A stretch of DNA of 64,000 nt, taken from NCBI RefSeq assembly GCF_000189755.2, contig NZ_KI912183.1, positions 1,800,257 to 1,864,256 on the forward strand, read 5' to 3'. The DNA is from Desulfotomaculum nigrificans DSM 574. GTDB lineage: Bacteria > Bacillota > Desulfotomaculia > Desulfotomaculales > Desulfotomaculaceae. The notes beneath the pieces are model-generated. The model had not been told where the DNA came from. It saw nothing but the letters and a program-made list of their open reading frames with translations, and searched no databases. Shown here piece by piece: positions 1 through 64,000 of the stretch; position 1 is the stretch's first letter, and the number at the start of each line of letters is the position of its first letter. The position numbers were made by a program, and so were the translations under genes.

Positions 1-457
1 CGGTACCCAGAGCGTTCTTAGCAGCTTCTGCAACGATGACCTTGTAGGACTCACCGTTTAACATGATCTGCCAGCGGCCACCACGAACATAGTTGCCGTC
101 TTCTTTCTTCCAAATGGGCAGACCCCATTTTTCAAACAGGTGAACGCTGGAGTCAACGTGACGGGCAATGTTAGCGACCAAGTCATCACGAGCAATACCC
201 ATCAGGTCGTTTTTAACGTACTTAACATAATCTTCAACGGTGTTTTCGCCTTTAGCAACACCCAGGTATTGGTTAATAGCAGACAGACCCATAGCAACGG
301 CACCGGAACGGTCCATAGCAGCCTTATCCACCAGGGTAACCTTTAAGCCGTTTTTCTTAGCCCAATAAGCTGCTTCAACGGCTGCGCCGCAAGCTGCCAT
401 ACCGCCACCAAGGATCAGAATGTCGGTATTCACTACAACAGTTTCAAAGTTCGGCAT
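1..457 (-). CDS. aprA: Adenylylsulfate (APS) reductase alpha subunit, N-terminal part
   Basis: This is the first 152 residues of the FAD-carrying subunit that reduces APS to sulfite and AMP in the cytoplasm; the rest lies beyond the left edge. The ATG at 455-457 follows GGAGGAGG with good spacing. A flavin-binding LGGGMAACGAA motif lies near residues 16-26, and the sequence continues as a typical AprA Rossmann region. It sits 34 bp downstream of aprB on the same strand, so the two are co-transcribed. In Gram-positive sulfate reducers this cluster often continues into qmoAB, which cannot be checked here. Confidence 0.95.
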   Translation of the reverse strand, partial: MPNFETVVVNTDILILGGGMAACGAAVEAAYWAKKNGLKVTLVDKAAMDRSGAVAMGLSAINQYLGVAKGENTVEDYVKYVKNDLMGIARDDLVANIARHVDSSVHLFEKWGLPIWKKEDGNYVRGGRWQIMLNGESYKVIVAEAAKNALGT

Positions 458-491
458 TATATTAACCTCCTCCGATAGTTAATTATCTAAA

Positions 492-935
492 TTACTTCTT
501 GAAAGCAGGCAGTTCAGGAGTACCGATAGAATAGGGTTCAGTGAACAGAAGCTCGTTGTTCAGATCTTCCTGGTCTACGGTATAACCGCCGGTGGGATCA
601 GCGCTACCTTCAGGAGTGGTACGGATGGGGAATTTAAACCGCTTCAGTTGGCCGTTACGGAATTTAACGGTCCACATGATGCTGTCAGAACTTCTGAGAG
701 GTACGCAACTAGCACCCATGGGAACGAAGTCAGCATAGCCACGAACGTCAATAGCTTGTTGCGGGCAAATTTTAACGCAGCAGTAGCACTCCCAGCACTG
801 GGAAGTATCACGGTTATAGGCTTTCATTCTTTCTTTGTCCAGAACCATTAAGTCATTGGGGCAGATGTACATGCAAGCGGTTTTGTCTTGTCCCTTGCAA
901 CCATCGCACTTTTCAGCAATTACAAAGCTAGGCAT
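492..935 (-). CDS. aprB: APS reductase beta subunit (two 4Fe-4S clusters)
   Basis: AprB is the ferredoxin-like subunit that passes electrons to the AprA flavin. At 147 residues it has the usual AprB length. Cluster ligands are visible as C10, C13, C21, C25 and C47, C50, C53, C57; the irregular first spacing (CxxCx7CxxxC) is characteristic of AprB. The C-terminal tail is the segment that wraps around AprA in known structures. A GGGAGGT ribosome site precedes the ATG. The 34-bp gap to aprA implies one transcript. A 429-bp gap separates it from sat upstream. Confidence 0.96.
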   Translation of the reverse strand: MPSFVIAEKCDGCKGQDKTACMYICPNDLMVLDKERMKAYNRDTSQCWECYCCVKICPQQAIDVRGYADFVPMGASCVPLRSSDSIMWTVKFRNGQLKRFKFPIRTTPEGSADPTGGYTVDQEDLNNELLFTEPYSIGTPELPAFKK

Positions 936-1173
936 TTTTTTACCTCCCTATTTCTAATTTTAAAGACTATTCGTCTTTAACAGGCCTTATTTATTGAGAT
1001 CATTTAGCATAAACCATTTCCCTACCCGCCGGTGTAACGGATTCTCAAAATGATTAGTTCGGAAACCCCGATTTGGTTATTGACTGCATCTTTACTTATT
1101 ACTTGCCGGTAATTTCTTGGGCCTTACCACCTCCTCCAAACAGGTTACTTCACCAGCAGTAAGGGCCTTATTG

Positions 1174-1215
1174 CCGTTGGTATAGCGGAAACGGAATGTT
1201 TCCCTACACCAACGG
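1174..1215 (-). other. Long imperfect hairpin in the sat-aprB spacer
   Basis: In the 429-bp gene-free stretch 936-1364, CCGTTGGT at 1174 pairs with ACCAACGG ending at 1215. An inner GGAAAC/GTTTCC stem surrounds a 5-nt loop, with one mismatch and one bulged C. There is no U-run, so it is not a plain intrinsic terminator. Being between sat and aprBA in the direction of transcription, it may act in mRNA processing or partial attenuation. The rest of the spacer shows no gene or clear promoter. Confidence 0.5.
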
Positions 1216-1364
1216 ATTGAATTTCAAATACCGGTATATATAAAGATGTCAAACTGTCAATTATCAGACAGATCATTTATGTCGAATACTGTAGGATATT
1301 AGTATAGACTTACTAATGCTATAAGTCTTACGCAACCCACAAGTCGGCGGAAAACAATTTATAC

Positions 1365-2534
1365 TTATTCTTTAAGACCTTGATAGTATTTGGTGAGGAT
1401 TTCCAGAACTTCCTTACGGCCAAACTCAAGCGGCGGCAGTTCGCCTCTGGAGAACATTTCGCGAACCTTGGTGCCGCTGATGGCAATACGATCTTCTTTG
1501 CCGTGCGGGCAGGTCTTTTCTGTGGCCATACCCATGCACTTCTTGCAGTAGTAAGCTGCGGTAACTTTAATGGGTTGGCAAAGAATTTCGCCGGGCTTGA
1601 ATTGATCAAAGATTTCTTGGGCTTGGTAAGGTGTATAGTAGCTGCCTACACCAGCGTGGTCACGACCAATCAGGATGTGGCTGCAGCCAAAGTTTTGACG
1701 GAAGATAGCGTGGAGAATAGCTTCCTTAGGACCGGCATAGCGCATTTCCATGGGATATACGCGCATTTCAACATACTTGGGATTGAAGTAGTTTTCCAGG
1801 TGAGCTTTGTAAGCTTCGAAGCGAACTTCAGCCGGAATGTCACCCTTCTTCAATTTACCAACGATGGGGTGGATAAACAAGCCATCACAAATTTCCATAC
1901 CGATCTTGCACAGGAACTCATGGGAACGGTGCAGGGGGTTCCTGGTTTGGAATGCAGCAACGGTATTCCAACCCTTAGATTCGAACAGTTCACGGGTTTG
2001 TGCCGGGTGAGCATAGTAGCCGGCATACTTGGTGGCATAACCCAATTCAGAGAAGGTAACGATATCGCCACCAATGTAAACATCGCCCTGGGCCATAACC
2101 TTTTGCACGCCGGGGTGCTCAAGATCATCGGTATAGAAAGCTGCCTTGCACTCTTTTACTTTGTCGTAGGTATACTTATCAGCTACGGTGATGATACCAA
2201 CATAAATGCCGGTTTCATCGTCAACCAGAGCCAGTTCGTCTCCCTCTTTAATGGTTTCAGCTTGCTCTTTGGTTACTGCCAGGGTTACAGGCAGGGGCCA
2301 AGCTAAACCGTTAGCCAGGTGCATGTTGTCCAATACACTTTCATAGTCTTCTTTTTTCATGAAACCAGTCAGCGGAGAGAACGCACCCATACCAATCATC
2401 AAGCAGTCAGATGTTTCACGAGAACTCATACGTATTACGGGCAGTTTTTCAGCCTTAGCCTGCCATTCCGGGCGCTGTTCTCTGGGGACCAGCACAGGAG
2501 TTAATTTCCCACCGTGGGGTTGCACCAATGCCAT
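1365..2534 (-). CDS. sat: Sulfate adenylyltransferase (ATP sulfurylase)
   Basis: Sat makes APS and pyrophosphate from sulfate and ATP, the entry step of dissimilatory sulfate reduction. The 389-residue protein is a single-domain ATP sulfurylase without an APS kinase domain. The nucleotide-binding motif QTRNPLHRSHE lies near residue 196, and GRDHAGVG and ISGTKVREM follow in the expected order. A short Cys-rich stretch (YCKKCMGM...CPHG) near residues 330-345 is typical of prokaryotic Sat enzymes. The ATG follows AAGGAGG. It lies between hdrB (383-bp gap) and aprB on the same strand. Confidence 0.97.
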   Translation of the reverse strand: MALVQPHGGKLTPVLVPREQRPEWQAKAEKLPVIRMSSRETSDCLMIGMGAFSPLTGFMKKEDYESVLDNMHLANGLAWPLPVTLAVTKEQAETIKEGDELALVDDETGIYVGIITVADKYTYDKVKECKAAFYTDDLEHPGVQKVMAQGDVYIGGDIVTFSELGYATKYAGYYAHPAQTRELFESKGWNTVAAFQTRNPLHRSHEFLCKIGMEICDGLFIHPIVGKLKKGDIPAEVRFEAYKAHLENYFNPKYVEMRVYPMEMRYAGPKEAILHAIFRQNFGCSHILIGRDHAGVGSYYTPYQAQEIFDQFKPGEILCQPIKVTAAYYCKKCMGMATEKTCPHGKEDRIAISGTKVREMFSRGELPPLEFGRKEVLEILTKYYQGLKE

Positions 2535-2917
2535 TGACTATACGCCTCCTTGTTCATTTAAAAATGTTCTTTCTTAGGGGTATAAGCCCTAATTTTGTGA
2601 ACACAAACACTTGTTTAATTATGCACCCAGCTCAGTCCAGTTCCTTCCGGTGCAGGTTAATCAGTTAACTTGATGGCATTTTGCACCAACAAAGTTACTA
2701 ATCAACCACATGTAAATGACATATCATTCACATACTGTTGAAGATTGTCATTGTTTCTGTTTTGCTCGTTACACCTTTTGTCACCGGACTCCCGTCTTGA
2801 TTTGACAGGTGCTGGTAAGCTTTTGTGATTTTTCTGTAATAACTTATTCGACTTTAATTTCTGTATTCCTGCTTAACCTTAAGAATTTGTGAAAAAAATT
2901 TTTTGCCAGGAATGGTA
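2535..2917. other. Gene-free spacer between hdrB and sat
   Basis: No convincing reading frame, strong hairpin or clear promoter was found in these 383 bp. An AT-rich run follows the hdrB stop codon. A TTTGTG/TTCACAAA element near 2594-2606 is weakly reminiscent of Rex-type redox operators but too imperfect to call. Confidence 0.4.
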
Positions 2918-3787
2918 TTACATCCAGTTTTTAAGGGCTTCGTTAGGGGAAACAATGCAATAATCCAAACCGGCCGCCTTGCGGTCTAAACCATAGGCCA
3001 GGGCCATCAATTGGGTAAAGAATAATACCGGCATTTTATATTGGGTATTAAAATTTTTATTCACTTTGACCTGATAAGCATCCAGGTTCATTTGGCACAA
3101 AGGACAAGGGGTAACAATAACATCCGCTCCTGCCTCATGGGCACTCTTAATAATTGGATAGACAGTGGAAATGGTAATCTCAGGGGAACTTAAAGCCATG
3201 GCACCGGTGCAGCATTTCAATTTGTGGGAGAACTGAACCGGTTCGGCACCCAATGCGCTGATTATTCCATCGAGAAAAGTGGGATTCTCGCAATTGTCAA
3301 ATTCCCGCAAGGCCCTCACCGTTTGACAGCCTACATAGCCAGCTACTTTAAGTCCTGTCAGAGGTTTGACTACCTTTGATTTAATTGTTTCCAGACCAAC
3401 ATCGGAATACATGACATCCAACAGCATCCGTACCTTTAACTTACCGCTGTAGGAAAGGTTGTCTTTACTCAAAGCATCGTTAGCATTAGCTTTAAATTTA
3501 TCATCAGCAAATTTTTTATTTACGTTACCTAAAACCGCATAGCAGGAACTGCAAGTGGCAACTACATCTTGCTCACCCATTTTTTCTGCCAAGGCCAGGT
3601 TTCTGGCAGCCAGCACATCAGCAGCAAACTGACCTATTACACTGGATGTTACTGTGGAGCCGCAGCAGTTCCAATCTTCAATTTCTTTTACTTCCAGTCC
3701 GAGCTTTTTGGCCACTTCCAGGGCTGACTGAGTATAACTAATGGCCGTTCCTTCACTGGCACATCCGGGATATAGTGTAATCTTCAT
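2918..3787 (-). CDS. hdrB: Heterodisulfide reductase subunit B-like (CCG domain) protein
   Basis: HdrB-type proteins carry two CCG domains that bind non-cubane iron-sulfur clusters and perform thiol-disulfide or quinone-linked electron transfer. Both CCG signatures are visible: an N-terminal set with NCCGS and TCSSC, and a C-terminal set with GCQT, KCCTGAM and CPLCQ. The ATG at 3785-3787 is preferred over an upstream in-frame GTG because AGGAGG is correctly spaced only from the ATG. It then starts 1 bp after the hdrC stop. In Gram-positive sulfate reducers HdrBC is thought to replace QmoC in passing electrons to APS reductase; that role is inferred from context. Confidence 0.9.
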   Translation of the reverse strand: MKITLYPGCASEGTAISYTQSALEVAKKLGLEVKEIEDWNCCGSTVTSSVIGQFAADVLAARNLALAEKMGEQDVVATCSSCYAVLGNVNKKFADDKFKANANDALSKDNLSYSGKLKVRMLLDVMYSDVGLETIKSKVVKPLTGLKVAGYVGCQTVRALREFDNCENPTFLDGIISALGAEPVQFSHKLKCCTGAMALSSPEITISTVYPIIKSAHEAGADVIVTPCPLCQMNLDAYQVKVNKNFNTQYKMPVLFFTQLMALAYGLDRKAAGLDYCIVSPNEALKNWM

Positions 3788-3788
3788 A

Positions 3789-4388
3789 CTAGTGACCACC
3801 CTCCTTGGCGATTTCTGCGGCCCGATTTAACACCTCGCGTAATTTGCCAGGGTTTTTAACACCTTTAGGAGGTAACAATGGTAAGCGCCGGTGCAACATC
3901 ATGCCTTTACCAACATCCTGCATATCTAAAGCCATTTTAACAAAATTACCCAAACCGATTTTTAAACCATAGTTCAGGGTAAGTCCGCCTTCCCAAATAC
4001 GACCCCGTTTGAATACATCTTTGGCATACACTTCAGCCATTGCCTGGGAATTGTGTTTGATGCCATTTTCCACTGCCAAGTGTCTCAGGTCGTGCATCAC
4101 ATCCATCATCGGCACCCCGCGCGGACAACGGCAGGCACAGGTATAACAGGAAGTGCATAACCACATGGTGTTGGCCTTGAGCACCTCGTCCTTGGCACCG
4201 GCTCTAATCAATTGGATTATGCGTCTGGGAGATAGGTCCATTTTTTCTTTAAGGGCACAAGTGGTAGGACAAATCCCACACTGCATGCACATCTTAACCC
4301 ATTTCCCGTTCTCCATTTGGTAAACTCTTTTGGTAAATTCCGGGTCGTATTTCCTTACAGAATTATCCTTTGCTGCAACTTCAGACAT
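3789..4388 (-). CDS. hdrC: Heterodisulfide reductase subunit C-like 4Fe-4S protein
   Basis: This cytoplasmic ferredoxin-like protein is the electron-transfer partner of HdrB. With the ATG at 4386-4388 (GAGGG upstream) it has about 199 residues. The two 4Fe-4S motifs are C34, C37, C40, C44 and C78, C81, C84, C88. The frame extends 14 codons further upstream, but no ribosome site supports that start. It is the first gene of the hdrCB-sat-aprBA series and is preceded by a good sigma-A-type promoter at 4575-4603. No membrane segments are evident, unlike the QmoC fusion of Gram-negative sulfate reducers. Confidence 0.9.
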   Translation of the reverse strand: MSEVAAKDNSVRKYDPEFTKRVYQMENGKWVKMCMQCGICPTTCALKEKMDLSPRRIIQLIRAGAKDEVLKANTMWLCTSCYTCACRCPRGVPMMDVMHDLRHLAVENGIKHNSQAMAEVYAKDVFKRGRIWEGGLTLNYGLKIGLGNFVKMALDMQDVGKGMMLHRRLPLLPPKGVKNPGKLREVLNRAAEIAKEGGH

Positions 4389-4574
4389 TCGCTTTCCCTC
4401 ACTTCCCTTGGGCATTCTTCCATGCAGCATAACAATACTTGCTGCTGTTAAATTCGGATATTCGCAATTAACTAGTAAGCAAACGACCCAATTAATTTAG
4501 GATTGTGAATATCCGAACAGGAACCAACGCAAAAGTCCCCTGACACCTCCTTACCAAAGATATCAAAACCCAGA

Positions 4575-4603
4575 AACATATTAAAAATAAATTAATTTGT
4601 CAA
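4575..4603 (-). promoter_or_regulatory. Sigma-A-type promoter for hdrCB (and probably sat-aprBA)
   Basis: On the minus strand, a perfect TTGACA -35 (4598-4603) is followed after 17 bp by TATGTT (4575-4580). The predicted leader to hdrC is about 180 nt. The surrounding sequence is very AT-rich. Confidence 0.65.
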
Positions 4604-4940
4604 GTAAATAAAAAGTAAAAATAAAAATCCTTGTTCTTTTAATCACTATATCATTACTTATTTTATGTTGACAAGTGTATTTTTATGGTGATTAAAATTC
4701 GGTTAGCCAACCATTTTGGATTAATTTAGCAGATATTGATGTAATTATGTCATAACCTTGTCAAATATTGTGTCAAGCATACGACAGAATTACGACTTAA
4801 ATTCTTTTTATTCGTTATTCGCTATTAGAATTTGGAATCCTGCATTGGTACAAGCTAAAAAATCATTTTTTTAAACTACTATCTAAACTTAAATGTATAC
4901 ATTTATCATTTATTTATACCGATTTTTCCATCTTTATCCA

Positions 4941-4969
4941 TCGTCAGTTAGTCAGATATTTGTTATAAT
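4941..4969 (+). promoter_or_regulatory. Promoter for the YkgJ-like gene
   Basis: A perfect TATAAT -10 (4964-4969) is preceded after 17 bp by TCGTCA (4941-4946), a 4/6 match to the -35 consensus. It lies about 37 bp upstream of the ATG at 5006, in the divergent region shared with hdrC. Confidence 0.55.
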
Positions 4970-5005
4970 TATAACTCAATAACATCTTAAGGAGATGAGC
5001 ACGGG

Positions 5006-5743
5006 ATGTTACAACCTGTAGAACTATACTCTGCTCTCGGAAAAGCGGATCAAAACAACTTTTTTCAAGAACTACAAAAAATATATGATAGCCTGCCACA
5101 AACCACCTGTGCCGGTTGTGCTACCTGTTGCAATTGGGGCAGCCCACCAGCTTTTTTCATTGAATATTTAAATATGTACAAATACCTGCGGGACAACCTA
5201 AAAGACAAATGGACGGAATTTCTGGAAAAGTCAACCGAATACTATTACCTGGAATTAGTAGACCCTAAACAAAAATGCCCCTTTTTAAACAGTGATAATA
5301 AATGTTCCATTTATCCGGTACGTCCTTTCACTTGCCGTTCCTTTGGCTTATTATCCAAAGAGGATTTTGAAACCGGTGACCGGGGTCTGCAGCAGCTAGC
5401 TAAAAAATATTGGGAAGATTATGGTATCAAAATTGCTGACGAGTTGGTTAATTCTGAGTTACCCTGGTGTGACAAAGTTGTGTCCGACCGCGGGTCTTAT
5501 ATCCCTAAAGTAGATTTGGCCGGTTTAGCCGTCCAAATAGCTAAACTTGACTATACCTTCTTTCCCCAGGAACTGGTGGATCAGGAAGGGACCTTACTCT
5601 CTTACCCTGCTCACCTGATGAATACGGTTTTAGGGACTGGGGCCCGCGCCCGTAAAATTAAAGTGATGAAGGAATTTAGTGACTTTGGCACCAAAAACCT
5701 GCTCAGCACCTTTATAGAAAAGGCTCGAACTTTCCAATTTTAA
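5006..5743 (+). CDS. YkgJ-family cysteine-cluster protein
   Basis: The 245-residue protein has the YkgJ signature: CAGCATCC near residues 32-39, followed by CPFL, CSIYPVRPFTCRSFG near residues 91-112, which together provide a metal or Fe-S site. The function of the family is not established; members are predicted zinc or iron-cluster chelators. The start has AAGGAGATG upstream. The gene is monocistronic, with a hairpin right after its stop. No membrane segment or signal peptide is visible, so a cytoplasmic location is likely. Confidence 0.8.
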   Translation: MLQPVELYSALGKADQNNFFQELQKIYDSLPQTTCAGCATCCNWGSPPAFFIEYLNMYKYLRDNLKDKWTEFLEKSTEYYYLELVDPKQKCPFLNSDNKCSIYPVRPFTCRSFGLLSKEDFETGDRGLQQLAKKYWEDYGIKIADELVNSELPWCDKVVSDRGSYIPKVDLAGLAVQIAKLDYTFFPQELVDQEGTLLSYPAHLMNTVLGTGARARKIKVMKEFSDFGTKNLLSTFIEKARTFQF

Positions 5744-5752
5744 GGATTTCAT

Positions 5753-5778
5753 AACCCTTCAGCCATTACTGAAGGGTT
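5753..5778 (+). terminator. Hairpin after the YkgJ-like gene
   Basis: Perfect 10-bp arms AACCCTTCAG/CTGAAGGGTT enclose a 6-nt loop 10 bp after the stop. The T-run is weak. Confidence 0.6.
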
Positions 5779-5878
5779 AGCTTGTTTGCAAAGCAGCAAT
5801 ACTATAAGAGGATTTAATGGTAATCTTTCAGCAGGATTTTAGCCTTTGTCGGAGAAAATATGCTAAGGAGGTGAAATT

Positions 5879-6250
5879 ATGGCGAAAATTGACGCTGCTC
5901 TTGATTTGTGTGTAGAACTTGGTAAGGTTTTGGCCCAAACTGACGAATATAAAAATATGAAGCAAGCTGAAGCCAACCTGCTACATAATGAAGAGGCTCA
6001 AAAGCTAATGGAGGAACTGCAATCTTTGCAAATGCAGATCCAACGGAAAAAGTTAGCCGGTTTGGATTTAACTGAGGAAGATAAGAAAGTCATGCAAGAA
6101 ACCGAGCAAAGGGCCCTGAAAAACCCGCTCATCAAGGCTTCCTTTGAGGCCCACGAAAAATTCCAGGGTATCATGAGCTTGGTTAGCACCAAGATTAGGG
6201 AAGGAATCCGGGGTATAGATCAACCGCCCGCTGACGAGGACGAAGAATAA
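5879..6250 (+). CDS. YlbF/YmcA family protein
   Basis: A 123-residue, highly charged, helical protein of the YlbF/YmcA (DUF964) family. In Bacillus, YlbF, YmcA and YaaT form a complex that affects RNase Y-dependent mRNA maturation, competence and biofilm formation; here the role is inferred from family only. A strong AAGGAGGTGA precedes the ATG. The helix-rich core with ANLLHNEEAQKLMEELQ near residues 36-52 is typical, and an acidic tail (ADEDEE) ends the protein. It stands alone, closed by a bidirectional terminator. Confidence 0.8.
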   Translation: MAKIDAALDLCVELGKVLAQTDEYKNMKQAEANLLHNEEAQKLMEELQSLQMQIQRKKLAGLDLTEEDKKVMQETEQRALKNPLIKASFEAHEKFQGIMSLVSTKIREGIRGIDQPPADEDEE

Positions 6251-6272
6251 TGTCAAAAAATAGACTTCTTCA

Positions 6273-6304
6273 AAAAAATAGACTTCTGATGAAGTCTATT
6301 TTTT
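6273..6304. terminator. Bidirectional terminator between ylbF-like gene and response regulator
   Basis: AAAAAATAGACTTC (6273-6286) pairs with GAAGTCTATTTTTT (6291-6304) around a TGAT loop, giving a U-run in both directions. The left arm is duplicated just upstream (about 6255-6270). Confidence 0.8.
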
Positions 6305-6309
6305 ATTAA

Positions 6310-7008
6310 TCACTGTTTAGGAGCCTCAAACTTATAACCTACTCCCCAAACCGTTTTTATTAGCTCCGGTTGGGCCGGATTCCGCTCGATTTTTCTTCTT
6401 AACCTTCTGATATGTACCGTTACTGTATCCTCATCGCCTTCGTATCGGCTTTCCCAAATTTGTTCCAGTAATTGTAAGCGAGAAAATACTTGATTAGGAT
6501 GGGATGCCATTAACCAGAGTAAATCAAATTCTTTAGCCGTCAGACTTATTTCTTGTTCCCAAATACGCACCTGGCGGGTGGCAAGTTCAATATATACATG
6601 GGGGTAATTTAATATTTCCTGGCCTTTTTTGCGATCAGTGACACCTTTGCTGCGTCTTAAAACGGCTTTTACCCTTAAAGCTAATTCAGCTGGACTAAAG
6701 GGTTTGGTTTGGTAGTCATCTACACCCATTTTAAAGCCCACAATTTTATCCACCAGATCGTCCTTAGCGGACAATATGACAATAGGTACATCAGCAGCCC
6801 CTTTAATTTTTTGACAGGCCTCCAACCCATCCAGTTTAGGCATCATAATATCCAGTATTACCAGGTCAGGCTTCAGGGCACCGGCCATCCTGACGGCTTC
6901 TTCACCGTCCTGGGCAGCCACAACCCGGTATCCCTCCTGTTCCAGGCAATGAGTTACAATTTTTACAATCCTATGATCATCATCGGCAATTAATATGGTT
7001 CCGTTCAT
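6310..7008 (-). CDS. OmpR/PhoB-family response regulator
   Basis: About 232 residues: an N-terminal receiver domain with the acidic DDD near residue 9, phospho-acceptor Asp in LVILDIMMP near residue 53 and conserved Lys in SAKDD, then a winged-helix output domain ending in RRLRRKIE and a VWGVGYKF motif. The ATG at 7006-7008 is chosen over an upstream ATG because AGGGGG is properly spaced from it. No histidine kinase is adjacent, so the partner kinase is elsewhere or missing. It is a second, less likely candidate for reading the 55-bp promoter class described below. Confidence 0.88.
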   Translation of the reverse strand: MNGTILIADDDHRIVKIVTHCLEQEGYRVVAAQDGEEAVRMAGALKPDLVILDIMMPKLDGLEACQKIKGAADVPIVILSAKDDLVDKIVGFKMGVDDYQTKPFSPAELALRVKAVLRRSKGVTDRKKGQEILNYPHVYIELATRQVRIWEQEISLTAKEFDLLWLMASHPNQVFSRLQLLEQIWESRYEGDEDTVTVHIRRLRRKIERNPAQPELIKTVWGVGYKFEAPKQ

Positions 7009-7093
7009 AGCTACCCCCTGATACATATCTGGTTAATCGATTAGAGTACGTTTGACATTAAGGTAATAAATTCCTGCAGAATTTGATAGTTTT

Positions 7094-7519
7094 TTATCCA
7101 GGTTCCAATCCAATACAGATTAGGCCTCCTACAATCATTAACGCCCCAACCAATTGAAATTTAGTAATACTCTCCCCCAAAAAGATAGCGCTTAAAATAA
7201 TGGTAACCAGTGGCGATGTAGACATGATTAGTGTTACATTATTGATATTGCCGTATTTTAACGCCGCAAAATAAGCCAAGTCTCCCACCAAGGTGGCCAG
7301 GATGGCCTCTGCCCCGATAAAGAACCAAAGTCCCAGAGGGATTTGACCCAGTTGAAAGAAGGTTTTAGTACCGGCCAGATACCCTAATACCAAAGTGGCT
7401 GCCATCAAAGTCCGTAAACAGAGTACGGCAGCAGGTTCCACCTGGTATAAACCCAGCTTACCAAAAATAGGTGCAATTCCCCAACACAGCATGCCAAAAA
7501 AAGCCAAAAAAAGTACCAT
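7094..7519 (-). CDS. Half-size EamA/DMT-family transporter
   Basis: An integral membrane protein of about 141 residues with four to five predicted helices and one EamA domain. Most DMT exporters have two EamA copies and ten helices; the single-domain form presumably works as a dimer. The conserved segment with GNINNVTLIMSTSPLVTIILS near the middle marks the family. The ATG at 7519 is preferred to an upstream TTG. Substrate cannot be predicted. Confidence 0.75.
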   Translation of the reverse strand: MVLFLAFFGMLCWGIAPIFGKLGLYQVEPAAVLCLRTLMAATLVLGYLAGTKTFFQLGQIPLGLWFFIGAEAILATLVGDLAYFAALKYGNINNVTLIMSTSPLVTIILSAIFLGESITKFQLVGALMIVGGLICIGLEPG

Positions 7520-7810
7520 AATATTCCGCCCCCCCAAACTAAATATATGAGGCAGAATTAAAATTAATAGTATTTCTCCAAGAGTATAATTTTAAAAAAG
7601 GAAGTTAGGCCTCCATCTAGAAAATATATGTGAAATTAAAAGCCTACAAAACCGCCCATACTGTGGGGTTAAGTAAAATGACCATGTTATTCTAAAAATA
7701 AACATATTAGGTGATTTGTAGAAAAGTCAGTGCTTCAAAAGCGAAAAACGGCAATATCAAGAGATATTTGCAGTAATAAGTCAAAATATTGAGATAGGGT
7801 GGTGGTTAGC

Positions 7811-8425
7811 ATGATTGAGGGAAGGGACGTAATCAGGGCTAAGAGGGAAGTTTTGCTGGAAGCATCCCCTCAACCGGCTATGCCAAGTGTTATTACCGGT
7901 GTTGAGGATAATATGTTTTGGGTTAGTCTACCTAAAGAAGGTAATCAGGTTTTAGTACTACAGGAAGGGCAAAAGATAAAAATCGGTGTTTCTTTGAGCA
8001 GGGGATTTTATCAATCTGAAACAACCGTGCTGGCCCTGGGTAAAAACAAAGACCAATTTTATGGACTGGCTATACCAAAGGAATTCAGCGAATCCCAGGA
8101 AAGAAGGTTTGTCCGGGCCCGCCATGCCACCAATGTTTTATTTAAGGCGGGAAGTCTGACTGCACAAACAGCTCTGGTCAATTTCTCTGCCGGTGGGGTA
8201 ATGGTTTATTTAGTCCCCCAATTGACTAAAATTCTGCAATCAGGCCACAAAATTACCCTAACCTTAAACATCGATAACCTTTCCTTTGAACAGGAAGTAA
8301 AGTTGTCCTGGCAAAAGCAATATGCCAACATCCCCTTTGCCGGTTTTGAATTTGTTAACATATCCCCACAATTACAGGGGGTCCTGGCTGCTTTATCCAT
8401 TAAATATACGGAGGGCAAATTATAA
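7811..8425 (+). CDS. PilZ-domain (c-di-GMP-binding) protein
   Basis: About 204 residues: an N-terminal YcgR-like beta domain, then a PilZ domain. The c-di-GMP motif is complete, with RRFVRARH near residues 98-105 and NFSAGG near residues 124-129. Proteins of this layout slow flagellar motors or tune surface functions in response to c-di-GMP. A GTG four codons upstream is possible, but the ATG at 7811 fits the GGGTGGTGG better. A diguanylate cyclase (GGDEF) is encoded at 38.9-39.9 kb. Confidence 0.85.
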   Translation: MIEGRDVIRAKREVLLEASPQPAMPSVITGVEDNMFWVSLPKEGNQVLVLQEGQKIKIGVSLSRGFYQSETTVLALGKNKDQFYGLAIPKEFSESQERRFVRARHATNVLFKAGSLTAQTALVNFSAGGVMVYLVPQLTKILQSGHKITLTLNIDNLSFEQEVKLSWQKQYANIPFAGFEFVNISPQLQGVLAALSIKYTEGKL

Positions 8426-8478
8426 AACTTGTTCACCCGGTCATAATAATAACAAAACAAAGTGCGAGGTGCTTACCT

Positions 8479-8772
8479 ATGGCCATTACACCGGGTGAAA
8501 GAACCCTTTACGCTTATTTTGCCAACCTGCCCAGAGCGCGCCAGGCCGCGGCTGCCCTGGAGGACAAAGGTTTTACCTTACCTGTCGTCGACCGCACTAC
8601 CGGTTGGGATATGGGCACAGCCCTTTCCCAATCAACCCTGTACCCGGAAGGCACCGGTGAAATGTTAGCAGAAGTAAATTTTGACCGGTCTTATGTTTTG
8701 ATTCTCCCAACCACCGATGATCAAGTAAACAAAGCCATACGAATTATTAGAGAACACGGCGGAATTGTTTAA
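8479..8772 (+). CDS. Small conserved hypothetical protein
   Basis: A 97-residue soluble protein starting MAITPGERTLYAYFANLPRA, preceded by GAGGTG at good spacing and followed by a strong terminator. The alternating alpha-beta pattern with an N-terminal helix holding AAAALEDKG and a C-terminal helix KAIRIIREHGG resembles the ferredoxin-like fold of YflT-type stress proteins, but I do not recognise it with certainty. It lies 53 bp after the PilZ gene and may be co-transcribed with it. Confidence 0.7.
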   Translation: MAITPGERTLYAYFANLPRARQAAAALEDKGFTLPVVDRTTGWDMGTALSQSTLYPEGTGEMLAEVNFDRSYVLILPTTDDQVNKAIRIIREHGGIV

Positions 8773-8777
8773 CATAG

Positions 8778-8813
8778 AAGGACGGACAGCAAGCAGCGCA
8801 GTCCGTCCTTTTT
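8778..8813. terminator. Terminator between the small hypothetical and vanW-like genes
   Basis: AAGGACGGAC and GTCCGTCCTT form a 10-bp stem around a 13-nt loop, followed by TTTTT on the plus strand. It touches the stop of the convergent VanW gene. Confidence 0.8.
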
Positions 8814-9744
8814 ATTGCCTGTTTACTTTTCTGGGTCCCCTCTCGATAATACAGGGACTGGCATTATAACAGCTTAATCCTTTGGGTACGGTGATAACCT
8901 GACCGTCCGGGTTTTTAATGGTTACCCATGACCTGACAATCAGTCCCTCCATGCCCGGCATGACCACCCTCTCTTCTCCGGGGGCCAGAGAATAATTTTG
9001 CCGGTACTCCGTCCAGTATTTTGTTCTTTTAAGCACCTGGTGATGCCAGGTTACTGTGGGTGGTACCTTACTGCCATACAGGGCCATATACAGGGTATGG
9101 CCAACCTTCTGGGCCCAAATTACCACCGGTTGACCGGTGTCGTTTAAAAAGCGAAAATCCTTAACCCCATAATAAACAGTGGCATCCTGACCCGGCGGTA
9201 CATAGGGAACGGTCATGGAATGGGCACTGCGCATAACCACCGGCATATTACTAAATGTAACAACATTATAGAGTAAAGAAGCAATTTTACATACTCCTCC
9301 ACCAATGGTGGTGGTGACCTGGGTACCCGCATAGGTGGGACCGGCCCGGTAACCCCGCTGCTCAGTGTATGGTCCAATGGTATTGTTTTGGGAAAATATT
9401 TCACCTGGTTGGACCACTTTCCCGGCCAATAGGTCGGCTGCTAAGGCAATATTATACTCTTCACCCGGCAGGGGGTCATGCAAAGTAGCTTTATAAGCGG
9501 CCATACATATTTTCGCATTATATTTAGCGATGGTTGCTTTAAATTTAGTGTTTTCTTCCCAGGGCAGAGACCCTTGATAGGGCTTGTCCATCCCCTTAAA
9601 TTGATTATATATATCATCAGCCTTAACCTCAGTTTCAACCCCGGGCGTAGTTAAGGAGCCATTACCTGCCGGTTGCCCGTAAACAAGGCCCAGGCTAAGT
9701 AGGCCGGTAATCATCAGTAAAATTATTAATGGATGTCTTTTCAT
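8812..9744 (-). CDS. VanW family exported protein
   Basis: A 310-residue protein with an N-terminal hydrophobic signal or anchor (residues 6-22) and a VanW domain covering roughly residues 80-240. Recognisable blocks are the QNNTIGPYTEQRGYRAGP region and the GGGVCKIASLLYNV block. VanW proteins are wall-associated in Gram-positives; their biochemical role is unknown. The C-terminus carries a short beta-rich segment with NPDGQVITVPKG. It stands alone. Confidence 0.85.
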   Translation of the reverse strand: MKRHPLIILLMITGLLSLGLVYGQPAGNGSLTTPGVETEVKADDIYNQFKGMDKPYQGSLPWEENTKFKATIAKYNAKICMAAYKATLHDPLPGEEYNIALAADLLAGKVVQPGEIFSQNNTIGPYTEQRGYRAGPTYAGTQVTTTIGGGVCKIASLLYNVVTFSNMPVVMRSAHSMTVPYVPPGQDATVYYGVKDFRFLNDTGQPVVIWAQKVGHTLYMALYGSKVPPTVTWHHQVLKRTKYWTEYRQNYSLAPGEERVVMPGMEGLIVRSWVTIKNPDGQVITVPKGLSCYNASPCIIERGPRKVNRQ

Positions 9745-9857
9745 GTCCGATGCCTCTCTCAGTAAACCTGATATTTAACCCGACAGTATTTTATTATGTA
9801 CAGCTACCAGTTTAATATGAGGCATCTCCTTTATCATCTCTAAACGGGCAGAACAAA

Positions 9858-9885
9858 GCCGGTTTGTCCTTATAGGAAAACCGGC
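9858..9885 (-). terminator. Hairpin after the DUF2512 gene
   Basis: GCCGGTTT(G)TCCT (9858-9870) pairs with AGGAAAACCGGC (9874-9885) around a TAT loop, with one bulged G. On the minus strand it is followed by TTTGTTCT. It lies 78 bp downstream of the gene ending at 9963. Confidence 0.55.
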
Positions 9886-9962
9886 CTGAGTTAGCTGTAT
9901 GCTTATGAATATTCAATGATGACTGTAATTCACCCTGGTTGCTAACTATCTTATATAAAATA

Positions 9963-10331
9963 CTAAGTTCCGGCCTTTTTCCCTTCGACAATACCGGAGG
10001 TAATTAAATACTGGTGGAAGAAGTATTCACCGACCACTACAATTAAACCAAAGAGCAATATGGATGTGGTATTCAACCGTAAAGCTGCGGAGGCTAAGTC
10101 CATCAGCAAAAGCAGCCCCGCACCAAGGATACCGTCAGCCACAGAGGCAACTATATTGCCGTAGTTAGGCAGAATGTAGCGATCGCCCACAATATAATTG
10201 ACCACTGTGCCCAGAATACCAGCCAGCAGTGCCCAGGTCCATGAGTTACCGGCAATTAGAGAAACCGCAATCCAGGCGGCCGCAAAAGTCATGACAAACT
10301 TAATAATCAGGGCAGTGGTAACCTTTCTCAT
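9963..10331 (-). CDS. DUF2512 (YndM-like) membrane protein
   Basis: A 122-residue protein with four predicted transmembrane helices and a short charged C-terminus. The pattern with NYIVGDRYILPNYGN between helices 2 and 3 identifies the DUF2512 family, which is common in spore-forming Firmicutes and has no assigned function. A strong AAAGGAGGTGA precedes the ATG at 10331. Confidence 0.82.
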   Translation of the reverse strand: MRKVTTALIIKFVMTFAAAWIAVSLIAGNSWTWALLAGILGTVVNYIVGDRYILPNYGNIVASVADGILGAGLLLLMDLASAALRLNTTSILLFGLIVVVGEYFFHQYLITSGIVEGKKAGT

Positions 10332-10478
10332 TAAAACTCACCTCCTTTGGGGCAGTAGTAATTATAGTAATGCTGCGATTTTGCATTAATATGTATGGCA
10401 AAATAGGGTTAAGGATAAAGATAATATATTAAATTATGTTAAAATAAACTTATATAAATGATAAAACGGAGTGATTCT

Positions 10479-10988
10479 ATGACATTAACAGAGGTAATCC
10501 AAAAAAGATACAGTGTCCGGGCCTATAAACCGGATCCTGTTCCTAATGATGTACTACAGCAGGTACTTGAGGCGGCTCGCCTGGCCCCCACCGCAGTTAA
10601 CAAACAGCCATTTCAGTTTATTGTCATTCATACCCAGGGTAAAAAGGAAGAGTTAAAGCGTATTTACAGGGGAGACTTTTTTAGTGAGGCACCCATTGTT
10701 ATTTGTGCCTGTGCTATCCCGGCCCAGGCCTGGTCACGCATGGATAAGAAAAATTATGCTATTGTGGACACTATCATTGCCATGGATCACTTAATTTTAA
10801 AAGCCACAGAACTTGGCCTGGGTACCTGCTGGGTAGCAGCTTTTAACCCCGCAGCTGTGCGGGACGTGCTGGGATTACCCGAGGATGTGGAGCCGGTAGT
10901 TTTTACACCATTGGGGTATCCGGCAGATACTCCCAAGGCTAAAATACGTAAGCCATTATCCGAACTGGTAAGATATGAGCATTGGTAA
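10479..10988 (+). CDS. Nitroreductase-family FMN oxidoreductase
   Basis: About 169 residues beginning MTLTEVIQKRYSVRAYKPDP, with the RRSxRxY-type FMN motif near residue 10, ARLAPTAVNKQP near residues 34-45, and a C-terminal GLGTCWV-type motif near residue 112. Such enzymes reduce quinones, flavins or nitro compounds with NAD(P)H; the physiological substrate is unknown. The ATG at 10479 has GGAGTGA upstream and is preferred to one seven codons earlier. It is a single gene with a symmetric terminator. Confidence 0.88.
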   Translation: MTLTEVIQKRYSVRAYKPDPVPNDVLQQVLEAARLAPTAVNKQPFQFIVIHTQGKKEELKRIYRGDFFSEAPIVICACAIPAQAWSRMDKKNYAIVDTIIAMDHLILKATELGLGTCWVAAFNPAAVRDVLGLPEDVEPVVFTPLGYPADTPKAKIRKPLSELVRYEHW

Positions 10989-10998
10989 TCGAACATGC

Positions 10999-11025
10999 AA
11001 AAACCCGGGCAGCTCCCGGGTTTTT
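10999..11025. terminator. Bidirectional terminator between nitroreductase and permease genes
   Basis: AAAAACCCGGG (10999-11009) and CCCGGGTTTTT (11015-11025) form a perfect 11-bp hairpin with a CAGCT loop and tails for both strands. Confidence 0.85.
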
Positions 11026-11036
11026 GTTTTATGTTT

Positions 11037-12422
11037 CTATTCTTCGGATGTTACTTCTGGTGACTGTACCATCTGTTTTTCCGCGATATTCAAAACATAG
11101 TAGCTTACCACTACCAGAGCCAGGAATATTGCCCCTACCATTAAGGATAATCTGGTATCCGGGTTAAACCACATGCCCACCAACACAGCCAGCAGAAAAA
11201 CAATGGTGACATAATTGGTCCAAGGGGATAAAGGCATCTTAAAGGGATGGTTTTTAATTTCATCCTTGCTTTCTTTCCTGAACCTGAGCTGGCTGATCAG
11301 CAAAACAAACCAGGGAACCATACCGGGCAAAATACTGGAGCTGTAAACATAAACAAATAATTTCTCCGAGCCGACATAATTCAATACCACTCCCACCAGC
11401 AGGCAGGCCAGGGTAACCATGATACTGTTAGCCGGTACCCCACTGGCAGAAACCCGGGCCAAAAATTTCGGCGCCTGGCCGTTAACAGCCAGTGTGTACA
11501 GCATTCTGCCCGCGCTGTAAATACCACTGTTACAGCCGGACATTGCCGCTGTAAGAACTACGAAGTTGATAATGGACGCGGCAGAGGTAATGCCAATTTT
11601 GGCGAAGGTTAAGACAAACGGACTACCCATTGATCCCACTTTGTCCCACGGATAAATGGTGACAATAACAAATATGGCCCCCACGTAAAAGATCAGAATA
11701 CGCCAGATAATATTTTGAATGGCTTTGGTTAAGGTCTGCTGGGGATTTTTGGCTTCACCGGCTGTAATGCCAACCAGTTCTACCCCCTGGTAGGCAGCCA
11801 CCACCAGGGAAAGGGCAAACAGGAACCCCTTCCAACCACCGGGGAAAAATCCATTGTGGGCATACAGGTTTTGTAGACCCAGGGGTTGACCGTGGTTGCC
11901 AAAACCGAAAAAGATTAGGCCGACTCCCACCAGGATCATAACCACAATAGTGGCTACTTTAATCAGGGCAAACCAAAATTCAAATTCACCGTAAAATTTA
12001 ACCGAGATCAAGTTAGCGGCACCAATCAAAGCTATCCCCACTAAGCCCGGTATCCACTGCGGCAGGTCGGGAAACCAGAATTTCATGTAAATACCAACCG
12101 CTGTAATCTCCGCCATTCCCACTGTTACCCAGAGGAACCAGTAACTCCAGGCAGTCAGATAGCCCGCCAGAGGGCTAATATACTCGTGGGCAAAGGTGGC
12201 AAAAGAACCGGTGGTGGGCTTAACATAAAGCATTTCGCCCATTGCCCGCATGATAAAAAAGATAAAGATACCCGCTATGGCATAAGCCAGCATAATAGAG
12301 GGACCTGTCCACTTTAGTGTACTGGACGAGCCCATGAACAGGCCAACACCAATGGTACCCCCCAGGGCAATCAGCTCAATATGCCTTGCCTCAAGCCCTC
12401 TTTTTAATTCCTTTTCTGACAT
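11037..12422 (-). CDS. Amino-acid permease (APC superfamily, AAT type)
   Basis: About 461 residues with twelve predicted membrane helices. The N-terminal [20 protein letters not shown] block and GLFMGSS are classic for the amino-acid transporter family that includes GabP, LysP and RocE. It imports an amino acid with protons; which one cannot be told from sequence. The ATG at 12420-12422 follows AGGGAGGA and is preferred over an upstream in-frame start. It is monocistronic. Confidence 0.88.
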
Positions 12423-12589
12423 TTTCTTTCCTCCCTGTTGCAATATCTGGTTAGTCAACAAGATTGATTTTAACATATCAATAATTCTTTTAATTAATAA
12501 AAATTATTCCAATAAAACTTTTTTGTTGCGGACAGAGAAACCATGATAACCCTTTGGGTTTTACGGCTTCTTAGTTACTTGAGTTCTCT

Positions 12590-12985
12590 TCAGGCATTAA
12601 CTTTAAATCTCTCAACTAATACTTCAAGCTCCTCAGCCAACCCAGAAAGCGCTTCAGCTGACGAAGATACTTCCTCCATAGTAGCCGTTTGTTCTCCGGT
12701 GGATGCTGCCACGTTCTCTATACCAGCATTCATTTGCTCTATTGCAGATGCCACATCCTGTATCCGGCCTGTTAAACCTTGAACGGAACTTATGATTTGT
12801 CTGAAGTCCGACTTCACTTCTAACATAACAGAACTGCAATTTTTAACATCCTTTTCGTTATTAGTAATGTCCTTTACAACTAGGGTAACCTCATTTTGTA
12901 TTGTATAAATTATTTTAGTGATTTCTCTGGTTGCATTGCTGACTGTTCAGCAAGCTTCTTAACCTCTTCGGCAACAACTGCAACC
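12590..12985 (-). pseudogene. Methyl-accepting chemotaxis protein, C-terminal remnant
   Basis: Only the distal part of an MCP signalling domain remains. Reading on the minus strand, VAVVAEEVKKLAEQS (near 12980-12935) is followed by a one-nucleotide deletion. In the next frame the match resumes as NATREI and runs to EVSSSAEALSGLAEEL and a stop at 12590. The 5' side stops abruptly at about 12986, where IS3-type transposase sequence begins on the other strand. The gene is dead and was probably cut by the insertion element. Confidence 0.7.
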
Positions 12986-12986
12986 A

Positions 12987-13224
12987 GTTGATAATCAACC
13001 ATAAAAAAGTCTACCGGCTTTGCAAAGAACTTGATATTTTACGGGAAATATATCCCAAGCGTCCTAAGAAGCTTGCTAAGCAAGAGAAAATAACAGGTCC
13101 TAACCAGCTTTGGCAAGTGGATATCAAATATGGCTATATTGCTGGTACCGGGCAATTTTTTGTTAACGCCGGAATGAAATTGACCCTAGTCAACCTCACC
13201 AAGGTAATGTATGTCTCCCCGTGA
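12987..13224 (+). pseudogene. IS3-family transposase (orfB) fragment
   Basis: The translation INHKKVYRLCKELDIL followed by ITGPNQLWQVDIKYGYI is characteristic of the segment just before the first catalytic Asp of IS3-type (DDE) transposases. Identity fades after about 13165, and no other transposase parts or terminal repeats are present. It abuts the chemoreceptor remnant, so the two mark a deletion-insertion scar just beside the BREX operon. Confidence 0.6.
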
Positions 13225-13267
13225 TGCTAACAGAACATTTTCACACTCATTAATAGAATTACATTTC

Positions 13268-13996
13268 TCAAGCATATTCTCGGACACCACCTACTAGCCC
13301 AACCAATTGCATATCCAGTCCCTGGCGATTGATTACAAAATTGCCAGTTTCCACTTCCCGGATGTTTAAGCTAAACCTAAAAGGAAAGACCACCTGGGCA
13401 GCCGGAATCATCTCCAGGGGCAGATAATGATAACCAGACACCCGCAGCACCACCTCAGCCAGCCATAGCTTTAATGCTGTATTGGTTACTTCTTGTTTTT
13501 CCAATAAGGTGTACACATTACCCTTACCCAGCTCAATCAGTCCCCAGGCTTTCAGACTCATTAATACTGCCTTGGTTGCTACCTCCACCCGCCGTCTATC
13601 CCCATAGAGACCTTTCATTTTACGGCCTATTTGCACACTGGGCACTTCATTTTGCAACCCAAATAAATTACCCATTTCTGCGGCCACATCCTTAAAAAAG
13701 GGATAGGCCAGCAGAGTCATGCCATAATGAAGAACCCTGCGTTCTCGGTGGTCTAAAGTAGGCCACAGTTCCAAAGCTCTTTGGCGCAGGTTTTTTATTG
13801 CATCGGGTACCAAAAACCAGATCTTCATTAGGATCGTGATGGCGTTTTTTCTGGCTTTGGCCCCGCGAATATCGCCACTTAAATATTCATCTAATTTTTC
13901 GTACATCACTTTACGCTCAGTATTGTTAAATTCTCTGGCAATATAGTCCAGATGGTGTATTTTAATCTTTTGATCAAACCCCACTGGTTTTACCAT
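13268..13996 (-). CDS. brxA: BrxA-like (DUF1819) BREX protein
   Basis: The last gene of the BREX operon; 242 residues. BrxA is a small DNA-binding, helix-rich protein required for BREX phage defence. It matches in size, all-alpha N-terminal half (LDEYLSGDIRGAKARKNAI) and position immediately after pglZ, as in BREX type 3. GAGGT precedes the ATG at 13996, 15 bp after the pglZ stop. Assignment rests on context plus general resemblance rather than a strong motif. Confidence 0.7.
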   Translation of the reverse strand: MVKPVGFDQKIKIHHLDYIAREFNNTERKVMYEKLDEYLSGDIRGAKARKNAITILMKIWFLVPDAIKNLRQRALELWPTLDHRERRVLHYGMTLLAYPFFKDVAAEMGNLFGLQNEVPSVQIGRKMKGLYGDRRRVEVATKAVLMSLKAWGLIELGKGNVYTLLEKQEVTNTALKLWLAEVVLRVSGYHYLPLEMIPAAQVVFPFRFSLNIREVETGNFVINRQGLDMQLVGLVGGVREYA

Positions 13997-14011
13997 TTTC
14001 TAACCTCGTCT

Positions 14012-15988
14012 TCATTTATTCTGTCTTGTTACATGAATGAAGGGAACGACAACTTCTTCCAGACTAATACCGCCGTGGCTGACTACCACCTCACCTGCTG
14101 GTAGAAAAGCTTCCCCACTTTTAGCCAGCAGGACATAGACATCCTCCGGCAGACCTGTTCCCGGCCAAGGAATGGCTGAGTGACTGGCAGCCGCCTTATC
14201 ACGTAGCATTTTATCCCGATAAATCCTTACCCGTTCACCCCGGGTTTCGGCTAACACGCCTTCGGCAATACGGCCAATGCCCCGGCTTTCTTTGTTGCCA
14301 TGATCGGAAGTGAGGTACACCGCAAAGCCCTTGTCCAATAACTCGTTCAAAAGGCCTGTTAAATAGCCACTCTCCAGCCAAAGCTTTAGCTCACCGTACA
14401 TGCCTCGCTGCCCCTGGAGAGCGGTATGTACCAGATTATCAATGGTACCAATCACTAATCCAATCACCTTGATGGAAGGTTGCTGCAAGATGGCGTGGGA
14501 TTGATACCCCCCCTCCCCCTGGCCAAAGCTTTTATGGTAGCCGGTATAGTTTTTAAACACGTCATGGTTTTCCCAAAAAAGTTTCCAGGCTGCTTCTTCT
14601 TTCCTGGTGGTGCCAAGTGTATGGGGAAAATACAACGGCATTTCGCCGGTAAACAGGGCCTGCCTGGAAATTGACGTGATGGTGGGCACCCAGGCGAACA
14701 CACCCTGTTCGGTAAAAGCAAAGTTTTGGCCTTGCAAATACTTACGTATTTGCACCCACTGGACATAACTCATGCCATCCAAAACCACCAGTGCCACCCT
14801 TTGATGATGCCTGGAGGCTAAATAATGGGGCACCTGGTGCAGCATCACCGGCTTAGGCAAATAGGGCAGGTTTTGCAAACTACTGTAGTTCCTCATGAGC
14901 CAGGTCTCAAATATTGCATCCATCTCTGACTCCACGGCCTGTGCTTCCATCAGGATAGCATCCTTCTGGTTAAAACCAATGGACAAGATTAAATCCTTTA
15001 CTTCCGCATATAGCGGCATCACCTGTAACCAATCCCGGTAATTGCCGATGCCTGGTAATTTTTCCTTGAGGTTGGCCACTAAACTTGACAGCCGATGTTT
15101 ATCATCACTGGCAGGATCAATCACCAGTCCCACGTGGGTCCAACCAGGTAACTTTTGGCTGTTAAATCCCGCCACCGGTTTTAGGTATCCTTCAATAAAC
15201 AGGTTATCCAGTAGACGATAGACATCCTCATGGTCAAAGGGATGCACCTTTTCCTGGCTGTAAAAGCCCCTGGGCTGGCCATTTTCCTTCCATCCAGCAG
15301 GCTGTTCTTGCAGGGTTTTGAGATACGCAACCCACTGGCTTTGTAAGGTTTGATAAAAAAAGGTGGCGGATTTAACCATCTCTGCCAGCGGTAGCTTGGT
15401 CAAATTCTTTTGTTTCTGTAACTGTTCAATAAGGTAAGATTCAATGATCTCCGGGTACTGTATTTGGCGATAATGTTTGGAAAGCAGGAATTTAATCAGC
15501 TCTGTCTCATCATCAATCAATTCATAGGCCACTTTATAAACCCGGTGCAGGATGAAAGCACAGGTTTCGGCAGTAGAAGTAGAGCCTTGATACTGTCCAT
15601 AGACAGCATACAAGGCATCTAAATCTTGGGCCGTAAGTTGTTTTACTACCTGGGGTGACAATTTAGGGAAAATCGTTTGCAGTCGATAGGTTAACTGGCG
15701 CCCCATTTGCAGCAGATCATAAGGCAATTGCTCCAAGGGAACATCCCTTACCTGCACCAGTAGTTTTATATTTTTCTCTGCTATGGCCTGGCGATACCTG
15801 GATTCAAAAAGGTAACGAAAGGACACCGGGTCATTGTACTGGATGAATTCCACCTGTCTATCCTTTAAGGAAGACAAAAGAACTTCATCCAGCAGTAAAT
15901 GATCCGGATCTGCTGCCAGGGAAAGGGCCGGCACTGGTTCTTGAAAGTCCAGCAGCACCACATCACGCCATGTACTCAAAGGGGTCAC
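14012..15988 (-). CDS. pglZ: PglZ-domain BREX phosphatase-like protein
   Basis: About 658 residues; the PglZ domain (alkaline-phosphatase fold) occupies the C-terminal half. Its metal-site signatures are visible: VALVVLDGMSY, AVYLTSDHGN and VVSHGGISLEEVVVPF near the C-terminus. PglZ is the hallmark of all BREX systems and is needed with the methyltransferase for host modification and phage exclusion. I chose the GTG at 15986-15988 (AAAGGA seven bases upstream) over a TTG seven codons earlier without a ribosome site. The N-terminal 350 residues are helical and resemble BREX-3 PglZ proteins. Confidence 0.88.
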   Translation of the reverse strand: MTPLSTWRDVVLLDFQEPVPALSLAADPDHLLLDEVLLSSLKDRQVEFIQYNDPVSFRYLFESRYRQAIAEKNIKLLVQVRDVPLEQLPYDLLQMGRQLTYRLQTIFPKLSPQVVKQLTAQDLDALYAVYGQYQGSTSTAETCAFILHRVYKVAYELIDDETELIKFLLSKHYRQIQYPEIIESYLIEQLQKQKNLTKLPLAEMVKSATFFYQTLQSQWVAYLKTLQEQPAGWKENGQPRGFYSQEKVHPFDHEDVYRLLDNLFIEGYLKPVAGFNSQKLPGWTHVGLVIDPASDDKHRLSSLVANLKEKLPGIGNYRDWLQVMPLYAEVKDLILSIGFNQKDAILMEAQAVESEMDAIFETWLMRNYSSLQNLPYLPKPVMLHQVPHYLASRHHQRVALVVLDGMSYVQWVQIRKYLQGQNFAFTEQGVFAWVPTITSISRQALFTGEMPLYFPHTLGTTRKEEAAWKLFWENHDVFKNYTGYHKSFGQGEGGYQSHAILQQPSIKVIGLVIGTIDNLVHTALQGQRGMYGELKLWLESGYLTGLLNELLDKGFAVYLTSDHGNKESRGIGRIAEGVLAETRGERVRIYRDKMLRDKAAASHSAIPWPGTGLPEDVYVLLAKSGEAFLPAGEVVVSHGGISLEEVVVPFIHVTRQNK

Positions 15989-16033
15989 CTGTCTTTCCTT
16001 TAATACCAATAGTGTAGTTATTGGTTACTCTAG

Positions 16034-16408
16034 CTAAATTAATGTCATGGTTTCCAAATCTATAATTACTTTCGACCTTGTCAAAAAGTCCATCCCCAGG
16101 ATTCCATTAATATCAAATCCATAATCCATGTCACCAATTTGGATCCTTAGATTGTCTAACTTCTTAGAACCCATCTGTATTTTATCAATGTGCTTCTCAT
16201 AAACAAACTCGGTTCCACCCACACCCCGAATTCTTCTTATGACATCTAAAGGTTCTGGACCTAGCCCGAGTTGTACGGCAATTTCTGCGGCAATGATTGT
16301 GGATGCAGACCCAGTATCTACTAAAAAATTATCAAAATGCAAAGATCTACCTTTATGAGTAAGCAATACAGAAGTAAATGGAAGACCATATTTTAGCATG
16401 ATGTTCAT
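16034..16408 (-). CDS. Retropepsin-like aspartyl protease family protein
   Basis: A 124-residue protein with the single-domain aspartyl-protease layout: a catalytic-type FLVDTGSAST near residues 28-37 and a C-terminal GILGMDFL near residues 97-104 corresponding to the second hydrophobic-Gly element. It would act as a dimer. Its ATG overlaps the stop of the preceding gene (ATGA), so the two are translationally coupled. It occupies the slot between pglX and pglZ where BREX-3 operons usually carry the helicase brxHII. Whether it belongs to the defence mechanism or is a passenger pair is unknown. Confidence 0.75.
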   Translation of the reverse strand: MNIMLKYGLPFTSVLLTHKGRSLHFDNFLVDTGSASTIIAAEIAVQLGLGPEPLDVIRRIRGVGGTEFVYEKHIDKIQMGSKKLDNLRIQIGDMDYGFDINGILGMDFLTRSKVIIDLETMTLI

Positions 16409-16668
16409 TTCTCAGCCCGCACCCCTGTCCACCGTTGTTCAATGATGTCTAATTCAGGGCGTGATGTATGAACCACATAAAATTCTCTTTCTCTATATTT
16501 ACGGTGTAATTGCAGGTATTGTAATAAAGCCTGATTGTTATCATCATGATAATTGTTAACCACTGTTACCTGCCCAATGATTCTTTTGTTCCCTTCGGTG
16601 TGAGCTTCCATGGCCTCGATGATTACCCATTGGTTAGGATATATTTTTTTTACTTCCTCCCATAACAT
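16405..16668 (-). CDS. Small hypothetical protein paired with the aspartyl protease
   Basis: With the ATG at 16668 (GGGGGAGGGG upstream) the product has 87 residues and starts MLWEEVKKIYPNQWVIIEAM. It is alpha-beta, without membrane segments, and ends in VHTSRPELDIIEQ. I do not recognise the family. The four-base overlap with the aspartyl-protease gene suggests a stable two-gene unit, possibly substrate or antitoxin plus protease; that is speculation. It follows pglX by 44 bp. Confidence 0.65.
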   Translation of the reverse strand: MLWEEVKKIYPNQWVIIEAMEAHTEGNKRIIGQVTVVNNYHDDNNQALLQYLQLHRKYREREFYVVHTSRPELDIIEQRWTGVRAEK

Positions 16669-16712
16669 TTTTAACCCCTCCCCCAAAGGTGTTGTTTTTA
16701 CACGGTCTTTCC

Positions 16713-19556
16713 TTACATTCCTAACCGGATTTGGGCGTTATCGTAATACATTAACAGTTTGTCATCCTCTTGCAGGATGCTTTCCGGTAGGCGCTGGCCG
16801 ATGTCTACAATGGTTTGGTAATCCTTATCGCCCCAGGCCTTCTTAAAGCCGGCCCGGATGGCCTCAATACGGAATTGTTTTAGCTTTTTCTTGCTCTTCT
16901 TTATTTCTTCCATATAGGAGGCAAATTCCCGTAACAAGAATTTTTCGCGAAGCTTCTCTAGATCAACTGCTTTATTCGGGTCGGGCACATACCAACGATT
17001 CTTGGCTTTGGCTTGTAGCTTGGGATCTTCTTTGTCTAAATCCCGCATGTCTTTATAATTGGAACTAAGATAACTATGGATTTGGCTGGGCACCGGGCCA
17101 GTGCCGTCATACTTCAGGAAGTTTTGTTCCAGCAGTTCGTCCAATTCCGGCAGTTTTTCGTATTTAGCTATGTGCTGAATTTCTTTCATAAAGTTGGGGT
17201 GCAAATCCTGGCGGGTTTGGGGTTTAATCATCAGTTGTTGTCTAAGCCATTCAATGGCACTGTTTTCGTCTGAAACAAACAGGTTCATTTGGACGAATTC
17301 TTTGGCCAGGATGCGTTTTTTATCGTATTCCGCCACCTGGGTATCCAAAAACACCATGCCGTCCCGCATGGGGAAACGCTGGGTGATGCCCCTTTGGAAT
17401 TCTGCCGAGGAAATAGGCACAGTTAAGCCGTTTTGGACATGGTAAGCCACCATACGGTCGAATAGTACACGTGGGGTACGCTCGACTATTATTTGTGCTT
17501 GACCTTTATTTCCAATAAAGATAGGTAGTTTATTTAAATGTTCTCTTATGAAAGACCAAGCAGACTCTTCCGTATTTTGATTGGTTCTCAGCTCTTGTAT
17601 TAACACATCTGATGGCTTATATGCTGAAATAACTAAATCTTGTTTTACTGCCGTTGTAGAGGTAACTGCATTAAAACTACCTTGTTTTTTGTCTAATGCA
17701 GATACATTCGCAATTACAAAGCCAGCTCTTTGTATCGATTCCTGGATAACATTCCATACACTTGCCTGAGAATTACTAAACTCAACAGTCATCCAGCGAC
17801 CAGGCTTTAATACTCTAAAATATTCCCTAAAGCATTCTTCGATTAATTTTTGATAATCAGGCAACATTTTTTCTTGAGCTTCATTGATAATTGCTTCTGG
17901 CTTACTGTTAGTCAAAATACCTAACCAAGCTTCCCATATTAAATTTAATTCGGAGTACATTAGATTCGCACCAAATGGTGGATCTGTGAATATATAGTCA
18001 ATTGAATTTGGTGGTAATTCAACTTTAGTGGTTGATTGTGTTCCAACAACTTGTTGTACTTGTTTGTCACTTATTGCTTTACAAAATAAATCTACTTTCA
18101 TATTCCTAATGGAGTTATATATATTTTTCTCTACTGGCATTGAGCTAACATACAAGGTGCCTGATTGGTAACCCGTTAATACAGGCTTAGTCCCAGATTT
18201 TTTAAATATAATCCTGCTCATCTTTGTGCTATGGGTAAGATTATAGGAAGAAACCAACATGAACAGCATCGAACGTAATCTTTCATCTTCTACAGCATTT
18301 ATTTTGTTATACAGTGAACTCAAGACCCATAAGTTTCTCTTGGTATAAAAATGGTGAATATGTGTAATGCCTATCCTTAATGGCTCAACAGTTTTTTCCC
18401 CTTTGGGAATAACGTTTTTAGGAAACCAATAGGGAATCTTCAATTCATCAATTTTTGAAATCTTTTCTAAGTCCCTCGAGTCAGGCCTTTTCTCATATCT
18501 CTTGTTATATACAGAATAATTAATAAGTACGGGTATTTGTTTTACTTGAGTTATTGTCTGATTAATAGCGTCATCGTATTTCGTCTCCCAGGCTCGCTCT
18601 AATCTTCTTTTAGTTAATTCTGCGTTGCAACTGGGGCACAAAAATACATCTTTTACCTCCCATTTTTCATGATCTATGGCTACATCCCAAAAGACAATCT
18701 CTTTCAAACAATCTGGGCATAAAAATACATCACTCCATATGGTGTAGTTGATTGACCCCTTAATTATCGTACCTGAACTATCTTGCTGGTATTCCCCATT
18801 AATTACATGTTCAGTTTCAAACATCCAGCTACACTCTTCTTCTACCTCTTCAATTATTCGCATTGCTTCATTCTCAAAAGTATGACTATCAACGGGAGAG
18901 TTGTAATTATAAGCAATAAATGAAGCAACTGGGGAAAGATCATTTAAAATACATTTACGTTCTCCTAGTTTGGAGACCAAATTACCGTTTTCATCTATGA
19001 TTATCCCGTTATCTTTTACGTGGTATCCAATATCTAAAACACTTTCTATATCACCGCAATTTCCTGCTGCGACACCAGTCATTCCTGTCCCGGAAAAACC
19101 ATCATAAATAATATCTCCGGGTTTGGTGTAATGAAGAATATACCTCATAATTGCCTTATGGGGGACCTTCGTATGATAACTATGCGCATTGTATATTGGA
19201 TCGCCTTTCCCTTCAGAAACATCTGCTGCAAAAGGCTCCCGGTGATACTCCTCTTCCTCATCCCCGTAAAGCTCTCTCTTTTCCTTTTCCCACTGCTTAA
19301 TAAACTCCGGAATAAACGGGTTCGGGCATGCTGTATAATATGGCGGGTCCGATAGGGCGAGGATGTCTTCATCCTCGCCAATGGGGAACCCTTCCATTTG
19401 CTTTAATTCCGGCAGTTTCTTACGTAACTCTTCGGTAAAATACGCCCGGCGCTCTGCGTCATTGGCAAAGGTCATGCCCAGGCAGGTGACCGGTTGGTTT
19501 TTCTTGTCTGCTTGTTCATCTAATATCGTCATCTGATGATTGTCCTTCAAAGCCAT
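16713..19556 (-). CDS. pglX: BREX-3-type DNA adenine methyltransferase (PglX/PglXI-like)
   Basis: 947 residues. Methyltransferase motifs are clear: SDPPYYTA at 69-76, the SAM-binding YDGFSGTGMTG at 151-161, and a second catalytic-type FTDPPFGANL near 530. Between them lie two CxxC pairs (CPDC, CPSC), a zinc-ribbon insertion also seen in DUF1156-type methylases. The enzyme should methylate host DNA to mark self. GGGAAGGGA precedes the ATG. It follows brxC by 15 bp and is part of one long operon. The DUF1156-like architecture is what distinguishes BREX type 3 methylases from the type 1 PglX. Confidence 0.88.
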   Translation of the reverse strand: MALKDNHQMTILDEQADKKNQPVTCLGMTFANDAERRAYFTEELRKKLPELKQMEGFPIGEDEDILALSDPPYYTACPNPFIPEFIKQWEKEKRELYGDEEEEYHREPFAADVSEGKGDPIYNAHSYHTKVPHKAIMRYILHYTKPGDIIYDGFSGTGMTGVAAGNCGDIESVLDIGYHVKDNGIIIDENGNLVSKLGERKCILNDLSPVASFIAYNYNSPVDSHTFENEAMRIIEEVEEECSWMFETEHVINGEYQQDSSGTIIKGSINYTIWSDVFLCPDCLKEIVFWDVAIDHEKWEVKDVFLCPSCNAELTKRRLERAWETKYDDAINQTITQVKQIPVLINYSVYNKRYEKRPDSRDLEKISKIDELKIPYWFPKNVIPKGEKTVEPLRIGITHIHHFYTKRNLWVLSSLYNKINAVEDERLRSMLFMLVSSYNLTHSTKMSRIIFKKSGTKPVLTGYQSGTLYVSSMPVEKNIYNSIRNMKVDLFCKAISDKQVQQVVGTQSTTKVELPPNSIDYIFTDPPFGANLMYSELNLIWEAWLGILTNSKPEAIINEAQEKMLPDYQKLIEECFREYFRVLKPGRWMTVEFSNSQASVWNVIQESIQRAGFVIANVSALDKKQGSFNAVTSTTAVKQDLVISAYKPSDVLIQELRTNQNTEESAWSFIREHLNKLPIFIGNKGQAQIIVERTPRVLFDRMVAYHVQNGLTVPISSAEFQRGITQRFPMRDGMVFLDTQVAEYDKKRILAKEFVQMNLFVSDENSAIEWLRQQLMIKPQTRQDLHPNFMKEIQHIAKYEKLPELDELLEQNFLKYDGTGPVPSQIHSYLSSNYKDMRDLDKEDPKLQAKAKNRWYVPDPNKAVDLEKLREKFLLREFASYMEEIKKSKKKLKQFRIEAIRAGFKKAWGDKDYQTIVDIGQRLPESILQEDDKLLMYYDNAQIRLGM

Positions 19557-19571
19557 GTTCCCTTCCCTTCA

Positions 19572-22500
19572 TTACTTATGCGCCAGCATAATACGGACCC
19601 GGTTGGTGGCCTGGTTGCCGATCCGATCCTTTAATAACTTCTCCAAACGTATCCTAACCTCTTCTACGGTCAGGGGGCTACCGTTACCCATCATTTCCTT
19701 TAGGTCATCCAAGGTGACTTCCACCCGTTCAATACCCTGTAACAGTTCTTTTATAGCATGCACCAGTTTTACATCAATGGGCAGGGTAAATTCCTGTTTG
19801 GTTAGGAGCGTATTGATTAACTCTTGCTGCTCTGGCTTGAGCAGGCTGATGTTTTTCTTTACTTCCTGGTTATTAAGGTTATTTAGCAGCGTTTTAGTCC
19901 AGTCATCCAGTAAATCCTGCAGCTTTTCTGCCAGTTGGTTTAGATTTTTAATTACCCCCGGCTCTTCCTTAGGACGGTATTTGCAGTGGGGGCAAATGGC
20001 CTGATATTCTAAATCGTTTTTAGTTAATTTCCAACATTCCTGTAAAGCGGTAATCCTTCCCAGCAACAGGTTTAACTGGGTATCCGGAAGTAGATCAATG
20101 GTGGACAACTGTTTTAAAGCTGCTACCCTGGGGTCGTTCAATAATATATTTCTCTGATTGCCTTCCGCCGCATTGAGTCTTGACCTGGTGTGCATAGACA
20201 TGTAATAGTCTTGGTACTGTTTCTTTAATTCCCGGATTTGCTGAAGTTGGGCATCATAGGGTTGGCCTTCTTTTAGGGCCTGGAGCAGCTCACCCAGGGC
20301 CGCTTCTACATCTGCCTGCCATTGGTGGTCCAGGGGCAGGTGCTGCTGGGCGGTTACCAAGTAATTGGCATGGGGTGATAGGTGATTCACCCGCTGCTGC
20401 AGTTCTTTTAATTTCTTCAGTAGATCCAGAGCTGCTTTCTGTTCGGCCACTTGGTCTACAGTAAATTTAAAGTTGTGTAATTTGGCCGGAGTATTGTAGA
20501 CCATGACAACTTCCAGGAAGGTTTTAAAAACTTCCAGCTTTTCTTTATACTGCTGCTGCTCGGCCGGAGATAGTATCACGCCGTCCCAACAGGGAATGCC
20601 GGTACGCACCACCTGCAAAATGTTGACAGTATCAATCAATTTATTATTGGTCTGCTTATGCAGTTCTTCAATACCCTTGGCCAGGGCATTTTGCTGTAAC
20701 AGACCGTGGGGAATACCGAATAAATCAAAGAGTTCTTGTAGTTCCCGGATCGGCAGCCCGGTGGGTTTTTTAATATGGCTAAATTCCCTCAGATCCTCTA
20801 AAGGTAGCTTGATTAACTGGTCCAATTTCATAGCATCGTAGGTGGTGCCGGAGATGGTTACCACAATGTCACCACTATAAACCAGGGCTGCCAGCAACAC
20901 CACCAGCAGTTCCGGTTCCAGTTTAAATTCGGTGGTTAACTTTACATCCGGACTTCCCTGGCAGGTATAAATAGTCTCCACCAGTTCTGACTGGTTCACC
21001 ACCTGTCCCGGGGCCTTGACTGCCAATTTTTCCAGTATCCACCTGGCATAGCCGGACTTTCGGGGTGTTAGCTTTTCATTCTCCAACAGCACTAGGCCGT
21101 CCAGTATGGCCATACCGCTCTTGGTTTGGGCCCCGGCAATGTTTTTTAAGGCATCCTGCACATAACCGGGCAGATTTTCCCTGGTGAGGGGTAGATTTAG
21201 TTTGCTGAAGTGCGGGTAATCCGGGTATTTTTCTTCGAAGTATGAGGAAAGGCAACTGGCGGCCACAGCATCGATGATTTCCCGCACACTGGCTTGGGGT
21301 GGGAGAATACTGACCCATTCCACCAGCTTTTTGGTGGTACCCCGATAGGTCACTTCAAAGGCAGTTAAAAGGTTTTCCCTTAGCCATTGGGTTAACAGCT
21401 TCAGGTTATCGGTGGCCCGTGCTTCGTATAAATGCTTGGTGCCCGAGGCAGCGGTGGCGCTTAGTTCCTTGGCTCCAGCGTAGAGGGACAAGATGCGCAG
21501 AAATTTTTCATCTTTGTGTTTTAGCCCGAAGAATACTTCGTCTGCCCTTTCTTCATCCTTAAACTTTGGCAAATCAAAGGGCTGGAGCATGTAAATATAA
21601 AAATCCCGCGGGGGTTGGGCGGTGGATCGCTCATTGGGTGCACCAAAGAATAGGTAACCCATGCGTGTTACCTTGCGCTCCCACCATGGCAGCTCGTGCT
21701 GCCAAATACGATAGTTGGTGACATAGGTATTCTTGGCACTGTCAGTCACCAGGGTTAGGGCATCAAAGTAATAACGATCCAATTGATCCGGGGTTAGCCC
21801 CTCGGCCTTTTGTTCAATTAAATCGTCGATGGCTTCTACCTTACCCAGATCCAAATAATACTGGCCATTGGCTTCATTGAAGGAAATAAACTGCCAGCTG
21901 ACGGTTTTTAAAATTTCTTTTAATACCGTTTCGATGGTGGTGCGCAGGAAGGTTGAGTCTTCTTCCGGTATGGGCACATAAAGAAACAGGGTATCCCGCA
22001 GCTCTTCGGAGGTAACCCCCAGTTTGGCATTAATATCACCGGTGGTTAACCGATGCACCGACAAGGCCTGAACGATACGCAGCGCCATCGGTTTATATAC
22101 CGGACGGGTAAAGGCATTTTGAATCCGGTCCTGCAGTATTTTGGATTTATTAATTACCTCTCTGATATCGGGGTTACTTTTCAAAGAGGGGTCATTTTCT
22201 ATGTAGGGCCAGTAGCTGTCATAGGAGATTAAACCAGGTTGGTTCGCTGGCACTTCCTGAGCCAGGAGTTTTTTCATTTCATTACTGATGGTTTTCAGGA
22301 TGACCCGTTTTTCCGCCACCATCACCTTTTCAAAGGTGGCTAGATAGGCAGGATGGATGGGGAAAAGAGCAACATATTCCTCCAGCCGCTCATTGAGTTT
22401 TTCATAATGGGTAGTGAATTTTTGTAGGTGTTCCCGAATCAGCGCCTTTTGGTGATCATCTTTTTTTAATAGGCGTTGGGATACCACATAGGCAATATCC

Positions 22501-23246
22501 TCTCGCACGATTTGCACTTGTTCAAAACGCTCTCGTACCCGGCGCAGTTGCTCAGCCACAAATTGAAATTTGGGATTATCAAACAACATCTCCTGTACAC
22601 CGGCAATAAAGCGAAAACGGGTGGTGCGGCAAATCTCACCCACCTCACGCAGAAAGCCTAAATCCAGGATGATTTCTTGCTCTTTCCGGGCCCGCAGGTA
22701 ATCCAGCAACTCGTCCACCAGCAGGAGTAAGCCCTGGTCAGGATAAACCTCTTGGAAGGCGGCCATCATTTCAATGAAGGAATCCTTGTTGTTACGCACC
22801 TGGTTGGCCGGGGGAAATTTATAGTCCACCCCGATATCGGCCAGGTGGTCTTCGATATAACCACAAATAATGTCCCGTAATGACATGGTGGAAGCACCAA
22901 TCTCGGTACGAATCACCTGGAATTGGCCTTCGATTTCCTTTGCTTTGGTGGCCACCCGCTGGTTAGTAAGCCGGTCACTGACTCCTTTTTGCTCGGCGAT
23001 GGTAGCGATTACACTCATCAGGTGTGATTTACCGGTACCATAGTTACCAACAATTAACAGACCTTTGTTATCCGCCTGGCGGTGGTATTGCAGCTGTTCG
23101 ATAATAATTTCATTAATGGCATCAGCCATCCGTTCGGAAATCACATAGGTATCCAGTAACTGCATGGCATAATCTTTTTGATTTGATTCCCTTAACTGGA
23201 CCACTGATTCTATGGGTTCAAAATGAATAAGTTCACTATATTTCAT
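19572..23246 (-). CDS. brxC: BrxC-like BREX ATPase (DUF6079 type)
   Basis: A 1224-residue AAA-type ATPase. Walker A GNYGTGKSH is at 67-75 and Walker B LLLLVDEL at 173-180. The remainder is long and helical with a coiled-coil C-terminal third, and a CPHC pair lies near residue 1100. BrxC is the large ATPase core of BREX complexes. I place the start at the ATG 23246 because GGAGGG is seven bases upstream; the frame extends 12 codons further without support. brxF ends 16 bp before this ATG. Confidence 0.9.
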   Translation of the reverse strand: MKYSELIHFEPIESVVQLRESNQKDYAMQLLDTYVISERMADAINEIIIEQLQYHRQADNKGLLIVGNYGTGKSHLMSVIATIAEQKGVSDRLTNQRVATKAKEIEGQFQVIRTEIGASTMSLRDIICGYIEDHLADIGVDYKFPPANQVRNNKDSFIEMMAAFQEVYPDQGLLLLVDELLDYLRARKEQEIILDLGFLREVGEICRTTRFRFIAGVQEMLFDNPKFQFVAEQLRRVRERFEQVQIVREDIAYVVSQRLLKKDDHQKALIREHLQKFTTHYEKLNERLEEYVALFPIHPAYLATFEKVMVAEKRVILKTISNEMKKLLAQEVPANQPGLISYDSYWPYIENDPSLKSNPDIREVINKSKILQDRIQNAFTRPVYKPMALRIVQALSVHRLTTGDINAKLGVTSEELRDTLFLYVPIPEEDSTFLRTTIETVLKEILKTVSWQFISFNEANGQYYLDLGKVEAIDDLIEQKAEGLTPDQLDRYYFDALTLVTDSAKNTYVTNYRIWQHELPWWERKVTRMGYLFFGAPNERSTAQPPRDFYIYMLQPFDLPKFKDEERADEVFFGLKHKDEKFLRILSLYAGAKELSATAASGTKHLYEARATDNLKLLTQWLRENLLTAFEVTYRGTTKKLVEWVSILPPQASVREIIDAVAASCLSSYFEEKYPDYPHFSKLNLPLTRENLPGYVQDALKNIAGAQTKSGMAILDGLVLLENEKLTPRKSGYARWILEKLAVKAPGQVVNQSELVETIYTCQGSPDVKLTTEFKLEPELLVVLLAALVYSGDIVVTISGTTYDAMKLDQLIKLPLEDLREFSHIKKPTGLPIRELQELFDLFGIPHGLLQQNALAKGIEELHKQTNNKLIDTVNILQVVRTGIPCWDGVILSPAEQQQYKEKLEVFKTFLEVVMVYNTPAKLHNFKFTVDQVAEQKAALDLLKKLKELQQRVNHLSPHANYLVTAQQHLPLDHQWQADVEAALGELLQALKEGQPYDAQLQQIRELKKQYQDYYMSMHTRSRLNAAEGNQRNILLNDPRVAALKQLSTIDLLPDTQLNLLLGRITALQECWKLTKNDLEYQAICPHCKYRPKEEPGVIKNLNQLAEKLQDLLDDWTKTLLNNLNNQEVKKNISLLKPEQQELINTLLTKQEFTLPIDVKLVHAIKELLQGIERVEVTLDDLKEMMGNGSPLTVEEVRIRLEKLLKDRIGNQATNRVRIMLAHK

Positions 23247-23262
23247 GACCAGTCCCTCCACC

Positions 23263-23721
23263 TTAATTAACAACGATAACACTTGCTTCTAGCCTATTGT
23301 ATAGACGATATTCCGGATGACCTGGTTCAGCATAGGTCAAACTGCCATTTTTATAATCGCCGTTCCACCAAACAAGAATCACCTTATTGCGGCTGATATT
23401 TTCCAAGATCCGCATGGGGTCTTGCTGTAACTGAGGATGAAATAACAATTCTATATGTTCAAGACAAATAACATCCCCTGCGGTTTGGTTGATTATCTTA
23501 TCTACTAATTGGCTTACTTTTCTGCTCCGCCGGTTAACCGGCACTTCCAGCAACTCTTCACTTAGTCTCAAGTTTAGGTTGACACAGGGAATATTGAACT
23601 CACTTGTGATGTCCCGCAGTACTTTAAGGCCATTGATACCGCAAATAATAATTAGTTGGTGGCGACGATAGCGAATTTGTGCTAATTCTTTTTTAATAGT
23701 GTAAACATGGTTATCCGACAT
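23263..23721 (-). CDS. brxF: BREX-3 BrxF-like small ATPase-fold protein
   Basis: 152 residues, first gene of the BREX operon. The fold pattern is a small P-loop-like NTPase in which the Walker A is degenerate (LIIICGINGLKVL near residues 23-35) and a Walker-B-like DVICLEHIELL follows near residue 83. BrxF marks BREX type 3 and occurs immediately upstream of brxC, as here. AGAGGGTG precedes the ATG. The identification rests on size, position and the ATPase-like pattern. Confidence 0.75.
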   Translation of the reverse strand: MSDNHVYTIKKELAQIRYRRHQLIIICGINGLKVLRDITSEFNIPCVNLNLRLSEELLEVPVNRRSRKVSQLVDKIINQTAGDVICLEHIELLFHPQLQQDPMRILENISRNKVILVWWNGDYKNGSLTYAEPGHPEYRLYNRLEASVIVVN

Positions 23722-23796
23722 CTCAACACCCTCTGAATTAACAAAATCTTATCTATAGTTTGTTCGTTTATTAGGTAATGAAAACATATAGATGGT

Positions 23797-23809
23797 ATTG
23801 ACTGTCAAT
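23797..23809. promoter_or_regulatory. Palindrome upstream of the BREX operon
   Basis: ATTGAC-T-GTCAAT is a perfect 6-bp inverted repeat about 80 bp upstream of brxF. On the minus strand it contains TTGACA, a possible -35 element, so the palindrome would overlap the promoter as an operator. No convincing -10 was found at exact spacing. Confidence 0.35.
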
Positions 23810-23915
23810 CTGCTGGCTACTATTAAAAGTTATTTTATTATTCATATTTAATAGATATAGAATTCACTCTTTATCTGTCAATCCCTTTATGATTGTGACA
23901 TTTGTGGCATAAAAA

Positions 23916-23959
23916 CAAGGACTCTTAAAACTTTCTCAACGAAAGCTTAAGAGTCCTTG
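23916..23959 (-). terminator. Terminator after the NrdD-like small gene
   Basis: CAAGGACTCTTAA (23916-23928) pairs with TTAAGAGTCCTTG (23947-23959), 13 bp perfect, followed on the minus strand by TTTTTATG. Confidence 0.75.
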
Positions 23960-23985
23960 TGGTGCCCGGAGCCCGGGGCACTACC

Positions 23986-24246
23986 CTAAAAATGCACTAC
24001 CCTATTCTTTAATTCCTCCTGCTTTGCATCATTGAACCTGTCCACCGTACTCAAATAACCGGTAATCCGCCTAATCCGGCGAATATCGGATTTGGCCCGG
24101 GTTTTGACCTCGAGCTCTTTCGGGCTTATTTCTGATATTTCAATGGTGGCTATCTCTTTACCTCTTGCTGCAAAGCGTTCCTTTTCTTCAGCGATTATGG
24201 CGTCAATTTCATTCTGGCTGATATTCCCGTTTACTGTTATTTTCAT
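23986..24246 (-). CDS. Small anaerobic ribonucleotide reductase-like (NrdD C-terminal-like) protein
   Basis: 86 residues from the ATG at 24246 (GAGGTG upstream). The C-terminal RRITGYLSTVDRFNDAKQEE resembles the extreme C-terminus of anaerobic class III ribonucleotide reductases, but there is no room for a catalytic barrel or glycyl-radical site. Such stand-alone small proteins are sometimes annotated as NrdD; the real function is unknown. It lies beside the BREX operon on the same strand but is separated by a strong terminator. Confidence 0.6.
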   Translation of the reverse strand: MKITVNGNISQNEIDAIIAEEKERFAARGKEIATIEISEISPKELEVKTRAKSDIRRIRRITGYLSTVDRFNDAKQEELKNRVVHF

Positions 24247-24341
24247 AGTCTGCACCTCACTTTTTTGTTTATTTTAGCATCGGAAGATTACAAACTTATT
24301 ACGGGAAAATAAAAAATGCCCGGGTTTCCCCAGGACCGTAA

Positions 24342-25370
24342 TCAGTTAGCATAAGACTCTAAAACCCTTTGAAGGATCTCAACAGCCTCAGACTTGGTAA
24401 TTAATTGATCGGGTCTGAATGTTCCGTCAGGGTAGCCAACCACTAACCCGTAAACCTTAGCATTATTTATACTTTCCAACGCCCAGGCAGGTATATTATC
24501 TTTAAACACGGCTTTTTTCTTTGATTCAGGTAATATTCTTCCCACCATTACTGCAGCTTCTGCCCTGGTTATGTTTTTGTCAGGTTTGAAGAGGCCACCC
24601 GGATAACCTGCAATAATTCCCGACTTAACCAGTCTGCTTAAGTTCTTTTTGTCCCGTGTAGTTAGCGCCGGTAGGTCTGTAAACTTCTCCACCAGGTGCT
24701 GCTCCTCTTCTGTTAAACTGGCTGAGGAAGAAAAAGGAACAGTTACATCAGCCAGCATTTTGGCGAACTCCAGCCGGGTAACCCCTTCATTCGGGTGTCT
24801 CTTGTAGTCTTCAGCAACCTCAATAAGCTTGGTTACTCTGACAGTGCTGAAATTCTCTTTATTAAAGACAAAGTCCAGTGCCAAGGTCTTTCCTGTATAA
24901 TCTACATTTCCTATTTCCACTGTAATAGAGCGTGGCGTTCCTGCTATAAATTTGACCCCCGGTATGTCACTGCCGTCAACAATTTGATTTTTTAGTCCGT
25001 CCACTTTTTCCGGCCACTGTACATAATTTTTATAATTTTGGGCATTGGGCACCTGCATGTAGGAAAGTCCAACCGGCAAACTAACCTTTACCTTGTTTCC
25101 AGGTTTTATTGGAGTATCTATACCTTCCTTGCCGGTTATGCGAAGTGTTCCCAATACCCGGTTTTCTCCAAAGGAAACTGTTGGCGTGTCCAAAACCTTG
25201 TTCACAGTGGTTCCTATGTAATCCGCTTGATCTTTTTTATCGGGATCGGAAACAGATATTTTGATATCAGTTTCCGCCCATGAGGCAGCCGGAATTGCCA
25301 ACCAAAGTAATAAGACTACAACTAATATGGTGGTCTTTTTATTCGCAAATGAACTTAGCAAAGCCAACAC
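24342..25370 (-). CDS. Exported SLH-domain protein
   Basis: 342 residues. A signal peptide spans roughly residues 13-32 (ILVVVLLLWLAIPAASWAE). The middle is a beta-rich domain, and the C-terminal half (about 190-342) holds S-layer homology repeats with TRAEAAVMVGRIL and SKSEAVEILQRVL-like motifs, which bind secondary wall polymer. The first SLH copy is degenerate. The start codon is uncertain: GTG at 25370 or TTG three codons later. It likely sits on the cell surface. A larger SLH protein is encoded at 41.6-43.9 kb. Confidence 0.82.
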   Translation of the reverse strand: MLALLSSFANKKTTILVVVLLLWLAIPAASWAETDIKISVSDPDKKDQADYIGTTVNKVLDTPTVSFGENRVLGTLRITGKEGIDTPIKPGNKVKVSLPVGLSYMQVPNAQNYKNYVQWPEKVDGLKNQIVDGSDIPGVKFIAGTPRSITVEIGNVDYTGKTLALDFVFNKENFSTVRVTKLIEVAEDYKRHPNEGVTRLEFAKMLADVTVPFSSSASLTEEEQHLVEKFTDLPALTTRDKKNLSRLVKSGIIAGYPGGLFKPDKNITRAEAAVMVGRILPESKKKAVFKDNIPAWALESINNAKVYGLVVGYPDGTFRPDQLITKSEAVEILQRVLESYAN

Positions 25371-25434
25371 CTCTCTGCTTTTTTTACTAATTTACCATAT
25401 ACTTGGTAATTTTAGAAGTTCCTTGGCCAATGTT

Positions 25435-25527
25435 TTGGTATCTACAACGCCTAAGTGGGTGTAATCCTCCCACCCATCAAAAGCCTCAGAAAACCCCTGG
25501 TCATTTCGGCCAGGGGCACTTTATTCC
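25435..25527 (+). repeat. Direct repeat, copy 1
   Basis: A stretch of about 93 bp from TTGGTATCTACAACGCCTAA to a CCCCTGG/CCAGGGG hairpin and TTATTCC. It recurs with roughly 80 percent identity at 25880-25971. The remaining sequence of 25528-25785 shows no recognisable gene. Confidence 0.75.
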
Positions 25528-25785
25528 GGTCACGCCGGTTTTTATGCCTTTCACCCCAGCTGATCTAGGTACCGGAGCTGAATGATGATCTGTTTCATGC
25601 GTGGGTAATGACGGTTGGTCAGGCGGGGAGTCCTGCACGGGAAAGTGTTAGGTTTGCCAAATGAAAATGTTGGGTTTGAAGTTTAAGACCCGGACGATAA
25701 TTTTATCTTGCCCCGTTAAAATGTGTAACATTTATTAACTAATTTCCATATGATGGATTATAAAATTAAGAAAGGAGGATGCCTA

Positions 25786-25899
25786 ATGGGAGATTATTGC
25801 GGCGGAGGATATGGCTTCGGGAATAACTTTGCGTTTATCATCTTCTTAATTTTAATCCTACTAATCTTCGGTAATAGATTTGGTACCTACAACGCCTAA
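25786..25899 (+). CDS. YjcZ-family small sporulation protein
   Basis: A 37-residue peptide preceded by AAAGGAGGATG. It starts MGDYCGGGYGFGNNF and continues with a single hydrophobic helix (AFIIFLILILLIFG), the signature of YjcZ-type sporulation peptides of spore-forming Firmicutes. The last eight residues are encoded by the start of the 92-bp direct repeat (copy 2), so the original C-terminus may have been replaced. It supports assignment of the organism to endospore formers. Confidence 0.8.
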   Translation: MGDYCGGGYGFGNNFAFIIFLILILLIFGNRFGTYNA

Positions 25900-25971
25900 G
25901 TGGGTGCAGTCCTTCCACCAACCAAAAACCCTAGAAACCCCTGGTTATTTCGGCCAGGGGTTCCTTATTCC
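25880..25971 (+). repeat. Direct repeat, copy 2
   Basis: Second copy of the element at 25435-25527. It begins inside the yjcZ-like gene, supplies its stop codon, contains the CCCCTGG/CCAGGGG hairpin and ends at the integrase remnant. The pair brackets yjcZ and may reflect a small duplication linked to integration or excision. Confidence 0.75.
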
Positions 25972-26127
25972 ACCTGGGTGACACTGGCCCTGGAATCCGG
26001 GGTACATCCTAAGGTGGTGCAGGAAATTCTGGGTCACTCCGATGTCACCATTACCCTCAACACCTATACTCACGTTATCCCAAGATTACACAAAGAAGCT
26101 ACCAATACAGTTGCAAAAAAATTTTAG
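25966..26127 (+). pseudogene. Tyrosine recombinase (integrase) C-terminal remnant
   Basis: TLALESGVHPKVVQEILGHS followed by TLNTYTHVIP is the box II end of a phage or ICE-type tyrosine integrase, including the catalytic Tyr of the NTYTHV motif. The N-terminal two thirds, including the Arg-box, are missing, so it is not functional. It directly follows the second direct repeat. Confidence 0.8.
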
Positions 26128-26186
26128 CGGCAATAAGAGCCGCGCAAACCCAATCGGAGAAGTGATGGTTTTTTTATATACCCCCA

Positions 26187-27242
26187 TTATAATAGAATAC
26201 TGGCTAACAACCCGCTGGCAATACCGCATACGATTACCGCAATGAATACCAGAACCAGCACTTTGCGAGGGAAGTAACGTCTTAACATTAAAATCGAAGG
26301 CACATTAACAGCAGGTAATGTCATGAATAAAGCGGATGCCGGGCCTATGCCCAGCCCAAAGCTCATCAAGGACTGTACAATGGGAATTTCCGCGGCGGTG
26401 GGAATCATAAACAGGGCCCCGGTTATAGACAGGACCACCATCAAGAGAATACTGTTAGTCCACGCGGGGTTAACGGCTGGGAAAAGCCAGGCTCGTACTC
26501 CCCCTAACAGCAAAACTGCAATCAGGTAAGGAGGTATACTTTCCAGGATTAGACGCCACAGTGCTTTAACCCAACGCACCATCAGGTTACCACCGGCGGA
26601 ACCGGTATCTATTTGAAAAATATCCCCATACTCCACGTCTTCCTTCATCAGCTTACCCGTCAAACTGCTAACCCCAAATACCAGAACCAGGCCCATAACC
26701 AGTCGTAATAATGAAAATTTCCAGGACAAGACAAAGCCTGTAAATATAATTACCGCAGGGTTTAATACCGGATTTCCCAGCCAGTAAGCCAAGGCTGCTC
26801 CCAAAGAGGCCCTTTGTTTGCGCAGCCCTGCCACAACAGGCGCTGCGCAGCAGCTACACATCATGGAGGGAACAGCCATTAAACCCGCTACCAAGGTGGA
26901 ATGTCGATTGTCGCTGCCAAATATTTTTATGATCCAATCCTTTGGAATCAACACCTGAACCAGTGAACCCACTAATAATCCCAGCACAACGGCCTGCCAC
27001 ACCGATTTAAAATACTGGATGGCATAATTCACAGCAGCACCCCAGGAAGGAGCCGGTGGCTGGGCCTCTTTACCGGTAATGATGGAATTGCCGATAAAAT
27101 GTTTGCTAGCCGCTAATAAAACCTTATGATAATATGGGTTCCATTTGACGTAAAAAAGCCCCGCCACCAGCACAACAAAAAATAAACTCACCCCCCACAA
27201 GGCACCCTGTCGCTTTCTTTGGATAATCACTTTCACTGTCAA
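26187..27242 (-). CDS. DUF318 (YraQ-type) permease
   Basis: 351 residues with eight to ten predicted membrane helices. The SMMCSCCAAPVVAGLR motif near residue 122 and the LGNPVLNPAVIIF block are diagnostic for the permease family that includes ArsP-like and copper/zinc-associated efflux proteins. The CSCC motif suggests metal or metalloid handling; the substrate is not deducible. The likely start is a TTG with GGGGGA upstream. It opens the metal and envelope-stress region. Confidence 0.82.
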   Translation of the reverse strand: MTVKVIIQRKRQGALWGVSLFFVVLVAGLFYVKWNPYYHKVLLAASKHFIGNSIITGKEAQPPAPSWGAAVNYAIQYFKSVWQAVVLGLLVGSLVQVLIPKDWIIKIFGSDNRHSTLVAGLMAVPSMMCSCCAAPVVAGLRKQRASLGAALAYWLGNPVLNPAVIIFTGFVLSWKFSLLRLVMGLVLVFGVSSLTGKLMKEDVEYGDIFQIDTGSAGGNLMVRWVKALWRLILESIPPYLIAVLLLGGVRAWLFPAVNPAWTNSILLMVVLSITGALFMIPTAAEIPIVQSLMSFGLGIGPASALFMTLPAVNVPSILMLRRYFPRKVLVLVFIAVIVCGIASGLLASILL

Positions 27243-27442
27243 CTAACTTCCCCCTTATAGCAAAAATAAAAAACCCAGGAGCGATTAACTCCTGTGGGCT
27301 CGAATTTATAAATTCATTTCTTCTTAACAATGTTTTATTTCTCTCTTATATCATAATTCCCTGTTATCATAATTATGAAATAAAGTTATTTTTAGGCCTT
27401 TATCTATAATTACGTTTTATAATTTAAGCAGAAGGATAAACG

Positions 27443-27650
27443 CTAACCCTGCGGTGATTGACAGTTTAGGTTAAACCTAACCAAAAACGTAGTCCCGCCG
27501 GGACTGGTTTCAACCTCTATTTTGGCCCGGTGACGTGCGGCAATGATATAACAAACATCAAAGCCCAGTCCCGTTCCATGTTCTTTAGTGGTTAGAAAGG
27601 GAGTTCCAAGTCTTCCTAAAATATCGTTACCAATTCCTTTTCCTTCCTTC
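27443..27650 (-). pseudogene. Sensor histidine kinase C-terminal remnant
   Basis: In the minus strand a frame reads GTPFLTTKEHGTGLGFDVCY and then RAKIEVETSPGGTTFLVRF before a TAG at 27443. This is the G1-F-G2 end of a HATPase_c domain of the NtrB/KinA type. An in-frame TGA lies just upstream near 27655, and nothing of the phosphotransfer domain remains. It is a fragment of a lost kinase gene. Confidence 0.7.
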
Positions 27651-27673
27651 TTTCAGTTATTAACTTTCCTATT

Positions 27674-28252
27674 CTATTTAGCTAATTCCGTCAGTTCCTG
27701 CTGGCTGAAGGGGCCCATTTTGGTTTGGATGACTTCGCCCTTCTCATTGAGAATAAAACTGGTCGGAATGCTGTTGATTCCATACTGGTCAGCTACCTGG
27801 CCGGTTTTATCCAGTAACACAGGGAAGGTAAAGTTGTTGGTTTTCAGGTAATCCTTAACGTCAGAAATGCTTCTCTCGGATCGGGTAATATTTACCGCCA
27901 GTATCTGCCAGTTCTTGTCTTTAGTTTGCTCATAAAACTTTTGTAACTCCGGCATTTCTACCCGGCAGTACTTGCACCAGGTAGTCCAAAAGTTGATGAG
28001 CACCTTTTTCCCCCTCAGGTCACTTAGCCGGACTTGTTTTCCATTTATATCCTCCAGGGTAAAATCCGGGGCCATCACTGGGGCCGGTGTTGCTTCAGTT
28101 GTTTCTACTGTTTCTGTCTTTGTCTCTTTTGTATCCTGGTTCGCCACCTGATTTTCTTGTTTCGCTGCATTACCTGTTTTTAAGTAATAGGCCCCTCCTA
28201 AAACCAGGGCCAGAAGTAAAACGACTGCCATGATCTTGTTTTTTCTGCTCAT
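27674..28252 (-). CDS. TlpA/ResA-like thiol-disulfide oxidoreductase
   Basis: 192 residues: an N-terminal membrane anchor (about 6-24), a Thr/Glu/Lys-rich linker, and a thioredoxin fold with active site WCKYC near residues 98-102 and the cis-Pro in SIPTSF. Anchored outside the membrane, it should reduce disulfides in exported apoproteins, using electrons from the CcdA encoded 18 bp upstream. It is the last gene of the operon starting at 30799. Confidence 0.88.
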   Translation of the reverse strand: MSRKNKIMAVVLLLALVLGGAYYLKTGNAAKQENQVANQDTKETKTETVETTEATPAPVMAPDFTLEDINGKQVRLSDLRGKKVLINFWTTWCKYCRVEMPELQKFYEQTKDKNWQILAVNITRSERSISDVKDYLKTNNFTFPVLLDKTGQVADQYGINSIPTSFILNEKGEVIQTKMGPFSQQELTELAK

Positions 28253-28270
28253 GTTGATTTCCCCCGTGAT

Positions 28271-28975
28271 TTAAAGTGATAAGTAGGCTGTAAATACTTG
28301 TAACTGATTAAAGAACATTAATAGTCCCAGCAGGATTAGCAATGCACCACTGACAATAAGGCTAATCCTGGTGTATTTTTTTAGAAAACACTGTAACCCC
28401 GGAAACTTGTCAAAGGTTAGGCACAGTACCAAAAAAGGAATTGCCATGCCCAGGGAGTAACCGGCCAGCAGTACCCCTCCTTTTACGACTGAACCGGCGG
28501 AAGCCACAACGGTTAGAATCGAAGCCAGTACCGGGCCTACACAGGGTGTCCAGCCAAGGGAAAAGGATGCCCCGAGAAAAAAGGATCTAAACGAGTTCTT
28601 TGAGCCAATTCCATGCAGGGGAACCCAATGTCTGGCCAGGAGTTTGAAAGGAAGCAGCCCCATTAAGTTTAACCCCATCAAAATCACAAACACCCCGCCT
28701 GCCTTTAACAACCATTCCTTGTTAAAGGTCAAAAACTTTCCAACCAAACTGGACGTGGCCCCCAAACTTACGAAAACCAGGGTAAAGCCTGCAATAAAAA
28801 TCAAAGCCTGCAGCGTAATACCCCAGCCAATACGGAAATTCCCCGGTTTTTCATTCATGGAGGCAGTCAGTTGGGACACATAGACCGGTAACAGGGGTAA
28901 AATACAAGGTGAAAAAAACGAAAGGAACCCGCCCAAAAAGGCAGCCCAAAAAGAAATATTAACCCCTATGCCCAT
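28271..28975 (-). CDS. ccdA: CcdA-type transmembrane thiol transporter
   Basis: 234 residues with six predicted helices. The two redox cysteines are placed as in CcdA: SPCILPLLPVY near residue 24 and TPCVGPVLAS near residue 147. CcdA moves reducing equivalents from cytoplasmic thioredoxin to exported thiol proteins such as ResA/TlpA or c-type cytochrome maturation factors. AGGGGG precedes the ATG at 28975. Its pairing with tlpA here is classical. Confidence 0.9.
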   Translation of the reverse strand: MGIGVNISFWAAFLGGFLSFFSPCILPLLPVYVSQLTASMNEKPGNFRIGWGITLQALIFIAGFTLVFVSLGATSSLVGKFLTFNKEWLLKAGGVFVILMGLNLMGLLPFKLLARHWVPLHGIGSKNSFRSFFLGASFSLGWTPCVGPVLASILTVVASAGSVVKGGVLLAGYSLGMAIPFLVLCLTFDKFPGLQCFLKKYTRISLIVSGALLILLGLLMFFNQLQVFTAYLSL

Positions 28976-29053
28976 CAAATCCCCCTCTCATTTATGTAAA
29001 AACAGGTTACCTGTTTGATAGGTAACCTGTTAATCTGTTGTACAATTCAGTTA

Positions 29054-29614
29054 CTACATCCGCATGGCCATTGGCAGCATGAACAGGTAGATGTTAATAG
29101 CCACCAGGATCAACACTAAAACTGCGTAGGGTATAAAGGAACCTGTCACTTGGCCTGCTTTATAGTTCGCCTTGGCAATCCGGTAAGCCGCGTAAATGGA
29201 AGCCAGCGTCCCCAGAGCCAACAAGGTGTACTGCAGAATGGTGATAGTGTCCATCCCTACCAGGGCTGCAGACTGGTTCTGAACTTTGATGCCAAACAGT
29301 TCTAAAGCGGTGTACAGTACTGATTTACCCTCAGCCAAGAGGTGGAACAGGTTGTGTGCTATATGGCCGGCCAAATCCAAAGGAATCAATGCATAGCCAA
29401 ACCGGGCAAAGTTTATCTTGGCTGGTTCTTTATTACTTAAGGAGGCTAACCAGCTAGTTAAATACAGCATGAGAACGGGAATACCCATTGCAATCATAAA
29501 GGTAACCGTAAAGAGAACAGCATAGTTGTTGGTTCCCAGTACACTTTCCAGCCACTTCTGAGCTTCTCCCCAGATTTCCAGCATGGTAATGTTCTGTACG
29601 AATACAATACCCAT
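29054..29614 (-). CDS. Membrane part of the 4Fe-4S protein, downstream of an in-frame stop
   Basis: 186 residues with five predicted helices and no recognisable domain of its own. It is in the same frame as the 4Fe-4S gene upstream; only a TAG at 29636-29638 separates them, and the codons between stop and ATG read SFLAIVI, which continues the helix. Together they make one protein of about 446 residues. Either the gene is interrupted, the two halves are translated separately, or the TAG is read through. There is no good ribosome site before the ATG at 29614. Confidence 0.65.
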   Translation of the reverse strand: MGIVFVQNITMLEIWGEAQKWLESVLGTNNYAVLFTVTFMIAMGIPVLMLYLTSWLASLSNKEPAKINFARFGYALIPLDLAGHIAHNLFHLLAEGKSVLYTALELFGIKVQNQSAALVGMDTITILQYTLLALGTLASIYAAYRIAKANYKAGQVTGSFIPYAVLVLILVAINIYLFMLPMAMRM

Positions 29615-29635
29615 GATGACGATGGCCAGGAAGGA

Positions 29636-30394
29636 CTATTCCACCTTAGGCTTGCGAATAAACCACAACTCTTTGGAAGGAATCCTTGGAGTAATAGTAA
29701 TAGAATCGTTGGGGCAGTTCTTCACGCAGTTCCCGCAGAGGTTACATCTGGCGTTGTTGTCCATTGTTTTGGGAAACTCGAACATGGGACAGCCCGGGGC
29801 TTTGTCACTGCCTTTAAAGCAGGCACTAACCGTACACTTGGCACACTTCTCAGGCGTACCCCTAAGTTCCAGGGCCCCTGCCCGGGAGTAGTTACCGGCC
29901 AATCCACCCAGGAAGCAGAGATACCGGCACCAGGTTCTTCTCTCAAAGAAGGCCCCGGAAATAACGACCCCTGTGACGATAAGAAAGAGCAGGACACCGG
30001 AGCCCCTTGGGGATTCCACAATGCCGAAGACGTGGTCTGCCCAGGTGATCAGGATAAAGAAGATATCAATCAGCCAGATTCCGTATTTCTTGAGAAATTT
30101 GGGTACCGGTCGGTTGTTGCCCACAAATTTCTGTATTAAATCGTTTAAGGTTGCAAAGGGACAGATGGCACACCAGAAACGGCCCAGCACTAGGAAAACT
30201 ATCGGAATAATAGGCCACCAGAACACCCAAGTCATGGCCGTACCAAAGTTATCGTGAGCCACCGGAATGCCGATAAGCAATTCATACATAATGATGGCAA
30301 AAACAATTAGGGTTGGCCATTGAAAAATGCCAGGATACCACTTGCTTTTGAGTACAGATTTTAATAGTTTACTTCCTTTGGTTTGTTTGCTCAC
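29636..30394 (-). CDS. Membrane 4Fe-4S protein (NapH/NosR-like), stops at an internal TAG
   Basis: 252 residues. Four to five helices are followed by a CPFATLND motif after helix 3, a TWCRYLCFLGG motif after helix 5, and ferredoxin motifs CAKCTVSACFKG and CNLCGNCVKNCP near the end. The arrangement resembles the NapH/NosR/RdxA family of membrane electron-transfer proteins. GTG at 30394 immediately follows the stop of the upstream gene. The frame is closed by TAG but resumes intact after it. In this operon it could deliver electrons to the CcdA-TlpA pathway or to a metal-related reductase; that is inference. Confidence 0.8.
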   Translation of the reverse strand: MSKQTKGSKLLKSVLKSKWYPGIFQWPTLIVFAIIMYELLIGIPVAHDNFGTAMTWVFWWPIIPIVFLVLGRFWCAICPFATLNDLIQKFVGNNRPVPKFLKKYGIWLIDIFFILITWADHVFGIVESPRGSGVLLFLIVTGVVISGAFFERRTWCRYLCFLGGLAGNYSRAGALELRGTPEKCAKCTVSACFKGSDKAPGCPMFEFPKTMDNNARCNLCGNCVKNCPNDSITITPRIPSKELWFIRKPKVE

Positions 30395-30799
30395 TTAGTT
30401 CACCCCGTTTCCTTGCGCACCCCGTTTCTTCATCAGGGCTGCGGCAGTGATTACCAGTATGTTAAATCCTAAAAATCCGTAAATTAAAGGCCAGTTAGGA
30501 GGAGTATTGGCCCCCCGGCCGTTTTCACCATGCCCGCCATGACCACCGTTGCCGGAACCATCATGGGAATTCATGCCGGTCATGTCCATATTGCCCATGT
30601 TCTCACCACCGTTTTGGCCCGACATGTCCATATTGCCCATGTCATGGCCGCTGTTTTGACCGGTCTGGTTCACGGTTCCGGTTTCATGGCCAGTGTGGCC
30701 TGAATCCGTGGCTGCCAGAACATTTCCGGTCAGCGGACCTGCTGCAAGTAACAGGGCTAAAAGGAAACCAAACAAACTAAAATACTTGAACCTCACCAT
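30395..30799 (-). CDS. Exported His/Met/Gly/Asn-rich protein with C-terminal membrane anchor
   Basis: 134 residues: signal peptide (about 1-29), a low-complexity stretch of repeats such as GHDMGNMDMSGQNGGENMGN, a HGGHGENG segment, then one membrane helix and a basic tail. The Met- and His-rich repeats are typical of exported copper-binding proteins, but binding is not proven. First gene of the operon with the FeS, CcdA and TlpA genes, driven by the 55-bp promoter at 30857-30911. AAAGGGTG precedes the ATG. Confidence 0.75.
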   Translation of the reverse strand: MVRFKYFSLFGFLLALLLAAGPLTGNVLAATDSGHTGHETGTVNQTGQNSGHDMGNMDMSGQNGGENMGNMDMTGMNSHDGSGNGGHGGHGENGRGANTPPNWPLIYGFLGFNILVITAAALMKKRGAQGNGVN

Positions 30800-30856
30800 G
30801 TTGTCACCCTTTCAACATTCTATTAGCCCCCGTCCAGGGAGCTTTCTACTGTGACC

Positions 30857-30911
30857 ATCTTAACGTAAAAGTTTTACATGCCTGTTACAAAAGTTTCACA
30901 TTTTCGTGATA
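30857..30911 (-). promoter_or_regulatory. 55-bp activator-type promoter (site E)
   Basis: On the minus strand: TATCACGAAAATGTGA, then TGTAA half-sites at 11-bp steps, then 11 nt, then -10 TAAGAT (30857-30862). It drives the Met/His-rich-FeS-CcdA-TlpA operon. Confidence 0.7.
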
Positions 30912-30970
30912 TTTAGATAAAAACCGACCCAGGATCAATGGGCCGGTTTAAAACAGGACTAATGATAAGG

Positions 30971-31591
30971 TTAAGCATGATTTTCCTCCCCCGGTGAGGC
31001 AATAATCAATTTAACAATATTGGAACCCATATTGCGCACGTACTTTGTTTGAAGCCCCGATTTTTTTACGTTCTCCACCGTCCGCCGATTGATATTAGCT
31101 CCCACCAAGTACAGACTGATCGGGTTTAAAATGTCCATCAGGGTGCCCAGAATAGGATTTTCGCTGCGGACATGCTCCAGCAGGATAATCTGACCACCGG
31201 ATTTACAGACCCTTTTTATTTCCTCCAGTCCCTTAACCGGTTCCGGTACCGAACAAAAGACGCAAGTAGCCACCACAGTGTCAAAGGTTTTGTCAGGAAA
31301 TTCCATTCTTTGGGCATCCATTTCCAACAAGGTTACCTTAAGGCTCAACTCCCTGGCCCTTTGCCGGGCCTTTTCCAACATAGCCGGGCTGAAATCAATG
31401 CCCGTCACCTCACACTCCGGCGGGTAAAAAGGAAGGTTTTTCCCTGTCCCGACCCCCACTTCCAGTACCTTACCCCGGGCCAAGCCGATGACCTGCCTAC
31501 GGGTTTCGTCCTTCATCATAAAGTCCATCCAATCATAAAATAGGGCGGTACGGTTGTAGCGTCGCTTGATTTTTTCGGTTTGGATATCCAT
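30971..31591 (-). CDS. Class I SAM-dependent methyltransferase
   Basis: 206 residues of the UbiE/COQ5-like type. Motif I VLEVGVGTGKN lies near residues 42-52, an acidic GIDFSPAML follows near 64, and a VVATCVFCSVP motif corresponds to the active-site loop. The C-terminal NPISLYLVGANINRRT block is typical of a subgroup near phosphatidylethanolamine N-methyltransferases. The substrate is unknown. It lies within the metal region without a clear operon partner. Confidence 0.82.
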   Translation of the reverse strand: MDIQTEKIKRRYNRTALFYDWMDFMMKDETRRQVIGLARGKVLEVGVGTGKNLPFYPPECEVTGIDFSPAMLEKARQRARELSLKVTLLEMDAQRMEFPDKTFDTVVATCVFCSVPEPVKGLEEIKRVCKSGGQIILLEHVRSENPILGTLMDILNPISLYLVGANINRRTVENVKKSGLQTKYVRNMGSNIVKLIIASPGEENHA

Positions 31592-31658
31592 TGAACCCCT
31601 CCAATCGCATTATTAAACCAAAAGAAAAATAAAAAAGTCTACGATGGAAGGTACCTGC

Positions 31659-31847
31659 TTACTCCTTTTTCTGCTTTTGATCCTCTGTTTTTTCTTTATC
31701 CTCGCAGCAGCCTTTTTGTCCGGGCAACTGCCCGGTTGTCCCGTGAGAACGGTGACCACCGCCGCATCAGCCACCACCGCCCCGGAACATCATGACCATC
31801 ATGAATACTATCAGCAGCAAAGGAAGGTATTTTGATAAAGCCTCCAT
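31659..31847 (-). CDS. Candidate small selenoprotein (in-frame TGA, UC motif)
   Basis: A small membrane protein of 62 residues if the TGA at 31767-31769 is read as selenocysteine. Codons 1-26 give MEALSKYLP, a Met-rich hydrophobic helix and RGGGG; TGA is next; then CGGGHRSHG, a KGCCEDK motif and a Lys/Glu-rich tail. GAGGA lies six bases before the ATG at 31847. The reading frame is open on both sides of the TGA. A perfect 6-bp hairpin with an AGUU loop (CCGGGC/GCCCGG, 31720-31735) has its loop 37 nt after the TGA, within the known range for bacterial SECIS elements. The alternative is a nonsense mutation in a Cys-Cys protein. Confidence 0.6.
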
Positions 31848-31934
31848 ATTGATCCTCATTTCTTTTTTCTTTCAGAGCTTACGGAAACCCGTGAAGAAAT
31901 TAGTCCCTGTCCGGATGAACAGGGGCCGATTTAC

Positions 31935-32261
31935 TTACTGCTTATTGTAACTATTATTGCCATTCATATTCATTTTACTGTGATCCATGTTGGACATATC
32001 ACCGGAACCGTTCATGTTATTCATATTTTGGGACTGTTGATTTCCATTCATGTTGGACATATTTCCAGAACCATTCATATTATTCATGTTTTGGGACTGC
32101 ATGTTATCCTTATTATTATCCATGTTCATATTGTTCATATCCTGGCTCTGCTTAGTATTTTGCTTGTCGGCAGCGTTATCGGATTTGGTACCCCCGCAAC
32201 CCGCAAACACCAGACTTAAAGCCAGTAAGGAAACGACACCTAATACGTAAATCTTTTTCAT
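31935..32261 (-). CDS. Met/Asn-rich lipoprotein
   Basis: About 108 residues from the ATG at 32261. A lipobox LVFAGC near residue 23 predicts lipidation and anchoring outside the membrane. The mature part is mostly repeats of MNNMNGSGNMSNMNG with Gln-Ser linkers, ending MNMNGNNSYNKQ. Such Met-rich tracts can bind Cu(I), but no domain is recognisable. It is 27 bp downstream of the PepSY-like gene's stop region and probably independent of it, being transcribed after it on the same strand. Confidence 0.72.
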   Translation of the reverse strand: MKKIYVLGVVSLLALSLVFAGCGGTKSDNAADKQNTKQSQDMNNMNMDNNKDNMQSQNMNNMNGSGNMSNMNGNQQSQNMNNMNGSGDMSNMDHSKMNMNGNNSYNKQ

Positions 32262-32288
32262 AATGAACAACCCCCAATTTTAATAATG

Positions 32289-33047
32289 TTATTGATTGTG
32301 ATTTTGTCCCATGTCGTGACCTTGGGCATCACCGTCCGCCTCTTCCATGCCCACAAAATTGCCGTGCCAGGAATGATACCAGACCTGTCCGGTGGAACTG
32401 TTCACACTGAGCATACCGACGACTTTTCCATCCTTCATGGTATGCAGGGTATAGTAGCCGTAAAATTCATGAGGTTCAGCGGCAGTTTCACCGCTGTTAG
32501 CCTGGGTTAAGTAGTCATTGGCCCGCTTTACGGCCTCATCCGGTGAAACCACCGGTTTGTCCGGGGTATCGGCAGGAAAACCCATCATCATTCCCATGTG
32601 GCCGTACTTGGTGTTCCACATCATATTGGGTCCTATTTCCGGACTGACGGTGCCGGTCTTCTTATCTACAATCAATTCTTCGGCATATTTGCCGGTTTGA
32701 TCTTCTTTGAGTTCAACATAGAAATGGCTGTCAAACTCCATTATCTCCGCCAGAGAGAGACCCTTTAGCCCGGTATTGGCCAGGTAATTCTGAACCAATT
32801 CCTTTGCTTTATCCTGGTTGACCGGTTCCTTTAATGTCACCCCCCCTCCGATCGTCATACCCATCATTCCCGAGCCCATGCCCGGCCCCACCATTCCGAA
32901 ACCCATCATGGGCATGCCCTGTCCCATACTCCCGTACCCGGGATTACTCCCCCAGAACCCCTTGATTCCAAAGGCGGAAGAAAGTGCAGGAACCGAAAGT
33001 AACAAAGCCCCAACCAATAAAGCGGAAACCAAAAGCTTCTTGTTCAC
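32289..33047 (-). CDS. Exported Met/Gly-rich PepSY-like protein
   Basis: 252 residues: signal peptide (1-25), a Met/Gly-rich segment (GQGMPMMGFGMVGPGMGSGM), then two alpha-beta repeats resembling PepSY domains (about 75-135 and 165-230; the helices DKAKELVQNYL and DEAVKRANDYLTQ open each repeat). The C-terminus is acidic and His-rich. It probably resides outside the membrane and may bind metal. It is driven by the 55-bp promoter at 33077-33131, with the lipoprotein gene following downstream. Confidence 0.78.
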   Translation of the reverse strand: MNKKLLVSALLVGALLLSVPALSSAFGIKGFWGSNPGYGSMGQGMPMMGFGMVGPGMGSGMMGMTIGGGVTLKEPVNQDKAKELVQNYLANTGLKGLSLAEIMEFDSHFYVELKEDQTGKYAEELIVDKKTGTVSPEIGPNMMWNTKYGHMGMMMGFPADTPDKPVVSPDEAVKRANDYLTQANSGETAAEPHEFYGYYTLHTMKDGKVVGMLSVNSSTGQVWYHSWHGNFVGMEEADGDAQGHDMGQNHNQ

Positions 33048-33076
33048 GATTTTCCCTCCCTTGCTTTGATGGTTTT

Positions 33077-33131
33077 ATCATAACAGCCAAGTTTTACAAA
33101 AGTAGCACATTCATGTCACATTTTTGTGATA
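33077..33131 (-). promoter_or_regulatory. 55-bp activator-type promoter (site D)
   Basis: Minus strand: TATCACAAAAATGTGA, TGTGC and TGTAA half-sites at 11-bp steps, 11 nt, then -10 TATGAT (33077-33082). It lies 30 bp before the PepSY-like gene. Confidence 0.75.
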
Positions 33132-33213
33132 ATTTTACCTATATTTTCCAACGTAATCTCTTGCCTATCCATTACATCCGTGGAAAAGAAAAGGTTCGGA
33201 TAAGAAATAAAAA

Positions 33214-33268
33214 TATCACAAAATCGTGATAGTTATGTCACAGATTTGTGAACTTTTTTCGTTATAAT
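33214..33268 (+). promoter_or_regulatory. 55-bp activator-type promoter (site A)
   Basis: TATCACAAAATCGTGA, TGTCA and TGTGA at 11-bp steps, 11 nt, then a perfect TATAAT (33263-33268). It drives the rhodanese remnant and the SHOCT gene at 33618. Confidence 0.78.
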
Positions 33269-33298
33269 CATTTTATATTGAAAAGGGAGGCAGCCCTG

Positions 33299-33602
33299 TG
33301 CATAAAAAAACAGGTGATCTGGATTGTCGCAGCTCTTCTGGTGGGAGTACTGGCCTTTTACTAAGGTCTGTCCCCTTCAACCGTCATCAACGTTAAGTAC
33401 AAAGGAAGTCTCTACAGATTCCTAACATTTCCGCCAGAGAGCTAAATGAATGGATCACCTCGGGAAAGGACATGCTACTGATTGTCCGGGAACAACAAGT
33501 ATGGTGTATACTAAAAATTGAACAGCACTCAGTTATCCTTTCATTTTCAATTGGGCCCTTAAAGGACTGTCTTTTTAAAACAACACGGTTAGATAAAAAA
33601 TA
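33299..33602 (+). pseudogene. Frameshifted rhodanese-like exported protein
   Basis: A GTG at 33299 opens MHKK, but a seven-A run breaks the frame; one base fewer would continue as QVIWIVAALLVGVLAFY, a signal or anchor helix. Further on, a different frame reads ISARELNEWITSGKDMLLIV, the start of a rhodanese domain, then loses the active-site region and ends at 33602. At least two lesions are present, so it is not functional. It is directly downstream of promoter A. Confidence 0.5.
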
Positions 33603-33617
33603 AAGGAGGAATGAAAA

Positions 33618-33845
33618 ATGCCCATGATGTACGGCTATGGCATAGGATGGATGGGAGGAATTTTAATGATGTTGATCCCGCTGGCTATTTTAGGTTTGGT
33701 GGTTTACTGGGCAGTTGGTGCCGGGGTAAAAAACTCCCTTAAGGGGAATTCCTCCAACGCCCTGGACATTTTAAAAGAAAGGTATGCCAGAAGTGAAATT
33801 ACCACTGAGGAATATCAGCGGTTAAAAGAAGAACTCTCCAGGTAA
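33618..33845 (+). CDS. Small membrane protein with SHOCT domain
   Basis: 75 residues: a Met/Gly-rich start (MPMMYGYGIGWMGG), one membrane helix, and a C-terminal SHOCT domain (LDILKERYARSEITTEEYQR). SHOCT domains are short oligomerisation modules of unknown role. AAAGGAGGA precedes the ATG. A similar protein is encoded at 36094-36324, and both loci have a 55-bp promoter. Confidence 0.8.
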   Translation: MPMMYGYGIGWMGGILMMLIPLAILGLVVYWAVGAGVKNSLKGNSSNALDILKERYARSEITTEEYQRLKEELSR

Positions 33846-33878
33846 AGGCTTTAATAAGTAATTCCCCAGTAACTGGAA

Positions 33879-33914
33879 GAAGCAGCGATCAAAAAAATAG
33901 CTGCTTCTTTTTTT
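33879..33914 (+). terminator. Terminator after the SHOCT gene
   Basis: GAAGCAGC (33879-33886) pairs with GCTGCTTC (33900-33907), followed by a run of seven T. Confidence 0.85.
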
Positions 33915-34031
33915 AATTCAAATGACGATGGTTATTTGGCGCTTTCTATGACTTGATTAATACTTCCTCCGCCCCAACGTCTAAACAGGCGGTATGGATA
34001 TAGTCGGTTGGATTCTTTCCCCACCTTTAAA

Positions 34032-34086
34032 TATCACAAAATTGTTAAATCTTTGTGACAGTTTTGTGACGTTTAATCGTTAGAAT
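34032..34086 (+). promoter_or_regulatory. 55-bp activator-type promoter (site B)
   Basis: TATCACAAAATTGTTA, TGTGA and TGTGA at 11-bp steps, 11 nt, then -10 TAGAAT (34081-34086), upstream of sigI. A short CCCCT/AGGGG hairpin with six T follows at 34103-34122, almost at the predicted +1. Confidence 0.72.
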
Positions 34087-34183
34087 AAAATTAAAATACT
34101 TTCCCCTCACCAGGGGGTTTTTTGTTTTCACCCCACTTAAATCCTGTTGCATCTTGCGAATGTTTTAATAGCGGAGGAAAATT

Positions 34184-34894
34184 ATGTTTAGCTTTACTCT
34201 AAACCGGTTGCTGCAAAGGGCCAAAAACGGTGATGAAGGAGCCAGAGAAGAACTTATCCGCAAACACCGGGATTTCATTGCCAGGGTCAGTTCCCGCATA
34301 TGCAAGCGCTTTTTGTGCTGGGAAAATGACGATGAGTTGAGCATCGCTCTTTTAGCTTTCAATGAAGCCATTGACAGTTATCACTTTGACCGGCGGACTT
34401 CCTTCTCTTCCTTTGCCTATACCGTGATTCATCGGCGGCTGACGGATTATTTCCGGAAAAACCCGGCCAAATATGAACTTTTACTGTCTGCGGACCAGGA
34501 CGACACCGAAGACAGTATTTCGAGCCTGCTGGACCGGCAAGCCCAGGACACCTACCGGGATCAACTGCAGCGGGAAAAAATGGCAGAAACCATTGACTTG
34601 TTCCGGCAGCGGTTAAGCTGCTATGATATTACCCTGGAGGATTTATTCAACTGCAGCCCCAGGCACCAGGACACACGGGAGAAGTTGATGCAGGCGGCCA
34701 TGACGGTAGCCCACAATCCGGTCTTATTGAATCATCTGGAAAATACCCAAAGGCTGCCGGCCAAACAGTTGGTGACCATAACAGGCCTAAGCCACCGGGT
34801 GCTGGAAAAGTGGCGAAAGTATATTATTGCTACCATTTTGATTTTGACAGACCCGCATCTTTCAGCATTAAAGAGATTCACCAAAGGATTTTAA
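34184..34894 (+). CDS. sigI: RNA polymerase sigma factor SigI family
   Basis: 236 residues. The N-terminal half has the SigI form of sigma region 2 (ELIRKHRDFIARVSSRICKR, then DELSIALLAFNEAIDSY and FSSFAYTVIHRRLTDYFR). The C-terminal half holds the SigI-C region with KQLVTITGLSHRVLEKWRKY. SigI factors respond to heat, envelope or extracellular-substrate signals through the RsgI anti-sigma encoded next. GGAGGA precedes the ATG. Its promoter (site B) places it under the same regulator as the Met-rich proteins. Confidence 0.88.
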   Translation: MFSFTLNRLLQRAKNGDEGAREELIRKHRDFIARVSSRICKRFLCWENDDELSIALLAFNEAIDSYHFDRRTSFSSFAYTVIHRRLTDYFRKNPAKYELLLSADQDDTEDSISSLLDRQAQDTYRDQLQREKMAETIDLFRQRLSCYDITLEDLFNCSPRHQDTREKLMQAAMTVAHNPVLLNHLENTQRLPAKQLVTITGLSHRVLEKWRKYIIATILILTDPHLSALKRFTKGF

Positions 34895-34918
34895 CCTGAA
34901 AACAGCGAGGAAAACAAA

Positions 34919-35926
34919 ATGGCAAAAGTAAAGGCCGTAGTAATGGCTGTCCAAGACAAATATAAAAACGCCCTGGTTTACACCGAAGACGGGCAATACA
35001 TTAAAACTCGCATTAAACCGGACCCGCCGCTGGGTGAAGTGGTCCTGGTAACAACTTCACCGGTGCTTATCAATAAGAAATTCTTTGCCGTGGCCGCAGC
35101 AGTAATGCTGATTTTATTCGCGGGCCTGTGGCCCCGGTTTGCCCCCCCCCCTGCAGCGGCAGCTTATTTAAACCTTTCTCTACAACCCGAAATAGGGATC
35201 TGGGTGGGACATGACGGCAAAGTAACCCGGGCTGAGTTGGCCGGTGACCATTCCTTTTCGGAAAACCTAAAGGGAAAAGAACTCTATCCAGCACTGGAAC
35301 AGCTGATTCAGTACGCCGGGGAGCAGGGTTACCTGAAAAACAATCAGGACATAGTCATCGGCAGTCTGATCCGGTCCGAAGAAACCAGCATTCCCGGCAT
35401 TGATGAAAACAGCTTAAGGGACTTTCTGTGCAACCAGTTCAAAAAATCCGGCTACCAGGGGGCGGTGGTGGTAACCGTCCAAGACGGTAATCTAGTGAAG
35501 TCGGCCAAAAATGCCGAACTTCCCCTGGGGAAATATATAGTCTACGAAAGGTGCCGGCTGCAAAACCGGCCTGTTAGCCTGGAGACCCTACGGAAACAGG
35601 ATATATCCAGTGCTTTAACTGAAGCAGGTATTAATGCCCGGGACTTATTTGGCAAGGCTTATGTGGAAATAAACAACACCCCCGCGGTTCAATCACCCAG
35701 GGATGTCGATAATAACAATCACCAGCCGATGCCCATGCATCAAAACGCTGAGCCGGGGACACCTGGCCGGGAACATCAACCTCCGGCGGGCATGATGGAA
35801 CAGGGGCAGCCAATGGGGCAATCTGCAACCGGTGCTAACACCGATAGAATGAACCATTCAACCAGTGAAAATGCCAGTTATTCCGGAATGCCGACCCAAC
35901 ATGGAAACCACATGGGTATGCAATAG
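34919..35926 (+). CDS. rsgI: RsgI-like anti-sigma factor with Met-rich tail
   Basis: 335 residues. An N-terminal cytoplasmic RsgI domain (about 1-55) is followed by one membrane helix (about 60-78) and an exported RsgI-type beta-alpha domain (LNLSLQPEIGIWV onward, about 82-250). The C-terminal 85 residues are low-complexity, rich in Met, His, Asn, Gln and Pro (MPMHQNAEPGTPGREHQ and MPTQHGNHMGMQ). In other RsgI proteins this end carries the sensory module, so a metal-binding-like tail suggests metal sensing; that is inference. It is 24 bp downstream of sigI. Confidence 0.85.
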   Translation: MAKVKAVVMAVQDKYKNALVYTEDGQYIKTRIKPDPPLGEVVLVTTSPVLINKKFFAVAAAVMLILFAGLWPRFAPPPAAAAYLNLSLQPEIGIWVGHDGKVTRAELAGDHSFSENLKGKELYPALEQLIQYAGEQGYLKNNQDIVIGSLIRSEETSIPGIDENSLRDFLCNQFKKSGYQGAVVVTVQDGNLVKSAKNAELPLGKYIVYERCRLQNRPVSLETLRKQDISSALTEAGINARDLFGKAYVEINNTPAVQSPRDVDNNNHQPMPMHQNAEPGTPGREHQPPAGMMEQGQPMGQSATGANTDRMNHSTSENASYSGMPTQHGNHMGMQ

Positions 35927-36069
35927 TTCACAGCAATTCCTGCCTCCTAGCATAGGATGAATTACCGATGGTTTACGAATACAACGGATTGGAATGAACT
36001 TAATGGTCATAACCATCGATGTCCCGAACCTGTCCTTTGTGAATGTTCACCACCATTGTTTACAAAGAT

Positions 36070-36094
36070 AGGCCTGTGGGTTAGCCACAGGCCT
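36070..36094 (-). terminator. Hairpin after the second SHOCT gene
   Basis: AGGCCTGTGG (36070-36079) and CCACAGGCCT (36085-36094) form a perfect 10-bp stem at the stop codon of the minus-strand gene. The T-run is short (ATCTTTG). Confidence 0.65.
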
Positions 36095-36324
36095 TAACTA
36101 ATTTGTTCCTTTAATCTCCGAAAATCGTCCAAAGAAATTTCTCCCCTGGCCAGCCGGGTCTTTAAAGCTTCCAGAGGAGTTTGCCGACCAGTCTTTTTAT
36201 CTTGAAGTCTCCCTCCCAGACAAATAAGTAACCAGAAAATCAGAAGAAACGGTAAAGCCATTGAAAGTATCATCATTAAGGACCAGAGGAACCCTGCCAT
36301 ACCGCCGGAAAAAGTCATCATCAT
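36094..36324 (-). CDS. Small membrane protein with SHOCT domain (second copy)
   Basis: 76 residues from the ATG at 36324 (AGGAGGG upstream): a Met-rich start, one long hydrophobic segment (about 15-40) and a C-terminal SHOCT domain (LEALKTRLARGEISLDDFRR). It parallels the 33618 gene in layout and in having a 55-bp promoter, 36366-36420. Confidence 0.8.
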   Translation of the reverse strand: MMMTFSGGMAGFLWSLMMILSMALPFLLIFWLLICLGGRLQDKKTGRQTPLEALKTRLARGEISLDDFRRLKEQIS

Positions 36325-36365
36325 GTCAATCCCTCCTGTCATATACAGATTGATTTGTTAAATCT

Positions 36366-36420
36366 AGCATAACAAAAAGATTTTACAAACCAATCACATT
36401 TGTTTAACATTTTTGTAACA
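36366..36420 (-). promoter_or_regulatory. 55-bp activator-type promoter (site F)
   Basis: Minus strand: TGTTACAAAAATGTTA, TGTGA and TGTAA at 11-bp steps, 11 nt, then -10 TATGCT (36366-36371). It precedes the second SHOCT gene. Confidence 0.68.
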
Positions 36421-36423
36421 AAT

Positions 36424-36816
36424 TTAGGACTGGCTTACCGGCAGCACGATGATAAACGTAGTTCCTTCATTGACCCTGCTTTCTACATGAATGTGGCCGC
36501 CGCGGCCCTCCACGATCCGTTTAACAATAGCCAGTCCCGGACCGGTGCCCCTCTTCCATGCGTTTCAAATCTAGAATTTCCGTAAGTCGTATAAATCAGC
36601 AATCAAGGCAACCTTACTGTCTAATGTGGCCGTGTCCTGTTCAGCTTTGGCAATATCCGCCACTTTGTTGCCCAAGGCCTTGAGCTGCCGGGCCTGCTGG
36701 TCGTAGTAAAGTCCCTCCATGAAGCTGGTTTGGGCCGCCCCGGCGATACCGATAACTACCAGTACCAGGATAGTCATTATCACCCACAGCTTGGTGACAA
36801 TGTTATTTAACTTCAT
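36424..36816 (-). pseudogene. Sensor histidine kinase with its core deleted
   Basis: The first 80 codons encode an N-terminal membrane helix and the start of an external sensor (MKLNNIVTKLWVIMTILVLV onward), then a TAG follows RKF. Downstream frames hold ILDLKRMEEG (end of the phosphotransfer helices) and RGTGPGLAIVKRIVEGRGG to a TAA at 36424 (end of the ATPase domain). The region with the phospho-His and most of the ATP site is gone. The ATG overlaps the stop of the response regulator gene (ATGA), the usual coupling of a two-component pair, so the partner regulator is orphaned. Confidence 0.75.
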
Positions 36817-37502
36817 GCTTCCACCTCAAATTTATACCCCACACCCCAAACGGTCTTGATAAAGTTAGGAGCCCCGGCGGCCCGCAGTTTGTCCCGCAGC
36901 CGGTTTACATGGGTGTCCACGGTGCGCACATCTCCGTAATAGTCGAACCCCCAAACCTCCTCCAAAAGCTGCTCCCGGCTGTAAGAACGCCCGGCGGTTT
37001 TGGCCAGCAAAGCCAGCAGTTCAAATTCCTTGGGTGTTAAGGTGACCGGCTTTTCCTTTACCTGGATTTCCCGGCTGATTAAATCAATGCGCATACCGGG
37101 GAATTTTAAAATATGCTCTTCTTTTTTGCTCTCGGTACCCGCCCGGCGCATCACCGCCTTAATCCGGGCCACCAATTCACGGGGGCTGAAGGGCTTGCCC
37201 ATATAATCATCCGCCCCGAACTCCAGCCCCAGAATCCTGTCTACCTCTTCATTTTTTGCTGTAAGCATAATGATTGGCACTTTGGATACCCGGCGGATTT
37301 CCTGGCATACGGCAATGCCGTCCATCTTGGGCATCATCACATCCAGGATGATCAAATCCCAAGACTCGGCCCGGAATTTTCGCAATGCCTCTTCCCCGTC
37401 CACTGCTTCCTCTACTCGATATCCTTCATTGGTTAGATAAATGCCGATCACCTGGCGAATTTTTTCTTCATCATCTACCACTAAAACCCGTAAAGAACCC
37501 AT
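36813..37502 (-). CDS. OmpR/PhoB-family response regulator (orphaned)
   Basis: 229 residues from the ATG at 37502 (AAGGAGG upstream). The receiver domain has DDEE near residue 10, phospho-Asp in LIILDVMMP near 53 and the Lys in LTAKNEE; the winged-helix domain ends with VDTHVNRLRDKLRAAG and a VWGVGYKF motif. It is intact although its kinase (36424-36816) is not. Its central position among the 55-bp promoters, and the 11-bp direct repeats expected for a PhoB-type dimer, make it the best candidate to bind them. Confidence 0.9.
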   Translation of the reverse strand: MGSLRVLVVDDEEKIRQVIGIYLTNEGYRVEEAVDGEEALRKFRAESWDLIILDVMMPKMDGIAVCQEIRRVSKVPIIMLTAKNEEVDRILGLEFGADDYMGKPFSPRELVARIKAVMRRAGTESKKEEHILKFPGMRIDLISREIQVKEKPVTLTPKEFELLALLAKTAGRSYSREQLLEEVWGFDYYGDVRTVDTHVNRLRDKLRAAGAPNFIKTVWGVGYKFEVEA

Positions 37503-37604
37503 GCCTAAAACCTCCTTCTGTCTAAAGACAACCCCATACAAAAGGGACAGAACTGTCTATATAGTAAAGCGAAAATGAGAAACTTGTCAAAGGAAGTAAA
37601 CAAT

Positions 37605-37659
37605 TATCACAAAAACGTGTTATTTATGAAACAGTTTTGTGAAATGTCTTTGATATAGT
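37605..37659 (+). promoter_or_regulatory. 55-bp activator-type promoter (site C)
   Basis: TATCACAAAAACGTGT, TGAAA and TGTGA at 11-bp steps, 11 nt, then -10 TATAGT (37654-37659). It drives the 20-residue peptide and the DUF2680-like gene. Confidence 0.72.
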
Positions 37660-37700
37660 GATAACTGTAAAGAGCAAATCCTCACCGGGAGGTGACCAAA

Positions 37701-37763
37701 ATGTTTACCAAGCACTGGATGCTCCGTAACACAGCACACTGCAAAAAAGGCTGCCGAAGATAG
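37701..37763 (+). CDS. 20-residue Cys/His/Arg peptide
   Basis: A tiny frame preceded by GGGAGGTGACC at ideal spacing and lying 42 bp after promoter C. The peptide runs from MFTKHWMLRN to a KKGCRR end and holds two Cys and two His, so it could bind a metal or act as a leader peptide for the downstream secreted protein. The strong ribosome site is the main evidence that it is translated. Confidence 0.5.
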   Translation: MFTKHWMLRNTAHCKKGCRR

Positions 37764-37829
37764 TCCCAGACAAGACGGTAAACTGTCCAGCTTAATCAAA
37801 ATAATTATAAAAAATTGGAGGAATGTATA

Positions 37830-38234
37830 ATGAAACGTAAACTGATTGCCGGTATTGTAACCCTCGCCCTTGGTGCTATGTTAGTTCCCGCTGCCTTTGC
37901 CGCCGTGGATAACAATCAGTCCGATAGTGTTGCCAACAGCGTATACAACAACACCCAAAATCGGCAGTTCTTTAATCAAATGTTTGAATGGCATAAAACT
38001 TGGCTGGATAATGCTGTAAAGAACGGTCAATTGACCGAAGATCAAGCCAAGGTCTGGACCCAGCATTTTGACCAAATGAAAGAGTTCCACAGCAAATACG
38101 GCATGGGCCCAATGGCTGGGATGATGGGCAACTTTAACGGTTCTGGCTTTGGACCCGGTATGATGGGTAACTTTAACGGCACCGGTTTTGGTCCTGGCAT
38201 GATGGGCAACTTTGGCAACCAAGCAAGCAAATAA
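37830..38234 (+). CDS. Exported Met/Gly-rich DUF2680 (YckD-like) protein
   Basis: 134 residues from the ATG at 37830 (GGAGGA upstream): signal peptide (1-24), a helical DUF2680-like region with NGQLTEDQAKVWTQHFDQM, then two and a half copies of a repeat of about 15 residues (MMGNFNGSGFGPG). DNA of the repeats is also near identical. Family function is unknown. It is likely secreted or wall-associated under control of promoter C. Confidence 0.75.
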   Translation: MKRKLIAGIVTLALGAMLVPAAFAAVDNNQSDSVANSVYNNTQNRQFFNQMFEWHKTWLDNAVKNGQLTEDQAKVWTQHFDQMKEFHSKYGMGPMAGMMGNFNGSGFGPGMMGNFNGTGFGPGMMGNFGNQASK

Positions 38235-38285
38235 TCGCGCCAGTTATGAACCACATGATGCAGCCTGTAATACAACCCCCTCATT

Positions 38286-38342
38286 GATATAAATAAAACA
38301 CGGACACTTGGCAAATCCGGGTGTCCGTGTTTTATTTATATC
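38286..38342. terminator. Strong bidirectional terminator
   Basis: GATATAAATAAAACACGGACAC pairs almost perfectly with its complement ending at 38342 around a short loop, giving A/T-rich tails for both strands. It separates the DUF2680-like gene from the minus-strand remnant. Confidence 0.85.
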
Positions 38343-38345
38343 ATC

Positions 38346-38505
38346 CTATAGCATGTTGGAGGCTTCCTGACACTTTCTGATACATTCCTCCAGGGACTGG
38401 GCAGCCTGCTGCAGATTGGTCTTAACCTGGGCGTTTTGTACAGTATTGGCCAGGTTCTTCAGGTCATTTGATGTAGCCTGGCAGTGGGACAGACAAGACT
38501 GAATC
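38346..38505 (-). pseudogene. Cys-containing helical protein remnant
   Basis: The frame ends at TAG 38346-38348 and reads QSCLSHCQATSNDLKNLA and LQQAAQSLEECIRKCQ. Paired cysteines in helices resemble spore-coat or four-helix metal-binding proteins, but the family is not certain. No start codon or ribosome site is present upstream, and the sequence adjoins the copA fragments, so it appears truncated. Confidence 0.4.
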
Positions 38506-38519
38506 GGGAGGTTGAAACA

Positions 38520-38879
38520 TGAGCGTAACCGCCACCTTTTTACCGGGACAAGTGGCCCACCGGAGGTCTATTACGAAACCTCATCCATTATCATCACTTT
38601 GGTCCTGCTGGGGCCGAAGCAAAGGGCCTATCCCCGGATAAACCGTTGGAGTTTTCTGCCATTCCCGGACACGGTGTGAAGGGAACACTAAACGGCCGGC
38701 CGGTTCTGCCGGGCACCCGCAAGCTGATGCAGGAGAACAACATGGCGGTGGGCATCCCGGTGGCCGCCCTGGGGCTGTTAAACCCTGTCATCGCCGGGGC
38801 GGCAATGGCCCTGAGTTCCGTTTCGGTGGTGTCCAATGCGTTAAGGCTTAAAAAATTCCGTCCACAGCCAACGGTCTGA
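38520..38879 (+). pseudogene. copA: Copper P-type ATPase (copA) fragments
   Basis: Three separate pieces of a CopA-like pump survive. [19 protein letters not shown] matches a membrane segment. [20 protein letters not shown] belongs to the nucleotide-binding domain. [20 protein letters not shown] with [14 protein letters not shown] is the C-terminal helix pair, ending at TGA 38877-38879. The metal-binding CPC, the DKTG phosphorylation site and much else have been deleted, so a copper exporter once belonged to this region. Confidence 0.72.
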
Positions 38880-38902
38880 TTTTGCTTCGTGATGATTACA
38901 AG

Positions 38903-39916
38903 TTACTCTTCCGTTTCTTCCGTATAAAGAACGGCCTGATTTTTACCGTTTCTCTTGGCCCTATAAAGGGCCTGGTCGGCTTTTTCGATAAGCTGGAAGA
39001 CTTCTTCCCGGGAGCCGCTTGTCGTCGATGCGATTCCTGCAGAGATGGTTACAGGCCCGTGGTTAAAGGAGTGTGCGGCAATTCCCGATACAAGCCGGTC
39101 TGCAGTTTGTTTAGCGGTGTCTTGATTCACGCCCGGAAGAAGAACGATAAACTCTTCTCCCCCGTACCTGGCCATAAAGACCCCGCTGCCCATAAAAAAT
39201 ATCAAATATTCGGCCAGCTCTTTTAGAAGACGGTTGCCTTGTTCATGACCGTAAGTATCATTGTATTTTTTAAAATTATCAATATCCAGGATTATTAACG
39301 AAAGGGAATCGCCCTTGCCAGCTTCATGGGATGCACACCATTCCAACCTGGCCTGGAGGCCGCGAAAATTGGCTAAACCGGTCAACTGATCGGTCTCGCT
39401 TAGATTTTGAAGCTGTTGCTTTACCCGCTCTTCATCGGCCAACACCTTGCCGATAAAGAGATAGCTGATGATTAAGACAGGAATTAAAGACATGTGGTAG
39501 AGACAATCCATTGACATTAAATAAAGCCCTACCGAAACAATTTGCAAAATTGACCCAACCAGCCAAATCAAGGCCAGTGGCTGGCCAAATCGGAACAAAT
39601 AGAAGATCAAGCCCAAAATATATAACATGCCAAACCGGGTGATAAAATTATGGGGGCTGGCAAAACTTAACCCGGCAAGCAGGATCAGGTCAAAAATCAG
39701 AAACACATAAGATATGACCGTGGGTTTCGCCTGGTTGTTCTGATGCAGCAGACACCACAGGGAACTGTAACCAACAAACAGCAGTAAAAATATACTGGCG
39801 CCGCCTGTCCAAAAGAAAGATAACACAGAATAGATAATCCCCGTAAGCAACCGAGTGATCCCCACAGTCCGGTCAATGTTATACCACCGATCATGACACA
39901 GGTTATTTTGTAACAC
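38903..39916 (-). CDS. Membrane diguanylate cyclase (GGDEF)
   Basis: 337 residues: six predicted membrane helices (about 15-175), a short linker and a GGDEF domain. The active-site motif is GGEEF (ARYGGEEFIVLLP), and the substrate loop DIDNFKKYNDTYGH is conserved, so the enzyme should be active in making c-di-GMP. No RxxD inhibitory site is obvious. GTG start with GGGGGG upstream. It may supply the signal for the PilZ protein encoded at 7811. Confidence 0.87.
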   Translation of the reverse strand: MLQNNLCHDRWYNIDRTVGITRLLTGIIYSVLSFFWTGGASIFLLLFVGYSSLWCLLHQNNQAKPTVISYVFLIFDLILLAGLSFASPHNFITRFGMLYILGLIFYLFRFGQPLALIWLVGSILQIVSVGLYLMSMDCLYHMSLIPVLIISYLFIGKVLADEERVKQQLQNLSETDQLTGLANFRGLQARLEWCASHEAGKGDSLSLIILDIDNFKKYNDTYGHEQGNRLLKELAEYLIFFMGSGVFMARYGGEEFIVLLPGVNQDTAKQTADRLVSGIAAHSFNHGPVTISAGIASTTSGSREEVFQLIEKADQALYRAKRNGKNQAVLYTEETEE

Positions 39917-40073
39917 TGTTTTCCCCCCGCAGTTACCATTTCAACATAATGGGATCAATAAGCGCAAACACCACAGCGGACAAATTAATACAACTACCGG
40001 CAAGATTGTTTGATAGTTCCCCCGGTGCTAACAGCCAAAGCCATTCATTTAAATTTCCTCATTCTTCCCTTCT

Positions 40074-40103
40074 ATAGTAAAACTTCTTAGCAAGATTTGT
40101 CAA
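40074..40103 (-). promoter_or_regulatory. Promoter for the diguanylate cyclase gene
   Basis: Minus strand TTGACA (40098-40103), 18-bp spacer, TACTAT (40074-40079). It gives a leader of about 150 nt. Confidence 0.55.
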
Positions 40104-40595
40104 AATAAATAATTTTTAGTGAAACTTCACCTGGGTCCCTTTGCCCCAAAGGAACACCAGAATAATCTATTCATTTTCCTACTCTGGATTATCTGGCTGC
40201 CCCTAGTATCTGTTTCAGTTTTGCTGTTGGAGGCTATGGTACTATGGTGCGGTAACCTGTGTCCCCTGCGCTTGGTTAGCGAATTGGGCAGTTAACTAAC
40301 GAAGAAACTTACCGGTAGAAGTCCCGGTTCCAAACCTTACATGCGAGCCGGTTGGACATTACCTAAATCTTCCATGAAGGTTGGTTTCCGGAGGCCCGGG
40401 GGGGAGCTGCTGAAGCCCTATGCGCCGGATAAGTGGGAGGGCTCCCACACGCTGGACTCAACACACCTGACACGTATTCCTCCCGCCGAGGCAAAACGGC
40501 AACTTGCCGAGGCCGAGAAAGCGCGCGCCTTTCAGCATTTTACTCCTTAGCCCTGGCCATAAATATGGTTAGGATAATTTCTTGGTAACATGTTA
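40104..40595. other. Stretch without a supported gene
   Basis: An open frame at 40341-40550 lacks a ribosome site and recognisable motifs, and the surrounding sequence shows only scattered G/C-rich runs. It may be debris of a mobile element, but nothing diagnostic remains. Confidence 0.3.
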
Positions 40596-40643
40596 AAAAA
40601 GACTAAGAGGCAATTCCCCATGACATCGCCTCTTAGTCTTTTT
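40596..40643. terminator. Strong terminator downstream of the Met/Gln-rich gene
   Basis: AAAAAGACTAAGAGGC and GCCTCTTAGTCTTTTT form a 16-bp stem with a 16-nt loop; A and T tails allow use from both sides. It lies 32 bp beyond the minus-strand stop at 40675. Confidence 0.85.
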
Positions 40644-40674
40644 ATTTTCTAAACTATTAGTGTCTTATTAGGAA

Positions 40675-41148
40675 TTATTTAGAACCCATATGGCCGCCGG
40701 CCATGCCGCCTTGCTGCATGCCGGAACCGGTCATGGTTTGATGGTATTGGATCATTGCCTGTTGGTTTTGCACCATTTGTTGATGATTTTGGGCCATCTG
40801 ATGATTATTCTGCATCACCGACTGGTGATTTTGCGCCATCTGACTCATTTGCTGCTGGCTCATGGGCATAGAAGCCGGATTATTCGGCATGGTTTGGGAC
40901 ATACCGGATGGTGCGTTCGCGCCGGTTGTACTACCAGCCTGCCCAGCGGCGGTTTGGTTCATGGTGTTAACCGGCATAGTTCCCGGGGTTCTTCCGTTGT
41001 TTTGCATTGATACAGTCTGCATTTGCGCCTGAGGTTTAGGAGACTGCATAGATGTGTTGTTCATGGGGAAGGCATAGGCGGCTCCCATTACGGAAACCCC
41101 CAGCACCAGTGTGGAAACTCCGGTAATCAAAGCTTTTTTACTAATCAT
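40675..41148 (-). CDS. Exported Met/Gln/Asn-rich protein
   Basis: 157 residues from the ATG at 41148 (AGGAGGG upstream). After a signal peptide (1-27, cut near AYA-FP), the mature chain is low-complexity: a Thr/Pro/Asn part, then heptad-like repeats such as QMAQNHQQMVQNQQAM, and a Gly/Met/His end. The regular Q/M/H spacing suggests an amphipathic helix that could bind metal. No known family. No 55-bp promoter is present upstream, unlike most neighbours. Confidence 0.72.
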   Translation of the reverse strand: MISKKALITGVSTLVLGVSVMGAAYAFPMNNTSMQSPKPQAQMQTVSMQNNGRTPGTMPVNTMNQTAAGQAGSTTGANAPSGMSQTMPNNPASMPMSQQQMSQMAQNHQSVMQNNHQMAQNHQQMVQNQQAMIQYHQTMTGSGMQQGGMAGGHMGSK

Positions 41149-41312
41149 GTTGAAAACCCTCCTAATAATTTTTGGAGAAGAGATTTTTATGTACTCTCTC
41201 TTCCCTTTCACTCAGTCATTCGTAAAAAGCCCATACTTTTGGGTGGGCTGTAAAAATTGTTTTATCAATATCTGATTCGTTTCGGAAAAAGAACCGCGTA
41301 CGACTTCCCAGA

Positions 41313-41338
41313 CAGGCTCCAAGCAGGAGCCTGTTTTT
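41313..41338 (+). terminator. Orphan terminator-like hairpin
   Basis: CAGGCTCC and GGAGCCTG around AAGCA, followed by TTTTT. No plus-strand gene ends here, so a small transcript or a lost gene is possible. The remaining sequence of 41149-41556 shows no gene. Confidence 0.55.
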
Positions 41339-41556
41339 AGTTTCTCCTTTTTCTTTTTCACTTATTTATTCGTTACCCATTATATTTTTAGATGAGTCTG
41401 GAAAAAATTTTTTAAAATTAGGACTTAAAATAATTTATTCAACACCTCAGATCCAACAACATGACCGGTCCTTTCGTGGGAATGTTTACCACATTGCATA
41501 TAGAGACTCATAGAAACAGAAATGGCCGCCCGGGTTAAACCAGGAGGCCATATAAA

Positions 41557-43893
41557 TTATTTGAAATCTACAAAACGTTTCAGCATAACTACGGCCTGAG
41601 CCCTGGTGGCGTTGGCCTGTGGTTCAAAGGCCACTTTATCGCCGCCTGCTGATATACCTTTAACAATACCGGAATTAATAGCTATGGCTACATTTTTTTG
41701 GGCCCAATCGCTTACCTTTGTACTATCAATGAAAGAACCTAATGAATTTGTATTCCCTTTGGTATTTTGAATATCCGGGTATTTGATTATCATGGCATTG
41801 GCAATCATGGCCGCCATCTGCTCCCGGGTAATCCTCGCATTGGGAGCAAAATGCCCTGCATCAGTCCCTTTAATAATGCCTGCTTCGTAAGCCCTGGCCA
41901 CACTGTCGTAAAACCAGTCACTGGGCTGTACATCCAAGAAGTTTATTGATGCGGCAGATTTGAGACCCATGATGCGTACCAGCATAGCGGCAAATTCCGC
42001 CCGGGTAATACTGGCTTCCGGGTTAAACTTGCCGGGTGCCACCCCTTTAACATAACCTAAATAGGCCATTGCATTGATGTCTGCAGATGCCCAGTACGTT
42101 GCCGGGACATCTGAAAAACCGGTTCCTGCTGAAGAAGTATTTACATTTTTAACCTCCGTAACAGCATATTTACTGAAATGATTGGTTTCAAATACGATGG
42201 TCCGGGAAGCAGCATCATATTTGCCCCCCATATCCTCCCAGTTATTTGTGGCTTCATTGAAATAGGAAACTGTCAGTTTCCCCTGGGCAGCCAGATCATG
42301 ATATTGGGCTGCTACAGGCAGGGCAATTTGCAGCTTGTCATCGAAGTTTGAAACCTTCTCCCCGTTAGCCGTCAGGTTAAAATCAAAGATCTGTCCCAGC
42401 AGTCGGAATGAAGACTTGTTGGCAGCTTCATTTGCGATGGCGTTTTCTTCATCTTGGGTAAGCGTTGTCGCAGTTATTTGCACATCACCCAGTTCTGCCA
42501 GCTTTTGAATAACTACCGGGGGCACATCTATTTGCACACCCTGTACCTGAACTTCCAGCGGTTTGTCAGTTTTAGCAATGTCTTTTAACTGATTGGCATT
42601 TAATTCAACATAGTTGTCCGTGGTTGGGGCAGTCACAGTAACCTTACCGGCTGTGTCAGCATTATTGATGGCCTTGTCCAGGTCAGTGCTGCTTATATTG
42701 GTATTACTGCTACCGGTATTGGATGAGCCGGAAGAGCCACCAGAGCCACCTCCGGAAGAACTTCGGATCAAAATTACATTAACATTACTAACATTCTGGT
42801 CAGATACTGTAACATTTGTTGATGCATTTTGATACCCAGGTATAGTTACATTTAAGGTATACGTCCCGACAGGAAGCTGAATACTATAGGAACCGTCACT
42901 GCCGGTAGTTACCGGTGTGTACCCGTCCACGCTTACGCTCGCCCCGCTGATGGGGTTTTGATTGGTATCATATACTTTACCGGTCACGGCATAGGTGGCT
43001 TTGGTCAGGGTAATGTCATGAAGGTCCAGATTCGTTGAACCAACCTGAACTCCCCCGGGTTGGGCAAGGGGTAAATACCCGGTAGCTGATACATTCAGGT
43101 CATAAGTCAGATTGCCGGGCACATCCACATTGAATAAGCCGTAAACATCACTGGTTACAGACCTGCTGATGCTGTTCCCGGAAATGGTTACGTTGGCACC
43201 GTTTATGGGATTTGGTGTACCGGAGGTATTATCCACAACTCTCCCGCTAACGGTTACCTTGTCATCCACCTTATATAGTATCATATTGCCAGCCACCATG
43301 TTACCGGAAACAGTTACATGCATTGAACCGTCCTGGTATGTATCTTTAGTAAAATTTAAGGTATGGTCTCCGGCAGGAAGATAAATGGTATAGGCACCGT
43401 CGGCACCACTTAATACGGAAATGCAGTTTTTATTAGAAACTGTTACATTCTCAATGGGCTGGTTATTACGGTCATAAACATAACCGGTTATCGTATTAAG
43501 TGCAGGAAAATTTACATCAACATTTGTTGTATTGCCATTAGAAACCTGTACCGGGTCAGGTACGACGTGGTGAAACCCCTGGCTGGTTACATCCAACTCG
43601 TAACTGCCGGCGGGAATGTTAGTAAATGTGTAGCTAAAAGATCCATCACCATTACTGGTAATTCCATTGCCTAACGTACCGGAATATACATTAGAACTAA
43701 CTGTATTATCAGTTAAGGTTACGGTAATAGATTCTCCCACAGCACCATAGACAGTGCCATAAACAGAACCACCCACATTTGGGTCGGGTGACGGGTTTTG
43801 GTCCGCGGCAAAAGCAGTAATTGGCAAATAGCAAACAATCAAAGCTACCACCAGCAAACATGCAAGTAATTTGGTAATATCCTTTTTTCTCAT
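41557..43893 (-). CDS. Large surface protein: carboxypeptidase-like repeats plus three SLH domains
   Basis: 778 residues. A signal peptide (1-30) is followed by four CarboxypepD_reg-like beta-sandwich repeats (about 40-375; typical pieces are GYVYDRNNQPIENVTVSN and GKVYDTNQNPISGASVSV). A Gly/Ser linker (about 377-395) leads to a beta-rich region (to about 590) and three SLH domains (about 595-778) with TRAEFAAMLVRIM and TREQMAAMIANAM. It should be anchored to secondary wall polymer as an adhesin or S-layer-associated protein. The gene is monocistronic. Confidence 0.87.
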   Translation of the reverse strand: MRKKDITKLLACLLVVALIVCYLPITAFAADQNPSPDPNVGGSVYGTVYGAVGESITVTLTDNTVSSNVYSGTLGNGITSNGDGSFSYTFTNIPAGSYELDVTSQGFHHVVPDPVQVSNGNTTNVDVNFPALNTITGYVYDRNNQPIENVTVSNKNCISVLSGADGAYTIYLPAGDHTLNFTKDTYQDGSMHVTVSGNMVAGNMILYKVDDKVTVSGRVVDNTSGTPNPINGANVTISGNSISRSVTSDVYGLFNVDVPGNLTYDLNVSATGYLPLAQPGGVQVGSTNLDLHDITLTKATYAVTGKVYDTNQNPISGASVSVDGYTPVTTGSDGSYSIQLPVGTYTLNVTIPGYQNASTNVTVSDQNVSNVNVILIRSSSGGGSGGSSGSSNTGSSNTNISSTDLDKAINNADTAGKVTVTAPTTDNYVELNANQLKDIAKTDKPLEVQVQGVQIDVPPVVIQKLAELGDVQITATTLTQDEENAIANEAANKSSFRLLGQIFDFNLTANGEKVSNFDDKLQIALPVAAQYHDLAAQGKLTVSYFNEATNNWEDMGGKYDAASRTIVFETNHFSKYAVTEVKNVNTSSAGTGFSDVPATYWASADINAMAYLGYVKGVAPGKFNPEASITRAEFAAMLVRIMGLKSAASINFLDVQPSDWFYDSVARAYEAGIIKGTDAGHFAPNARITREQMAAMIANAMIIKYPDIQNTKGNTNSLGSFIDSTKVSDWAQKNVAIAINSGIVKGISAGGDKVAFEPQANATRAQAVVMLKRFVDFK

Positions 43894-44185
43894 CTAACCT
43901 TAAGCTCCTCCTTTGTTTAAAATACTAAAATTAATTGGCGTACCAGGTAACTGCTGTTTGCCCACCCCCAGATGAAACGTTAGTTAAAAAAAACCTGTAG
44001 CAAAACAGTTTATACCGCACATGACAAATCACCCCTTACATACTAATTTTTGACATACTATAAGTGCCTACCACACCTATTCGCCAAGTACTTCGTTATA
44101 TAGGTAAAATTTTAGGTGGGTCACATTTAGATTTTGATAATAAAAACAAAAAAGGTTTAACAAATACTGGTCATATAAACAAACT

Positions 44186-44228
44186 GAAAAAGAATGGCTT
44201 CGGGTTAATCCCTTAGCCATTCTTTTTC
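44186..44228. terminator. Terminator-like hairpin in the SLH-FTR1 spacer
   Basis: GAAAAAGAATGGCT (44186-44199) pairs with AGCCATTCTTTTTC (44215-44228). It lies directly downstream of the YVTN remnant on the minus strand, and may be its old terminator. The stretch 43894-44185 holds nothing recognisable. Confidence 0.75.
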
Positions 44229-44243
44229 TACTCTAACATAGAC

Positions 44244-44387
44244 TCATTTATTTAAGGTAAGTGATTCCGTTAGGCCGATTCCCCACCTTAATGTTTTTTC
44301 CACTTCGTTTTTTCCGGTGTCTATAACGGATACGGAATTGTCATAAATGTTGGTAATATAGGCAAATTTGTGTGTAAAAACCATCAT
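44244..44387 (-). pseudogene. YVTN beta-propeller protein remnant
   Basis: The last 47 codons contain FAYITNIYDNSVSVIDTGKN and VEKTLRWGIG, one typical blade of a YVTN-type beta-propeller surface protein. Only one blade remains, and sequence identity stops just upstream of 44387. It has no ribosome site. Confidence 0.6.
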
Positions 44388-44522
44388 CGAGGCTGCGCTG
44401 GCGCGCCACCGCCATCACGATAAAGGAGACTAGGACTTTAATGTCTAGTTATTTAGCTTCTCCCCGGGGAGTCAAGTATTTGGTTTATGGTATTTTATGG
44501 AATCATACAGTATTTTTAATAA

Positions 44523-44567
44523 AAAAACAGCTAGCTAATCCTTAATTGGGATTTTCTAGCTGTTTTT
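44523..44567. terminator. Hairpin upstream of the FTR1 promoter
   Basis: AAAAACAGCTAG (44523-44534) pairs with CTAGCTGTTTTT (44556-44567), with an inner AATCC/GGGATT stem. It insulates the iron locus from the left. Confidence 0.75.
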
Positions 44568-44602
44568 GCTTGACTGGTATTTACAACCTTATTTTTAAAG
44601 CA

Positions 44603-44631
44603 TTGTGTTTGGTATAAAACTGTCTTATAAT
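44603..44631 (+). promoter_or_regulatory. Promoter of the FTR1 operon
   Basis: TTGTGT (44603-44608), 17-bp spacer, perfect TATAAT (44626-44631), immediately followed by the Fur box. Confidence 0.68.
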
Positions 44632-44642
44632 ACAAATGCATT

Positions 44643-44661
44643 AATAATGATAATCATTTTC
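44643..44661. promoter_or_regulatory. Fur box
   Basis: AATAATGATAATCATTTTC matches 17 of 19 positions of the classical Fur box GATAATGATAATCATTATC. It covers the region just after the -10, so iron-loaded Fur would block transcription. Confidence 0.85.
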
Positions 44662-44689
44662 AACAACTTGAAGAAAGGAGGGTGTGTCA

Positions 44690-46147
44690 ATGAGAAGGGT
44701 AAGTTTGATATTGATCATGGCATTGATCATTTTACAAAGCCTGTCTTTATCTGTGCTGGCCTCTGATGTGCAGTCAGACTTGTCTAAAAGCAATGAATTT
44801 GTACTCCGGGCAATTGAAAGTGTGAAAGCCGGAGACATCACCGGGGCTAAAAACTCTTACGAGACATTTAACAAAGGATGGCTTTCGCTGGAGGACGGTG
44901 TCAAGGAACAATCCAGGCAGGCCTACGGGGACATCGAAAATAAAATGGGAATGGTACAATTTTACCTTTCTCAAAATCTTGTACAAACCGAAAAGTTACT
45001 TCAAGCATTACAGGAATTAAACCAGGTAAACCAGGACTTTATTCAAGGTAAATACAAGGGGGGAGAAACGAACAAAGATTCTAAAACCGTTACCATTAAA
45101 GATTTAGTTCTTCTTTTGGAAAGGGCCAGGGAACAAATCCGTAAAGGGGACATGACGGGAGCCATTAAAACCATCAATTCCTTTAGTGCTTCGTGGTTAG
45201 AGGTTGAAGGAATTGTCTTAACCAAATCACAAAAAATTTATCATGACGCGGAAAAGGACATGGTCACCGCAAAGGCTTACCTGGCGGAGAATCAGGCAGA
45301 CAAAGCCATCAAGACCGTTGACCGCATGCATGGGTATCTATCACCCCTTGCCGGTGAGACTTCCTACACAATGGTGGATGTAATTACCATCATTTTGCGT
45401 GAGGGATTGGAAGCACTGCTGGTGGTGATAGCACTCTTGGGGTTTCTAAAGAAATCCGGTCATGAAGACAAAAAAACATGGATTTATGCCGGGGTTGTCA
45501 CCGGTTTGGCAGTCAGCGTGGTTATGGCTGTAATGGTAAAAATGCTGTTTTCATCCGGGACCTTTGGTAATAATAACTTCCTGATTTCCGGGTGGACCGG
45601 TCTATTTGCCGCTGTGATGTTGATTTATGTCAGTTATTGGCTGCACAGTAAATCCAGTGCGTCAGAATGGCAAAGCTATCTTAAAAACAAAGGAACCCGG
45701 GCACTGGCAACCGGAAGCTTGTTCTCGCTGGGATTATTGGCCTTCCTGGCTGTATTTAGGGAAGGGACAGAGACTGTTTTATTTTACATAGGAATGGCAT
45801 CATCCATCAGTCTGGCCAATCTAATAATGGGTATTGGACTGGGCAGTGCGATCCTGGTGGTTGTGGCATTGCTTGTGATAAAGGCTGGCTTGCGAATTCC
45901 CATGAGACCGTTTTTTATGCTCTCCAGCTTACTGGTCTTTTACCTGGGACTAAAATTTACAGGCATGGGCATTAACGGTTTACAACTGGCCGGTGTCCTG
46001 CCTGCCACTACCAGTGAGGCTTTACCCACTGTCTCGTGGTTAGCGGTGTACCCGTCCTGGGAGAGTACTATTCCGCAATTAACTCTTATCGCCGGTGCAA
46101 TAATCATGGTCTTAAAAGATCGAATTAAGTTAAAACAAATTCATTAA
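44690..46147 (+). CDS. FTR1-family iron permease
   Basis: 485 residues from the ATG at 44690 (AAAGGAGGG upstream). A signal or first helix (about 5-24) precedes two repeats of an external helical domain (about 25-115 and 130-215), followed by the seven-helix FTR1 permease (about 225-480). Both iron-binding motifs are present: REGLEALLVV near 241 and REGTETVLFY near 358. It takes up iron, probably Fe(III)/Fe(II) with an external partner. Fur control from the box at 44643 fits this role. Confidence 0.92.
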   Translation: MRRVSLILIMALIILQSLSLSVLASDVQSDLSKSNEFVLRAIESVKAGDITGAKNSYETFNKGWLSLEDGVKEQSRQAYGDIENKMGMVQFYLSQNLVQTEKLLQALQELNQVNQDFIQGKYKGGETNKDSKTVTIKDLVLLLERAREQIRKGDMTGAIKTINSFSASWLEVEGIVLTKSQKIYHDAEKDMVTAKAYLAENQADKAIKTVDRMHGYLSPLAGETSYTMVDVITIILREGLEALLVVIALLGFLKKSGHEDKKTWIYAGVVTGLAVSVVMAVMVKMLFSSGTFGNNNFLISGWTGLFAAVMLIYVSYWLHSKSSASEWQSYLKNKGTRALATGSLFSLGLLAFLAVFREGTETVLFYIGMASSISLANLIMGIGLGSAILVVVALLVIKAGLRIPMRPFFMLSSLLVFYLGLKFTGMGINGLQLAGVLPATTSEALPTVSWLAVYPSWESTIPQLTLIAGAIIMVLKDRIKLKQIH

Positions 46148-46169
46148 ATAGTATTAGGAGGAGAATAAA

Positions 46170-46607
46170 ATGATATCATTGAAAAACATTTTAGTGGTCA
46201 GTGCGCTGGTAGCATCTCTGGCTGTCAGCGGTTGCGGTACTGCAAAGCCGGCAGAACAAGGGACTGCTCAACCCAAGCCGCAAACGGCCACCACGGAAAC
46301 CAAACAGCAAACCTTGTCGATTTCCCAGGGGACTCAAAACATGAGAGATGTCTTGAAGGAAATGAAAAATGAACTGGCTAACAAAGACGAAGCAAAAGTG
46401 ATTAAGGTGTCAGAAAAACTGGAAGAGAATTGGAAAATTTTCGAAGATAGCGTTAAGGATAAATCACCGGACCTTTATGAAAAGGTTGAAAAACCCTTAG
46501 GCGCCATCCAGGCAGGTGTAAAGGTAAAACCACTGGATGCCAAGACATTAACTGCCTCCATCGATGAACTGGATAAGACTTTAGCCAAGGTGCAGGAATT
46601 AAAATAA
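46170..46607 (+). CDS. Lipoprotein related to the external domain of the FTR1 permease
   Basis: 145 residues. A lipobox LAVSGC near residue 21 predicts a lipid anchor. After a Lys/Thr/Gln linker the helical domain with NWKIFEDSVKDKSPDLYEKV resembles each external repeat of the FTR1 protein (GWLSLEDGVKEQSRQAYGDI), so it is probably a free copy of that domain. It may present iron to the permease. It lies 22 bp after the permease gene, with GGAGGAG upstream. Confidence 0.75.
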   Translation: MISLKNILVVSALVASLAVSGCGTAKPAEQGTAQPKPQTATTETKQQTLSISQGTQNMRDVLKEMKNELANKDEAKVIKVSEKLEENWKIFEDSVKDKSPDLYEKVEKPLGAIQAGVKVKPLDAKTLTASIDELDKTLAKVQELK

Positions 46608-46627
46608 GGTAAGGAGAACACTCTTTC

Positions 46628-46661
46628 AGGAAGCCACAGGCCATAGGACCTGTAGCTTCCT
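46628..46661 (+). terminator. Terminator of the iron operon
   Basis: AGGAAGCCACAGG pairs with CCTGTAGCTTCCT with one mismatch, followed by TTATTT. Confidence 0.75.
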
Positions 46662-46792
46662 TTATTTAAGGTAGTCATTCATTCGTAATTCCTTCCTGGG
46701 GAAGCTTTCTATCCCTCCCGATGAACCAAACGGCTGACAGAGTTAACGCCACAAAACCTAAAACATAAGGGGCTAGCCGTTTAACTCCGCAT

Positions 46793-46945
46793 TTACCCGG
46801 GCCACTTCCAGGGCGGGGGCGGCAGTGTCACAGGATTCAACTGCTGGGCCATAAGCTCTCGCTTATGTTCCGGATGGTTTACCTTGCGCTTCACCGGCGT
46901 CAGCTTATGCTGTCCGTCCGGCCCGGAAAGGGTGTTACCCTTGCC
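46793..46945 (-). pseudogene. Unrecognised coding remnant
   Basis: A minus-strand frame without start reads GPDGQHKLTPVKRKVNHPEH and ends QLNPVTLPPPPWKWPG. Composition looks protein-coding, but I do not recognise the family. It lies in the 552-bp stretch between the iron operon and the integration scar and is probably debris of the integrated element. Confidence 0.25.
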
Positions 46946-47159
46946 TCGGTAGTTAACTTATGACAGCAGCCTTTCACAGCGTGTACTGCTGCCATAACGC
47001 AAACTTATGAGAATAGGGTTTTACCCTACACCTAACAATTCTTACGGTGAACCTGCCAGGAAACCAGGCTGTTCACCCCTTTCTTCTTTAGCTGTTTTAA
47101 TATTGCTTTCTTGACAGCAGACCACTGCTGCCAGTTATTTAACTTTCTAAAGCCTTCTT

Positions 47160-47348
47160 TTGCTTTCAGACGAACTTTTTTCTTCTGCATACTCCCATAA
47201 GGGGCGTCCTGCTACCGAAAAACAACTACAAGCTGCCCGGGCTTTTCAAAAGACTGAAGAATTTAAAACAGAGGCATCAAATATAGTTGCGCAAACAATC
47301 TTAGGTATTAATTCAAAACAGGAAGAAAAAATTTCAGGCGGGCAATAA
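47160..47348 (+). CDS. Truncated hypothetical protein next to the tRNA scar
   Basis: The 62-codon frame starts with TTG and includes AYSHKGRPATEKQLQAARAF and ends KQEEKISGGQ. It lacks a ribosome site. AYSHKG could be the end of a tyrosine integrase box (compare TYSHV), and the position beside a tRNA 3' end would suit an integrase tail, but the match is weak. Confidence 0.35.
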   Translation: MLSDELFSSAYSHKGRPATEKQLQAARAFQKTEEFKTEASNIVAQTILGINSKQEEKISGGQ

Positions 47349-47432
47349 AAGCCCGCCTTATTTTCTGACCATTTTGGCCTAATCAGGTATATATATTTTT
47401 AATTTTGGCAACGATTTGGCGACGTTTACAAG

Positions 47433-47463
47433 AAAACACCCTCCAGCGTTTAGAGGGTGTTTT
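47433..47463. terminator. Hairpin before the tRNA scar
   Basis: AAAACACCCTC and GAGGGTGTTTT, 11 bp perfect, CAGCGTTTA loop, tails for both strands. Confidence 0.75.
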
Positions 47464-47480
47464 CGGAAAGCCTTGATTTA

Positions 47481-47538
47481 TGGTGCCCGGAGCCGGGGTC
47501 GAACCGGCACGGGTATCGCTACCCGCAGGATTTTAAGT
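47481..47538 (-). other. 3' half of a tRNA-Leu (UAA-type): attachment-site scar
   Basis: On the minus strand the sequence runs from the anticodon loop CTTAAAA through the anticodon stem, a long variable arm (GCGGGTAGCGATACCCGT), the T arm with GGTTCGACCCC and the acceptor GCTCCGGGCACCA. The matching 5' half is absent: bases upstream of the loop do not pair. Duplicated tRNA 3' halves are the usual footprint left by tyrosine-integrase elements. Confidence 0.75.
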
Positions 47539-47576
47539 CGTAAGCGGCTTTATTCTGGGATGCGGTGGTAGCCTAT

Positions 47577-47605
47577 GAAGCCCGATAAATCAGGGCTTCT
47601 TTTTT
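47577..47605 (+). terminator. Terminator-like hairpin after the tRNA scar
   Basis: GAAGCCC (47577-47583) and GGGCTTC (47593-47599) with six following T. The other sequence in 47606-47872 holds no gene. Confidence 0.7.
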
Positions 47606-47872
47606 GCCCTATATTGAGAGGGTTAGGGGTTGCCAGCAGAGTTGGGAAGCAAATGGGAAGCATCTTGCCAGCAACAAAAATCCCGTGCATATTTAAAAAA
47701 CGTGTTTCCTTCTTATTATAGACTATTTCACAATAATAGTATTTTTAATATTACACCCGCCCCAACCGGGGCGGATTTGAACCTATTCTTTGTTTGATGG
47801 ATAGATATAAGCTGTGGCTTCGCCCCAGTAGACCCTATTAAGTAATTATGTTTTTATCTACCAGTAAAATTC

Positions 47873-49354
47873 TTAGAGATTACCTAATAGCCGTGACACA
47901 AGAGGATCAACACTATTTATTTCTACGTTAGATTTAGTAATAACATCTCCAAGTTTCTCTAATTCCGGTAAGCTCGGAAAAGGGATATTGTTTAATTCAA
48001 ACGCATTAAGCTGATTTGTCCCACTAATTATTCTAATATACCGTTCATAGTAAGAAGAATTTAATAAGGCATATATTCCTAGAAGGACTTTTTCGCTAAT
48101 ATCATCAGGGTATTGTAGATAGTTAATATGATTTTCAATACCCACAAAATCATAATCTGCCTGCCGGGTATATAAATTTACTTTTACTCTTTTCTTCCCT
48201 TCCCTACTCAATACCCTTTTTACAAGGATGTAGCTTTTATTAGGCAATAACCGTGGCTTGATAGCTTCTTCTGCTTCAATGTACTGGGGAAATTTTTTAG
48301 TATGTTTCGGCCAACTAATATATGTTTCGTTAAAATTACATGACCACAAAAGAGGAACAGTGCTTGGAGTTGAAGTTTCCCTTATGTATTTTTTAGTTCG
48401 GAAATCAACAATAGGACCAGTACAAAATTTCATTCCGAAATCGCTTAAAGTTTGTGGATATCCATCTATCTTTTTTACCAAATCTACATCACTTTGGCAC
48501 AGTGGAACCCGAATATAGGTTTTTTCATCTATAACAACCTGATTTTCAGCTTCAAAGTTATTAGTATTGGGTAAGTCATCAGAACTTTCTGATGAACTAA
48601 TTTTAATATGGTTGTTTTGGATACCTTTAACCAGCTTTACAATTATTATTTCCTGTATAATTTCACCATTGAATATTTTATATCTGGACTTAAAAAGGTG
48701 AATATAACTTATAGAAGCATTATTTAACATCCATAGACGAAACTTATTGAAATATTTTCCGCTCAAGAAGCTTCTTGGCAAAATAAATACTAACTCGCCA
48801 GAAGCCTTTAATAATCGAATGCTCATTGCGAGGAAAAGAAAGTATGCATTACATTGGCCAAAAATAATAGAACTCATTATGGTTGCTTCTTCAGCATCAT
48901 TTCTTAGTTTTTGATAGGGGGGATTTCCAATAATTATGTCATATTTAGGCTCACATTCCTCCGTCCAACAATCTTGATTATAAGAAATAAAATTTTCATT
49001 ATATATCTTATAAATCAAATGAACTTCCTTCTGACTACAAAACTCTTGGATCAGCCTTAAATTTTCCTCCAAAACTGGCAATAAACTCTCATCATTCTCA
49101 AATAAATCCACCGAAATATGTTTAACGAAAGATTCTTTGATAATCTTCTCTATTAATGCTAATGTTAGTAAACCTGTTCCAGCACCGGGGTCAAGAATTG
49201 AAATGGACTTATTGTGAATTTCAAACAACTCTGCCATAAAGGAACCCACTTTATATGGAGTTAAGAACTGACCCTTCATCTTTCTAATACTTTTTGGTGT
49301 CTTAGCGGTATACTCATTTGAGTTATTCAATACTTGTTTTATTACTTGTTGCAT
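47873..49354 (-). CDS. N6-adenine DNA methyltransferase (Eco57I-like)
   Basis: 493 residues. SAM motif I is DPGAGTGLLTLAL near residue 55, and the catalytic NPPYQKL is near residue 145. The C-terminal half is a target-recognition region ending with NSSYYERYIRIISGTNQLNA, as in Eco57I/TaqI-type enzymes. Gene start ATG has AAAGGA upstream. It follows the HEPN gene by 11 bp and completes a three-gene unit. It could modify host DNA, with the two other genes as the restricting part. Confidence 0.85.
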   Translation of the reverse strand: MQQVIKQVLNNSNEYTAKTPKSIRKMKGQFLTPYKVGSFMAELFEIHNKSISILDPGAGTGLLTLALIEKIIKESFVKHISVDLFENDESLLPVLEENLRLIQEFCSQKEVHLIYKIYNENFISYNQDCWTEECEPKYDIIIGNPPYQKLRNDAEEATIMSSIIFGQCNAYFLFLAMSIRLLKASGELVFILPRSFLSGKYFNKFRLWMLNNASISYIHLFKSRYKIFNGEIIQEIIIVKLVKGIQNNHIKISSSESSDDLPNTNNFEAENQVVIDEKTYIRVPLCQSDVDLVKKIDGYPQTLSDFGMKFCTGPIVDFRTKKYIRETSTPSTVPLLWSCNFNETYISWPKHTKKFPQYIEAEEAIKPRLLPNKSYILVKRVLSREGKKRVKVNLYTRQADYDFVGIENHINYLQYPDDISEKVLLGIYALLNSSYYERYIRIISGTNQLNAFELNNIPFPSLPELEKLGDVITKSNVEINSVDPLVSRLLGNL

Positions 49355-49365
49355 TCTATATTCCT

Positions 49366-50025
49366 TTAACTACTTTTACTTTTCAGATACAATTCATCCT
49401 CAGCTGCATTGAGAATAATATCCTTAAAATCTTCCATAATACCCATAATAATATCAAAGGTATCCATAAAATCATTTTTAGTTAAATTGGTTCTTTCTCC
49501 ATGTACTATCTCGTGTCGGTTTTTTAATAAGTTGAAGTCTATATAATTTCTCTTTGATTCAAAAGGTAGAAACTCTAACCCAATACTCTCCATTATCTCA
49601 CAGAGAACTTCAAAAGTAGGGTTTGATTCTGTAGAGATAATTCTATCATTATCACTATATTTAACAAAAAAGTGTTCCTCTTGTATTTGCTCTAGTTTCT
49701 CAAATAGACTCTTATGAACACTTACTTTTTCAGTCTTGCCACATTCGGTAAATTTTTTCTTTAATCTTAATACTAAAAAGTTATTTTTTATTTCCTTGCA
49801 AGGTACTTTTTTATAGGATACAAATACTACATAAAAATTTGACGCTAATCGTATAAAACCCTCAAAGTGTGCACATAAAAGAGCAATGCCGGCTCTAACC
49901 ATTACTGATTCATGCTCACCACTATTAATTATGTGTTTAAACTCTAGCAATTCTTTTTTTCTCCAAGATAAATCTTCATCAAGCTTATCTTGAAGTTTCT
50001 CAATCGTCTTAATTTTCATTTCCAA
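49366..50025 (-). CDS. MAE_28990/MAE_18760-like HEPN nuclease
   Basis: 219 residues, all-helical. The HEPN RNase motif R-x4-H is visible in LLKNRHEIVHGE near residues 172-183, and the N-terminal helix set with RAGIALLCAHFEGFIR is typical of the MAE_28990 family. Such HEPN proteins are candidate ribonuclease effectors in defence or toxin systems. Its ATG overlaps the end of the DUF262 gene by 17 bp, so translation is coupled. Confidence 0.8.
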   Translation of the reverse strand: MEMKIKTIEKLQDKLDEDLSWRKKELLEFKHIINSGEHESVMVRAGIALLCAHFEGFIRLASNFYVVFVSYKKVPCKEIKNNFLVLRLKKKFTECGKTEKVSVHKSLFEKLEQIQEEHFFVKYSDNDRIISTESNPTFEVLCEIMESIGLEFLPFESKRNYIDFNLLKNRHEIVHGERTNLTKNDFMDTFDIIMGIMEDFKDIILNAAEDELYLKSKSS

Positions 50026-51118
50026 AAACCTCTAAACTCATTAATGATAGAGATTTAAAACGACTAATAGGCCTAACGCCTCTTTTGGTACTTTCCTGGT
50101 ACTTAAAATTGGTGTATATATCCATAATCCTTCTCTTTACTTCCGAGGGATCGGTCTTTGATAGATCTTCGATGTTGTTACTTACCCCTAGTGTGATAGC
50201 CTCAAATGAGCCAATAAGAACTGGCCCCTCAAATTTTTCTTTGACACTGTTATACTTTTTGAATACGTCTTCCCCAAGTAACTCGTACAAAAACTCGAAT
50301 GTTTTATTAAAGTCATTTTTATCTTTTTCTAAACTATAATTATTATCCTGGGCTAACCTGACAATCTCATCTGTCAAAAATTGGTTTATGTTTTCATCCC
50401 TACTAATAGCGTCAAAATCGCAATTTCTTGCAACCAAATATCTAATAATAAATTCCATATCTCCTTGTTCCTCTAGTGAGTTATCTGACAAGGGTATGCA
50501 ATTTCTAAAACTTTGATTATCATTCATTTCACGCAACTGTCTATAGAAAGGCTCATTTATCATAACTAATAAACAATTTCTAATTTCCTGATGGCTTAAG
50601 CGAGTGCCACCCGTGTTTAACCTTTGAAACAATTCATACTTAGCATTTATGTCACTGGTTTTATCAATAATTGTAATATCTAGCTTAGAACGCTTAATAT
50701 ATCTTCTTTGGGCTTCGGTTAAAGAATTATCAACATCTTCCGACTCCCACCACTTACCTTCAAGCGATGGGAGAAACTTAGTTTTTGTTAGTCTACTTGC
50801 CCCCTGAACATTGCCATTTTCATCCTTTAAGACTCCCATGAACTCAAATATAGTTGATAGACGTTGCTGGCCATCAATAACATCCCAAACACCATTTTCA
50901 TTTTGGGACACAAATATTGGAGGGATCGGTATTCCTAATAAAATAGACTCAATTAGATTTGATTTTTGACTTGGGTCCCACCTGAAAATCCTTTGGAATT
51001 CTGGGTGAACGTCTAGGTCACCCTCATTGTATATACTTGCAAGCTCACCAATAGACATAGGATATTTATCAGTTCTAATTTCCTTAGCCATCTTATCTAT
51101 TTCATTTTGAAGCGGCAT
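50009..51118 (-). CDS. DUF262 (GmrSD-N-like, ParB-fold) protein
   Basis: 369 residues from the ATG at 51118 (AGGGGGG upstream). The DUF262 core includes PEFQRIFRWDPSQKSNLIES near residue 42 and the NTP-site DGQQRLSTIFEF near residue 85. Family members use NTPs in restriction systems of the GmrSD type or as regulators. There is no DUF1524 HNH nuclease domain after it, so the nuclease activity may come from the HEPN partner. First gene of the three-gene cassette. Confidence 0.85.
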   Translation of the reverse strand: MPLQNEIDKMAKEIRTDKYPMSIGELASIYNEGDLDVHPEFQRIFRWDPSQKSNLIESILLGIPIPPIFVSQNENGVWDVIDGQQRLSTIFEFMGVLKDENGNVQGASRLTKTKFLPSLEGKWWESEDVDNSLTEAQRRYIKRSKLDITIIDKTSDINAKYELFQRLNTGGTRLSHQEIRNCLLVMINEPFYRQLREMNDNQSFRNCIPLSDNSLEEQGDMEFIIRYLVARNCDFDAISRDENINQFLTDEIVRLAQDNNYSLEKDKNDFNKTFEFLYELLGEDVFKKYNSVKEKFEGPVLIGSFEAITLGVSNNIEDLSKTDPSEVKRRIMDIYTNFKYQESTKRGVRPISRFKSLSLMSLEVFGNEN

Positions 51119-51197
51119 ATTAACCCCCCTATCCACATTTTATGCAAATAATATTGTTATTTCCACAACCGTAGTATTTATCCTCTACAATAACAAA

Positions 51198-51224
51198 AAA
51201 GCCTCTGAATAATCCTGAGGCTTT
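51198..51224 (-). terminator. Terminator after two small minus-strand genes
   Basis: AAAGCCTC (51198-51205) and GAGGCTTT (51217-51224); minus-strand tail TTTTTTGTT. Confidence 0.7.
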
Positions 51225-51339
51225 GATGAGAGTTGTATCTTCTATACCGTAATTGATAGGTTCTGCCACTGTTTAACTCTGTGGCAATATAAACTCATAG
51301 GTCTGAAGGAAGGTCACCTAATGCAAGTCTTTTCTATTT

Positions 51340-51576
51340 TCACTGTGCTATTATTCTTGCTATAAAATCATCTACATTTTTATATAAACAATATTTTGTA
51401 AGGTTTCGATGAGTTCTTTGCAGGGTGGCAAAATCTCTGGCACCATATACGCCTATACTGGCTTTAGGCATACTTGCCTTGATTCTTTTAAAAACATTCT
51501 TAACCTCTTGAGATGAGGATAATTCAAGCATTAAGGTGTTATCTTTATACTTTGAATAAAGGAAAATACTAGACAT
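51340..51576 (-). CDS. Small hypothetical protein
   Basis: 78 residues starting MSSIFLYSKYKDNTLMLELS. It shows an alpha-beta pattern with VKNVFKRIKASMPKA and a C-terminal FIARIIAQ helix. GGGAGGA precedes the ATG. It is adjacent to the next gene with no gap, so both are on one transcript that ends at 51198-51224. Family not recognised. Confidence 0.6.
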   Translation of the reverse strand: MSSIFLYSKYKDNTLMLELSSSQEVKNVFKRIKASMPKASIGVYGARDFATLQRTHRNLTKYCLYKNVDDFIARIIAQ

Positions 51577-51822
51577 TTATTTCTCCTCCCTGTTGTTATG
51601 CTGAAACGCTCTTTCATAGAGGTAGTCAACATAAGATTTTAGGCCATAGCCTGATGGAGACTCAGGGATCTCTTCCAACCACTGTCTCAAAAGATTTGCA
51701 TATGAAATAATTACTGGTTCATCATGCCTTGTGTATATACTATCATGTAGATATTGGTTCAGTAAAGCATCATAGCAACTGCTCAATCTCCGCAGCCGCT
51801 CCCCTACCAGCGGGAGCAGCAA
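51577..51822 (-). CDS. Small hypothetical protein, N-terminus possibly replaced
   Basis: The 81-codon frame encodes a helical protein containing NLLRQWLEEIPESPSGYGLK. The first dozen codons are GC-rich and belong to the hairpin region that begins near 51785, so the original 5' end was probably cut off by whatever inserted there. No ribosome site precedes the first start codon. It is coupled to the gene that follows. Confidence 0.45.
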   Translation of the reverse strand: MLLPLVGERLRRLSSCYDALLNQYLHDSIYTRHDEPVIISYANLLRQWLEEIPESPSGYGLKSYVDYLYERAFQHNNREEK

Positions 51823-51855
51823 ACGCTGCCCCCACAGGGGGCAAAGCCCACCTTG

Positions 51856-52173
51856 CTAGGTGGGCCGTACCTCCTCCGGCTGGCGGTGGGCGCTGCGCTC
51901 GGCGGCGTAGTAGGCCAGCTCGGCCATCGCCACGAAGGCGATGTGCTTGCACAGCACCTTTCTCACCAGGGCATCCTCGCAGCTGCAAAAGCAGCCAGTG
52001 GGCTGAAGGGTGACGCCGTACTTCTTGCCTGCATATTTGACGTAGCCGGACACATCCACCCCACGCTGGACAAACACCCGGTGCTTGACTTCAAACTGCC
52101 AGCCTTGCTGCAGGCCCACCAGGGCGCGGGCGAACCTACCTTCTTCTACCTTAGACAGCACTTTTCTCAACAT
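51856..52173 (-). CDS. Small SWIM zinc-finger protein
   Basis: 105 residues from the ATG at 52173 (GGGAGG upstream). The SWIM motif CxCx(n)CxH is present as CFCSCEDALVRKVLCKH near residues 71-87. The first half (MLRKVLSKVEEGRFARALVG) is helical. SWIM domains bind DNA or protein, often beside SNF2 helicases, but no helicase gene is here. GC content is well above that of the neighbours, matching the hairpin array upstream and suggesting shared origin. Confidence 0.72.
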   Translation of the reverse strand: MLRKVLSKVEEGRFARALVGLQQGWQFEVKHRVFVQRGVDVSGYVKYAGKKYGVTLQPTGCFCSCEDALVRKVLCKHIAFVAMAELAYYAAERSAHRQPEEVRPT

Positions 52174-52257
52174 ACTTGATAACCTCCCGTTTTTCTTGCC
52201 ACATAACGGAGCCGGTGCCGGGGCTGTCAAGGGTGGAGGCGGCAGCCGGAAAGTGGA

Positions 52258-53600
52258 GAAAATTTTTATTAACCGGACCCCAAAGCCCCGCTCCCTTCGG
52301 TTAATAAAAATTTTCGGAGTGGCCCTTGATAGGCCCGGCATTGCCGCTGCACCTGGCACTATACTAGCTTTGGTTTTGGTGGCCCGCTCGCCGCCAAAAC
52401 CCATCGGAGCGGGAAATGCTAGGACTACAACTAAAGTATGGAGCGGGGAGCAGCGGCAAAGGCGTAGTATCATGGAAAAAGCGGGAGATGACCGATGCCC
52501 CCTCCAACGGGAGGGGGATAGGGGGTGGGTTTTCCGATGAAGGACCCCAAAGGGTTGACTTGCACCATGTCCCGACCCCGAAGGCCGACCCTAAAGAGGG
52601 ACATTTCAATGGCCGGCAGCCGCCGGCCCTATGCAGGGGGCTTCATTGGTAGTGCAGGGGTATGGGCTAAAGCAAACCAATGGCAGCAGCCATCGGTGGA
52701 TGCAGAGGCGTTAGGGTTATAGCGGTGCTATTGCTGCAGCGGCAGGAAGCCTTTGTGCCGACCCGAAAGACTGGCCAGCGGAGGCTGGCACGAAGGCTTG
52801 ACCCCAGGGAAAGGCAGGGTGCCTGACCCCAAATATTAGACCCAATAGCGGAAGGCACGCTGCCGCAGGTAACCGGGACCCGTAAGATGGGCGAGCACTT
52901 TGCCAGCGGACCGTGACCCAAGAGCATTCCCCAAAAGCGGGTCGCTGGCAAGGTGCGGCCTTTGACCCCTGAGGATGACCCCGATAGGCCGGAGCTGACG
53001 CAAGGAGTGCAGCGGAGCGAAACGGAGTGCGTGAGCGGAGGCCAAGACCCCAAAGCCCGGCGAGCACTCTGGTGGGAATTCACGGCCACAGAGGTTTACC
53101 CCAAAGGAATTCCCACCAGTGTGCGGCTTAGGACCTAAAAGAAATGCCCCGGCAGGCCGGAGCACTTTGGCGTAGTGGAGTGGAGCGGCAGTGAACGTAG
53201 CGGGGCTGGCGGGCTGGACCAAAAAGGCTTACCCCAGAGCAAGTCCGCTGGCCCGGCGGAGGGAACGGTAGCGGAACGGAACGTAGCCAATGGGCGGAGG
53301 CCAAGACCCCAAAGCCCGGCGAGCACTCTGGTGGGAATTCACGGCCACAGAGGCTTACCCCAAAGGAATTCCCACCAGTGTGCGGCTTTAGGACCCAAAA
53401 GAAATGCCCCGGCAGGCCGGAGCCCTTTGGCGTAGTGGAGTGGAGCGGGAGTGAACGGAGCGGGGCTAGTGGGCTAGACCCCAAATCTTTGCCCAAGAGC
53501 AAGTCCGCTGGCCCGGCGGAGGGAACGGTAGCGGAGCGGAATGCAGCCAATGGGCGGAGGCCAAGACCCGTAAGCTGGCAGTCAGCGGGAGCGGGGGTAG
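52258..53600 (+). repeat. GC-rich array of hairpins with a GACCC(C)AAAG core
   Basis: At least a dozen inverted repeats of different arm sequence share an inner segment beginning GACCCCAAAG or close variants. Clear cases are 52258-52315 (18-bp perfect arms), 52567-52604, 52749-52797, 52813-52864, 52896-52955, 53069-53119 and 53328-53378. The core occurs about 16 times in 1.3 kb. GC content is far above the flanks. Long frames on both strands are side effects of composition. Probably structured RNA or mobile palindromes; not recognised. Confidence 0.7.
53035..53553 (+). repeat. Tandem 259-bp direct repeat
   Basis: GCGGAGGCCAAGACCC recurs at 53035, 53294 and 53554, and the intervening sequence is repeated with few changes, giving two full units and a partial third. 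Each unit contains a CTGGTGGGAATTC/GAATTCCCACCAG hairpin and a GAGCAAGTCCGCTGGCCC module. Confidence 0.85.
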
Positions 53601-53674
53601 ATACCCCGTGCACCACCGCAAATCTATTTCCCCCCCGCTCCCGGTGTCTACCGACCCAACCCCAACAACCAAAA

Positions 53675-53729
53675 AATCACAAATATGTTACATTGCTGTA
53701 ACATGGTTGTGAAATTGTGGTGTTAGTAT
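53675..53729 (+). promoter_or_regulatory. 55-bp activator-type promoter (site H)
   Basis: AATCACAAATATGTTA, TGTAA and TGTGA half-sites at 11-bp steps, 11 nt, then -10 TAGTAT (53724-53729). It precedes the chemoreceptor gene by 36 bp. Confidence 0.7.
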
Positions 53730-53765
53730 TAAAATATTGGTATTGATTAAGAGTGGAGGGGTTCT

Positions 53766-55322
53766 ATGGGGATTCGCTTCAAACTATTATCCGGCTTTGG
53801 TGTGGTGCTGTTACTTTTACTGCTGGTGAGTGGCATTTCCTACAGGCAGCTAGAAAATGTGGAGCAAACCTTTACCAACTTTATTGACAGGGAGTTGCAG
53901 CTAACGGAAGAAGCAAAGAATGTTCAGGTTTCCTTTTCAGTTACCGAAGCCGCTCTCAAAACCTATGTAATTTTTGGCAACCAAGAGCATCTGGAAAAAT
54001 TCACAGCCCTGGACGGTCAAACCGACCGTGCGATTAAAGAAGTTAAAAGGTTAGCCCTGCATGACCAAACCCGGCAACTGGCCAGGCAAATTGAGCAATC
54101 GATGGCAGCTTATGACAAATACTCGGAGGAGATTGTTTCCCTGGTTCAGTCCGGTAAGTTAGAAGAAGCTCGGATGTATATCCACAACAACCAGCAGATA
54201 GCCGATAATTTCCACCGGGCGGTGGAACAGTTGGTCCAGTTTGAAGATAAGGAGGCCCAAGAGGCCCAACGCAGTGTCCAGCAGAAAGTGGATAGCGTAA
54301 ATCGCTTTGTAATTCTGCTAACCCTCGTCACCCTGCTGCTCGGTGTCCTGCTGGCCCTGTTCATGGGAAGGCTGATTGCCCATCCTCTGCGGCAAATGGC
54401 CCAGGAAGCGGCCAAGATCGCCTCTGGTGATTTAAGCGGCAGAGACTTACCGGTGAAAAACCGGGATGAACTAAGCACACTGGCCCGTTCCTTTAACCAA
54501 ATGCGAGCAAATCTCCGGGCCTTAGCGGGGCACCTGATCCATACGGCGGACAGCCTAACCACCGCTGCGGCTGGTTTATCCCAGCAAACCCAGCACACGG
54601 CTACCGCTGCCAGCCGCAATGCTGCCACCATTTCCGAAATTTCTGCTTTCGCAGATCAGATTGCCCACAACACCCACCAGGTGGCGACAGTGGCCCAGGA
54701 GACAGCCAGCACCGCCGAGGCAGGCCAGCAAGATATGGCGGGGATCACCCAACAAATTGAGGTCATTGCTACTTCTGGCCAACACGCCTCCCAAATGTTG
54801 CAAAAACTGGTGCAAGAACTAAGCCAAGTCAATCAGATTGTAGAGTTAATTACCCACATCGCCGACCAGACCAATATGCTGGCTTTAAACGCCGCCATCG
54901 AATCGGCCCGAGCCGGAGAACAGGGCAGAGGCTTTGCCGTGGTGGCGGAGGAAGTACGCAAACTGGCAGAGCAGTCGGCCGCTGCCGCCGGAGAAATTCG
55001 TACACACATTGAGCAAATCCACACCGACTCCGGAACGGCTGTGGCTTCAATGGACACAGGTACTGCCAATATCAAAAACGGTGCCGAAGTCATTCATGAA
55101 GTGAGCGGTCGCTTTAGCTCCCTACTGCAAACTATCAGTGGCTTGTCGGGCCAGGTGCAGCAACTATCCGCCGCCGTGCAGCAGATTTCCGCTGGCGTAC
55201 AAAATGTGGCTGCCACTACCGAAGACCAAACAGCGGCCCTGCAGGAGGTTTCCTCCGCCACCGAAGAATTAACCAGACTGGCCGATGCCTTAAAAGCCGC
55301 TGCCAATGGTTTTAAAATATAA
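53766..55322 (+). CDS. Methyl-accepting chemotaxis protein
   Basis: 518 residues. Membrane helix 1 (about 7-26), an external four-helix-bundle sensor of about 150 residues, helix 2 (about 180-202), a HAMP domain (about 203-256) and a cytoplasmic signalling domain. The hairpin tip of the last has [20 protein letters not shown] near residues 362-381. GGAGGGG precedes the ATG. Its promoter (site H) belongs to the metal or envelope-stress class, so it may steer cells with respect to the same signal. Confidence 0.93.
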
Positions 55323-55330
55323 CGCAAATG

Positions 55331-55376
55331 AAAAAGCAACCTGTGCCACTTTGAAGTGCTACACAGGTTGCTTTTT
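55331..55376. terminator. Strong terminator between chemoreceptor and HesB-like genes
   Basis: AAAAAGCAACCTGTG (55331-55345) and CACAGGTTGCTTTTT (55362-55376), 15 bp perfect, usable from both strands. Confidence 0.88.
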
Positions 55377-55385
55377 GATTGACCT

Positions 55386-55721
55386 CTATTCCTCCCCAGG
55401 CCAAGCACAGACGGCATTGGACACCTCCAGGGAACGAAAAATCCACCAACCGGCATAATGAAGCCCCAGCGGTTGGTCTGGTTCCGCCAGGCGTATTTGT
55501 GGATCGATATAAACGGTGATACCCTGGACTTCCTTGGACTGAAAGTGGGTTTGCTGCTGAGCAGAAGGTGCTCCCCCACGCACGGTGGGAGTGTGGCTAT
55601 TGATAGCCCCTCCGTGGGTACTGCAGCGTCAGCCCCCCTCCACCATACATTGAAGGGTAACCTTACCGCCAGCTTTTTCCAAAATATACTGACGAGCCTC
55701 CGGAGTGATCTTTATATTCAA
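55386..55721 (-). CDS. HesB-like selenoprotein (TGA at codon 31)
   Basis: 111 residues when the TGA at 55629-55631 is read through. The frame is open from a TTG (AGGAGG eight bases upstream) to TAG at 55386. The N-terminus NIKITPEARQYILEKAGGKV is HesB/IscA-like. The family's cysteine pair appears as EGG-U-RC at residues 28-33. The C-terminal half has GITVYIDPQIRLAEPDQPLG and a WWIFRSLEV end. HesB-like proteins with Sec in this position are a known bacterial selenoprotein family. A GGCTA/TAGCC hairpin lies with its loop about 25 nt after the TGA and could be part of the SECIS. Confidence 0.75.
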
Positions 55722-55785
55722 GGGCAATACCTCCTAGTTTCGTGAATAGAAAATACAGTATGACCAACAGCTGAAGGCCAATGGA

Positions 55786-56922
55786 CTACAGATACCCCGC
55801 CGGGTTCTGGGGGACACCATTCTTTAATACCTCAAAGTGCAAGTGTGGGCCGGTGGATAAACCGGTGGTGCCAATCTTAGCGATTACTTGACCCCGTTTC
55901 ACCACTTGTCCCTCACTAACTAACTGGGCAGATAAATGGGGGTACATGGTGCTTAAGCCACCACCGTGATCCACCATCACCACCTTGCCATAACCGGACA
56001 TGGTGGTTACGGATATAACCCTTCCATCCTCGGCAGCCACCACGTTGACCCCAGTTGGAGCGGGAATGTCCAGCCCGTTATGCAGACGATTCTTCTTTAA
56101 AATAGGGTGAAAGCGCATGCCATAGGGCGAGGATGTCTGGTTATAGCCAGGTACCGGCCAGAGCAGTCTGCCCCCTTTATATTGAGTGGTGGTACCGCTG
56201 CTCTTTTGCAAGGCGATTTGCCGTAAAATTTCTTGTTCCTGGCTTTCCCAGCGATCCAAGTCACGCTCATACTGGTCTAAGTCCTGCCGAGCTTCCTTTA
56301 ATAAGCCCGCTTGCTCACTCTGACGGGCAGCCAACTCCTGGCGGCTCCTCTCCTGCTCTTGCCGCAGTGCCACTAAATTTTGCTGTCGCTTGTTAAGCTG
56401 GTCTTTGGCCACTTCAATATCCTTCTTTTCCTTCGCTACCCGATTGATAATCTCCTTATCTTGCTCCATAATCATTTTCATCAATTCCATTCGATTGATG
56501 AAATCTGAAAAATTACGGGCCTCCAGCAACACCTCCAGGTAAGCCACCTGACCGTTTTCGTAATAGAACCTTACCCGCTGGTTTAAGGTTTCATTACTCT
56601 TTTCCAGTTTCTCTGCGGCCTGCTCCAGTAATGCTTCGGTTTCTGCCAACTGCTTTTTGTTGGCGGCGATACGTCCATTCAAATCTGCAATTTCATTGCG
56701 TTTGTCATTGATGGTGGCATTTAATGCGGATATCTTTTGGGTAATATCCCTTACTTCACCCTTTTGTTCGGTAATTCTTTGCTGGGTCTGGCTTTGCTTT
56801 TGCCTTACCTGTTTGAGCTTATCATTAAGCCCTGTGGACTCCGCCACCGAGGACAAAGTAAAAACCGATAGGCTGATGAGTAGTCCATAGGTGATCCATC
56901 TTTTAGTCGGTCGGAAGGTCAA
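55786..56922 (-). CDS. M23 (LytM/EnvC-type) murein hydrolase or activator
   Basis: 378 residues: signal peptide (about 10-30), a long coiled coil (about 32-240) and a C-terminal M23 domain. The zinc motifs are HNGLDIPAP near 291 and [11 protein letters not shown] near the end, with both metal His and Asp present, so it may be an active endopeptidase rather than a degenerate activator. It should act on peptidoglycan outside the membrane during division or sporulation. Confidence 0.9.
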
Positions 56923-57029
56923 TTTAATCCCCCTAGTAGTTGTCTATATTACTTTTTATTGCTAATTTCTACAATAAATGTTTTATTCCTGCGAAGCCTT
57001 CATCACTTAATGAAAGGGCCACTCCTAAT

Positions 57030-57260
57030 TTATTTGCCGTGTAAGCCAATCATAAACCGTACACCCACGGCCTCAAAATCCTGATTAAACACTACGACGT
57101 GCTTTTCATCATAGCGACAAAAAAACGGAGCAATTTTGTTGATGGGACAGCCTATAAGTGAAAATATGGAATCATTATCAGGATTGCATTGTACCTTTAG
57201 AATTTCTAAATAACAACCACATACTGGACAATGGGTAGGAATTGTGCCTCCCAAAACCAA
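57030..57260 (-). CDS. Small Cys-rich (zinc-ribbon-like) protein
   Basis: About 76 residues. THCPVCGCYLE near residue 9 gives a CxxCxC knuckle, and single Cys residues follow at CNPDN, GCPIN and FCRYD, so a zinc or other metal site is likely. The rest is beta-rich (EKHVVVFNQDFEAVGVRF). The start is probably a TTG and is uncertain. It has its own 55-bp promoter (site G), linking it to the metal or stress regulon. Family not recognised. Confidence 0.6.
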   Translation of the reverse strand: MVLGGTIPTHCPVCGCYLEILKVQCNPDNDSIFSLIGCPINKIAPFFCRYDEKHVVVFNQDFEAVGVRFMIGLHGK

Positions 57261-57367
57261 ACACCTTCTTTCATCTAGACTCTGTGGCCAATAGCTGCAC
57301 TCTGCGTGTATAAGCTAGATTAGAACGTTAATTAGACATACTTCTCCATCTTAATGAATTTATAATG

Positions 57368-57422
57368 ATATTGAACTTCGAATATTACAGTAATGTTACA
57401 ACTTTTTAACATTTTTGTAACA
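57368..57422 (-). promoter_or_regulatory. 55-bp activator-type promoter (site G)
   Basis: Minus strand: TGTTACAAAAATGTTA, TGTAA and TGTAA half-sites at 11-bp steps and, 11 nt later, CAATAT as a weak -10 (57368-57373). The half-site part is as good as in the other seven sites. Confidence 0.6.
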
Positions 57423-57494
57423 ATCCAAGTGGCACAGAGGAAGAATTCGGTTTATACGCCATATAGCGCCGATGAAAAAAGGATGGTAACTAAA

Positions 57495-57518
57495 ATAAGC
57501 TCCCGCTGGGGAGCTTAT
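57495..57518 (-). terminator. Terminator-like hairpin after cadA-like gene
   Basis: ATAAGCTCCC (57495-57504) and GGGAGCTTAT (57509-57518), 10 bp perfect, 13 bp beyond the stop at 57531. The minus-strand tail is TTTAGTTACC, weak. Confidence 0.65.
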
Positions 57519-57530
57519 GCTATAGTCTAT

Positions 57531-59906
57531 TTATCTAGCAACCAAAGGTTCTGCGGGGTTAAATCGCATTACCCGCATGGCATTTAGAATAGCCACTAAG
57601 GCTACACCCACATCGGCAAAGACCGCCTCCCACATGGTGGCCACACCAAAGGCACCCAGCACTAAGAAGATTCCCTTCACCAGCATGGCCATGATGATGT
57701 TCTGCCAGACAATACCCCGGGTGCGACGGGCGATTTTGATGGCCGTAGCCAGCTTGGAGGGTTCGTCTGTCATCAGCACCACATCCGCCGCCTCGATGGC
57801 GGCGTCTGAACCCAGGCCCCCCATCGCCACACCGATGTCCGCCCGGGCTAAAACCGGTGCATCGTTAATACCATCCCCCACAAACATTAGACTTTCTTTC
57901 GGTCCCTTTTCCCGGTTGAGCTTTTCAACCTGCTCTACCTTATGATCTGGCAAGAGTTCCGCCCGCACTTCATCCAAGCCGAGGGATTTACCAACGGCTT
58001 GGCCCACGGCCTGGTTATCGCCGGTGAGCATCACCAGTTTTCTTACACCCAGTTCTTTTAGCTGCTGCATAGCCCTGGGTGAATCCTCTTTGATTTCATC
58101 GGAAATAACGATGTAGCCAGCATATTTCTTATTCACAGCCAGATGCACAACGGTTCCCACAATTTGCTCCTGGGAATATTCAACGCCTTCCTTTTTCATC
58201 AATTTGATATTGCCCGCCAAGATTTCCTCCCCGCCCACTTTTACCTTAATGCCGTGGCCGCTGATTTCTTCATAGGTCTCTATTTTTTCCGTGGCTACCT
58301 TTTGCCCATAGGCCTCTATGATCGATTTAGCAATGGGGTGGTTGGAATGAACTTCTGCAAAGGAGGCGTATTCCAATAACTTGTCTTTACTAAAATCCCC
58401 TGCCGGGACAAGGGAAGTAACTTTAAACACGCCTTTGGTCAGGGTGCCAGTCTTGTCAAACACGGCAATCTTAACATTGTTCAAGGCCTCCAGGTAATTG
58501 CCACCCTTTACCAGCACCCCGTTGCGGGAGGCTCCGCCGATACCACCGAAAAAGCCCAGAGGAATCGAGATCACCAGTGCACAGGGGCAGGATATTACCA
58601 ACACCACTAAAGCACGGTATATCCATTGGCTAAAGGTGGCCCCGGGAATAAAAAGCGGCGGTAAAAGGGCAATCCCCAGAGCTCCAAAGACCACCACCGG
58701 CGTGTAATAGCGGGCAAACTTGGTGATAAAATTCTCTGTGGGTGCCTTTTTGCCCGCTGCATTTTCCACCAGATCCAGTATTTTAGAAACGGTGGATTCT
58801 GCAAATTTCTTAGTCACTTCGATGGATAACACACCGCTCTTATTGATGAAACCAGCCAATACATCGCCGCCTGGCACGGCCTCCCTGGGCACTGATTCCC
58901 CTGTCATGGCGGAGGTATCCACCATCGAAGTGCCCTCCACCACCTTACCGTCTAAGGGCACCTTTTCTCCCGGCTTCACCACGATGATGTCCCCGATATT
59001 GACACTTTCCGGGCTGACCTGCTTGGTTTCGTTACCCACTTTCAGGTTAGCAAAGTCAGGTCGGATATCCATCAGGGCTGCAATGGATTTACGGGAGCGA
59101 TTCACCGCATAGTCCTGAAACAATTCCCCCACCTGGTAAAAAAGCATCACCGCCACCGCCTCGGGGAACTGCCGAATGGCGAAGGCCCCCAGGGTGGCGA
59201 TACTCATTAAAAAATTCTCGTCAAAGACTTGCCCCCGCGAAATATTTCGCACACTTTTGAGCAGTACCTCGCCCCCCACCAATAGATAGCTGATCCCATA
59301 GAGTACAGCCTCTGTGGTAAATGAGAATGTAAAGACAATGGCTACGGCAAAAAGGAGCGCTCCCACAGCCAGACGGATGGTTTCCATTTTTTCTCCGTGT
59401 TTTTCTTCTTCCCTGGCTAGAACCTTCTTCTCTTCGCCCGCTGGCCGAACCTCAACATCAGGCTCAATTCGCTTAATTCTTTCCTGAATGTGACTAAGAA
59501 TATCGGCATTGTTACTGCCAGAAGAAACTTCCACTAGGAGCTTCTTAGCCGGGAAGTTTACCATTGCACTTTTAACCCCCGAAATGTTCTGTACCTGTCT
59601 CTCGATTTTGGCAGCACAATTGGCACAATCGAGCCCCATTAATAAAAAAGCTTTCTTCTGCGTAAAATCAACCTTTTTCTCAGAGACCGTCACATCAGGC
59701 TCTAACTTCCTGATGATGTCCCTCACTTCCTGGATGACCTGCTCCAGCTCCTCTACCCGCTCCGTTTCCAGAGACAGCTTTTTAGTGGCAAAGTTCACAG
59801 AAACCTCTGTCACCCCGGCCAGGGCTTTAATCTGCTCCTCTATCTTACTGGCACAACTGGCACAATTAAGCCCTTCTAATATCAATTCCTTTCTTCCTGT
59901 TACCAT
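57531..59906 (-). CDS. cadA: P1B-type heavy-metal ATPase (CadA-like)
   Basis: 791 residues from the ATG at 59906. Two N-terminal HMA domains carry GLNCASC near residue 12 and GLDCANC near residue 89. The pump core has the SCPCALV membrane metal site, DKTGTLTKG phosphorylation site, SNHPIA in the nucleotide domain and GDGINDAPVLA. The CPC plus CadA-like C-terminal helices indicates export of Zn(II), Cd(II) or Pb(II). It lies downstream of the CadC-type repressor gene on the same strand, but a small hairpin at 60009-60023 sits between them. Confidence 0.92.
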   Translation of the reverse strand: MVTGRKELILEGLNCASCASKIEEQIKALAGVTEVSVNFATKKLSLETERVEELEQVIQEVRDIIRKLEPDVTVSEKKVDFTQKKAFLLMGLDCANCAAKIERQVQNISGVKSAMVNFPAKKLLVEVSSGSNNADILSHIQERIKRIEPDVEVRPAGEEKKVLAREEEKHGEKMETIRLAVGALLFAVAIVFTFSFTTEAVLYGISYLLVGGEVLLKSVRNISRGQVFDENFLMSIATLGAFAIRQFPEAVAVMLFYQVGELFQDYAVNRSRKSIAALMDIRPDFANLKVGNETKQVSPESVNIGDIIVVKPGEKVPLDGKVVEGTSMVDTSAMTGESVPREAVPGGDVLAGFINKSGVLSIEVTKKFAESTVSKILDLVENAAGKKAPTENFITKFARYYTPVVVFGALGIALLPPLFIPGATFSQWIYRALVVLVISCPCALVISIPLGFFGGIGGASRNGVLVKGGNYLEALNNVKIAVFDKTGTLTKGVFKVTSLVPAGDFSKDKLLEYASFAEVHSNHPIAKSIIEAYGQKVATEKIETYEEISGHGIKVKVGGEEILAGNIKLMKKEGVEYSQEQIVGTVVHLAVNKKYAGYIVISDEIKEDSPRAMQQLKELGVRKLVMLTGDNQAVGQAVGKSLGLDEVRAELLPDHKVEQVEKLNREKGPKESLMFVGDGINDAPVLARADIGVAMGGLGSDAAIEAADVVLMTDEPSKLATAIKIARRTRGIVWQNIIMAMLVKGIFLVLGAFGVATMWEAVFADVGVALVAILNAMRVMRFNPAEPLVAR

Positions 59907-60008
59907 ACTGCAACCACCCCATATCATTTGGCATTTGCTTTATTATGGCACTCTATTCTAAAGACAATCCCAGAAATAGCAACGAGAAGCCTCCCCAAAA
60001 AGAAAAGA

Positions 60009-60023
60009 CGGAGAAAATCTCCG
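60009..60023 (-). terminator. Short terminator-like hairpin between cadC and cadA
   Basis: CGGAGA/TCTCCG with a short A/T loop, followed on the minus strand by TCTTTTCTTTTT. It may partly uncouple cadA from cadC. Confidence 0.5.
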
Positions 60024-60037
60024 CCTTTAAGATCTTA

Positions 60038-60415
60038 CTAAAAACCTTTATTCTGCTTATCATCATGCTGATAATGTGCTAGGGCTGTTTCGATGATGAT
60101 TTTTACACAGTGATCATGAATGGAGTAAAAGACCATCTTCCCTTGCTTGCGTTGCTTGGCTAACCCCACATTCTTCAAATACCGTAAATGATGAGAGGCC
60201 GCCGCCACCGTTGAACCGATAATGGATGCCACATCACAAACACAAAGCTCGTCACGGGATAGGGCATAGATAATCTTCATTCTGGTGTCATCGGCTAATG
60301 CCTTGAAAATTTCCGCCAATCCCTCGGTGGCTTTGACTTCTGTTTTTAATCGTTCAACCTTCTCTTCATTAAAGCAAAAAGTTTCACAGGTATCCGCCTG
60401 CTTTTCTTGAGCCAC
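60038..60415 (-). CDS. cadC: ArsR/SmtB-family metal repressor (CadC-like)
   Basis: 125 residues with a GTG start (GGAGGTGA upstream). The winged helix holds the CadC metal motif ELCVCDVA near residue 56, and an N-terminal Cys pair (DTCETFC near residues 8-14) completes the CadC-type four-Cys site for Cd/Pb/Zn. The recognition helix is AAASHHLRYLKNVG. It should repress its own operon with cadA until metal binds. A palindromic operator lies just upstream. Confidence 0.9.
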   Translation of the reverse strand: MAQEKQADTCETFCFNEEKVERLKTEVKATEGLAEIFKALADDTRMKIIYALSRDELCVCDVASIIGSTVAAASHHLRYLKNVGLAKQRKQGKMVFYSIHDHCVKIIIETALAHYQHDDKQNKGF

Positions 60416-60445
60416 AGGATCACCTCCGGGTAGATAACCGACCTT

Positions 60446-60500
60446 CGTTTATAGAAACGTTCACTTTATCATTATAATATTCCCATTGTTCCCTAGACAA
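60446..60500 (-). promoter_or_regulatory. cadC promoter with ArsR-type operator
   Basis: Minus strand TTGTCT (60495-60500), 18-bp spacer, perfect TATAAT (60471-60476). Just after the start site lies the palindrome CGTTT-N4-AAACG (60446-60459), placed for repression by CadC. Confidence 0.65.
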
Positions 60501-60612
60501 GAATTTATTATCTCCTGGTACCCTCTAAAAATCGGAGCGAGCCTACGAATAGCTTGCTAAGACTGATCAGGTATCCGTTTCATTTCCCTTTACTCTGGTA
60601 AGGAGTGAGCCA

Positions 60613-60708
60613 ATGGAGGAAAAGGATTTAAGGGTGGCGATCCTCATAACTGCAATCTTTGCATTTGTTATGGGCTTACAAATCGTGAGAATTTTTTTCA
60701 CGAGTTAA
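60613..60708 (+). CDS. 31-residue single-helix membrane peptide
   Basis: AAGGAGTGAG precedes the ATG. The peptide begins MEEKDLRVAILITAIFAFVM, forms one membrane helix and ends VRIFFTS. A strong terminator follows 25 bp after the stop, so the unit looks like a real gene. No family is recognised. It lies between the two metal ATPases on the opposite strand. Confidence 0.6.
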   Translation: MEEKDLRVAILITAIFAFVMGLQIVRIFFTS

Positions 60709-60732
60709 GAAAACCGGTAGTGCCTCCCATTG

Positions 60733-60770
60733 AAAAGTCCGCATTCCTTTCACAGAATGCGGACTTTTTT
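60733..60770. terminator. Strong bidirectional terminator
   Basis: AAAAGTCCGCATTC (60733-60746) and GAATGCGGACTTTT (60755-60768), 14 bp perfect, then TT. It serves the small peptide gene and the convergent ATPase gene. Confidence 0.88.
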
Positions 60771-60782
60771 ATCTGGTGGCAG

Positions 60783-63404
60783 CTATGCACTGACACTGGC
60801 CAGGTTGGATTGGTTGGGCTTAACTTTTGTCTCGGTGTAGGGGTCAGCCACCTTCATTAACCGCATACCGTTAGCAATGACAAGTAACGCTGCCCCGGTA
60901 TCCGCAAAGACCGCCATCCATAGGTTGGCCATGCCCAGGAAAGTTGCTACTAGGAAGACCCCCTTTACCACCAGGGAGAAGCCGATGTTCTGCTTAATTA
61001 TCCCCAGAGCCTTACGGCTTAGGTGCATGGCATAGGGTAGCTTGGTCAGATCGTCTGCCATCAGGGCAATGTCTGCGGTTTCCAGGGCGGTGTCTGTACC
61101 GGCACCACCCATCGCAATCCCCACGGTGGCGGTGGCCAGAGCCGGGGCGTCGTTTACACCATCGCCCACCATTGCTGCCTTGCCATATTGCTGTTGTAAC
61201 TGCTGAATGGCGTAAAGTTTACTTTCCGGCAGCAGTTCTGCCCTGTAATCATCAATGCCTAATTCTTCGGCAATGACTTTGGCTGTGCCGGCGTTATCCC
61301 CGGTTAGCATCACCAGCTTGGTAATACCTGCCCGATGCAATGCTGCCACCGCAGCCCGGCTGCTTTCCCTAATTTTATCCGCCACCGCAATGAGACCCAG
61401 AACTTCCTTACTGCTACTCACAAGCATCACCGTCTGGCCACGATCCTGCAAAGCGGTAAGCTGTTCCTCCAGATGCCCCAGGGGGATATTTAACTCTGCC
61501 AACAAGCGTCTGTTGCCGATGTAGTATGGTTCACCATTTATTTGTAACCCAGCCCCTTTGCCGGTAAAGGATTGAAAATCGGTGCCCTCCGGGATCTGAA
61601 TATTCCGTTCCCTGGCATATTTGAGAATCGCCTCTGCCAGGGGGTGCTGGGAACGGGTTTCAATGGCAGCCGCAATCTCCAGCACCTGTTCTAAGGGAAC
61701 ATCCGCAGTAGGAATGACCAAGTTTACTTCCGGCTTACCTGCGGTCAGGGTGCCGGTCTTGTCAAAGGCAATCACTTTAAGGGCACCTGCTTCTTCCAGA
61801 TAGGCCCCGCCTTTAATCAATACCCCTTTCTTAGCGGCACTGCCAATGGCAGCCACAATGGACACAGGTGTAGAAATCACCAGGGCACAGGGGCAGGAAA
61901 CCACTAAGAGGATCAAGGCTCGCTCAAACCAGGGCTGAAAGGGCTGCCCAAAGAACAGCCAAGGAAGCACCGCAACCAGTACAGCGGCTATGATTACCGC
62001 TGGTGTGTAGTATTTGGCAAAGACATCCACAAACTGCTGGGACGGTGCCTTCTGGGCCTGGGCCTCTTCCACCAGTTGAATGATTTTGGCCAGGGTGGTG
62101 TCTTCCACCAACTTGGTAACTTTCATTTCAATGGCCCCTTGACCATTGATGGTCCCGGCGTATACCTCCTGACCAACGGTTTTCTCCACCGGCATGGACT
62201 CACCGGTAATGGGGGCCTGGTTCACATCGGTCCGCCCCACCACCACTTCACCGTCCATTGGGATACGTTCACCGGGCTTGACGATGATAAGATCACCCAC
62301 CACCAGTTCCTCCACCGGCAGACGTAGCTCTTGGCCAGCACGCCGTACCAGGGCCTCTTTGGGCGAGAGATCCATCAGGGCTCGAATGGAGTTACGGGTT
62401 TTATCCATTGTATAGGCTTGCAGGGTATTGCCCAGGGCAAAAAGGAACACCACCGTGGCCCCTTCGGCCCATTCTCCGATGGCTGCCGCTCCAATCACCG
62501 CCACCGCCATCAGGAAATTCATATCCAGCGACAAGGACTTGAGGGAATACCAACCGCTTTTGGCGGTGTAAAACCCGCCGCTGAGTATCGCAGTAAGATA
62601 TACTGTGGTTACTAGATATTCGGGCAAATTCAAATAAGAAAGAACAAAACCACCCGCCACCAGGATACCGGAAATGGCTGTAAGCAGGAGCTTACTATCT
62701 CCGAAGAAATTCCTTTGTGGCTGCTTTCTTTCTTCATTGGCTAACTGACCTTGATAACCCGCTGCTTCAATGGCCTTTAAAATACTTTCCACCGAGGCGG
62801 AGTGCTTTACGGTCAGTTTGCCTGCTCCAAAGTTAATTTTTGCTTCGGCCACACCGGGTAAGGCAAGTAGCTTTTTCTCCAGCTTGGCGGCACAATCGGC
62901 ACAATCCATGCCACTGACACGAAAGACCGTGGCTTTTGATTGGCCATCTAACTCAGCCTGGTAACCCGCTGCCTTTACGGTATCCAGGATTACCGCTAGG
63001 TCAACGCTATGGCTGACGGTCATTTTCGCAGCCCCAAAGTTAATCCTGACCTCCACCACTCCGGGCAGGGCCTGCACCCTTTTCTCCAGCTTCGCTGCAC
63101 AATCGGCACAGTCCAACCCGCTTAAGCGGAACTGGCTTTTCTGTAACTGGTTAGCCAGTGAGGTTATTTGAGGAACCTGGGCTAATTCAAAAGATTGCTT
63201 TGATAGGGCAGAGGTGTAGTTAATTTTGCCCAATGTGAAACCAGGTAAAGCATTAATCCTCTTACCAGGTACCAATTCCGGGGTGTCCGCAAGCTTTGCA
63301 ACCGTCGTATCTCCACAGCAACTGTTGCCACAACCACAGCTTCCGTGGGCTGTTTGGTCATCGGTATGGGGATGTTGATGGGAATGATCACAGGCTTTTT
63401 TCAC
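60783..63404 (-). CDS. P1B-type heavy-metal ATPase with His-rich N-terminus and two HMA domains
   Basis: 873 residues from the GTG at 63402-63404 (AGGAGGG upstream). The N-terminus is metal-binding-like (HSHQHPHTDDQTAH then CGCGNSCCG). Two HMA domains follow with GLDCADC near 96 and GMDCADC near 171. The core has SCPCALV, DKTGTLTAG and GDGVNDAPALA. CPC class implies Zn/Cd/Pb export; the DCADC form of the HMA sites is common in ZntA/CadA proteins. It differs clearly in sequence from the CadA-like pump at 57.5 kb, so it is not a recent duplicate. Confidence 0.92.
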   Translation of the reverse strand: MKKACDHSHQHPHTDDQTAHGSCGCGNSCCGDTTVAKLADTPELVPGKRINALPGFTLGKINYTSALSKQSFELAQVPQITSLANQLQKSQFRLSGLDCADCAAKLEKRVQALPGVVEVRINFGAAKMTVSHSVDLAVILDTVKAAGYQAELDGQSKATVFRVSGMDCADCAAKLEKKLLALPGVAEAKINFGAGKLTVKHSASVESILKAIEAAGYQGQLANEERKQPQRNFFGDSKLLLTAISGILVAGGFVLSYLNLPEYLVTTVYLTAILSGGFYTAKSGWYSLKSLSLDMNFLMAVAVIGAAAIGEWAEGATVVFLFALGNTLQAYTMDKTRNSIRALMDLSPKEALVRRAGQELRLPVEELVVGDLIIVKPGERIPMDGEVVVGRTDVNQAPITGESMPVEKTVGQEVYAGTINGQGAIEMKVTKLVEDTTLAKIIQLVEEAQAQKAPSQQFVDVFAKYYTPAVIIAAVLVAVLPWLFFGQPFQPWFERALILLVVSCPCALVISTPVSIVAAIGSAAKKGVLIKGGAYLEEAGALKVIAFDKTGTLTAGKPEVNLVIPTADVPLEQVLEIAAAIETRSQHPLAEAILKYARERNIQIPEGTDFQSFTGKGAGLQINGEPYYIGNRRLLAELNIPLGHLEEQLTALQDRGQTVMLVSSSKEVLGLIAVADKIRESSRAAVAALHRAGITKLVMLTGDNAGTAKVIAEELGIDDYRAELLPESKLYAIQQLQQQYGKAAMVGDGVNDAPALATATVGIAMGGAGTDTALETADIALMADDLTKLPYAMHLSRKALGIIKQNIGFSLVVKGVFLVATFLGMANLWMAVFADTGAALLVIANGMRLMKVADPYTETKVKPNQSNLASVSA

Positions 63405-63619
63405 AATAATCCCTCCTGCAAATAAAACATTCAAACAATCGCTTTAATATTAAAATATCATAGACTGCATCCTTTGTCACCTGTATTTTTTATTGAACTA
63501 AAAATTTTTAAAACCTACCCCCACAAAACCTCCCTAAGCCAACGAATAGCCTGTCAGAAAGAGAGATGCGGGCCCGTCTCTCTAGGAAATAGGTAAGAAA
63601 AAATATGCAGGAGGTCATC

Positions 63620-63863
63620 ATGAAAAAAATGTCTACCAAGATGAAAATGGCAGCAGCCGTAACCGTTCTAGCTTTAAGTATTCCTGTGGCCAGCTACCCA
63701 GACAACAACCCAGAAAACCACTGCCACCAAACAGGTGCAACAAACCAATGTAACGACTACTAGCACCACCAGCACCCACCCCGGTTACACCGGTATGAAT
63801 GACGGGTACCATAATAGCCCCCAGGTAAAAGCCACTGGCCAATCAGACCAGTCTCAGAGGTAG
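63620..63863 (+). pseudogene. Frameshifted exported Thr/Gln-rich protein
   Basis: GCAGGAGGT precedes the ATG at 63620. The frame encodes a signal peptide (MKKMSTKMKMAAAVTVLALS to PVAS) and then soon stops at TAG near 63763. In the next frame, TTTQKTTATKQVQQTNVTTT onward continues smoothly to TAG at 63861-63863. One base is missing or extra near 63693. It is a recent frameshift, a sequencing error or a phase-variable gene. The upstream gap 63405-63619 holds an AGAGAGA/TCTCTCT hairpin near 63556-63580. Confidence 0.5.
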
Positions 63864-64000
63864 TGTGAACTGGCTGTGGTGCTTGGCCAACCGGCACTGG
63901 TTGATCCTTTGGTGTACTGGATGGGCTATCCTGTTTATTCGCTGCTGCGGTCCCCGTATTCACTGGGGGTACCTCGGCAGGGTTATTGTTTTGTTTGGCC
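63760..64000 (-). CDS. Pro/Ser/Thr-rich C-terminal segment of a protein running off the right edge
   Basis: The minus-strand frame is open from the window edge to a stop at 63760 and reads NKQDSPSSTPKDQPVPVGQA, typical of an exported linker. The last 30 codons lie antisense to the frameshifted gene at 63620, and their composition looks less coding, so the true end is uncertain. Identity cannot be judged from this fragment. Confidence 0.35.
   Translation of the reverse strand, partial: AKQNNNPAEVPPVNTGTAAANKQDSPSSTPKDQPVPVGQAPQPVHTTSETGLIGQWLLPGGYYGTRHSYRCNRGGCWWC

Follow-up and report, generated by a model that had tools for sequence, protein, structure and literature searches.

Organisation of the locus

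The window analysed here, a stretch of 64,000 nt covering positions 1,800,257-1,864,256 of a 3.05-Mb genome, contains a run of palindromes built around a short fixed core, next to a small gene for a SWIM zinc-finger protein. The question is what such a run is for, and whether it is best read as a repeated structured RNA or a family of palindromic mobile elements, as the original prediction had it. The repeat array proved to be real, its interpretation changes, and the prediction is partly supported. Fixed-core hairpins whose arms differ and nevertheless pair were found. What is best understood, however, is something other than a repeated RNA: the hairpin at 52258-52315 is predicted to form the A/T-rich tip of a promoter that serves the SWIM gene and is made of folded single-stranded DNA. 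The region as a whole is probably a small mobile unit with a promoter built to work solely on single-stranded DNA. Its main parts are as follows.

47873-51136, minus strand: adjacent defence genes (Eco57I-type methyltransferase, RiboL-PSP HEPN protein, GmrSD/NsnA-like protein)
About 51772-53661, no strand assigned: whole putative mobile unit (SWIM gene, promoter fold, array), from homology edges to genomes G003, G006, G005 and G008
51856-52173, minus strand: SWIM zinc-finger protein gene, 105 aa, CxC...CxH
52540-53661, plus strand: hairpin array with oriented GACCC cores, forming the right end of the unit (from stems, cores and empty-site homology)
53011-53575, plus strand: two tandem copies of a 259/260-bp hairpin module, ~90-92% identical

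The predicted SWIM gene adjoining the array was confirmed by Pfam (E=2.6e-6). Homologues were found in 21 of 100 sampled relatives, with C63, C65, C75 and H77 invariant among them. The AF2 model of the protein has a pLDDT of 92; a fold search of the PDB gave no significant match, and there is a weak, non-significant resemblance to dsRNA-binding domains.

The hairpin array

The stretch 52258-53660 holds eight stems of at least 11 Watson-Crick pairs, against a mean of 0.21 and a maximum of 3 in 300 dinucleotide shuffles, and all four hairpins originally quoted are present among the following.

52258-52275/52298-52315: hairpin, 18/18 pairs
52372/52401: hairpin
52747/52799: hairpin
52813-52824/52853-52864: hairpin
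52895-52908/52943-52956: hairpin
53064-53081/53107-53124: hairpin
53323/53383: hairpin in the 259-bp tandem copy of hairpin 53064-53124
53586/53643: hairpin

Cores of the form GACC(C/T)NNRRG occur 14 times on the plus strand and never on the minus strand of this stretch (shuffles: mean 0.55, maximum 4), and the earlier count of about 16 is reached once truncated (R)ACCCCNNAG copies are included. Some cores do lie directly after a left arm, where most had been placed; the usual form, however, is a double core that fills the loop, GACCCNNRAG-NNNT-RCCCNNNAG, and other cores sit between stems. The GC content of the array (55-59%) is far above that of the left flank (31-42%), as had been claimed, while the right flank, at 55%, is not unusual. 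A coding role for the repeats, the outcome that had been named as refuting the idea, was rejected because the tandem period of 259 or 260 bp is not a multiple of three and the longest open reading frame matches no protein family. Further copies of the module are present in genus-mate G003.

The mismatches indicate which strand folds. Inside the stems to the right of the promoter they comprise GG 15, TT 15, GT 12 and AG 6, with AC, AA and CC all at 0, and this absence identifies the plus strand as the folding one. The figures refer to internal mismatches only; a count that included loose ends gave G.T equal to A.C (16:15), a balance that we judged to be an artefact of end extension, and a looser stem rule left the bias weaker yet present (GT 23, GG 31 and TT 20 versus AC 12, CC 6 and AA 4). 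Folding the array as RNA in 200-nt sliding windows gave no clear strand signal, because the windows cut hairpins. By eye, a single mismatch adjoining CAY/RTG recurs in the stems. When the SWIM gene is set on the minus strand, adjacent cores are almost always on the plus strand across the order. In distant units, left-hand arrays are located beyond the end of the SWIM gene, and right-hand arrays (e.g., L065, L073, L075) have a second kept TATAAT-like box between two hairpins (GGTATAATAAAGCCACACATGACC).

Dispersed copies of the core

The core was also sought elsewhere in the genome, as the original prediction had proposed, and the 23-nt double core GACCCNNRAGNNNTRCCCNNNAG was found in 75 copies genome-wide versus 0 for a reversed-pattern control. 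It is present in 33 of 113 genomes of the class (control 0 in every listed genome), including genus-mates and family members with no SWIM match (G001, G004, G009). Inspected copies lie in mosaics of ~34-nt units and heptads, many of them apparently intergenic; copies of this 23-nt element (e.g., L112-L141, L187, L188) come with (GCTAACA)-like heptads and inverted-facing units. Within rRNA operons (e.g., L112, L113, L118, L122), copies are found in the spacers immediately before the 23S gene and between 23S and 5S, and also adjoin the 16S end. A solo hairpin with a double-core loop (GGGGACATACCTCC...AGGAGGTGTGTCCCC) occurs in nearly identical form at L172-L179 (G059, G051), seven times in one genome and once in another, and looks like part of a mobile element.

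REP/BIME elements with RAYT transposases are likewise dispersed, imperfect palindromes with a fixed motif. A REP/RAYT origin was rejected: at 30 Y1 (PF01797) transposase loci there are almost no cores within 1.5 kb. The array also differs in having a SWIM gene of its own.

Dispersal of the core, even in genomes without SWIM, would also suit a functionless pile-up of palindromic mobile repeats, in which only the promoter and the SWIM gene matter; the 259-bp tandem expansions and the solo hairpins of other genomes point the same way. Against this stand the orientation of the core relative to SWIM, which is almost fixed across the order, and a mismatch pattern that suggests selection on the plus-strand fold. 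We regard a pile-up as somewhat unlikely.

Extent and distribution of the unit

Judging from sequence comparisons, the SWIM gene and array together behave as a mobile unit. In genomes G005 and G008 the MCP gene of the window is present without the unit upstream of it, and their empty-site homology begins at 53661, the right end of the unit; G006 carries a close unit at a different locus. Elsewhere, units were encountered in decayed or partial form: a fragment close to a tRNA-like end at L029 (G000:2946431), a SWIM gene retained after loss of the array at L062 (G006:603657), and a fragment of array without SWIM at L227 (G008:2329.2k).

In the same genome, a prophage-like region 46 kb from this unit holds a second one, again made up of a SWIM gene and an array. 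A composite island ended by these two units was rejected, since the intervening 46 kb resembles ordinary chromosomal genes. SWIM units that share a contig often face each other with their arrays inward (7 of 10 neighbouring pairs; none of the 10 back-to-back), in a small post-hoc sample from G000, G006, G011, G051, G075, G079 and G093; given the ordinary 46 kb, such facing pairs were not used as evidence for a transposon. At L066 (G011:C57, 1.8-13.1 kb), an MspI-type restriction-modification pair lies between two identical inverted units on a 13.6-kb contig.

Units are often beside defence genes, to judge from the neighbours of units only. At other loci these include HsdMSR, an SNF2/type III-like set with a Dam-type methylase, the MspI restriction-modification genes between two identical inverted units, GmrSD, Eco57I, TIR and AAA_15. 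The unit is spread over one bacterial order, and named records with SWIM homologues include Sporotomaculum, Desulfoscipio, Desulfotruncus and Desulfallas; in a phylum-wide sample, the single outlier outside the order was a draft genome with a second-type unit. Searches of PLSDB, INPHARED and IMG/VR returned no SWIM homologue, and a phage or plasmid origin was rejected on that basis, yet one paralogous unit does lie in a prophage-like region. Among the neighbours of the unit, which were read by eye and in part scanned, no relaxase, oriT or conjugation gene was recognised, nor was a rolling-circle rep or relaxase gene noticed among the listed open reading frames near units.

A predicted promoter fold upstream of the SWIM gene

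The region upstream of SWIM is a conserved inverted repeat of 300 nt, with the following parts.

52183-52487, plus strand: entire inverted-repeat region, predicted folded single-strand promoter (Frpo-like); the plus strand would be the SWIM template when folded
52216-52233, plus strand: 5' (template) arm of the upper stem, TGCCGGGGCTGTCAAGGG, pairing with 52323-52340; the arms covary across loci
52258-52315, plus strand: A/T-rich hairpin (18/18 bp), UP-element-like tip; A/T stem in every aligned locus
52326-52331, plus strand: -35 element TTGATA in the 3' arm (52323-52340), duplex in the fold; CCCTTGA(C/T) in aligned loci
52341-52459, plus strand: side hairpin in the -35/-10 spacer, arms 52341-52350/52450-52459
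52468-52473, plus strand: -10 element TATCAT opposite a non-complementary arm (bubble); TATAAT, TACAAT or TATCAT in nearly all loci
52482-52487, plus strand: base of the fold, CGGGAG, pairing with CTCCCG of the SWIM leader within 52183-52189

Aligned loci have in common a 5' half of CCTCCCG...CGGTGTCAAGGG followed by the A/T-rich hairpin, whose loop here encloses one GACCCCAAAG core (52276-52285), and a 3' half of CCCTTGACACCGGCA-(side hairpin)-AGGCGGCGG-TATAAT-GGAAAGAGCGGGAGG. The SWIM start codon is the ATG at 52173 and the complement of its ribosome binding site is CCTCCCG at 52183-52189; in intact loci, both start and binding site fall on the complement of the 5' arm. For 23 loci, the predicted folds together with the aligned arms rebuild the -35 and -10 on the single strand, and in the alignments the -10 hexamer faces a non-complementary arm while the sequence on either side of it is paired. 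Among 100 genomes, the pattern GTCAAGGG-N56-86-CCCTTGA with an A/T-rich centre occurs at SWIM loci only.

The side hairpin is kept in all intact-fold loci except two, with varying sequence and with a length that, in nearly all loci, ranges from 17 nt to well over 100 nt. Without it, the -35 to -10 distance is 15 to 17 nt in the loci read by eye, and in the window 9+8=17 nt (52332-52340 plus 52460-52467). L105 and L217 have no spacer hairpin and a plain 19-nt spacer, which might serve as a weak ordinary promoter. A promoter scan found no ordinary double-stranded promoter for SWIM. Double-stranded DNA would present the same bases without a working promoter, since the hairpin interrupts the plus-strand spacer and the minus strand has no -10.

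This arrangement bears on whether plus-strand transcription of the array yields a large, structured non-coding RNA like GOLLD, ROOL or OLE, with SWIM as its partner protein. Those RNAs are also hairpin-rich, kilobase-sized and sometimes found in prophages, and the strand specificity of the fold, the covariation of the hairpins, the retained protein gene and a TATAAT-like box oriented into the array would all be in keeping with such an RNA. However, the side hairpin breaks the plus-strand promoter spacer in nearly all loci, and the scan found no other, usual promoter for an RNA at the array start. The proposed search of Rfam gave no match at the gathering score, with chance-level hits only at low thresholds, and a conserved overall layout is lacking: hairpin number and order vary widely among close relatives, and the array is nearly gone at some SWIM loci. 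Array stems are also much longer and more perfect than those of rRNA. We consider a non-coding RNA unlikely and favour single-stranded DNA signals as the nature of the array, because the promoter logic suggests DNA and there is no ordinary promoter.

The two arms of the promoter fold have changed together. Over 22 distinct arm pairs and the eight positions after the -35, 7.05 of 8 are paired with the true partner versus 3.85 of 8 with swapped arms, a pairing reached in 0 of 20,000 shuffles, which ignore relatedness between arms that differ widely between genera. Wobbles in the same arm pairs comprise 21 G.T versus 4 A.C, so the plus strand is what folds, and the plus-strand fold was more stable than that of its complement in 12 of the 12 loci folded. 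It is very improbable that the inverted repeat is an ordinary double-stranded operator or cruciform, for example for SWIM autoregulation, as its symmetric TTGAC elements on both strands might suggest, given arms that change together between loci, which is not required of an operator, an excess of G.T over A.C on one strand only, and a -10 kept on one arm only.

Comparison with single-strand promoters and origins

Single-strand promoters, known as Frpo or ssi, were reportedly described on F and ColIb-P9 by Masai and Arai in 1997. Frpo folds from single-stranded DNA and drives leading-region genes (PMC9849209, PMC11541004), and the sso elements of Gram-positive plasmids and ICEBs1 act in a related way (PMC4595007). 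As a positive control, the F-plasmid regions upstream of ssbF (Frpo2) and of the gene taken as ygeA (Frpo1) were oriented and folded by the same kind of script as the SWIM loci. The control has an A/T hairpin, GCAAAATTTTTTACC/GGTAAAAAATTTTGTG, at its tip with the -35-like ACCCTGGACA adjoining; its -10 region is unpaired in part, its 3' arm carries additional bases, and it prefers the same strand as the SWIM loci (-56.3 vs -50.7). The F Frpo sequence ACCCTGGACA compares with ACCCTTGACA, and the A/T hairpins look near-identical. The A/T hairpin and ACCCTKGACA of the SWIM loci resemble Frpo, as judged by eye; the A/T likeness could be convergent.

In both systems a single strand forms a stem-loop with a -35, a -10 and an A/T-rich, UP-like hairpin, the folded strand is the template of the gene, and the -10 region is incompletely paired. 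Architecture, conservation, arm covariation, folding strand and likeness to Frpo are computed properties of these loci. The SWIM unit differs in being chromosomal, in a Clostridia-type order and with no recognised conjugation genes, in driving SWIM where Frpo drives ssb, psiB or ygeAB, and in having a large side hairpin in the spacer and then a long array of fixed-core hairpins. We conclude that the promoter would work in a Frpo-like manner. It lacks the leading-region setting, however, and for that reason we do not count it among the plasmid Frpos: neighbours are defence or prophage genes, and the SWIM homologue is absent from PLSDB plasmids. The sso elements of rolling-circle plasmids and ICEBs1 are similarly hairpin-rich and found in Gram-positive lineages, and are active only as single strands and read by RNA polymerase, as the SWIM promoter would be. 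In contrast, no Rep or relaxase was noticed beside the SWIM unit, and the RNA made here would be an mRNA with a ribosome site rather than a primer alone.

Proposed mechanism

The predicted structure, a promoter folded as in the F plasmid during mating, suggests that the SWIM gene is expressed solely from DNA that enters, or is present, in single-stranded form. On a single plus strand, the inverted repeat 52183-52487 would fold, its A/T stem providing an UP-like element; TTGATA would become a duplex -35, the spacer would extrude its side hairpin, and TATCAT would be left unpaired as a ready-opened -10. RNA polymerase could then use the opposite arm as template and run straight into the SWIM gene, so that the small zinc protein would be produced before a second strand is made, whether the single strand stems from DNA uptake, transfer or excision. 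The array lies downstream on that strand and may consist of folded single-strand signals, either protein-binding or priming hairpins, perhaps bound by SWIM via their GACCC loops or by the priming machinery of the host. What we infer here is transcription, the single-strand trigger, the role of the array and the function of SWIM. Points against this reading are the missing conjugation genes and plasmid or phage homologues, the plain 19-nt spacers of L105 and L217, the chance that the A/T likeness to Frpo is convergent, and the position of the left-hand arrays in distant units. A bolder version, which we put forward tentatively and hold to be rather doubtful, is that a chromosomal unit of defence islands senses its own single-stranded state: single-stranded DNA, on entering, would fold and yield SWIM, and SWIM would bind the GACCC-loop hairpins on that same strand, thereby protecting, converting or installing the incoming island.

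The single-strand promoters in the literature cited above belong to conjugative plasmids and allow establishment and anti-defence genes to be expressed early; the folded single-strand origins described there are those of rolling-circle plasmids and ICEs. Here the same architecture is chromosomal, tied to one uncharacterised protein and often near restriction-modification or defence genes. The conserved promoter fold offers a search handle for further genes expressed from single-stranded DNA. If the proposal is true, it would suggest that defence islands, too, go through a single-stranded stage with gene expression of its own.
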